From Bacteroidota bacterium (GTDB lineage: Bacteria > Bacteroidota > Bacteroidia > Chitinophagales > Chitinophagaceae): a stretch of 39,857 bases of DNA. Positions 1-39,857 of the stretch are shown here, piece after piece. Under the pieces are notes generated by a model, which saw only the letters and a list, made by a program, of their open reading frames with translations, was not told the origin of the DNA and made no database searches. The position numbers and the translations under genes are program-made. Each line of letters opens with the position of its first letter. Positions within the stretch are counted from its first letter, which is position 1. The stretch lies in contig RDXD01000368.1 in NCBI GenBank assembly GCA_004292575.1, positions 1 through 39,857 of the forward strand, read 5' to 3'.

Positions 1-87
1 CTGCCGCAACACCTTAGCCCCGGCCTGTACCACCTGCGGCTGCAAAGCGCCGATGGCAGCCGGCAGATTAAGGTAATGGTGGAGTAG
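1..87 (+). CDS. C-terminal end of a secreted protein, T9SS type A sorting-domain-like tail (partial)
   Basis: Open frame from base 1: LPQHLSPGLYHLRLQSADGSRQIKVMVE*, matching the ...GxYxLxxxxxxxxxxxKVMV ending of type A sorting domains. Confidence 0.6.
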   Translation: MPQHLSPGLYHLRLQSADGSRQIKVMVE

Positions 88-109
88 GGGAAATGCCTTA
101 GGCTAACCC

Positions 110-149
110 AAAAAAAGCATCCGTAAACAAGATTTGCGGGTGCTTTTTT
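110..149 (+). terminator. Rho-independent-like terminator after the T9SS-tail gene
   Basis: AAAAAAGCATCCGTAAA / TTTGCGGGTGCTTTTTT forms a 17-bp stem with two G-U wobbles, followed by a U tract. Confidence 0.7.
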
Positions 150-240
150 GCGTGGTGCATGGCCCGGCGAGGGTCGGCTTCGGAAACGATGCTGGATGTT
201 AAAAACAGGCACCTACGAATTAATTGACCCCTGCACCCCG

Positions 241-1497
241 CTATTTCACTGCTTTGTCAACCAACAGCTTTTGGCTGGGATTTTTAGGCAATATGCTGCG
301 CTCGTCTATCAGTAACGAAAGCGCGGAGTCTTGCAGGGTTTCGAGGGCAATATTTTTGAGGTAAAAGGTTTGTACCGTACCGCTAGGGGTGCGCCAGCGG
401 ATGATTTTGCATTGGCAACTAGCGTTTTCTACCGAGTTTATTACTTCTTCCAATTGGCCTCCTGCACCCAGTTTTTGGTATGCTTCGCGAATGCCAATAA
501 TTTGGTTGTTGCTGCCCACATCAAAATTCCACGACGCCGATATGGCAGAAAAATACGCGCCTGTGCTATCGAACGACATGAGGCTGTGCCGCGGGGATTC
601 CACCACGCCTTGCGCATTTTTTACGCTGGAGTGTATGCTCAGCAGCCCCGGCGATTCAAACTGGATATAACCGCTGTGGTTAAAGCTGGCACCAAAACGG
701 TTGTACAAAAAGTAGCCGTCTTTATAGACAATTTCTACCATGTTTGACACCACTTTTTGGAAGCGGTTGGGGTCGGAAATGCGCGCCTGTGGCGAACCGG
801 TATAGCAAATCCAAACGCCTTCCAGCTGCTGCCGTTCGGCCGCGGTTACCCGGTAGGGCAACAGGTTAAAATCGGTTTTTATGGTGTGCCACTCGCTAGC
901 CACCCTGCTGTACTGCACATAGTAGTAAATGCATAGCCCCACCAATGCCACCAAGCCCATATATGCAGGTGCCAGCCACCGCAGCCTGCTTTGTTTTACC
1001 GCAGGTTGTTTTGCCTCTGTTTTTTGAAGCGCCCCCAACTGCTGCCGCAGCAGCTGATTTTCCTGGTACAGCGATAGCGCATCCGTTTTATCGGCACCGT
1101 CGTTTTGTTGCTGAATCAAAAACGCATCTGTAGGGTTAGCTTCAAAGGCAAGGCGCCCCACACCATACAAATAAATATAGCAGGCATCTACCATGTGCTG
1201 CCTTGGGTGCGCCACCAAGCCCATTAAGGCGTCTTTTATTTGCCCGCCGGTAATGTCGTATTTGCGAAAAGGGTAGGCCTGTTTTTCGCCCTTGGGGTCG
1301 GCTGAGTAGTGGCCATGGCCAAGTTGCTGTGCAGTGTAAGGCAAAGCATTACTGATGTGGCTAAGGGCCACAGAGAGGCCTTCATAGTTCTTACGATTGG
1401 TGTTTTGAACTATTTCTTTACCCGTTTCTTGCTGAAATTTTTCAATGGCCTTATTCAGCAGGTAGATAATTTCTTCTTTGCCTTTTTTTAACACCAA
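241..1497 (-). CDS. Hypothetical protein with an ~110-aa N-terminal domain, one TM helix and an extracytoplasmic C-terminal region
   Basis: 418-aa ORF; TM segment YMGLVALVGLCIYYYVQ; no family recognised. Confidence 0.6.
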   Translation of the reverse strand: MVLKKGKEEIIYLLNKAIEKFQQETGKEIVQNTNRKNYEGLSVALSHISNALPYTAQQLGHGHYSADPKGEKQAYPFRKYDITGGQIKDALMGLVAHPRQHMVDACYIYLYGVGRLAFEANPTDAFLIQQQNDGADKTDALSLYQENQLLRQQLGALQKTEAKQPAVKQSRLRWLAPAYMGLVALVGLCIYYYVQYSRVASEWHTIKTDFNLLPYRVTAAERQQLEGVWICYTGSPQARISDPNRFQKVVSNMVEIVYKDGYFLYNRFGASFNHSGYIQFESPGLLSIHSSVKNAQGVVESPRHSLMSFDSTGAYFSAISASWNFDVGSNNQIIGIREAYQKLGAGGQLEEVINSVENASCQCKIIRWRTPSGTVQTFYLKNIALETLQDSALSLLIDERSILPKNPSQKLLVDKAVK

Positions 1498-1923
1498 TAT
1501 AATAAATTGATTTTCAAATGTTTATGAGTTTCCGAAAGCTCAGGTTCAGTTTCCGAAACCCATGGCTGCTATTTAGAAAGGTATCCAAAACGAACTGGTA
1601 ACAAATGTAATGCTTTGAATGGTCATCTTTACCACGACAATTGTTTGCAAACCGTAAAATAGCTTGCTGTGTGAAAAAATACAAGCACTTATCGTCTTGT
1701 TTTGGCGGACGTGGGGCCGGCTTGGGCTGTCCTATGGCCTTCGAAATAGTTTCTGGCGTGATTCATGGGGTACCCATTACTGTAAGCAAGACCACAACGT
1801 GTTGGCACAACCCCTGTGCTGATACTTTTTTACAGCACCGATTGCCTGTGGAAAGAGCAACAACATTGCCAACCCGTCATTTTCAGAAAAATCATCTCCG
1901 TAAAACGCTTCAATAACAACCCC

Positions 1924-3180
1924 ATGATAAAGAAACTTTTCTCCAATCTTACCGCGTGGGTATTATTGGCCATTACTGCCGGCATCTTACTCGGCCACTT
2001 TTATCCCGCCACGGGCGTGGCCATGGAGCCTTTGGGAAAATATTTTATTGCCATTATTAAGCTGTTTATAAACCCCATCATATTCTTAACCATCGTAACT
2101 GGAATATGCGGCATGGACAACCTAAAGCGTGTGGGCCGTGTGGGCGGCAAGGCCCTGCTCTATTTTGAAGTGGTAACCACACTGGCATTGGTTATTGGCG
2201 TGGTGGTGGCCTATGTGGTTCAGCCAGGTGCAGGGGTAGATACCTCAGCAGTACAAAAAGTAAGCACAGCAGCCTACGGTGGCGAAGTATCGGTATCGTG
2301 GAGCAAGTTTTTTAAAGAAAACATTACCATCCAGGTGCTGCTGCTTTCTATTGTTGGTGGCATAGTCATTAGTAAACTGCGCACAAAAGAAAAAATCTTA
2401 AAGCCCATCCATCTGGCCTCCAAATATGTTTTCCGGGCCTTGCATTTGGTAATGAAGGTGTCGCCAATTGGTGCTTTTGGCGGTATGGCGTTTACCATTG
2501 GCAAATATGGCTTGGCCACACTGGTGCCACTGGCCAAACTAATGGCCTGCGTTTACATTACTATGGCGGTATTTGTGGTGCTGGTGCTGGGCAGCATTTT
2601 GCGCTACTACAAGGTAAAGTTGGGTGCATTTTTAAATTACATTAAAAACGAGTTGCTCATTGTGTTGGGTACATCTTCCTCCGAAGCTGCATTGCCCTCT
2701 TTAATGGAAAAACTGGAGAACATGGGATGCCACAAATCGGTGGTGGGTTTGGTGGTGCCTACGGGCTATTCGTTTAACTTAGATGGCACATCCATTTATT
2801 TGTCCATGGCGGTGTTGTTTTTGGCACAGGTGTTTCAGGTGAGTTTAAATATGGAGCAAATGCTGATGATTGTGGGTGTGCTGATGGTGACCTCTAAGGG
2901 CGCAGCTGGGGTAACTGGCAGCGGATTTGTAATTCTTGCCTCCACCCTGAGTGCCGTAAAAGTGATACCGGTTGAGGGTTTGGCGTTGCTGCTGGGTGTA
3001 GATCGCTTTATGTCCGAAGCCAGGGCCATCACCAATTTTATTGGCAATGGTGTGGCTAGCATTGTTATTTCGTGTAGCGAAAAAATGTTTGACCGCTCAA
3101 AAATGGAGGCTGCTTTTCATAAAAAAAGCGAGCTGGTGCCGGCAGCCACGGTGCAAACCACCCAAGCGGTGAATCTGTAA
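1924..3180 (+). CDS. Dicarboxylate/amino acid:cation symporter (DAACS family, GltP/DctA-like)
   Basis: GTSSSEAALPSLMEKLENMG, GYSFNLDGTSIYLSMAVLFLAQ and RAITNFIGNGVASIVIS are DAACS signatures; start at MIKKLFSNL. Confidence 0.93.
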   Translation: MIKKLFSNLTAWVLLAITAGILLGHFYPATGVAMEPLGKYFIAIIKLFINPIIFLTIVTGICGMDNLKRVGRVGGKALLYFEVVTTLALVIGVVVAYVVQPGAGVDTSAVQKVSTAAYGGEVSVSWSKFFKENITIQVLLLSIVGGIVISKLRTKEKILKPIHLASKYVFRALHLVMKVSPIGAFGGMAFTIGKYGLATLVPLAKLMACVYITMAVFVVLVLGSILRYYKVKLGAFLNYIKNELLIVLGTSSSEAALPSLMEKLENMGCHKSVVGLVVPTGYSFNLDGTSIYLSMAVLFLAQVFQVSLNMEQMLMIVGVLMVTSKGAAGVTGSGFVILASTLSAVKVIPVEGLALLLGVDRFMSEARAITNFIGNGVASIVISCSEKMFDRSKMEAAFHKKSELVPAATVQTTQAVNL

Positions 3181-3494
3181 ACTGGAGCAGCGCATGGGGT
3201 GGCCGCCTGTGGATAGGATGAAAAAAAAGGGATGGAGAGGCAACTGGGTCTTAAGCTAATACGGAGGTAGTGAGTAGAGCAGTAGAATAAAAAAGAGCGG
3301 GTTCGTTACGTGCCAATGGCGGCAAAAAGTGGATTAACATATTATTACACCCAATTGTGGCGATTTTTTTTTGAAAACATTATTTTTATAAACAGGTTAT
3401 TTGCTAGCGGCTTATCCATTTTATTTTGACATAGGCTAATGGGTTTTTGTAAAGGTTTTTAAGGTTCATTTTTTTAAAATTCAATTATTTGCGT

Positions 3495-5846
3495 ATGAAA
3501 AAAGTTAACACTGTATTGCCGCTCGGTCGTTTTGCAAGCAAGGCTGTCTGGCGCATTTGTTTTGTGCTGTTTGCGCTGGTGGCTGGGCAGCAGGTTTTTG
3601 GCCAGGCCAGCTTTTATTACAAGGGCACGGGCGACTTAAACAACCTAAGCAGCTGGGGTGCAAACCCCGATGGCGGCGGCACCGCACCGGCTGATTTTAC
3701 TGCCGCCAGCCAAACCTTTATTATTGTAAATGCCGCGGCCATAACCCACAGCAGTGGTTTGTGGGCGGTAACAGGCACGGGCTCGCGTATTGTAATGGGC
3801 AACCCCACCACGGCTACGCCCGCCACACCCTCGCCTGCCATTACCATTACCATTGCGGCAGGTTCACAAATTACCAGCGCGGGCAACAATAATTTTGATG
3901 TATCGGTACCCAGCTCCGGTACGCACAGAATTATTTACCGAAATACCAGCGCCATATCGTTTCAGGTGCTCACCAATCCCAATCTAGATCTGGTTTTCGA
4001 CGGTTGTACACTTTCCACATCCACCAGCAGAACCTTTGGCAATGTTACCCTCATAAATGGCGCTAATATTGATATGGGTGGTGTATCGATGGTGGTGGGT
4101 AGCTTAACGGTAAACGAGGGTTGTACGCTATCGGGGCCCATTGGCTCATCGGGTCAGTACATTGCCATTAAGTCGGGTGGTTCGGTAGTTATAAATGGCA
4201 CGTTTAGGGCCGGTAGGTCAGGCTCTGTTACTGCCCCTGGCGTAGGTGGGCTTTACACCACGGGTGTTGCCATACCAGTAACGGTGGCCACCACCAATGC
4301 TACATTGCTGTTTCAAGATGCGGCCACCACGCCCGCACTTACGTTGGGTAGCAACTCTACCGTTGACTATAACAGGGGTACCACAAGCCAAACCGGTGTT
4401 CAGGGCATTACGCCCTGGGCATACGCCAACCTCACCCTTTCCAATTCTGCTGTGGCAAGCAATAAATCGTTTGCAGTACCTGGAAACATTACGGTTTCGG
4501 GCCGACTGACCATTAACTTGCTATCGGGCGCCACCATTACGGCACCTTCAAACACCACCAATCTTACCATTTTACCAACGGGTAGCCTGGTTATAAACTC
4601 TGCCACTGCGTTGGCCACCAACGGTAGGTTAATGTTAAAATCCGACGCCACTGGCACGGCTTCCATAGGCACGTTGGCCACGGGCGCTGCCATTACTGGC
4701 GCGGCAACGGTGGAAAGATTTATACCGGGTGGCTTTAGGCGCTATCGTTTTTTAAGCCATCCCTTTAATGCTGCCCAGCCGCTCAGCCAGCTTACCACAG
4801 AGCTAGACATTACGGGCAATACTGCCGGCACCATGGGCCAGGCGGGGCAAACCGTGGGTGATGGCTTTACCACCACCGCCACCAATAACCCCAGCGCATT
4901 TTTCTTTTCTACTGCCGATGCCAACGGCAATGCCACAAACGATGGTGGGTGGAGACCATTTTTAAACGCTACAGGCACCAATTGGGGCGTGGGCCAGGGT
5001 ATAAGGGTGCTCACGCGGGGCACCAAAGGGCAGGCAGGCACTTTAGATGCCACAGAGGCCACGCCCGCGGCTGTAACCCTTGACATGACGGGAACGCTAA
5101 ATACCGGCAACGTTTCTGTACCGCTGGTGTTGGGTGGCAGCGGCGCCACAGCAGGTTACAACCTAGTAGGCAATCCCTATGCATCGCCCGTTGATATAGG
5201 TGCTGTGCTTACCGCAGCAGGCGCCAATGTGGCCAACGCCTTTTACCTGCGCAATCCGCAAACCGGCGCCTACATTACGGTTAGCCCTATTCCTGCCTCG
5301 TACATTATTCCGGCATATTCGGCATTTTTTGTAAAAGCCAACGTGGCCAGCAACTTAAACTTTACCGAGGCAAACAAAAACACTTGTGTTGGCTGCCCTA
5401 CCGTGTTTAGAGTACCCAACCAGGCCCCGACCCTAGACCTGCAAATATTGGGTAATGGTGTAGAAGTAGATAGGCTGATGGTGGCCATTAACGACGCTTC
5501 CAGCAATGGCTTAGATGCCAGCGACGCCGAAAAACTGATGAACGATGGCCTTAGCCTATATGCGGTAAGTACAGACAGGCACAAGCTTTCGGCCAGCTAC
5601 TTTAACACCAGTGTTACTGCTATTCCGCTGGGTATTGCGCTGCCAAAAGCCTATGGCAAGCAAACCTACACCGTTAACGTAAACAGCCTCAACATGGGCG
5701 CCCAGGTAAAACTGTTGCTGCACGATAAAGTGACCAATACTTTTACGGTGTTAAAAAGCGGGGCCAGCTTTAGCCTTGGCATTGATGCCAACGATGCTGC
5801 GCAAGTGGGCGAAAATCGGCTGTCGATAGTGGTGGAAAAACTATAA
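3495..5846 (+). CDS. Large secreted beta-rich surface/adhesin-like protein
   Basis: Signal peptide, Thr/Ala/Gly-rich repeat body (TVERFIPGGFRRYRFLSHPF, YNLVGNPYASPVDIG); ends without an obvious sorting domain. Confidence 0.75.
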   Translation: MKKVNTVLPLGRFASKAVWRICFVLFALVAGQQVFGQASFYYKGTGDLNNLSSWGANPDGGGTAPADFTAASQTFIIVNAAAITHSSGLWAVTGTGSRIVMGNPTTATPATPSPAITITIAAGSQITSAGNNNFDVSVPSSGTHRIIYRNTSAISFQVLTNPNLDLVFDGCTLSTSTSRTFGNVTLINGANIDMGGVSMVVGSLTVNEGCTLSGPIGSSGQYIAIKSGGSVVINGTFRAGRSGSVTAPGVGGLYTTGVAIPVTVATTNATLLFQDAATTPALTLGSNSTVDYNRGTTSQTGVQGITPWAYANLTLSNSAVASNKSFAVPGNITVSGRLTINLLSGATITAPSNTTNLTILPTGSLVINSATALATNGRLMLKSDATGTASIGTLATGAAITGAATVERFIPGGFRRYRFLSHPFNAAQPLSQLTTELDITGNTAGTMGQAGQTVGDGFTTTATNNPSAFFFSTADANGNATNDGGWRPFLNATGTNWGVGQGIRVLTRGTKGQAGTLDATEATPAAVTLDMTGTLNTGNVSVPLVLGGSGATAGYNLVGNPYASPVDIGAVLTAAGANVANAFYLRNPQTGAYITVSPIPASYIIPAYSAFFVKANVASNLNFTEANKNTCVGCPTVFRVPNQAPTLDLQILGNGVEVDRLMVAINDASSNGLDASDAEKLMNDGLSLYAVSTDRHKLSASYFNTSVTAIPLGIALPKAYGKQTYTVNVNSLNMGAQVKLLLHDKVTNTFTVLKSGASFSLGIDANDAAQVGENRLSIVVEKL

Positions 5847-5944
5847 TGCTAGCTTACCCCATCCATTGAAAATGGCATCGGGTACCTACGCATTTTTCGA
5901 ACATAAAACAGGTTCTCATTGCAGAAAAAATCTAAAAAAATTAT

Positions 5945-6619
5945 ATGACATCAAAATACATGACTTGGGCGTTTGCAGCAGCTACAATTGCCCTAAGCGC
6001 TGTGTGCACAAACCTGCAAGCGCAAGCCTTTACCGACAATACGCAGGATGCCGCGCCATCGCTTCCCGTAAAACTGCTGAGCTTTTCGGGCAAAAGACTG
6101 GCTTCGAACGTGGCGCTGAGCTGGGTAACCGCCAACGAACAAAATAACCGCCACTTTAACATTGAACGCTCGGGCGATGGCACCAGTTTTAAAACCATTG
6201 GTACGGTAGCGGGTCGTGGAAACTCAACCACCACCGTAGCCTACGACTATACCGATGCCCAAGTGCCCACCGGAAATCTATTTTACAGGTTGCAGCAGGT
6301 GGACTTTGATGGAAAAAGCACCTATTCGCAAATTATTTTAATCAACAACACCGCCGCACAAACGGCATCGTTGGCAGTGACGCCCAATCCCGTGCGGAGC
6401 AATGTGTTTACGGTAAAATTCGACAACATACCGGTTGGCATTTACGCCATTTCCATTGTGGGTGTTAATGGTGCCAACATTTATCATCGCATGCATAACC
6501 ACCGCTTTGCAACGGAGGTAGTACAGTTTTATATGGACAAAAAGCCGCCAACCGGGGTTTACGTGCTAAGCGCATCAAACGGCACCGAGCGCATTTGGCA
6601 AAAGTTGGTGATAGACTAA
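5945..6619 (+). CDS. Short secreted protein consisting mainly of a T9SS type A sorting region
   Basis: Signal peptide, LPVKLLSFSGKR...NNRHFNIERSGDG...FYRLQQVDFDGK, then TPNPVRSNVF...GVYVLSASNGTERIWQKLVID. Confidence 0.75.
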   Translation: MTSKYMTWAFAAATIALSAVCTNLQAQAFTDNTQDAAPSLPVKLLSFSGKRLASNVALSWVTANEQNNRHFNIERSGDGTSFKTIGTVAGRGNSTTTVAYDYTDAQVPTGNLFYRLQQVDFDGKSTYSQIILINNTAAQTASLAVTPNPVRSNVFTVKFDNIPVGIYAISIVGVNGANIYHRMHNHRFATEVVQFYMDKKPPTGVYVLSASNGTERIWQKLVID

Positions 6620-6729
6620 TGAAGGCGCCACAATTGCCAGTGGACGGTAGATTTGCCAAATGGACAGCGCAGCAAGCCCCCGCCAACGGGTACACATTTG
6701 GCACAGCTGCCAAAACCAGTAGCTTGAGT

Positions 6730-7632
6730 ATGAAGAATAGAAATAATATGAACATGAGATGGGTATTTGCGCTGCTTTGCTTTGCCATGGCCCATGTTTC
6801 CACCGCACAACCCACGCCCAGTACGGTGGGTAAAATGGCATTTTATTTTGATAACGGGGGCAAGATGAAAAGCCCCATAAAGGTGTTTTATTATAGCCCC
6901 AAGGCAGATGCTGCAAATTTGCCCATCGTTATGCTAATGCATGGTGCAGAACGTGATGCTTCGGCGTATATGGATGGGGTTATTAGCACTGCCAACACGC
7001 TGGGCTGCATTGTTATTGCTCCCGAGTTTGACAAAGAGGACTACAACGGTGCCGATTTGTACAACTTGGGCAATGTCTATGACCGCAACAGAAAAAGCTT
7101 TACCGCTGCCAAGCAGTGGAGTTTTTCTTTAATAGAGCCTTTGTTTGACTTTGTGGTGAAGAAAACGGAAAGCAAAAGTACCGGGTATTATTTATACGGC
7201 CACTCGGCAGGGGCCCAGTTTGTGCACCGGTTTTTAATGTTTGTGGATGGACCCCGCGTTATAAGGGCTGGCATGGCCAATGCGGGCTGGTACACCCTGC
7301 CCGATGTGCAAATGGCGTTTCCGTATGGCCTAAAGGGCAGCCCGGTAGATACGTCAAAGCTGGCCCGGTTTTTTGCCACCCGCGTATGTGTGCTGTTGGG
7401 CACTGCCGATACCGATAGAAGCAGTGTGGGTTTCAACGTGACCGATGAGGCCGAAGCGCAAGGCAAAACGCGGTTTGAGCGGGGCAAATACTATTTCGAA
7501 AACTGTAAAGCAACCGCTGCACATTTGCAATCGGTATTTAACTGGGAGCTGATATTGGTGCCCGATGTGGGCCACAACAATGGCAAAATGGCCGAAACGG
7601 GGCTGCCTTGCCTGTTGGGTGTGCAAAAGTGA
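6730..7632 (+). CDS. Secreted alpha/beta hydrolase-fold protein (esterase/PHB-depolymerase-like)
   Basis: Signal peptide; VMLMHGAERDASAYMD; nucleophile elbow LYGHSAGAQF; late GHNNGKM. Confidence 0.75.
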   Translation: MKNRNNMNMRWVFALLCFAMAHVSTAQPTPSTVGKMAFYFDNGGKMKSPIKVFYYSPKADAANLPIVMLMHGAERDASAYMDGVISTANTLGCIVIAPEFDKEDYNGADLYNLGNVYDRNRKSFTAAKQWSFSLIEPLFDFVVKKTESKSTGYYLYGHSAGAQFVHRFLMFVDGPRVIRAGMANAGWYTLPDVQMAFPYGLKGSPVDTSKLARFFATRVCVLLGTADTDRSSVGFNVTDEAEAQGKTRFERGKYYFENCKATAAHLQSVFNWELILVPDVGHNNGKMAETGLPCLLGVQK

Positions 7633-7691
7633 TGTGGTGCCGTAACGCGTGAAAAAAATAAATTTTACAAAACAACTGCTAAATAACGTGT

Positions 7692-9056
7692 ATGATGAGG
7701 CCAGTTGAACTAATAAGGATGGCATTTTTTGGCGCCGGCCTTTGTTGTGCCCAAGTGCTGTGGGCGCAGGAAGAAGTACGCTACATGGAAGATAGCACCC
7801 AAATAGGCGTGGAAGAGCCTTATGGTAGCGTGCAGGTGGTGCGGCTGAAGCAGGGCTACCAACTGGGCGATGGTGTTACCCTGCGCTCGGCAAACGGCAA
7901 TTGGAACATGAACCAAACTATGCAAACCGTTTATGGGGTAAGTTCTACCCAAAAAAACCTGTCGTCGCGGATGTCGATGTTTGAAATACCCAGGGCCAGA
8001 TTGAATTTTTTTGGCAATATTTTCGACAGCAAAATCAGCCTCTCGGCGCGTCTCAATTTCTCGTCCAATAACCAAAGCGTAACCACCGGCAACCGCTCGT
8101 TTAACACCACACTACAAGAGGCAAATATTGAGTACAGACCCAATAGAACCCATGCGTTTAACTTTGGGCTAAGGGCCGATTATATTGATAGCCGTGAAAC
8201 GCGAATAGAGGGGGAAAGCCTGGGTTTTATTGATCGCAGCGCTGTATCTGAGGCGTTTGATGCCATCTTCGATTTCGGCATTCGTTATAAGGGAAATTAT
8301 CGCCTCGGAAACAATCAGTGGCTTAAAGGCTATGCCTCCATTACCACCGGCGATAGCCGAAGTGGGTTGCAAAGAAATTATGGGGGCTTAAAGTATGGCG
8401 TACGACTCGATTATCTGCCCTTTGGAAAGTTTGCACGCTTCGGTGAATTCTACATGGACGATTTGTACCGGGAAGATAAGCCCAAGCTGGTAATTGGCGT
8501 GGTGTACAGTTACAACCAATCGGCCACATCGGCCAAGGGAACCAACGGCGGCAGGTGGATTTACGCCGGTGCCGATGGCGCGCATTTGTTTCCTTCTTAC
8601 TCAAAATTTGGCACCGATTTTCTGTTTAAATACAAAGGGTTTTATGCTTTGGGCAGCTTTGTAACCACGGCCGCCCAGGTGCCCAATGGCATAAAAGGCG
8701 AGTTTCGCCTGAATGGTACGTTTTCGCCCTATGCAACCAACCAAACCGAAGTGCAAACAAAAGATTTGGTACGGTCGCGGTTAAATTTGGGCAGCGGCTA
8801 CAATATTCAAGGTGGCTATGTGCTGCCCTCAAACTGGGCCGTTGGCTTGCGGTATTCCTCGCTTAACAGCGATGTGGTTACTGCCACATTTGACCAGCTT
8901 GACAACTACTACGCCATGGTGATTACACGTTATTTATCCGATCATAATTTAAAGATTCAGCTTCAAACGGGATACAACGAACTTCAGGATGCCTTGAAAA
9001 CCGCTACGCAACGGGGTACTTATTATTCGCAAATCCAATTTACCATTCAGCTTTAA
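7692..9056 (+). CDS. OprO/OprP-type porin-like outer-membrane protein
   Basis: Signal peptide plus alternating beta-barrel pattern (RLNFFGNIFDSKISLSARLNFSSN...), C-terminal aromatic/hydrophobic strand. Confidence 0.7.
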   Translation: MMRPVELIRMAFFGAGLCCAQVLWAQEEVRYMEDSTQIGVEEPYGSVQVVRLKQGYQLGDGVTLRSANGNWNMNQTMQTVYGVSSTQKNLSSRMSMFEIPRARLNFFGNIFDSKISLSARLNFSSNNQSVTTGNRSFNTTLQEANIEYRPNRTHAFNFGLRADYIDSRETRIEGESLGFIDRSAVSEAFDAIFDFGIRYKGNYRLGNNQWLKGYASITTGDSRSGLQRNYGGLKYGVRLDYLPFGKFARFGEFYMDDLYREDKPKLVIGVVYSYNQSATSAKGTNGGRWIYAGADGAHLFPSYSKFGTDFLFKYKGFYALGSFVTTAAQVPNGIKGEFRLNGTFSPYATNQTEVQTKDLVRSRLNLGSGYNIQGGYVLPSNWAVGLRYSSLNSDVVTATFDQLDNYYAMVITRYLSDHNLKIQLQTGYNELQDALKTATQRGTYYSQIQFTIQL

Positions 9057-9067
9057 ACCACTTGTAT

Positions 9068-10339
9068 ATGTTTAATAAGATGCGCTTTATTTTAAGCGGC
9101 CTGTGTATTGTGTTGGCCAACAGGGGTTTGGCCCAATCCATCAATATAGATTCTACGTTTACCTATGCCCAGGGCGAGGGTGTTTTTATAAATTTGGGTA
9201 AGGGCGAAGGCACAAAGATTAATCTACTTACCACCACCCAGCCCGGCGTACAGTACACCAATATCCCAAGTTTGGTGGCCACACCCAACAGCACCCGCAT
9301 GAGCCTCAATTTGGTGAGAATTGCGGTGGCTGCCAGTACCTATAAAAATAAAATTACCATGGGGCTGGTTACCGACTTTACCGGCACCACACCCATTTTG
9401 GAAGCTTGGGCTGGATATAAGCTGAGCAAGCAGGCTAAAATTATTTTTGGCCAAAAGCAAACCCATACCAACAATAGGTTGGCCATGGAAGACGAACGCT
9501 TTGCGCAGGTCATGAGCCAATCTATAGGCGGTACATCAAGTGATGGCATTATGTATGGCGGCCTTATGCACAATTTTGTGGGCAGCACCCGCGAGGCGGG
9601 TTTGTATGTAGAGACCAACTTTAATGTGGGTAAAATGCGGGTATATCCTTCGGCATCGCTTACCACAGGCAGGGGCCAGAATTTTTTTGATGCCTACACC
9701 CAGGGCGGCTACAAGTATGGCGGCAGATTGGACATAATGCCGCTGGGCGATTTTATAAAAAACAATGCGTTTATAGCCCACGACATTTACCGCGAAATGA
9801 AACCCCGGCTGGCGCTGGGCGTGGCAGCCAGCGTAAATGTAAATGCCAGCAATGCCGATGGCAGCAGCAACCCCAATGTGGTGGGGATTTTTAAAAAAGG
9901 GGGTAAGGCAGGCTTTGCCAACTACCGCAAGCTGGTGGCCGATGCCATGTTTAAATACAAAGGCTTTGCCATGGTGGGCGAGTACATGGTTGGCACCGTA
10001 GCAGGGGCAGACCTATTTACCAATACCGCTGCTACCAATAAGCTTACCGAAGAAGTAGCCAGCGGGTACTACAATTTGGGTAGCGCTTTTAATATGCAAA
10101 CCTCGTATGTGTTTAAAAAAGGCTTGGCCATTGATGGCCGATTTACGGTGGTTACACCCGAGTTTGAAATGGCTTCGTCGCGGGTAAATAAACAGGATTG
10201 GGTAACGCTGGGCATTAACAAATATCTAAAGCGCAATGCCCTAAAAGTGGGCATTAATGTAAGCTATATTCACAATAAGGGCATGGTGGTATCTAACGAG
10301 CAGTGGGTGGGTAATTTTGCCGTGCAATTGTTGCTGTAA
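9068..10339 (+). CDS. Second OprO/OprP-type porin-like outer-membrane protein (paralogue of upstream gene)
   Basis: Same architecture and shared motifs (YGGRLDIMPLGDF / YGVRLDYLPFGKF; FKYKGFA / FKYKGFY). Confidence 0.7.
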   Translation: MFNKMRFILSGLCIVLANRGLAQSINIDSTFTYAQGEGVFINLGKGEGTKINLLTTTQPGVQYTNIPSLVATPNSTRMSLNLVRIAVAASTYKNKITMGLVTDFTGTTPILEAWAGYKLSKQAKIIFGQKQTHTNNRLAMEDERFAQVMSQSIGGTSSDGIMYGGLMHNFVGSTREAGLYVETNFNVGKMRVYPSASLTTGRGQNFFDAYTQGGYKYGGRLDIMPLGDFIKNNAFIAHDIYREMKPRLALGVAASVNVNASNADGSSNPNVVGIFKKGGKAGFANYRKLVADAMFKYKGFAMVGEYMVGTVAGADLFTNTAATNKLTEEVASGYYNLGSAFNMQTSYVFKKGLAIDGRFTVVTPEFEMASSRVNKQDWVTLGINKYLKRNALKVGINVSYIHNKGMVVSNEQWVGNFAVQLLL

Positions 10340-10687
10340 TCGTTTTTTTTGCAATGGTAAGAATGAGTTATGTGGCTAATTTAAACATGTACAAAACGGC
10401 TTAAACCCAACACCAGTAATGCTTTTAGGACTTTGAATTTCACATGCTATAAATTTATACGGCCTTAAAGCCGAATAAAAATGAAGGCATAAAATCTCCA
10501 CACACGGGCACACACCCAGCAGCAGAAACCTTTAGGGAATTTGTTGCGAAAATTGAAAAACAATAAAAATGAATAGGTGAAATCCTACCAGTCGTTGTAA
10601 ACCCAGCACACTATACGATTTTTTGGGATTTCATTTGGCAGCATTAAACAGTCTATACAGCCGCAGAGGCGCACTAAAAATGAATAT

Positions 10688-11455
10688 ATGAAAAGAGGCG
10701 TAATCTTAATTCTCATTGCCATGGTTTTTATGGTGGCTTGTACTTCAAAAATTGATTTTGAAGTGGTGCCACCAACACCACCCGTTGTAACCACCGAGCT
10801 GATGCTATCGGAAATTTCAACGGCCATAAATACCGACCCTAGGGCCAATGGTACCCGCACGCACTACGTGGAGTTGTTTAACGGTACCGGCAGGGCCATT
10901 GACCTATCGAATTATGCGCTGGGTTATATGGCCGTTGCCGATTCTTTGTCGCTAACGCCATGGTCATTTGGCACCAATTTTTTTATACTGTCGTCCAGCT
11001 TGCCCAAAGACAGTTGTTATCTGGTAGCCTCGCCACAGGCCGATCGAATGATGATTATTCGCGATACCTCTTGGGGTACCACCAGCACCCTTTCTGCACA
11101 GGCCAGCAGCCCCCTGCAGCTTAGCGGCAATAGTGCCATTGCGCTTTTAAAAAGAGCCAGCTCGGGGGCCTTTACGCTAAATGGCAACACCTATGCCATT
11201 ATTGATGTGTTTGGCAGCCCCTTGGTGCGCAGGGTAGGCAGCCGTGGTGCCACCAGTGCCCGCAACAATCTTATGTGGGCCACAGCAGGCGAGGAATTAG
11301 ATACCCGCAACCGCACTTTTTTTAGAAAAGGCACCGTGCTTAGCCCCAGTACCGATTGGGAAATCAGCCGCGGCAGCACCGCCGAAAACAGCCAGTGGAT
11401 AATTTCGGGAGATAGGAGCTGGGATTACTCCAACTTAAAGAAGCCCACCCGCTAA
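10688..11455 (+). CDS. Lamin-tail-domain lipoprotein
   Basis: Lipobox MVFMVAC; LSEI...HYVELFNGTGRAIDLSNYALGY lamin-tail pattern. Confidence 0.75.
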   Translation: MKRGVILILIAMVFMVACTSKIDFEVVPPTPPVVTTELMLSEISTAINTDPRANGTRTHYVELFNGTGRAIDLSNYALGYMAVADSLSLTPWSFGTNFFILSSSLPKDSCYLVASPQADRMMIIRDTSWGTTSTLSAQASSPLQLSGNSAIALLKRASSGAFTLNGNTYAIIDVFGSPLVRRVGSRGATSARNNLMWATAGEELDTRNRTFFRKGTVLSPSTDWEISRGSTAENSQWIISGDRSWDYSNLKKPTR

Positions 11456-11669
11456 GTGGTGCTGTGTAGCGCAGGCTAGCATGTTATACGAGCCGCGTGG
11501 TTTTTGCCCTGTGTCTTTTGGGTGCCAAGCAGGATTACGCATTTTGGTTCGGGCATTCCCAGTTCATAGGCATGCACTCATGTACCTGTTTTTGTGGCTA
11601 TTCCAAGGTCTTTTGTACAGTTGGATTTAAATCCTGTAATTTCCACGTTCATTCCAACATATACGCTCA

Positions 11670-12242
11670 ATGCCCGTATTTACCCTCCGTATCACCCTTA
11701 GGGGTATTTCGAACCCCACTGTGTCCCGCACCATACAAGTGCCCGGCGCCATAACGTTTTTAAAACTGCACCGGCTTATACAACTTGCCTTTGGGTGGCA
11801 GGAATGTCACCTCCACGAATTTCAGATACCCGGGCAAGATGATTTTGTAATTACCGCTGCTGCCAACATGGAGGAAGATGAAAGGAGTGCAGAGGATGAA
11901 ACGACGGAAAAGGTGGGTGCTTATTTGAGCGAACCCGGCGATGCCCTGCTGTATGTTTACGACTTCGGCGATTATTGGGAGCATGAAATTACTGTTTTGG
12001 CGGTGCACAAATCGGCGGGTGGGAATAAAGCGGATTGGTTGTTGGCAGCAGAAGGCGCCTGCCCGCCCGAGGATTGCGGGGGCGTGCACGGGTATGCCTT
12101 GCTTAAGGAGGCTATGGCCAACCCCAAGCACCCTGAATACAAATCGTATCGCGAATGGCTTAACTTGGGCGCAAACGATCCTTTTAACCCCTGGAACGCC
12201 GCATTGAGCGATAAACTAAATGGGGCATCGGCCCGGATGTAA
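11670..12242 (+). CDS. Plasmid pRiA4b ORF-3 family-like protein
   Basis: FLKLHRLIQLAFGWQECHLHEF..., YVYDFGDYWEHEITV, CPPEDCGGVHGY. Confidence 0.88.
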   Translation: MPVFTLRITLRGISNPTVSRTIQVPGAITFLKLHRLIQLAFGWQECHLHEFQIPGQDDFVITAAANMEEDERSAEDETTEKVGAYLSEPGDALLYVYDFGDYWEHEITVLAVHKSAGGNKADWLLAAEGACPPEDCGGVHGYALLKEAMANPKHPEYKSYREWLNLGANDPFNPWNAALSDKLNGASARM

Positions 12243-12613
12243 TGCTTTGCGGAAAGAATGGATTGCTGTTGATATTTGGTTAACAATACACAACTATTTA
12301 CACCCTCCTGCCGATGGTGATTTGCAGCCGTTGATAAAAGCTGTGGTGGAAAACATGAGTGAAGCCAATACCTGAACGCCCTACCCACAAGTGCGGTTTC
12401 TCCGCCAAATGCCCAACTCTCGCATGCCTGTTTGGCAATTACGTAACCCGGTTTTTTTATTTCTTTCATCGTCAAGTTCATACCAGCACTATCCTGTTCA
12501 AAATTTGTTCCAACACTTTAGGAAACAAGCAAGCGAAAAGAGGAGCTGGGTGTGGAAGCTCTGCCAGTCGGCATACGCCTAAACGGTGGTTTTAATGACG
12601 GCCATGGCTATCT

Positions 12614-13503
12614 GGGTTTAAGGCCGAAGCAAGAATAAGCGCCAATGTGCCCGATAGTCAGCTATTCAGTAACCTGAAATTGTACAACAACGATCAGACC
12701 TTAAAAACGGGGCGGTATTGTTTTTTGGCAAAGAGCCCGAAGCCTTTATGGAAAAGGCGATGGTGCGTTGTGTGGCTTTTGATGGTACTGACAAGCGGTA
12801 TATTGCCGATGATAAACTCTTTGGCGGCAACCTGTATCAGCAATTTCGGCAGGCCATGCAATGGCTAAAAGGAAAACTGAATGTGCGCTACGATATTGAA
12901 GGACAAGGTTCGGGCCCAAGAAAAGAGATCTGGGAAATTCCGGAAACGGTTTTCAGGGAAGCCATCATCAACTCGCTTTCGCACCGCGATTATTACGACA
13001 AAGGCGCTGTTACGCAGGTGGAAGTGTTTAATAACCGGGTAGAAATCTCCAACCCCGGCGGATTGGTAAGCGCCATCCCCGATGCGGAGTTTGGCAAACG
13101 CAGCCATTCCCGCAATCCGTTAATCTTCGGTCTTTTTGCCCGTATGCACCTTGTAGAACAGGTAGGTTCGGGCATTGGCCGCATGCGCGACCTGATGCAA
13201 ACCGCCGGTCTGCCGGAACCTGTTTTCCATAAGGAAGGCATGTTTTCCGTCATTTTTCCTCGTTCGGAGAAAAGTGCACAAGAAAGTGCACAAGAAAGTA
13301 CACAGAAAAGTACACAGAAAAGTGCACAGAAAATTCTTCAATTAATAAAAGAGAATACCCAAATTACTACAACAGAAATGTCTGTAAAATTGGGCTTGAC
13401 AAGAAGTGGAATTGCAAAGCAAATTGCCAAAATGAAAAAGGCTGGCATCATTAAAAGGATAGGCAGTGATAAATCAGGCAGATGGGAAGTTTGCGAAACT
13501 TAA
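12614..13503 (+). pseudogene. AlbA_2/COG2865-type ATP-binding transcriptional regulator, 5'-truncated and frameshifted
   Basis: FKAEARISANVPDSQLFSNLKLYNNDQTLK|NGAVLFFGKEPEAFMEKAMVRCVAFDG joins if one A is added to the A5 run near 12703-12707; then EIPETVFREAIINSLSHRDYY, NPGGL, GSGIGRMRDLM, C-terminal wHTH; N-terminal AlbA_2 domain absent. Confidence 0.8.
13268..13331 (+). repeat. 12-bp tandem repeat encoding SAQE/STQK tetrapeptides
   Basis: AAAGTGCACAAG-type unit x5, giving SAQESAQESTQKSTQKSAQK. Confidence 0.92.
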
Positions 13504-13504
13504 G

Positions 13505-13792
13505 TATGACGGTATAAATGACGGTATAAATGACGGTGTAAACGTCGGTCAGTATCGTTTTAAATAATCCTGTAAATGAAAAAAGGAAATGATACCAAAG
13601 ATGATACTATAAATGATACCATAATTGACACCATTTATGATACTGTAAATGGCACTGTAAATGGCACTGTAAATGCTATGGTAAATGTCAGGAAAGGTTC
13701 GGTATAAGGTTCGGTATAAGGTTCGGTATAAAGTTCTGTATAAAGTTCGGTGAAAATGTCGGTATAAATGTCGGTATAAATGAGAATTAATC
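13505..13792 (+). repeat. Degenerate 12-bp-period repeat array (ancestral NDGI/NDTI/VNGT tetrapeptide coding)
   Basis: ggtataaatgac..., gatactgtaaatggcactgtaaatggcac, ggttcggtataa repeats; readable as GINDGINDGVNVG and NDTKDDTINDTIIDTIYDTVNGTVNGTVNAMVNV before in-frame stops. Confidence 0.85.
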
Positions 13793-13949
13793 CACTTAAT
13801 AAAATGAAGCAATCACAAAAGAATACACAGAAAGTCCCCCGGAAAACTACCGGGATTAACCCGTTTGTGGAATTTCATTTTCCCCTTTGTACCCGAAAAC
13901 CCACCCTTTATCATTCGTTATTTATTATTTCTTATTCCTTATTTACTAT

Positions 13950-15441
13950 ATGACCTTCCCTTCCATTGAAATACAAGGCTCCATCATTTCAAGCGACCTG
14001 CTCGGCAAAATACGCGGCGAACAGGCCCCGCATCAGCAGGGCAAGGATTTTGTACCCGGCTTTACCGATGCCAGGCTGAAAGATGAAATAAGCCTTGCAT
14101 GGCAGGAAGCCAAGGGGCAATGGACCATTTTTAAAAGCAAACTTGCAAGGCTAAAGGAAGGCGAAACCGGCACATCCGAAACCCGCAATTTCTGGATGGT
14201 GCCGCTGCTGACCAACCTCGGCTACAACTTGAATTTTAATCGGCAATCGGAAGAACTCAATGGCAAATTATTTCCCATTGGTTACCGAGATACCAACCTC
14301 GACAACTTTCCCATTTTTATAGACGGCTACAACGAATCGCTAGACCGTCGCCCCCGATAGCAAGCTGCTGCGGGCAAGCCCGCATGCGCTGATGCAGGAA
14401 TGCCTGAGCCACAGCGAATACCTATACGGGCTGGTAACCAATGGCCGGCAACTGCGCCTGCTTCGCGATGCAAGCCGTATTACCCGCCTCAGCTATGTGG
14501 AGTTCAACCTTGAGAAAATGATGGACGAAGACCTGTATGCGGACTTCGTTATCTTTTACCGGCTGTTGCATGCCTCGCGTATGCCCAAAAGCATGGATAC
14601 GGGCAGCGAAAGCATCCTCGAGCATTACCATCAGGATGGGTTGGCCGCCGGCAGCACCATCCGCAGCAACCTTGGCATGGCGGTGGAAAAAGCCATCCTC
14701 AACCTTGCCAATGGTTTTGTGAATCATCCTGAAAATGCCGCCTTACGCAAAGCCATTGACGACGGGCAGCTTGACCCTGATGAATACTACCGGCACATGC
14801 TGCGCATTATTTACCGCCTGGTGTTTTTGTTTGTAATAGAAGAACGCAACCTGATATATGCCGATAGCAAAACACCCGAAACCAAACGTTTTACCCAAAT
14901 TTACTTCAACCATTTCAGCCTGATGCGGTTGCGCAAATTGGCCGGTAAATTACAACCGCCCGAAGCCGACCGCCATTACGATGGCTGGCAAGGCCTGCTG
15001 AATACCTTTGCCCTGTTTGAAAAACCTGCGCTTGGCAGGCAACTTGGTATTATGGCCTTGCAGGGCGATTTGTTTGGCTACCATACTATTACCTGTCCGC
15101 ATTACGATTTACACCAATGCCGGTTGAGCAACAAAGTGCTGCTTGATGTGGTAAAATCGCTTAGCTATTTTGAAAACGAGAATAAAGTAGGCATTGCGGT
15201 AAACTACGGCGGGCTTGATGTGGAAGAATTTGGCAGCGTGTACGAAGGCATGCTGGAACTGAAACTGAAAGGCGAATATATACCCGGCACCGAACAATAC
15301 CGGTTTGATTGGGCCAACAGCGGCGAAAGGGGTAAAAGCGGCAGCCACTATACACCCTATACGCCCGAAGAATTGGTGCAACCCCTGATAAAACATTTGC
15401 TGAATTATGTGATTCAGGACAGCGTGGAAAGTGGGGAGTGA
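13950..15441 (+). pseudogene. N-terminal portion of an Eco57I/type IIG-like adenine DNA methyltransferase/restriction protein, frameshifted and lacking the catalytic domain
   Basis: MTFPSIEIQG...NESLDRR(P)DSKLLRASPHALMQECLSHSEYLYGLVTNGRQLRLLRD...; single extra C in C5 tract 14351-14355; stops after SGSHYTPYTPEELVQPLIKHLL, before methyltransferase motif I. Confidence 0.75.
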
Positions 15442-15778
15442 GTAGTTCTTAGTTGGCGGTGGGTAGTGGATAGCGGTTAGAAAAAGTTGAAGAGCAGAGA
15501 AATGCCTACTAATCAACAAGCACTATCCACCAATCAAAAAACTAAACACACGAATTATTCTTAACCAAGAAAGGTAGCGTTGCGCTTATCACTTGAACAC
15601 AGGTTGGTTTAAAATGAAAAGCTGATCTGGTTAACATTTTTGTGGATAAAACGACGAAAAGAGTACTGCCGTTGGTAAGCAAAATAAGGCGAAAAGTGCT
15701 GGGATTTCCGAGCCTGCATGGGGGTTGAAAATTAGCGGTTTGTTAGATGAATTGAAAAGTTGCTGCTTCTAAAGCAAA

Positions 15779-15810
15779 AAGCCCAATCGGCATTGTTTCC
15801 GATTGGGCTT
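15779..15810 (-). terminator. Terminator hairpin downstream of the tricorn-like protease
   Basis: AAGCCCAATCGG-cattgttt-CCGATTGGGCTT perfect 12-bp stem; on the minus strand followed by TTTTTGCTTT. Confidence 0.85.
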
Positions 15811-15831
15811 AAACACTGTAACAGCCGTGGA

Positions 15832-18800
15832 TTATTTTAGTTCTTTCATCAACTCTGCCACTGCCGCTTCCAGCTGTTGGTCTTTGCCTTTGTTTACCAG
15901 GTTGTACTCGTTCATTACTTTAATATCGGGTTCGGTTTGGTAGTTTTCGAGGTATCTGCCGCTGCCATCCATCATGCGTACGCCCATGGGCACTGTGCCC
16001 CAGCGGGTTTGCCCATCCTGCAAACCTTCCCATGCAGCAAACGAACAAGTGCCTGGCACCGGCATGCCTACCACTTTCCCCAGTTTTAGATACTGGTATG
16101 CAAATGCGTAACAATGACCATCGCTATAGTTGGCTTCGTTGGCCAGGCTGATGCTGGGTTTGTTCCAGCGGAATGTGGGTTCGTAGTTCGCCACTTCTTT
16201 GTCGTTGCTGTATTCCATAAATCGCTTGCCACTCAGCCACATCGTAAGGTCGGCCACCAAATCGCCACCACCGTTGTTGCGGGTATCCACCACCAATGCT
16301 TTACGGCCTGCGTATTTGCCCATGGCTTCTTCCAACGCGGTTCTGTATGCCCCTTCGTTCATGCCCGGTATATGTATGTAGCCCAGTTGGCCATTGCTCA
16401 ATCTATCTACTTCATCGGCATTGCGTTTTACCCAACGCTTGTATAGCAATCCGTTTTCTTCGCCCATGCCAATGGGCTTTACTACCAACTCACGGGTTTT
16501 GCCATTTTCATTGAGCGTTAGTAAAACATTTTTACCTGCTTTGCGATTCAGAAATTGTGCCAGGTCTTTATCTGCGGTAATGGTTTCTCCATCTATCGAT
16601 TCAATGATGGCGCCCGCAGCAATATTGAACCCGGCTTTATCGAGGGGGCCGTTGGCGATTACTTCGTCAATCTTTACGCCGTTGCCTTGGTAATTGTAGT
16701 TAATAAAAATGCCGAGTGATGCGGTGGCGTCTGCGTTGGTATTGGGTGCGCCAAACGATGCGTAGCAATGGCTCACGTTGAGTTCGCCCAGCAGTTCATT
16801 CAGCATTTCTGTAAACTCAAAGCCGTTGCCAATATGCGGCAAGTACTTTTCATAGTCTTTACCCATTTGCTGCCAGTTGATGCCATGAAAACCTTGCTTG
16901 TAAAAAATATCATTGGCTCGGCGAATCACATGCCTGAACATGATGTTTCTTTCTGCCGCTACATCCAGCAGCATATCGCCACTAATGCTAATGCGATCTA
17001 CCTTGCCACTGGCCACGTCAATTTTGGCAATGCCACCATCGGTTTGTAAAAATATTTTTTTGCCGTCTTTATCCCACTGCATGTTGCCGGCACTATTGGC
17101 ACCCAGCGGCGCCAGTATTTTGGTTTCTCTGGTACGCAGGTTGGTGGTCCAAAGGTTTACGCTTTTTTCAAAACGGGTAAGGTAGTATAAATTTTCTCCG
17201 TCTTTATCAACCAGTGCATCGCTCAGGCTGCTGCTATGAATGGTGAGGCGGGCTTTGCGTGTTTCCAATCCTGCCCAATCAATCACCACGCTGTCTTTTT
17301 TGGCGGTTGCCTTTTTGGTGGTATCTGCTTTTTCCGCTTTTTCTTTTATTTCTTTTGCAAGCAAAGCTTCGTCTTTACTAAGGCGATAATTGTCCCATGC
17401 ATCTTGTGTAAAAAATAATCCGTATGCATCTTGCTGACCACCGCCGCTGTTGGCTTTTCCGGCAAGGCCATCGCGGTTGCTAAACCACAGCATCATCTTT
17501 CCGCCCATCATCCATCGTGGGCTGCCATCGTCAAAACCATTTTGGGTAATGTTGGTGATTTTCATTTTGCCCTGCCCTACTGGGTCGTTCAGGCGGGCAT
17601 CAGCACTCAACACGCCAATTTCTCCATTGGCTATGCCTTGCTCTGCATAGCTAATCAATAGCCATTTGCTATCAGGGCTCCAATTTACATCATGTCCACC
17701 ATCGCCCCAACTCAACCATTCTTTTTGGGTAACCAAAGTGCGGTTTTGATTGCTGGCCAAGTTCAATATTTTCAACGTGTTATAATTTTCAACATAGGCC
17801 AGCTCTTTTCCATTGGGGCTTAGCTCGGGGTTCAGCACGCTTTTTTCTGCCGCTACCAATACCGATTCTTTGATGAGGGTACTGGCAAAAAAATACGGTT
17901 CTTCTTTGCGGCTGATTTCACTTTTGTAAATGCTCCATTTGCCATTTCTTTCGCTGGCGTACACCAGCATGCGGCCATCGGCATGCCAGCTTATATCCGT
18001 TTCGGCTTCGGGTGTTTTGGTAATTTGTTTGGTACCGCTGCCATCGGCGTTGCTTACAAATACATCGCCTCTAAACAGGAAGGCCACTTCTTTTCCATTG
18101 GGCGAAACCCGCATGCCTCCCACGCTTGTAACCGGCACGTTACGTTCGTTGGTTTGGCGTGCATCGGCGTGAATAACAATGTTTATTTTTTTGCTTTGGC
18201 CATTGGCATAAGTGTACAATGATCCATCGTAGCTAAAGCAAAGCGTTCCATTTTTTGCGGCGCTTAAAAAGCGAACGGGATGTGTGTTGAAGTTGGTAAC
18301 GGGCGTGGGGTTGGTGCCATCTGCTGTCATTTTAAACACATTGAAACTTCCCGCAGCTTCGCTCAGGTAAAAAATGGTTTTGTCGCCATCGGCCAGTATA
18401 GGGTTGCGGTCTTCACCGGCAAAACTGGTGAGTTTTTTGTGTGTACCGGCTGCCACATCGTACATCCAAATGTCGCGGGCAATGGCACTGGTGTGGTGTT
18501 TGCGAAAAGGATTTTCGCCGCCTTTTTTATCGTGATAGAAAAGGCGTTTACCATCGGCACTGTATTGCACATCTTCGGCAGGTGTGGTAAGTACCTGTGT
18601 CACCCGACCTCCGTCAATAGCAACGCTATACAACTCGGGCATACTACCGGTGGCGTACTGTCGGTTGGGGGCGGCATCCATGCGGGCGGCGCCAAATACA
18701 ACTGTTTTTCCATCGGGCGAAAAACTGTAGGGCATTTCGGCAGCACTGTGATAGGTGAGTCGTTTGGCCTCGCCACCAATGGCGGGTATCAAAAACACAT

Positions 18801-19065
18801 CGAAGTTGCCATAGCGGTCGCTGGCAAAGGCAATATGTTTGCCATCGGGGCTCCACACGGGCATGTAGTCGTGTGCTTCGTGCAGCGTAAGGGGCGTAGC
18901 CGTGCCGCCGGTGGTGGGTACGGTGTACAAATCGCCCTTGTAGGTAAACACAATGGTGCTGCCATTGGGGCTAATGGCGGGGTAGCGTAGCCAGTTGGGG
19001 TTGGTTTGGGCCATTAGGGTCATGCCCAGCATCAGGCTAAGGGCGGTAAAGAGCGGTTTGTGCAT
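15832..19065 (-). CDS. Tricorn protease-like S41 family peptidase (beta-propeller, PDZ, C-terminal serine peptidase)
   Basis: 1077 aa; WD40/TolB-like propeller (WSPDGKHIAFASDRYGNFDVF), PDZ (GVKIDEVIANGPLDKAG), S41 core (VVDTRNNGGGDLVADLTMWLSGK). Confidence 0.93.
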   Translation of the reverse strand: MHKPLFTALSLMLGMTLMAQTNPNWLRYPAISPNGSTIVFTYKGDLYTVPTTGGTATPLTLHEAHDYMPVWSPDGKHIAFASDRYGNFDVFLIPAIGGEAKRLTYHSAAEMPYSFSPDGKTVVFGAARMDAAPNRQYATGSMPELYSVAIDGGRVTQVLTTPAEDVQYSADGKRLFYHDKKGGENPFRKHHTSAIARDIWMYDVAAGTHKKLTSFAGEDRNPILADGDKTIFYLSEAAGSFNVFKMTADGTNPTPVTNFNTHPVRFLSAAKNGTLCFSYDGSLYTYANGQSKKINIVIHADARQTNERNVPVTSVGGMRVSPNGKEVAFLFRGDVFVSNADGSGTKQITKTPEAETDISWHADGRMLVYASERNGKWSIYKSEISRKEEPYFFASTLIKESVLVAAEKSVLNPELSPNGKELAYVENYNTLKILNLASNQNRTLVTQKEWLSWGDGGHDVNWSPDSKWLLISYAEQGIANGEIGVLSADARLNDPVGQGKMKITNITQNGFDDGSPRWMMGGKMMLWFSNRDGLAGKANSGGGQQDAYGLFFTQDAWDNYRLSKDEALLAKEIKEKAEKADTTKKATAKKDSVVIDWAGLETRKARLTIHSSSLSDALVDKDGENLYYLTRFEKSVNLWTTNLRTRETKILAPLGANSAGNMQWDKDGKKIFLQTDGGIAKIDVASGKVDRISISGDMLLDVAAERNIMFRHVIRRANDIFYKQGFHGINWQQMGKDYEKYLPHIGNGFEFTEMLNELLGELNVSHCYASFGAPNTNADATASLGIFINYNYQGNGVKIDEVIANGPLDKAGFNIAAGAIIESIDGETITADKDLAQFLNRKAGKNVLLTLNENGKTRELVVKPIGMGEENGLLYKRWVKRNADEVDRLSNGQLGYIHIPGMNEGAYRTALEEAMGKYAGRKALVVDTRNNGGGDLVADLTMWLSGKRFMEYSNDKEVANYEPTFRWNKPSISLANEANYSDGHCYAFAYQYLKLGKVVGMPVPGTCSFAAWEGLQDGQTRWGTVPMGVRMMDGSGRYLENYQTEPDIKVMNEYNLVNKGKDQQLEAAVAELMKELK

Positions 19066-19367
19066 GGTAAAATTGATAAGGCTGGAAAGATAGGAAAGCA
19101 GGCGGAAATAATGCCGCGCGGGTGGGCAAGAAGCAAGATGGGCAAAAATTTTCTTTGCGCTGTCGGAATTGGTAGCGCGTTTGGAGGGTGGGGTAGGGTG
19201 GGGTTGTAAGTGGTGTCGGGTGGGTGTTATACCTTGCGCTATTGGTCAATATAGCGAAATACCACTTGCAACAGGAACAGTTGTACCCAGATGTGTGGGC
19301 AACTAGTGATGTTACCCTTCAGGCTTTCAAGAAAAGCTAAACCCATAACTTTACAAAAAAGAAAGCC

Positions 19368-19610
19368 ATGCAAACCAATTTATCAATAAACACAAACGCG
19401 GATGCTTTGGTAGAAGAAAAGCGAAGAAAAACCATTCAAAAAGTAAAAGAGCTACCTGCCAATGAACTACAGGTAATATTTCAGTCTTTGTTTAAGGACG
19501 AGATTATTGCGGGTTTTGATAGTTTGCCAAAACCCCGAAAAAAAGTAACTGTTAAAGAATTAAATGACTACATGACCAATAAAAGAAAGGAGAATGGATT
19601 TTACGACTAA
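19368..19610 (+). CDS. Putative antitoxin of a PIN-type toxin-antitoxin pair
   Basis: 80-aa ORF overlapping the PIN-domain gene start by 17 bp. Confidence 0.65.
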   Translation: MQTNLSINTNADALVEEKRRKTIQKVKELPANELQVIFQSLFKDEIIAGFDSLPKPRKKVTVKELNDYMTNKRKENGFYD

Positions 19611-19998
19611 GATTGTAATCGATGCCAATACTTGGTTGCGGTTTGTGTTGCATGAAAAACATAAGAAAATAATTGATATCATTGACTTTCACCGTTTTGA
19701 AGTGTACGCCAATAATTACCTTTTGACCGAAATATTTGATACTTGTGTCGACATGGGTATATACACTACTAGAGAGGCCACAAACATTATCCAGCAAATA
19801 CGATATGCTGTATTTAAAACCGCTGAACACGCCATTTTCAGGCTTTCACCCGACCCCAAAGACAACTATTTGTTTGACCTAGCGATACAAAAAAACTGCA
19901 GCTTTATTGTAAGCGACGATGGCTTACTCTTGCGAATGAAGCTAAAGCCTGTGCCGGTAAAAAGCACCAACTGGTTTTTAAAGCACTATCCAATATAG
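19594..19998 (+). CDS. PIN-domain toxin-like protein (COG1569-type)
   Basis: KIVIDANTWLRFVL, acidic residues LTEIFD, DPKDNYLFDLAIQKNCSFIVSDD. Confidence 0.85.
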   Translation: MDFTTKIVIDANTWLRFVLHEKHKKIIDIIDFHRFEVYANNYLLTEIFDTCVDMGIYTTREATNIIQQIRYAVFKTAEHAIFRLSPDPKDNYLFDLAIQKNCSFIVSDDGLLLRMKLKPVPVKSTNWFLKHYPI

Positions 19999-20162
19999 TT
20001 AGGCCGGTGTTTCTTCGCCAATGTTCATGTCTTCACGGCCGTCTTCCTTACCTGTGGGCTCCTACCCCTCAAGCCGATAAGGCAAAGCGCGCCACAATTT
20101 GCATTAGGTGGATGTCTTCCGCATGAAAATTCCACCAATCGGTTATTTTTACAAAAAATGCC

Positions 20163-20582
20163 ATGGGTTTAGTGTATGCCCATATAGAGTTGTTCAACTT
20201 TGCAGATGAAACGTTGTGCGAACATGGCTACTTGCCAAAAGAAAAAATAAGGCAAATGCACATTAATGCCATGGCCGATTCGGGCGCCATTCGTCTATCC
20301 ATCAACGAAATCATCAGGCAACAATTGGGGTTAAGGGTAAGGCAACAGTTGAATATCTCGCTGGCAGACGGCACTAAAAGAATATTGGCTGTAGCAGGCC
20401 CGATAAGGCTAAAGTTCAAAGACCGGGATTGCATTACCGATGCATTTGTCCTGCCCGGAAACGAAGAGCCACTAATTGGTGCCGTGCCGATGGCATTAAT
20501 GGATTTGGTTGTTTTTCCCACGGAAAATAAACTGGATTACAACCCCAATCATCCCGATGGGCCGTTGTATGCTTTGAAGTGA
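20163..20582 (+). CDS. Clan AA (retropepsin-like) aspartic protease
   Basis: NAMADSGAIRLSINEII catalytic DSG/DTG-like motif; FVLPGNEEPLIGAVPMALMDLVVFP. Confidence 0.8.
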   Translation: MGLVYAHIELFNFADETLCEHGYLPKEKIRQMHINAMADSGAIRLSINEIIRQQLGLRVRQQLNISLADGTKRILAVAGPIRLKFKDRDCITDAFVLPGNEEPLIGAVPMALMDLVVFPTENKLDYNPNHPDGPLYALK

Positions 20583-20781
20583 TGGTTGGATTTGTGAATG
20601 GTTGGTTGCACGGGTATCGGTAGCTGTTTCCTATTCAACAGACCCTGCGCCGGTATTGCTACTCTAGCTGCTTTATACAGGGGTTGCAAAATTGATGCCC
20701 CAACCCATCATAAACACCATGGCCGCAAATGAGCTGCTGCGGGTATGCGCGGCGCCAATCTATACCCGGTTAAGCAGCAGT

Positions 20782-21117
20782 TTAGGTAAGCTCTATGCCC
20801 ACCCACACGCCGTCGTCATCTTCTTTTATGGGAAACGTTTTTAAAAAATAGCCTTCGCCGCTGGTATTGCGCCCGTTTACCACACTAAACCTATAGCGGT
20901 GCAAGGGGCATACCAACTCACCCAAGGCACTTACCCAGCCCTGGTGCAGTGTGCCACCGGCGTGCGGGCATTTTGCCGAGCAGCCATAGAGCTGCTGCTG
21001 GTGCAGGGCTACACACAGGTCTTTGCCTGCTACCCTTACTTGGGCTAAATTTTTGCCACCCATCATCAGTTCGGCCCGGCTTTCGGCCACTTTGTGCCAG
21101 CGGTAAGTCTTTTCCAT
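20782..21117 (-). CDS. Rieske [2Fe-2S] domain protein
   Basis: CSAKCPHAGG (C-X-H-like variant) ... CPLHRYRF; start taken as MEKTYRW. Confidence 0.85.
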   Translation of the reverse strand: MEKTYRWHKVAESRAELMMGGKNLAQVRVAGKDLCVALHQQQLYGCSAKCPHAGGTLHQGWVSALGELVCPLHRYRFSVVNGRNTSGEGYFLKTFPIKEDDDGVWVGIELT

Positions 21118-21182
21118 ACGCACATTTTTTAGTATCAAAGCAAGCCCGTTATCTTGCTGCGGCCAAAATACGGCAGTTTACA

Positions 21183-22283
21183 ATGCCCCAACTCATACAA
21201 CAGTTTACCCATGCGCGCCTATTTACCGGGCAGCAATGGCTTCAGCTTGACAGACTAACCACCATAAACGGCGTGGTGCAGCCTTTTAACACCCCGGCCA
21301 TGGCCAGGGCGCAACAAATCCACTGTGGCCATCAGGTGCTTGCGGCGGCATTTATCGATGTTCAAAAATATGGTGGGGGTGGTCATCTTTTTGCAGCCAA
21401 CCCCACGCCTGCAGCGTTGCAAGCGTTGGTGGCAGAAAACAGCCTGGGCGGCGCGGCGCACTGCATGGTTACCATACCCACCATGCCATTGGGGCTTGCT
21501 TTTGAAGCCATTGATGCCATAGCCGGCTATTGGCAGCAGGGTGGCAAGGGCATTTTAGGGCTGCACCTAGAGGGGCCGTTTATTAACCCCGAAAAACGAG
21601 GTGCCCATACCATGGCCAGCATCCTAAAGCCTACCCTACAGCTGGTGGAAACCTTGGTGCGCTACCGACCCGGGGTGCTGAAACTGGTAACGCTGGCGCC
21701 CGAATGCTGCAGCGCCGATGTGCTACAGCGTTTTCTAGCTGCAGGCATTGTACTCAGTGCCGGACATAGCAATGCCAGCTTTGCCCAAGCCAGTAGGTTT
21801 GCCGGGCAGGGTGTTGGCTTGGTAACACATTTGTTTAATGCCATGAGTGCGTTGCACCATCGCAATGGGGGCATTCCCGCCGCGGCCATGCTGCACCCGG
21901 GGCTTAGCGCATCTATTATACCCGATGGCGTGCATGTGTCGTTTGAGGCTTTGCAATTGGCCAAGGCCACCATGGGCCAGCGGCTGTTTTATATTACCGA
22001 TGCCGTAACACCTACCAGCCGAGGCCCCTATCCGCACCAGCTGCGTGGCAATGCCTACTACATGCCCAACGGCACGCTTAGCGGCAGCGCCATAAGCATG
22101 TGGCAGGGCGTAAACAATGGGGTAAAACGGGCCGGAATATCATTTGAGGAGAGTTTGCGGATGGCCAGCCTTTACCCGGCCAAGGCCCTGCGAATGGCAC
22201 AGCGGTTGGGTAGCATTGCACCCGGCATGGCCCCCGGCTTGGTGCTGTGCCAGCCCGGCGGTAGCCTTAGCCTTTGGACGTAA
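21183..22283 (+). CDS. nagA: N-acetylglucosamine-6-phosphate deacetylase
   Basis: FIDVQKYGGGGHLF, GLHLEGPFINPEKRGAH, SAGHSNASF, VTHLFNAMSALHHRNGG, YITDAVTP. Confidence 0.9.
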   Translation: MPQLIQQFTHARLFTGQQWLQLDRLTTINGVVQPFNTPAMARAQQIHCGHQVLAAAFIDVQKYGGGGHLFAANPTPAALQALVAENSLGGAAHCMVTIPTMPLGLAFEAIDAIAGYWQQGGKGILGLHLEGPFINPEKRGAHTMASILKPTLQLVETLVRYRPGVLKLVTLAPECCSADVLQRFLAAGIVLSAGHSNASFAQASRFAGQGVGLVTHLFNAMSALHHRNGGIPAAAMLHPGLSASIIPDGVHVSFEALQLAKATMGQRLFYITDAVTPTSRGPYPHQLRGNAYYMPNGTLSGSAISMWQGVNNGVKRAGISFEESLRMASLYPAKALRMAQRLGSIAPGMAPGLVLCQPGGSLSLWT

Positions 22284-22415
22284 TGGATACATGGCCAGAT
22301 TATCATATTTGCATGTGTAGCGGCATAGGCAGCCCCTGTGTTGCGCTACGGTCGGCTGTTTTGGGGCAGGTTATGCGCTCAAGGTAGTTTGCCGGCGTTG
22401 GGTGGTTGCGGTTGT

Positions 22416-22826
22416 TTACCCATCTACAATATCGCTTAGGGTTTTGCCCTCTAAAATGGCAAGTACATTATCCCTAGCCTCGGTCATTACTTTGCGCAGC
22501 CCGCAGGTGGGCTCGGTACAACCGGCACAGGGTTCGTAAAAATGCAGACTTACGCAGCTTAGCATGGCAATAGGCCCATCAACCAGCCTAATTACTTTGG
22601 CCAGACTTATTTGCTGTGGTGGCAGCAGCAGTTCGTAACCGCCCTGCCTTCCACGGTGGCTGGTAAGTAAGCCCGCGTGCTTAAGCTCGTGAAAGATGTT
22701 TTCGAGAAACCGTAGCGGAATTTTTTTGGTTTCGGCAATATGCGGCATCAGCACCGGACCCTGGCCATAGTGGCCCGCCAAGTGGCTGAGGGCCTGCAGC
22801 GCATATTTTGCTTTTTGCGATAACAT
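22416..22826 (-). CDS. Rrf2 family transcriptional regulator with cysteine cluster
   Basis: MLSQKAKYALQALSHLA..., IPLRFLENIFHELKHAGLLTSHRGRQGGYEL; CVSLHFYEPCAGCTEPTCGLR. Confidence 0.92.
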   Translation of the reverse strand: MLSQKAKYALQALSHLAGHYGQGPVLMPHIAETKKIPLRFLENIFHELKHAGLLTSHRGRQGGYELLLPPQQISLAKVIRLVDGPIAMLSCVSLHFYEPCAGCTEPTCGLRKVMTEARDNVLAILEGKTLSDIVDG

Positions 22827-23113
22827 GCCACAATCTTAATAATTTTTTATGCCAATTGGCTAAAAAGATTTTGTGCCGGGTTTTGGAATGCCGGGCTTGA
22901 GACGAGCGTATAATCCGCATAAACCATTGTTTAGCACTTCACACGTTGGATATGAGGTGTAGAAAAGGGGGCAGCATCTGCCGGAATGTCAGAAAAAAAC
23001 TGACGGCTATGAATAGCGAATTTGCCGCCGGATTTGAGGGGGGTCAGTATGCTCCGGTTTATGCGGTATGCGAGTAAATGCTGCCTGCTGGCATATCTTC
23101 TTGTCGTTCTGCT

Positions 23114-23911
23114 CTACTTTTTGATAAAAATGTCGTAACTGTATCTAAAAATCATTAAGGTTACTATCAATAGAAAAAATGTCCTTACAAAAGTATTGCC
23201 TTTTTTTAGTGCAAGTCTTGTACCAACCAAGCTTCCTGTAATGTTACATACTGACATTATGATTGCAAGTTCCAACAAATAATTTCCTTGTCTGATAAAA
23301 ACGAGTAAGGCCGAAATGTTTGTCATGCAGTTTATGACTTTGGAATAAGCCGATGCTTGAACAAATTCAAATCCTAAAATCACAACGAAACCTAAAACAA
23401 AAAAACTTCCTGTTCCCGGACCAAAAAAGCCGTCATAAAAACCTACAATAAGCCCAACTAGTGAGCCATAAATTAATTGTTTGTCAAAAGACAAGTTCTT
23501 TGATTGCACAGAGCCTAAATCCTTTTTTAGAAATGTGAAAATTGCCATACCTATTAACACAGCTAGAATAAGAGGTTTAAGAGTGTTTACATTAATGAAA
23601 CTCACTGTTTTTGCTCCTAAAAATGAAGCAATGCCTGCACAAATAGAAATAGCGAGAAGTAGCTTATAGTTAAATTTTATTCGTGCAGAATATTTCACCG
23701 CTGAAATACTTGTTCCTGCCAGTGCTGCAATTTTGTTTGTTCCAAAAATTGTTGGCACAGGTGTTTTTGGCAGTGAGATGAGTAAAGCTGGAAGTTGAAT
23801 GAGTCCGCCACCACCTACAACAGCGTCAATAAAGCCTGCAATAAAAGATAAAATAATTAATGAAATTATTGTTATCGCACCATAGTCATTAAATATGTTT
23901 AAAAAGTCCAT
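23114..23911 (-). CDS. TSUP/TauE-SafE family membrane transporter
   Basis: FIAGFIDAVVGGGGLIQLPALL...GTNKIAALAGT; multi-TM. Confidence 0.9.
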   Translation of the reverse strand: MDFLNIFNDYGAITIISLIILSFIAGFIDAVVGGGGLIQLPALLISLPKTPVPTIFGTNKIAALAGTSISAVKYSARIKFNYKLLLAISICAGIASFLGAKTVSFINVNTLKPLILAVLIGMAIFTFLKKDLGSVQSKNLSFDKQLIYGSLVGLIVGFYDGFFGPGTGSFFVLGFVVILGFEFVQASAYSKVINCMTNISALLVFIRQGNYLLELAIIMSVCNITGSLVGTRLALKKGNTFVRTFFLLIVTLMIFRYSYDIFIKK

Positions 23912-24067
23912 TCTTATTTGTATAACCTTTGAGTTTAGAGCCTTTCAAAATGCTTGCAGTCAACAGTCTCCCGCTTCGCAAAGGCAGGGGTTTTTAGTAT
24001 TAAATTTCATTAGATGCACTACGCTTTTATTGAGCACTTCACGCTTATAGAAGTGCGAAGCCCCGCA

Positions 24068-24600
24068 GTTGCAAAACCTATGTCCGAGCAACACCTGAGG
24101 GGGGCTTCCCCTCGTCTAAAATTGTCCTGAATAATAAAGCTTCATTTTTGTTGCTCGTCAAAAGTACCAAAAAATGAAACACCATGAAATTTCGGCGAAA
24201 ACATTGCGGGCTGATGCTAAACTTCGGATTCAAAGACTTCGGGAGCTGTTATTAATTATAGGCATTGGTAAACGTGCCGTAAAAGCTACGTTTCTGAAGT
24301 GATTTTGCTTTAGTACGTTTGAGTGTCAATGTAAAAAAGCCGTCAATACACATTAATTTTACTAGGTCTCGTTTGCTGGTAAACCTGAAAACCGCCATTA
24401 TCCATAACTTGGCAGCATCATACCCTGCCGAAATTAACCTACGGACTACCTATAATTCCTACAAAACCACCTAAGGCCCGGTGTGGCTGCACAGTGTATA
24501 GCCAAAAGCCTTCGTTCCAAATGGTTGGGGGTGTTTTCGTATTGTGCTAGCTTGTTCAATCTCTGGGGGACTTGTCGGCTATACGACTAAAGGTTAAAAG
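24068..24600. repeat. Dispersed ~0.53-kb repeat, copy A
   Basis: Extended similarity by eye to 30076-30604 (e.g. TGAAACACCATGAAAT..., CCTATAATTCCTACAAAACCACCTAAGGCCCGGTGTGGCTGCACAGTGTATAGCCAAAAGCCTTCGTTCCAAATGGT). Confidence 0.88.
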
Positions 24601-24608
24601 CTGTGCTT

Positions 24609-25334
24609 TTATTTTGTTAGCTTAATTGCATCGTCAAGTCGTTGAGCTGAATTGTCCCAATTAATAATGTTGAATAGCGCATCAACAAAGTCACCTCGTT
24701 TATTTTTATATTTTAAGTAGTAGGAATGCTCCCAAACGTCAATTACCAAAAGAGGAATAACACCCCATTGCGTTAACTTTTCGTGGTTTTCACATTGCAA
24801 GATGGTTAGTTTGTCAGTGTAAGGCTGGTAGCCCAAAATTCCCCAACCGTTGCCGTCTACATTTTTTGATGTCTGCGCTAAATAAACTTTTAATTTGTCA
24901 TAGCTGCCAAAATCTTTTTCAATTCTTTTTAGCAAGTCAGCTTTAGGTGTTGTCGCCTTGTTACCAAGGTTTGTCCAAAAGATTGAATGAAGAATATGAG
25001 AGGAGAGATGATACGATAATTTCTTCGTCCAATAGTCAACCGTTTCAAGGTTATTGCTCGCCAAAGCTTCTTTAATTTTTTTTGCGTCAGTATTAGCTGC
25101 CTTTGTAGCACCACCGTGATGGAAAGTATAATGCAAGTGAAGTGTTTCACTGTCCATATAAGGCTCTAGGAAATTTTCGGCATAAGGAAGTGGCTGTTGA
25201 ACAAAATTACCGTTGGCGTCCACCAACTTATCAATGTTGTTATTTGTTAAGTTTTGGCCAAATGCGTTTTTTGCACCGATAAGCGTAGCAGCACTTGTTA
25301 ATGCTCCGAATTTTAAAAAATCTTTTCTGTCCAT
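24609..25334 (-). CDS. Exported Fe/Mn superoxide dismutase
   Basis: LPYAENFLEPYMDSETLHLHYTFHHGG, NGWGILGY, IDVWEHSYYLKYKNKRGDFVDALFNIINW; N-terminal signal-like DRKDFLKFGALTSAATLIGAKNAFGQ. Confidence 0.93.
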   Translation of the reverse strand: MDRKDFLKFGALTSAATLIGAKNAFGQNLTNNNIDKLVDANGNFVQQPLPYAENFLEPYMDSETLHLHYTFHHGGATKAANTDAKKIKEALASNNLETVDYWTKKLSYHLSSHILHSIFWTNLGNKATTPKADLLKRIEKDFGSYDKLKVYLAQTSKNVDGNGWGILGYQPYTDKLTILQCENHEKLTQWGVIPLLVIDVWEHSYYLKYKNKRGDFVDALFNIINWDNSAQRLDDAIKLTK

Positions 25335-25777
25335 ATTTTGAATTGTTAGGGAACGTCAATTAGCATAGCAGGTAACGGACCGCGTATTGGTGAAGTCACA
25401 GTCATTCTGATTTAGCAGTTGGTTTTTGCACCACAACGCCATTGCAGCTCAAAAGTACAGCATGGGAGCATTGGTTCCGCTTTTACCTATACGATTTGTG
25501 TATAAAGCTAAGCTGCCTAGGCCATTAGCGCAGGTTGCTTTGTGTAAGAATTGCAGCAAAGGTCACCAAAAGTCTGGTTGCATGCTGCATGCTGATAAGC
25601 TGGCGGGTTGTGAACCCTGCCCTAACGCTTCTGCAGGCGGGGATGCACCAAGTGGGTCAACGCTACCGAAATGGGGGCGTATCACCGGAATGTCCACGAT
25701 GTTCAATCCGTAGTACAAACCGCTACCAGCCATAAATTAGTAGCACCAAACCTTAGCGAGATTAGAATACGTGCTTC

Positions 25778-25930
25778 CTATAATTCCTATAAATCATCTA
25801 AGGCTGGTGTGGCTGAACAGCGTATAGCCAAAAGTACGCGTTCCAATTGATTCGGGGGTTTTTTGCATTGTGCAGTCGGGTTCAATCTCAGCGGGCGGCT
25901 TATCGGCTATACGGCTACATATTAGGTGCT
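25778..25930. repeat. Partial copy C of the dispersed repeat (terminal ~150 bp)
   Basis: CCTATAATTCCTATAAATCATCTAAGGCTGGTGTGGCTGAACAGCGTATAGCCAAAAGTACGCGTTCCAATTGA... matches the right part of copies A and B. Confidence 0.8.
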
Positions 25931-26012
25931 GCCTGAATATTCGAACGAAGCGTTGTGAGCACATGTTTGCAGGCATGTTCTTCAAAATGATTTATTACAG
26001 TATCTGTTGCCA

Positions 26013-26957
26013 TTATTTACTCAACAAGTTTATTCTTTCTGCTACTGTTTTATTTAATTTAGTTTTTTGTTCCTCAGGCAAAAAGCTGTTGTCAATCCAC
26101 CATTTAGCTTTTTTCAATTTTTGTGAAAATGAATAAAAGCTGTTTTGAACTTGCTTTTCTGAAATGGAAAGATTTTTTGCCAAAGCCGCAAAGTCCTTTT
26201 TAGTTAATTTGTTTTTTCTTCCATTCAGTGTTAATGCCATTTGTTCTGATTCGTTTTTTATGACCAGCATTGTGCTTACCAAATCATAGGAAGGGCTTAA
26301 AGCGAATTGTCCTTCTTGTTTCTCCAACATTGAAAAGTTTTTCAAGTGCATATCTGCATTGCCGGTTATGAAACCGAATACTACCAGTTCAAAATAATTT
26401 ATAGTATCCAGTCCGGCTTGGGTAGAGTATTGCTTAATTATTTTGCCTGTTTTTTCGTAACTGCCTCTATATTTATGCTCGGTCAGTATTTCTGACAGCT
26501 GACATAAATCTTCACAAGACAATTTGTTTTCATTTTTCCTGTCAAACCGCTGAGTAATGTATGCTAATCCTCCTGCTGGCAATCTAATTAAACCATGCGT
26601 TGCTGTTTCAATTCCGAATGTTTCAGCAAGGTGCATACATAGGTCTTCGTTTTCAGGTAACGATTGGTAGGTTTCACTTTGTGGTTTTATGATATAGTTG
26701 CTCTTATCATCAACAAGTGTGAAACGGATACTTTTTTTACTCTCATCCAACCACAAACTTAATTTGGGTTGCACGCCAGTTATGGCTGTGTTTGAACCTA
26801 CAATTTTTTTTGCGTAGGCAGTCATTTTCTTTTCATCAATATCAATCTCTGGAATTTGCTTTAAGCCAAAAGTCTTCATCACACATTTTGTATGGTAATC
26901 TATTTCGTCTTTACTCAAGGGGGTATAGCAGAGTAGGCAGTTCATTTTATTTACCAT
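26013..26957 (-). CDS. HipT-like HipA-family Ser/Thr kinase toxin
   Basis: TGVQPKLSLWL, LPAGGLAYITQRFDRK, GFITGNADMHLKNFSM catalytic loop, LSPSYDLVST; lacks the HipA N-subdomain. Confidence 0.85.
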   Translation of the reverse strand: MVNKMNCLLCYTPLSKDEIDYHTKCVMKTFGLKQIPEIDIDEKKMTAYAKKIVGSNTAITGVQPKLSLWLDESKKSIRFTLVDDKSNYIIKPQSETYQSLPENEDLCMHLAETFGIETATHGLIRLPAGGLAYITQRFDRKNENKLSCEDLCQLSEILTEHKYRGSYEKTGKIIKQYSTQAGLDTINYFELVVFGFITGNADMHLKNFSMLEKQEGQFALSPSYDLVSTMLVIKNESEQMALTLNGRKNKLTKKDFAALAKNLSISEKQVQNSFYSFSQKLKKAKWWIDNSFLPEEQKTKLNKTVAERINLLSK

Positions 26958-27264
26958 TTATAATACTAATATCGCCAATGCAATCTTTACAAAGTGTAAG
27001 TAGTAGTGTCATTCTATCTCGTGGGTTTAGTTTCCAATTGTCAATAGCGATCTGCAGTAGCCATCCTTCGGGTATAAGACCGTCAAAAAAAGGCAGCATG
27101 TTTTTATCTACAAATTCCTCTGAGCGCAATGGAAGTGTTCTACTTACTGCTCCATAAAATGGATTTTGCAAATACGATTTTTCATATTGAAAGTGATACC
27201 CGTTTTCGTCCTCCCAAACAATACCAGTTAGTTTTTCCTTTTTATATACCAATCCTTTTTTCAT
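26947..27264 (-). CDS. HipS-like protein (stand-alone HipA N-terminal subdomain)
   Basis: 105 aa: YGAVSRTLPLRSEEF...LPFFDGLIPEGWLLQIA...LCKDCIGDISI; overlaps hipT-like start. Confidence 0.83.
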   Translation of the reverse strand: MKKGLVYKKEKLTGIVWEDENGYHFQYEKSYLQNPFYGAVSRTLPLRSEEFVDKNMLPFFDGLIPEGWLLQIAIDNWKLNPRDRMTLLLTLCKDCIGDISIINGK

Positions 27265-27267
27265 TGC

Positions 27268-27699
27268 TTACTGTTCTTCAATTGTTTGAATATCGTTGTG
27301 CAAAATGATTTCGGTTAAGTTATCGTCTGGCTTTTGCTGATATTTTATGGCATTATTGTTTGACACAAATTGCCATGCAGAAATTTTATTGCTTTTTTTG
27401 TCTGTAATTTCTTTTATGATGATACCATATTTAATGACTCTGTTTGTTAAGGTTATTTTTACTGCTTTATTAAAGTAGTTCCAAAAAATATCGTATGCAT
27501 CAATTTTTTGATTATCTGGTGATAGGCTAAACCCAAATAAAGCCAACACCTCATTTACTTTATTCAATTGCAAGGTTTCTTTGCCCTGCTCCAGTTCGCG
27601 AATAAACCGAATGCCAACTCCTGCTTTTGCAGCAAGTTCTTTCTGCGTTAGCGTTAGCTTTTTGCGTTGATACTTGATGAATGATGATAATTTGCCCAT
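27268..27699 (-). CDS. HipB-like HTH antitoxin/repressor with ~65-aa C-terminal extension
   Basis: LTQKELAAKAGVGIRFIRELEQGKETLQLNKVNEVLALFGFSL HTH. Confidence 0.85.
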   Translation of the reverse strand: MGKLSSFIKYQRKKLTLTQKELAAKAGVGIRFIRELEQGKETLQLNKVNEVLALFGFSLSPDNQKIDAYDIFWNYFNKAVKITLTNRVIKYGIIIKEITDKKSNKISAWQFVSNNNAIKYQQKPDDNLTEIILHNDIQTIEEQ

Positions 27700-27708
27700 T
27701 ACGTTATT

Positions 27709-27804
27709 ATACCTTTACGGGTGCAAATATAGACAAAGGTCACAAAAAAGAACCGAACGGGTATAAAAAATACAAAAAAACTGTTTAGAATCCCGAGCGG
27801 GTAT
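27709..27804 (-). promoter_or_regulatory. Three regularly spaced operator-like sites upstream of the hipBST-like operon
   Basis: ATACC-N5-GGTAT-like sites at 27709-27723, 27750-27764 and 27790-27804 (starts 41 and 40 bp apart); TATATTTG (-7-like, minus strand) at 27724-27731. Confidence 0.65.
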
Positions 27805-27999
27805 CTTTGAAGGTGTTGTAAAGCTGGTTACTTCAATGCTCTAATGTTCAAAGTTAGCAGTGTCCTCTCGGGTTGGAGCTAGCGGCTACGTATTGGCCAT
27901 GTTGGAGTTTTTGAAAAACATGAGCCCAGTATTTGGACAAATGGTCAATAGAACTGCAAATGTTGATTTTACACCGTCAGTCCGACTATAGCGAATGCA

Positions 28000-28803
28000 A
28001 TGTGTTTGCCTTGCCAGGGTACGGTGGCGATGTGAGAGGCCGGCTGCTTGCGGCGACGGGCATTGGAAGCAGACGACCCAGTGGTGCCGGCGAGGTAATT
28101 CTGCAGCTGCGAGAGTGCTGAGCGACAGGTCGAAGCTCTATGAGCATTATGCACGGGTGGTGAGCTTAGCGAAGTGAAGTGTAATACGCCCGGCTGACGA
28201 CTAGGTACGGCTGGTGGAAGCTTCGTTAGTTGGTAATGCGTTGTGAAAAGGGACGAGTAATTTTCTGGTGAAAGAGACAGGCTAGGGTAGTCCAAATAAG
28301 TGTGGCGGTTGTGAGTCGGTGCTGGCCACACGGCAATCCCGCACGTGCGGGACGTAGCTCTGAGGAGGTAGAGAATTCGCAGGCATTACCGTGCAACCTC
28401 GCATAAAAGCGTGTCATTTTGCAGGGAACAGCCTAATGCTGCGAGAGAGAAACAGCAAGGTGCTATTACCATCAAGCCGCTTTTCGGAGTAGTGTGAGGT
28501 AGTCAGCCCGGTTTAGTAGTTGAAGGATATGGGGAGCGAAGGAGCAGGCAGCAATTAAAGCGCCGATGATTCAGTTACAGTCCGTAGGGAGGCGTCGGGG
28601 GTAGATTTCGGTTCATCAACCACTTGGTTCAAACAGAGCCATCTCCGGCAATAACAGGCATGCGTCACGAACTTGGTAGCCCGCGTTGCTGAAGTGCCTT
28701 GTGAGGCGAGCCTTTCAAATCCTGTCCAGATTTCTACACTGGGACACGGGTGCCCCCGCTTAACGGACGGGCGGGTGCGAGGAGGTAGGGGTGAAGTTCC
28801 GAT
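28000..28803 (+). ncRNA. Candidate structured RNA; probable 5' (domain I-IV) remnant of a group II intron without RT ORF
   Basis: GC-rich, no long convincing ORF, in AT-rich context; phrases such as GAGAGGCCGGCTGC, GGTGGTGAGCTTAGCGAAGTGAAGTG, AATGCGTTGTGAAAAGGGACGAGTAAT, GACACGGGTGCCCCC resemble Bacteroidota group II intron RNA from memory. Confidence 0.5.
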
Positions 28804-28814
28804 GTCTTAATCAA

Positions 28815-29411
28815 TTACTTGCTGTTTTTCTGTCCACGGAATTGTTGCGGCTTTAAATTTTGGTCGGCAAGTTCCACAATTTCTGTTATTCTTTTTAGTC
28901 TAGTTTCTTCTCGTTTTGCAAGAATAAGCCACTGTAAAATATTTCTTTTGTCAGACCTGCTTAAATTTAAAAAGTATTGTTTTGCGTTTTGTCTTCTTTG
29001 AAATTCCTGCTCTAAGTCGGCTGGTATGACTAATGCTTCTGCTTCGTCTAAAATTGTCCAAGAGCCATTTTGTTTTGCTGTTTCAATTATTTCAAAACCT
29101 GCTTTTGTCATAAGACCTTCTCTGGTCAGGCGTTCAATTTTTTCTTTGTTAACCTTTGACCAAACACTTTTTTCTTTTCGTCGGCTAAAAAACTGCATAA
29201 ACTTATTTTCGTCCAAGGGCTTTGATTTGCTGTCTATCCAACCAAAACAAAGCGCTTCATCAACCGCTTCGGTATAAATTACTGTCGGAATGTTCGATTT
29301 CTTTTTGTAGTAGATAAGCCAAACGGATTGTTTTTTGTCGTGATTGTCTTGAAGCCACCCACGCCATTCTTGTCGGCTTTTTGGGTAATATGTTTCAATT
29401 TCTTTGTCCAT
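28815..29411 (-). CDS. YdeI/OmpD-associated family protein
   Basis: SRQEWRGWLQDNHDKKQSVWLIYYKK...EAVDEALCFGWIDSKSK...FFSRRKEKSVWSKVNK. Confidence 0.9.
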   Translation of the reverse strand: MDKEIETYYPKSRQEWRGWLQDNHDKKQSVWLIYYKKKSNIPTVIYTEAVDEALCFGWIDSKSKPLDENKFMQFFSRRKEKSVWSKVNKEKIERLTREGLMTKAGFEIIETAKQNGSWTILDEAEALVIPADLEQEFQRRQNAKQYFLNLSRSDKRNILQWLILAKREETRLKRITEIVELADQNLKPQQFRGQKNSK

Positions 29412-29412
29412 T

Positions 29413-29892
29413 TTATTTTGCCTTATGCTTTTGTAATGTTGGATTGTTTATAAGTTCAATTGTCCGTGCTATTTGTTTGTCAATGTCTTTAATTTTACTC
29501 GTCTGAACAATGATGCTTCTTTTCTTCCCATCAGTGAATTTGTGAAACTTATCTTTCAACTCAGGATCTTGTTCCAGTAAAACTTCAATGGTTTCCGGTA
29601 TGTCAATACCTAATGGATTTGGGTCTTCCTTTATTTCAAACTGAATAGTTTCCCCAACTTTTCTATTGATGGCTTTCAGATTTTTTGTGGAGACTATAAT
29701 AAAAAAATTTCCGTCACCCAAATGGTTCAATCCGCATTGAAAAGAAAGTATATTGTCTAATTTGCAAATAAGTCTTGTATTTCGTTTGTTTTTAAATGTT
29801 TCAACTATTTGTGCGTCAACTTTTAGAAAAAAATAGCCTCCTTTTCTTTTTTCTAGTTGTCCAATTATTTTTTCGATTTTATACGTTTTCAT
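29413..29892 (-). CDS. DUF1905/YdeI-C-terminal-like protein
   Basis: 159 aa; CGLNHLGDGNFFIIVSTKNLKAINRKVGETIQFEIKEDPNPLGIDIPETIEVLLEQDPELKDKFHKFTDGKKRSI. Confidence 0.75.
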   Translation of the reverse strand: MKTYKIEKIIGQLEKRKGGYFFLKVDAQIVETFKNKRNTRLICKLDNILSFQCGLNHLGDGNFFIIVSTKNLKAINRKVGETIQFEIKEDPNPLGIDIPETIEVLLEQDPELKDKFHKFTDGKKRSIIVQTSKIKDIDKQIARTIELINNPTLQKHKAK

Positions 29893-29947
29893 TTGTCAAG
29901 CTAAAAGTTTTCTTTCTTGTTTTGGTAAGGGTAGGGTAGTCGTCTAA

Positions 29948-30075
29948 AATGGCATATAACGGTTTTGGGCTTGGCCAAGGTGGCGATGTTAACCATCCCG
30001 AAGTACTGCAGGATGTATGCGTAGAACTAATGTTTGATTAACCATCCCGCACGTGCGGCATCTTCGGAGCATTGA
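29948..30075. repeat. attC-like imperfect palindrome (site 2)
   Basis: TATAACGGTTTTGGGCTTGGCCAAGGTGGCGATG ... ATCGTCAGTTCTGCAAAACGCCCTGTT: complementary outer (AAC/GTT) and inner (GGCGAT/ATCGTC) boxes. Confidence 0.5.
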
Positions 30076-30604
30076 ATCGTCAGTTCTGCAAAACGCCCTG
30101 TTCAAGCAACACCCGCGGTGGCCTTCCCCTTGTCTAAAACTGTCGTGAATATAAAGCTTCGTTTCTGTTGCTTGCCAAAAATAGTAAAAAATGAAACACC
30201 ATGAAATTGCGGCGAAAACATTGCAGGGGATGCTAAACTTCGGATTCAAAGACCTCTGGAGCTGTTATTAATTATGGGCATTGGTAAACGTGCCGTAAAA
30301 GCCACGTTGCTGCAACGATTTCACTTTATTACGTTTGAGTGTCAATGTAAGAAAGATGGCAATACCCATTAGTTATTGCAGGTTTACCCGCCTGCTTGTA
30401 CACCTGAAAACCGCCATTATCCATAACTTGGCAGCACCATACCCTACCAGAATTAACCTACGGGCTACCTATAATTCCTACAAAACCACCTAAGGCCCGG
30501 TGTGGCTGCACAGTGTATAGCCAAAAGCCTTCGTTCCAAATGGTACGGTTTTGTTTCGTATTGTGCTAACGGGTTCAATCTCAGGGGGACTTTTAGGATA
30601 GAGG
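30076..30604. repeat. Dispersed ~0.53-kb repeat, copy B
   Basis: Collinear with copy A 24068-24600 in the same orientation. Confidence 0.88.
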
Positions 30605-30630
30605 GCTAAATGTTAGCTGTGGTTTTTCTT

Positions 30631-30972
30631 TTATCTGTCGCCAATTAATACTCGTTTTATGTTTACGTTTTCTTTATTTGTCAGCCAAAGTAAATAAGGT
30701 GCAAACATAACTATACCAAGTACCATTGCAACTAAACCCAAAATAATTGACTTCTTTGTAAACTTGTCTCGCCACATTATCCAAAAACCTGAAAGTGTTA
30801 GATAGCAAAGAAAGTCAAGATTAAATTGTCCCGACCAATTCAATGATAACACGTTATTGGTAAAGACACTAAATAAGTCTGCACCTTCTGTTTGAAATGC
30901 AAAGAACGTGTATGTTAATAGTCCAATTGTCTGAACGATTAAAACGGTTTTAAATAAACTGTTATTGCTCAT
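30631..30972 (-). CDS. Small integral membrane protein
   Basis: 113 aa with three hydrophobic segments. Confidence 0.7.
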   Translation of the reverse strand: MSNNSLFKTVLIVQTIGLLTYTFFAFQTEGADLFSVFTNNVLSLNWSGQFNLDFLCYLTLSGFWIMWRDKFTKKSIILGLVAMVLGIVMFAPYLLWLTNKENVNIKRVLIGDR

Positions 30973-31031
30973 AATTCTTTAAATTTAAAGTCTTGGCAAA
31001 TTTAGTTGTTAATCATCTTTCATTTTAGTCG

Positions 31032-31580
31032 CTACCGTACAATGGTTGTTGCAAAGTTTCGTGTAATCCTGTTTAAATTGTCAAAATAAGTCGTTAACCA
31101 TTCTTTGTTTATGTTGTCTTGGTTAATTTGAAGAAAAAAATTCTCCATTGCTAACTCAAAAATACCTTCAGCTTGTTTTGATGTCAAGTTCAGTTTTGTA
31201 TCTGTTAGCCAAAGTTTAATAAAGTATGTACCAATTATTTTTCTTGATTTAGCAAGTGTGTCTTTAAAGTTTAATTTGTTTGAGTTTATTCTCAGCTGCC
31301 TATTGAAAAGCAAATCAGTTTTGTGTTCAATTAAGATGTTTATCAAATCTGGATTTATTTTTTCAGCTTTACTTTCCTTTTCAGCAATTATTGTCGACTT
31401 AACAATGTGATGTAATAGTATTTTTTCTACAAAAATGTCCAAGTCAGCAAAATGATGATAAAAAGAAGATTTACTTATACCAACTTCTTTTGCAAGTTTT
31501 TCTATTACTAGCCCTTTTTCACCTAACAACGCAAAAGTTTCGTAGCCTTTGATTATCCAAATTTCAGTCTTATCTGTCAT
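31032..31580 (-). CDS. TetR/AcrR family transcriptional regulator
   Basis: GYETFALLGEKGLVIEKLAKEVGISKSSFYHHFADLDIFVEKIL. Confidence 0.9.
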   Translation of the reverse strand: MTDKTEIWIIKGYETFALLGEKGLVIEKLAKEVGISKSSFYHHFADLDIFVEKILLHHIVKSTIIAEKESKAEKINPDLINILIEHKTDLLFNRQLRINSNKLNFKDTLAKSRKIIGTYFIKLWLTDTKLNLTSKQAEGIFELAMENFFLQINQDNINKEWLTTYFDNLNRITRNFATTIVR

Positions 31581-31605
31581 TGAGTATCTGTTTTTTAAAA
31601 TTACA

Positions 31606-31735
31606 GCTAACGGTTTGCAGCTACAAGTAGTTGGCGATTGTTACAAATGTACATACGAAGAACGAAATTTGATTAACCACATAACTGTCATACGAAGCAC
31701 TAAACCGCCAATTTCTGATAGGTGCTGTTATAGGC
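31606..31735. repeat. attC-like imperfect palindrome (site 1)
   Basis: CTAACGGTTTGCAGCTACAAGTAGTTGGCGATT ... AAACCGCCAATTTCTGATAGGTGCTGTTATAGGC: TAAC/GTTA outer and TTGGCG/CGCCAA inner boxes. Confidence 0.6.
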
Positions 31736-31968
31736 TGGCGTTCTTGTCTGTCGTGGGTTACAACCATTTTTGTGTAGTCCGTTTGTTTCATTTGTCGAGT
31801 GCTTTTTTGTCTGGCTTGTGTGTCGGGTGTTTTGTTTTTTTTGAAGCGTTGGAAAAAATTTTTTGAAATTCTTTTGTGGGTCGGTGAGGTGGAAGGTCTT
31901 TTGCAATTTTTGGTCTGTTCGTTGGGTTGTGCGAATTGCAAATGTGTGTGCTTTTGTGTGTAGGCTTC

Positions 31969-32721
31969 TCATGCTAATAATTTCTCCAATTTCATTTTCC
32001 ACTTTTCCCAGTCTTTCATTTCCTTGGTCTGTAAGTCTAAAAAGTTTTGTGTGTGGTCGTGATGTATTAAATGACAAAGTTCGTGGATAATAACATATTC
32101 AATACAGCCTTTTGGTGCTTTAATTAATTCAGGATTAAGTATGATTTTTCCTTTTGGTGTGCAACTTCCCCAACGTGTCGGCATATTTTTGAATGATAAA
32201 CTATGAGATATAAACGATGATCTAAGAGACAGCCTATCTGAATTTCTTTCAAAAAAAGAAGCAAATAAAGTGCTTGCCATTTTCGTAATCTTTTCTTTTG
32301 CTCTTTCTAAATACCAATTATCAACTAGACTTTTGGCTTTAGATTTGTCATTTGTATAAGCATTCAGAAAACGTCCATTCAATTTTACACATTCATTCAT
32401 AACTCCTAACTCATAATTCATAATTCTTAGCTGATATTGTCTGCCCAGATACAAATGTGTTTCTCCACTTATGTATTTCCGTTGTGGTGTCTTTGGTTGA
32501 AAAGAAAGAAAGAAACTTTGTTGCTTAATTATCCAAGGTGCTTTTTTTCTTATTTTCTCTTTCACTTTCTCCAAGGTGGTGTCTGTCGGTGCTTTTACTA
32601 AAACATCCATTTCAGGCGTTACAGTTATGCCAAGTGATTTTCTGTCGGAATACTCTAAGCGAAAATCTATTTGCCTACTCCCGAACTGAATATTGTCTAT
32701 TTCCTTCCCTAATTTATTCAT
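31969..32721 (-). CDS. YgjP/SprT-like zinc metallopeptidase (M48-like, HExxH)
   Basis: MPTRWGSCTPKGKIILNPELIKAPKGCIEYVIIHELCHLIHHDHTQNF. Confidence 0.92.
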   Translation of the reverse strand: MNKLGKEIDNIQFGSRQIDFRLEYSDRKSLGITVTPEMDVLVKAPTDTTLEKVKEKIRKKAPWIIKQQSFFLSFQPKTPQRKYISGETHLYLGRQYQLRIMNYELGVMNECVKLNGRFLNAYTNDKSKAKSLVDNWYLERAKEKITKMASTLFASFFERNSDRLSLRSSFISHSLSFKNMPTRWGSCTPKGKIILNPELIKAPKGCIEYVIIHELCHLIHHDHTQNFLDLQTKEMKDWEKWKMKLEKLLA

Positions 32722-32850
32722 AACTCATAATTCATAACTCATAATTCATAACTCATAATTCATAACTCATAATTCATAACTCATAATTCATAACTCATAA
32801 TTCATAACTCAACTCATAACTCATAATTCATAACTCATAATTCATAACTT
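32717..32850. repeat. 14-bp tandem repeat between hsdR and the metallopeptidase gene
   Basis: ~9 copies of TTCATAACTCATAA with one insertion variant (TTCATAACTCAACTCATAACTCATAA). Confidence 0.95.
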
Positions 32851-32858
32851 ATCATTCA

Positions 32859-35800
32859 TCACTTATATCTCAACTTCGCCACTTCAATACAATCTTCTGC
32901 AATTTTATCCATATCCTTGAATGCCAAGTCCACATTGTATTTGTCACGAACCTCATCAATCAGATAGTCGCCAATTTCGATAAGCAATTTGCCTGTGATG
33001 TTTGTTTTGTATTGCCAGTCAATAATTGGTTTCCCATTGTCTAAAACAGATTCTTGAATCAGGTCGTCAATTTGTAAAGCCGCCTGTGTTGCAACTTCTT
33101 TGCGAACAACATTGTCTTGTATCTTTTCTTTAAGTGCTTCAACTGTCAAACCGTAAAAGGCTTTGGCAACATCCCTGTCTTTTAACTGCTCCGGAATATC
33201 ATTGTCGGTATGAGCCAGTACATTGCTCATGATGTCTTGAACTCTGCTCAGGTATTGTGCTTCACTGATTCGTTTTGCCTCATAGTCTGCAATGGTTTCT
33301 CTCAGCATTTGCGAAAACTTTTTATAGAAAGCAGGATCTTCATCCATTTTCTCTGTAATGTGCTTCGCTGTTCTGCTTGCAATCTTGTCTGCTTTAGCTG
33401 CTTTACCTGTTGTGTTTTCTACTTCTTGCTGAAATTTGTCTTTGTCGAAAATGTTTACCAGTTCTGTGATGGTTTCAATCTTCTCGGTAGTAATGTGTGT
33501 ATCAATCAGTTTTTGAATTTGACCTTGATATTGTTTGTAGTCAATTTCATCACTGTATCTCTCAACAACTGCCAAACGCAATTTTAAGAACATGGTCAAA
33601 TCTTCTTTATAGCGATTGATTACCTTTTCTTCAACTTCCTTGTGGAATTGAATAGAAGATAAAGCCATTTTCAAACCCTTGGCAAATACAGCCAGTTTAT
33701 CGTAAAACGAAACTCTTATTGCTTCATCTTTTAATAATTGCTGATAAGCCTCCGCATCACGTTTGTTGGCAATAGTTTTGAAAATATCCCAAAGGTCGGA
33801 ATGCTTTTGCGGTAGTTTTTTGATTTCATCCGAAATATTGGTCATTGTTCCCGCCAAATCTTCATCATCAAAGTCTTCAAAAGACGAGTACAACTGCAAG
33901 GCATCATCCAGATTTTCAATTACACCATAATAGTCAATGATGTAACCAAATTCTTTGTCAGGATAAATACGGTTTACCCTTGCAATGGCTTGTAATAGTT
34001 TATGGCTTTGTAAATTCCGTGTGAGATATAAAACTGTGTTTTTAGGCTCATCAAAACCAGTAAGCAATTTATCAACTACAATAATGATTTCAGGGTCTTT
34101 CTGATTTTTAAAACGACTGATGATGTTCTTTTCATAACTCTTCGAATTGCCATGTTCATCCATCATCTTTTTCCAGAATTGGTTGACTCTTTCGGGTGAC
34201 TTTTCGTAAGCACTTTCTTCACCTTCTCGCTCGTCTATGTTCGATATTAATACTTCACAACTCACAATGCCTATTTCATCCAAGTATTCTTTGTACTTGA
34301 TAGCATTCACTTTTTTATCGCAAACCAATTGCCCCTTGAATGGTGTTCTACCTTGCCAGTTGTCACGAAAATGATAACTGATGTCCCAGGCAATCATTCG
34401 CATTTTTTGTTCGGCAGAATTCAAATGGTCGTTTCGGGCAAACTTCTTTTTGATGTCTGCTTTTTGGTATTCGGTTAAAGGTTCTGAAACCATGCCGAAA
34501 AAAGTATCAATCGGACTTGCATTTACATTTTGCAAAGCCAATCTTCCTTCATAAAGTAATGGAACAACTGCTTTGTCTTTTACGGCTTGATCAACCGTGT
34601 AAGCATCAATCATTCCTCCAAATTTCTCTGCTGTGCTTTTGTCTTTTTTGAATAACGGTGTTCCTGTCATTGCAATGAAACAGGCATTTGGAAGGGTCTT
34701 TTGCATGTCAATGTTAAAAGTGCCATGCTGTGTACGGTGTCCTTCATCTACCAAAACAAATATGTCGTGGTTTTCTAAAGGCTTATCTATTTTCTTAACG
34801 GCCGCCACAAATTTGTTGATGATGGTGGTTACTACTGCATCGCTTTTGTTTTCCAGTAACTCAACCAATCGTTGACCTGTAGTGGCATTTTCTACAAACC
34901 TTCCACACTTGCGGAATGTGCCTGTAATTTGATTATCCAAATCGGTACGATCTGTTACCAACACAATTTTCGGATTGCGAATGCTTGGCTCCATGGCAAT
35001 GGCTTGTGCCAGCATAACCATTGTTAATGACTTTCCGCTTCCCTGTGTATGCCAGATTACACCGCCTCTGCGTTTTCCACCTGCCTTGCCGTCAGGCAGG
35101 TTTTCAACATGTTTAATGCGTTGCATGGATTTTTTGATGGCGAAAAACTGCTGATAGCGGGTAATTTTTTTAACTCCATTTTCAAATAAAATAAAGTTGA
35201 AAGCTAAATCAATTAACCTTTCAGGGCGGCATAGGCTATACAAATATTCATCCTGAACAGTTGGCTGTATTCCTTCCTTACTTAATTCATCAAAATAATT
35301 TTTGACATATTTAAAACGGTCAGCAAACAATTCTCCTGTTTGTTTTGGAGATAAGGGTTTATTCTTAAGCTCCTTTAATTTCGCTTTATATTCTGCTTCT
35401 TCTTTATCATTGTTAAACTTTTCAGCCCATTTTGCGAAAAATTCGGGTTTTGTGTCGTTGCTGCCGTAAACTGCATCATTGGAAGAAATGCAAAGCAGTA
35501 ATTGAGAATAAACATAAAGGCTTCTAATGCCGTCTTCTTGTTGGTTTCTTAACGTTTGACTGATAGCCTGTTTCAATGGCTCTTTCATATCAGGTCGTTT
35601 GCACTCGATGATGCAAAGCGGAATACCATTTACAAACAACACCAAATCGGGGCGGTAATGCTCTTTACTGGTGCTTCGCATTACGCTGAATTCTTCGCTT
35701 ACATGAAACACATTGTTACCAATGTTTTTCCAGTCGATGTATTGCAGGGTAAAACTCTTTTTATCACCATCTACGCTTTGTTCCAATGCCTGACCTAAAG

Positions 35801-36107
35801 TAAGCAGGTTGTAAGCCTTTTCACTGGCTGCAATGTAGCCCTCGTTCATAGGCAGGTTTTTCAATGCCAAAATGCCCCGTTCAATATTATCATCTGTGAA
35901 AATGCTGGTTTTGGTCGCACTTACTCGGATGCTGTTGATTTCCTTTAACTGTTTACGCAACACATCTTCCAGCAATACATTGGTGGTTTTGCCACCTCTT
36001 TGCCTGTCGGCTTCTGCTGGACTTAAATAGGTATAACCCAAATTCACCAGCATTTGCAATGCCGGAATCTGGCTGATATGGTCTTCTTTGAAACTTGGTG
36101 TGTCCAT
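32859..36107 (-). CDS. hsdR: Type I restriction endonuclease subunit R
   Basis: RPDLVLFVNGIPLCIIECKRPD nuclease motif; GGVIWHTQGSGKSLTMVMLA Walker A; LVDEGHRTQHG; TGTPLF; ARVNRIYPDKEFGYIIDYYG. Confidence 0.96.
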   Translation of the reverse strand: MDTPSFKEDHISQIPALQMLVNLGYTYLSPAEADRQRGGKTTNVLLEDVLRKQLKEINSIRVSATKTSIFTDDNIERGILALKNLPMNEGYIAASEKAYNLLTLGQALEQSVDGDKKSFTLQYIDWKNIGNNVFHVSEEFSVMRSTSKEHYRPDLVLFVNGIPLCIIECKRPDMKEPLKQAISQTLRNQQEDGIRSLYVYSQLLLCISSNDAVYGSNDTKPEFFAKWAEKFNNDKEEAEYKAKLKELKNKPLSPKQTGELFADRFKYVKNYFDELSKEGIQPTVQDEYLYSLCRPERLIDLAFNFILFENGVKKITRYQQFFAIKKSMQRIKHVENLPDGKAGGKRRGGVIWHTQGSGKSLTMVMLAQAIAMEPSIRNPKIVLVTDRTDLDNQITGTFRKCGRFVENATTGQRLVELLENKSDAVVTTIINKFVAAVKKIDKPLENHDIFVLVDEGHRTQHGTFNIDMQKTLPNACFIAMTGTPLFKKDKSTAEKFGGMIDAYTVDQAVKDKAVVPLLYEGRLALQNVNASPIDTFFGMVSEPLTEYQKADIKKKFARNDHLNSAEQKMRMIAWDISYHFRDNWQGRTPFKGQLVCDKKVNAIKYKEYLDEIGIVSCEVLISNIDEREGEESAYEKSPERVNQFWKKMMDEHGNSKSYEKNIISRFKNQKDPEIIIVVDKLLTGFDEPKNTVLYLTRNLQSHKLLQAIARVNRIYPDKEFGYIIDYYGVIENLDDALQLYSSFEDFDDEDLAGTMTNISDEIKKLPQKHSDLWDIFKTIANKRDAEAYQQLLKDEAIRVSFYDKLAVFAKGLKMALSSIQFHKEVEEKVINRYKEDLTMFLKLRLAVVERYSDEIDYKQYQGQIQKLIDTHITTEKIETITELVNIFDKDKFQQEVENTTGKAAKADKIASRTAKHITEKMDEDPAFYKKFSQMLRETIADYEAKRISEAQYLSRVQDIMSNVLAHTDNDIPEQLKDRDVAKAFYGLTVEALKEKIQDNVVRKEVATQAALQIDDLIQESVLDNGKPIIDWQYKTNITGKLLIEIGDYLIDEVRDKYNVDLAFKDMDKIAEDCIEVAKLRYK
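35079..35101. repeat. Small palindromic element in frame within hsdR
   Basis: ACCTGCCT-TGCCGTC-AGGCAGGT; encodes NLPDGKAGG on the minus strand just before KRRGGVIWHTQGSGKS. Confidence 0.75.
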
Positions 36108-36128
36108 TACTTTTTAATTTTTAGAGAA

Positions 36129-36214
36129 CCGGATGCCCGATACAGAGAATTGAATTTGCCCGGTGCCGGAACCAATACAGAGAATCCGGATCCCGATACA
36201 GAGAATTGAAATTC
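36129..36214. repeat. Short intergenic repeat modules downstream of the AlbA_2 gene
   Basis: CCGGATGCCCGATACAGAGAATTGAAT (36129-) and CCGGATCCCGATACAGAGAATTGAAAT (36186-) with a diverged AATACAGAGAAT copy between. Confidence 0.8.
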
Positions 36215-36389
36215 AGGCACGTTTTGTCCTAAAGTGCTGATATTCAGTGTATTTAAGTATTTGCGTATTACTAGCACTATCTCTAGTAGCTGCAATACAA
36301 AGAATAGCAGCATCTGTTTCAGCATCTTCTTTAGCTGTTTTATCTTTATCATACAGAGAATCATTAACGGCATATAGATAATTAGCTGC

Positions 36390-38102
36390 TTATTCATATT
36401 TACCTCTTAGTTCTGCTATAACTGCACTTAGTAAAACATCACCTCTTAAATCAGCATATTTATCAGCAATAGAATATCGAGCACCTTTTATTTTACCTTC
36501 TACTTTCAGCACATCATCTTCCAATAGTTTCATCTTCAAATAGTTTATCTGATTTCTTGATAGGGATTCTTTTAATAAATCTTCTAAATCACCAATCTTC
36601 AAAGCGTTTCCTTGCAATGACAGAAGCAGAAGTTCAATCTCTTTTACCAAATACCTTTTGCCAATTTTCAAACCATCATTTACCAGTGCATGGTATTCTT
36701 GAGATAAAGTATATCTGTTTGTATGTCCTGATAGTTTTTCAATCAACCCTGATTTTTCCAACTGACTTACAATTTCAGCTTTAAGGTTCTGAAAAATGCC
36801 GTTGCGGATTTTGCAAAGCGTAATGATTTGCTCAACGCCCAATTTGGGTTCTTTCTCGCTGTTTTGGTATTGGCTTATGAATACATGAAATGCCTTGTCA
36901 ATAATTTCAGTTCGCAGTATTAGTGAAACCTGAAACATGTCCGAATTTTTATAGTCAGGTTCTGCCTTTCCTTCAGATAAGGTAATGGAGAAAATCTTAT
37001 CTACGCCCTGACCACTGCGTTCCACCAATCCGGTTTTTTCCAAAATTTCGGTCATTAAGCGGCTTCTGGGTGTGCTGCTTACGGTAAGAATATTTTCAAT
37101 GGTTACGCCTTTAGGGAAACCGCCCGGGTTGGTGATGGTAATTTTATTGGGATATTGCTTAACAACTGCTTCGCTGGTAATGGTATAATCTCGGTGGGCA
37201 ATGGCATTGAGAACGGCCTCACGAATTACTTCTTCGTTAAAATCGTATAAATCGAAAATATAAGCTCCTGATTGCACGGGGTATTTTCGGTTTAGGGTGG
37301 GTTGGTTAATTAGTTTCCAAATACTGTCAATGGCAATAAACAAAGGCTCGTCAATTACCTCACGGCTATCGTGGTGTATTTGTGCTTCGCTGTTGCGAAA
37401 CTCCCAAATAGTTTTGCTTTGTGGCAACTTGGCATGAATCACTTCTTTTTTTGCCAACAATGCCAATGTTGCATAATTGAGTTTGCCGTTTTCCAATAAT
37501 TTTAAATCCGTTAAAACTTGCTCGGTGCTGAGTTGCAAAAAGCCCGGGTTCTTTTGCTTACGTGCATAGCTTTCTTTCATCTTTTTGATAGCAGCTTCAT
37601 CCAAATCGGCTATGCTTATTCCTTCGCATACTTTAGCAGAAAAGTCGGGTTCTTGTTCCTGAATAATGGAGAGATACATTTCTTCCGACATTCTATCTAA
37701 ACCATCACCAACTCTCATAAGCGGCACATCATTAAAATACAAAGGCTTGCCAACAGGACGAGAAGGAATCTTTATCACCAACACCCGATTGGTTCCTTCA
37801 AACAATACTTCTGTTTGTATTCTTACTCCTGTATCACGATAAACATCTTGCTCTAATTGTCCTTCTCTTCCTTCATAGGCTATAGAGCCACAAACATTGT
37901 GTGGATGAGCATCTTCCAAACCAAAAACCAGATAGCCGCCTTTTTCATTGGCAAACGCTACGGTGTAACCCAGTACACTTTTGCGACTGCTGTTGTAGGC
38001 ATATTGATTCTTCGCCTCTTTAAACTCAACTTTATCTTCGCTTTCTTTAAGCTGTTTTATTTCCGCTATTGTCATTGGTATATTTTTAATTCGCATTTTC
38101 AA
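36390..38102 (-). CDS. AlbA_2-domain / COG2865-type ATP-binding protein
   Basis: MTIAEIKQLKESEDKVEFKEAKNQYAYNSSRKSVLGYTVAFANEKGGYLVFGLED; EEVIREAVLNAIAHRDYTITSEAVVKQYPNKITITNPGGFP; GQGVDKIF; C-terminal wHTH. Confidence 0.92.
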   Translation of the reverse strand: MKMRIKNIPMTIAEIKQLKESEDKVEFKEAKNQYAYNSSRKSVLGYTVAFANEKGGYLVFGLEDAHPHNVCGSIAYEGREGQLEQDVYRDTGVRIQTEVLFEGTNRVLVIKIPSRPVGKPLYFNDVPLMRVGDGLDRMSEEMYLSIIQEQEPDFSAKVCEGISIADLDEAAIKKMKESYARKQKNPGFLQLSTEQVLTDLKLLENGKLNYATLALLAKKEVIHAKLPQSKTIWEFRNSEAQIHHDSREVIDEPLFIAIDSIWKLINQPTLNRKYPVQSGAYIFDLYDFNEEVIREAVLNAIAHRDYTITSEAVVKQYPNKITITNPGGFPKGVTIENILTVSSTPRSRLMTEILEKTGLVERSGQGVDKIFSITLSEGKAEPDYKNSDMFQVSLILRTEIIDKAFHVFISQYQNSEKEPKLGVEQIITLCKIRNGIFQNLKAEIVSQLEKSGLIEKLSGHTNRYTLSQEYHALVNDGLKIGKRYLVKEIELLLLSLQGNALKIGDLEDLLKESLSRNQINYLKMKLLEDDVLKVEGKIKGARYSIADKYADLRGDVLLSAVIAELRGKYE

Positions 38103-39150
38103 CTACCCAAGCGATAAATTCATTGCGTAGTTTTTCCATTTGCTTTTCAGTTAATTTCTTTGCTGTAAAATCTGCTACTTTAGTGATGTTTCCTGACACA
38201 CTACTTTTTTTACTTGCGTGTAAATTGAATATGTCACCGGGCTTGGCCTCAACTTCAAATTGGTATGAATATTTTTTTCCAATACCAATTAGATTTGAAC
38301 TTGCATCTGCTGACCAATATCCCGGAAAATGTAATTTTTCCAACTTCCGTCTCATATCCAATGCAGAAGAGTACCTTGAATTTGGATCAATGTTTAAAGA
38401 TCTATTAATAATAGTTTTCAATCTTGAAGGAACAAACGGTTGATATTTTCCACTATCAGGTATTTTACCTTTTGCCTTTTTGTCTTCGTAGGTTACTGGG
38501 CCAAGAGCAATGAACTCGTTCTTTAAATTGCTTATGCCGTTTAATAAACGATAGGCAGTGCAGCCAACCTGATAGATATCTGAATGAATGCTTATAATTG
38601 GCGTTCCGCCAGCTGTTTCAGGTGCACGATGCACTTTGTATGAGTTCTTGGGCGTAACTGGTAGAATACTTGGTGAGAAGCCGGCAATGCCATAATCAGC
38701 AAGTACAGCATTTAATTGGTCATCCATTAAAATGTTTCCCGGCTTAATATCATTGTGATAAAACCCACTATTATGAAGGTATTCTAATCCAAATAAAATA
38801 TCTTGAAGAACTTTTAATGCTTGTGGTAAAGGCAGAAAGTTGTGTGAATTTAATTGGTTTGTAACTGCACCATTTTTGAAATACTCTTGTGAAATTAGTG
38901 TGTATGTTTTTCCTCCTACTGTTGCAACATCAGCATAGTGAATAGGTAACAGATTTTTGTGGTTAAACTTATTCCCAATCCTTGCTTCATCCAGTAGTTT
39001 TGCAATAGGCTCAAATGATGGCTCCAAAATTTTCAAAGCAATTTCTTTACTAATGGAATTATCCAACGCATGCCATACCTCGCCAAAGTTGCCTCCTAAC
39101 TTTTTGATTAAGGTAAATTTGTAAATGTTATCTCCAGGGTTAAAACTCAT
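38086..39150 (-). CDS. Eukaryotic-like Ser/Thr protein kinase (HND/DYG variant)
   Basis: KLGGNFGEVWHALDNSISKEIALKIL, YHNDIKPGNILMDDQLNAVLADYGIAG, HRAPETAGG. Confidence 0.92.
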   Translation of the reverse strand: MSFNPGDNIYKFTLIKKLGGNFGEVWHALDNSISKEIALKILEPSFEPIAKLLDEARIGNKFNHKNLLPIHYADVATVGGKTYTLISQEYFKNGAVTNQLNSHNFLPLPQALKVLQDILFGLEYLHNSGFYHNDIKPGNILMDDQLNAVLADYGIAGFSPSILPVTPKNSYKVHRAPETAGGTPIISIHSDIYQVGCTAYRLLNGISNLKNEFIALGPVTYEDKKAKGKIPDSGKYQPFVPSRLKTIINRSLNIDPNSRYSSALDMRRKLEKLHFPGYWSADASSNLIGIGKKYSYQFEVEAKPGDIFNLHASKKSSVSGNITKVADFTAKKLTEKQMEKLRNEFIAWVVENAN

Positions 39151-39605
39151 TACTTTAAATTTTTAATTGCGGCTGCAATAGCATCTGCCATTTGCGAATC
39201 CCAGTTTGTAGTTGACTTGGTGACTTTAGATTCCACGAATGAAACCACCTCTTTACTTTTTGTACCAATGGATGTATAAATGTGGGATGAAAAAGGTGTG
39301 TTGTTTTCAATAGCAACCATAGTTGCCAAACAGTCTAAAAACATAACAGGCCTAACGCTGCTGTATCTAGTTGGTACATTCTCATTTTGCTTGATTGCCA
39401 TGTGGTCGAATGGACCGTATTTATCAAAAATTCTTTTAAACTCACTTTTCACCCATTGGAAAATTTCCGCTTCAGTTTTTAGTGATTTGGGCATATCAAT
39501 TTTGTTTTCACCATTATGATTGATGAAAACATAAGTAGTTGCATCTCCTTCGATAATGCTGAACCTGATTTTTGTTGGCGAATTTCTAATTCCTAATACT
39601 TTCAT
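39150..39605 (-). CDS. Small protein, possible RNase H/RuvC-like (DUF3010-like) fold
   Basis: MKVLGIRNSPTKIRFSIIEGD..., FDHMAIKQNEN..., IYTSIGTKSKEVVSFV..., WDSQMADAIAAAIKNL; 1-nt TAATG overlap with kinase start. Confidence 0.5.
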   Translation of the reverse strand: MKVLGIRNSPTKIRFSIIEGDATTYVFINHNGENKIDMPKSLKTEAEIFQWVKSEFKRIFDKYGPFDHMAIKQNENVPTRYSSVRPVMFLDCLATMVAIENNTPFSSHIYTSIGTKSKEVVSFVESKVTKSTTNWDSQMADAIAAAIKNLK

Positions 39606-39606
39606 G

Positions 39607-39857
39607 TTAATTAATTTTAAGTCTCACTTTACCAGTCAACAACTGCTGCATCAACCCCTTTTTCCGCTCCCTCAACTTCTCTGCTTTGGCTTTGAGCAGG
39701 CTAATTTCTTTATCTGCCGCTTCAAGCACCTGGGCTATGGCGGTTTGTTCTTCGAATGATGGATTTGGAATTTTTACTATGCAAAAATCATCGTAGCTAA
39801 TTTGTTTACCATCTCTAATGCCAATTACTGCTGTTGCTAAACGCCCAATAAATTCAT
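39607..39857 (-). CDS. hsdS: Type I restriction specificity subunit, C-terminal part (partial; runs off window)
   Basis: EFIGRLATAVIGIRDGKQISYDDFCIVKIPNPSFEEQTAIAQVLEAADKEISLLKAKAEKLRERKKGLMQQLLTGKVRLKIN*. Confidence 0.93.
   Translation of the reverse strand, partial: EFIGRLATAVIGIRDGKQISYDDFCIVKIPNPSFEEQTAIAQVLEAADKEISLLKAKAEKLRERKKGLMQQLLTGKVRLKIN

Follow-up and report, generated by a model that had tools for sequence, protein, structure and literature searches.

Two genes lying between hsdS and hsdR of a type I restriction-modification (R-M) operon form an obligate, overlapping and co-evolving pair. One encodes a RuvC-like protein (RNH) and the other a Ser/Thr kinase (STK). The explanation we favor, tentatively and at somewhat less than an even chance, is that the hsdS-hsdR slot of the operon houses RNH-STK as an embedded immune module of two genes that acts autonomously. 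The pair probably forms an extra anti-virus alarm; its defense activity, trigger and substrate are what we infer.

Gene order and spacing in the window

The window, which is the whole stretch of DNA analyzed, is one contig of 39,857 bases from a fragmented genome (4.07 Mb, 539 contigs). On the minus strand, reading from the contig end, the gene order is hsdS (3′ end), RNH, STK, AlbA_2, hsdR and YgjP:

39607..39855, minus strand: hsdS, last 82 aa, truncated where the contig stops at 39857 (PADLOC Specificity_I 2.4e-24; Pfam Methylase_S 9.5e-4, below its cut-off)
39150..39605, minus strand: RNH, 151 aa, a RuvC homolog without a nuclease site (pseudo-RuvC), from its AlphaFold2 model, PDB fold matches and profile comparison with RuvC
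38086..39150, minus strand: STK, a 354-aa Ser/Thr kinase whose C-terminal domain (residues about 275-354) is private to it (Pkinase 2e-30)
36390..38102, minus strand: SLFN_AlbA_2 and HATPase_c_4 protein, a variable cargo gene (Pfam SLFN_AlbA_2 3.3e-11, HATPase_c_4 6.8e-16)
32859..36107, minus strand: hsdR, type I restriction subunit (TIGR00348 461 bits, cut-off 285; PADLOC REase_I 694 bits)
31969..32721, minus strand: YgjP/SprT-like metallopeptidase (Pfam YgjP-like 6.7e-48)

Every gene named in an earlier sequence-only reading of this DNA is present, and the 1-nt gap between hsdS and RNH and the TAATG overlap of RNH with STK are as it described. Its 17-bp overlap between STK and AlbA_2 holds if AlbA_2 starts at a TTG, but an in-frame ATG at 38096 is the more likely start and gives an overlap of 11 bp. 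The tight spacing that it reported is real from hsdS through AlbA_2, but AlbA_2 and hsdR are separated by 282 nt and hsdR and YgjP by 137 nt. The type I R-M components of the window are hsdR and the end of hsdS. No cognate hsdM was found in the 539-contig assembly (best match 31% identity), and the contig ends inside hsdS, with the place of hsdM past that end; hsdM is present in the loci of relatives.

The 282-nt gap between AlbA_2 and hsdR (window 36107-36397) is 82% identical to the corresponding gap of locus L009 (3545-3829) and holds ATTCTCTGTATC repeats. The AlbA_2 reading frame is still protein-like past its stop codon, which suggests a decayed longer C-terminus. Elsewhere in the window, a HipA_C protein with a helix-turn-helix gene upstream (26013-27699) makes up a HipBA-like kinase toxin-antitoxin locus, in which the N-terminal part of HipA is apparently a separate short ORF. 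Two shortened ORFs at 13887-15441 resemble parts of the DISARM methyltransferase DrmMI or of type IIG enzymes, and probably represent a decayed defense gene.

The RNH-STK pair and its distribution

RNH has the fold of the RuvC family (PF02075) and lacks a full set of its catalytic acids. Its AlphaFold2 model, built from 25 sequences, has a pLDDT of 94, and RuvC accounts for each of the 12 best PDB matches in the fold search (best E 1.2e-9; TM 0.72-0.79 to the query). Compared as a profile with 20 cellular RuvC proteins, among them the genome's own copy, RNH gave E 3.6e-8. RNH matched no family above cut-off in Pfam, NCBIfam or PADLOC, and its sub-threshold RuvC matches (Pfam E 0.005, PHROG 0.004) were a mere lead before the fold search. 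The likeness to the RuvC Holliday-junction resolvase is thus one of fold and profile (TM about 0.78), whereas all 25 members reverse the charge at the first two catalytic acids, Asp to R7 and Glu to K72. The last catalytic Asp (D141) is kept in 25 of 25. With R7 and K72 in these positions a metal-dependent nuclease site is not expected, and the reading of RNH as an active nuclease was rejected; judged by its residues, the protein should not cut. The RNase H/RuvC-like assignment in the sequence-only reading therefore stands as to RuvC ancestry but not as to a nuclease site. R14, N29, W51, E55, Y110 and W135 are also invariant and would mark a pocket or surface under selection. The RNH gene is distinct from the genome's own ruvC.

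STK was called a Ser/Thr kinase from the start, and this is borne out. The glycine loop, Lys, C-helix Glu, catalytic Asp and DFG Asp of an active enzyme are all present, K40, E55, D134, N139 and D152 are invariant in 23 aligned sequences, and the motifs take the variant forms HND and DYG. The kinase site is thus intact and looks active. In the AlphaFold2 model (pLDDT 91) the fold search returns a PknB-like kinase; long structural alignments with AMPK were set aside, with an rmsd above 22 A. Residues about 275-354 make a small strand-rich domain with a long terminal helix, for which no PDB relative was found by sequence. The STK of L020 is shortened to 284 aa.

The RNH profile was scanned against one genome per species (about 85,000 bacterial and archaeal species; 24 loci), viral contigs (2 loci) and plasmids (3 records, of which two come from Methylocystis plasmids that are nearly identical). 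No match occurred in phage records, and a search with a composed consensus query returned solely records already known. The comparison set comprises 29 loci including the window, with duplicates such as L005/L011 and L007/L010 omitted. The pair is rare. Counting the window's genome, RNH occurs in 2 of 398 genomes of its order and 2 of 396 genomes of its phylum, and the nearest pair-bearing relative (G244) belongs to the same family; the pair was absent from 385 other alphaproteobacterial genomes.

STK lies directly after RNH in all 28 loci in which the contig continues, so the coupling of kinase and RuvC-like protein seen by the sequence-only reading is conserved. A profile of the STK C-terminal domain matched two of 388 genomes of the order, the window's and G244, which are the two that bear RNH. 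Among plasmid kinases, those linked to RNH score 267-272 bits and the next best 110 bits, in the kinase domain only. Between RNH and STK the correlation of identity matrices is r=0.96, similar to that between HsdM and HsdR (0.97) or YgjP and HsdR (0.95), whereas STK and HsdR reach 0.81. Within Bacteroidota the values are 0.98 for RNH-STK and 0.41 for STK-HsdR (p=0.08, 6 loci only). The window and L008 share 84% identity in RNH and 86% in STK but 54% in HsdR. Divergence of RNH and STK as one, less in step with HsdR, marks the pair as a mobile module, a unit that moves between backgrounds.

Twenty of the 29 loci lie inside type I R-M operons, where an embedded guardian would be located, and the neighbors include other defense genes; the defense setting proposed by the sequence-only reading is upheld. 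In one of these (L019) the S gene alone is visible. The type I form reads half-S, M, slot 1, S, RNH, STK, slot 2, R, YgjP. The layout is not chance, since Bacteroidota, Alphaproteobacteria and Acidobacteria share the order hsdS-RNH-STK-(X)-hsdR-YgjP although their RNH identity is about 30%. Six loci are solo (L013, L016, L017, L026, L027 and L028; in L016 and L017 a contig end lies close upstream), and three of these six genomes have no match to HSDR_N, the HsdR N-terminal domain. On a tree of RNH and STK, 5 changes are required to place the solo label, and well-supported branches force at least 4 of them, while long rows such as L026 leave details unsure.

In the remaining three loci (L022, L023 and L025) the pair follows a different set of methyltransferase and specificity genes, accompanied by a HAS-barrel (HerA-like) gene, and within the stretch examined no HsdR was seen. 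This locus, near-identical in three distant genomes, contains two N6-methyltransferases, two specificity-like genes, RNH-STK, a 1354-aa protein without a Pfam or PADLOC match, and the HAS-barrel gene. PADLOC assigned it no named system, solely methyltransferase and S models.

The place after STK is occupied by AlbA_2 in L009 (82% identical), Fic in L011 (the Edaphocola aurantiacus locus), DUF3800 in L024, DUF4917 (PADLOC candidate PDC-S21) in L018 and solo L013, or nothing. Because this place varies, we rejected AlbA_2 as a core component, and its presentation in the sequence-only reading as a fixed part of the system must be given up. Between M and S one finds GIY-YIG, RhuM, Fic, or a CBASS cyclase with an HNH-SAVED effector (L008), and in L007/L010 a Pycsar cyclase with a PycTM effector separates S from RNH. 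Ten close HsdR relatives lacking RNH-STK carry in the S-R gap AbiD, TIGR04141/DUF6119 (four), Shedu with HAD, Shedu with DUF3800, DUF3800 with an unknown gene, Fic, or an unknown gene; these varied defense-type fillings mark the gap as an insertion site for such genes. Within this HsdR clade, interchangeable defense-type genes in two slots, hsdM-hsdS and hsdS-hsdR, were observed in L003, L004, L008, L010, L034-L037 and L058-L063. In L005 (Edaphocola; 6547-7622) the Fic gene of the STK-hsdR slot is split into two overlapping ORFs, probably by a frameshift.

YgjP adjoins hsdR in 18 of the 19 hsd loci with RNH-STK (in the remaining one the contig ends) and in all ten relatives lacking the pair. 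No complete operon was seen without YgjP after hsdR, and its divergence keeps pace with that of HsdR. YgjP may be a component of the R-M system, with a part, for example, in controlling restriction.

Possible roles of the pair

Several observations argue for an autonomous immune module. First, the pair is obligate and its members track each other more closely than they track HsdR. Second, solo pairs arise at least four times on the tree, and three of the six solo genomes have no HSDR_N match. Third, the neighboring genes include CBASS, Pycsar, DUF4917 (PDC-S21), Fic and DUF3800, and the same slot of related operons receives AbiD, Shedu, Fic and TIGR04141. Two points count against autonomy. The 23 of 29 loci that lie in methylation-based systems, usually just after a specificity gene, hint at a dependence on M/S, and the solo pairs could be remnants.

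If the pair is such a module, RNH and STK would form a complex in which the pseudo-RuvC, the STK tail or both sense an infection cue, for example unusual phage DNA or an inhibited M-S complex. The sensing part would restrain or license the kinase. Once triggered, STK would phosphorylate proteins of the cell or phage and stop growth, so that kinase-driven arrest backs up restriction in the manner of embedded PrrC. Whichever gene comes after STK, AlbA_2 in the window, would be a further exchangeable effector or regulator.

The main rival, though on balance unlikely, is that the pair regulates R-M: a kinase guided by the pseudo-RuvC would phosphorylate HsdR, M or S and so gate restriction (as in alleviation after DNA damage), possibly with the help of the YgjP peptidase. 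The 20 type I operons and the 3 loci with another methyltransferase favor it, as does the usual position of the pair just downstream of a specificity gene, the third context included. There is also reported precedent in EcoKI, with threonine phosphorylation of its HsdR and control of the enzyme by proteolysis (PMC3874165; PMC11109961). However, solo pairs occur in genomes without an HSDR_N match, the pair has swapped HsdR backbones (window versus L008), no HsdR was seen in the L022-type loci, and in most relatives of the window's HsdR the pair is missing and other genes occupy the slot. Phosphorylation-gated restriction, which the sequence-only reading offered, is for these reasons a poor fit as a general mechanism, also to the 6 loci lacking nearby hsd. 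An abortive-infection back-up, its other suggestion, or a guard back-up would be the better reading.

It is distinctly unlikely that the pair behaves like a toxin-antitoxin system, in which a toxic kinase neutralized by RNH would stabilize the operon or plasmid, with defense as a side effect. A small first gene does directly overlap the gene for a potentially toxic enzyme, the two are inseparable, and they occur on plasmids and beside other toxin-like genes; yet RNH, as modeled, is rigid in its RuvC fold and conserved in its pocket residues, unlike a typical labile antitoxin. Very improbable is the view that these are passengers without a defense role: the slot takes many unrelated genes and the pair is rare, but the pair, its order and its key residues are kept across phyla at about 30% RNH identity, and it recurs in methylation-based loci.

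A new immune class is also conceivable, if rather unlikely. The nuclease-dead RuvC would be a structure-specific DNA sensor (of phage replication or recombination intermediates, for example) that switches on a dedicated kinase, the whole being self-standing and able to plug into R-M and other methylation-based systems. If true, a pseudo-resolvase would be employed as an immune sensor, and recognition of phage DNA would be linked to protein phosphorylation without nuclease activity. On any reading, RNH-STK is a compact and testable candidate system of two genes, conserved across phyla, with clear targets for mutation in the kinase (K40/D134) and the pseudo-site (R7/K72). The case for the hsdS-hsdR slot as a trading post for defense genes is strengthened, and screening of such slots should reveal more systems.

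Comparison with known systems

Embedded type I modules and defense kinases are already known; the pseudo-RuvC/kinase pair is absent as a system from PADLOC, Pfam and NCBIfam, in which no model for it scored above cut-off. A literature search of open-licence papers returned no description of the pair.

PD-T4-6, MAD6 of MADS and PglW of BREX have a PknB-type Ser/Thr kinase domain, as does STK, and MADS and BREX likewise join a kinase with a methyltransferase. However, the matches are limited to the kinase domain, and STK has its private C-terminal domain and RuvC-like partner. Membership in MADS and BREX was rejected on scores: STK reaches 116.8 bits against the NCBIfam cut-off of 460 for MAD6, and 27.8 bits against 990 for PglW. 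Nor is there a full mad gene set, as the neighbors in the window match type I R-M models, with weak generic mad5/mad8 matches only.

Other parallels are in placement. The prrC gene is embedded in the EcoprrI type I operon (PMC3874165) and serves as a latent back-up that inhibition of the R-M enzyme releases. Its product cuts as a tRNA anticodon nuclease, whereas here a RuvC-fold protein is joined to a kinase and the pair is also found without hsd. TgvAB, whose anti-phage activity has been tested and which is embedded in a cholerae type I operon (PMC11411939), and DarTG2, located between hsdS and hsdR, are two-gene modules like RNH-STK, but their proteins (a GmrSD-like type IV enzyme and a toxin-antitoxin system, respectively) are unrelated to it. 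PrrC, TgvAB and DarTG2 are all published type I-embedded modules with tested defense, and this precedent argues for an immune module in RNH-STK as well.
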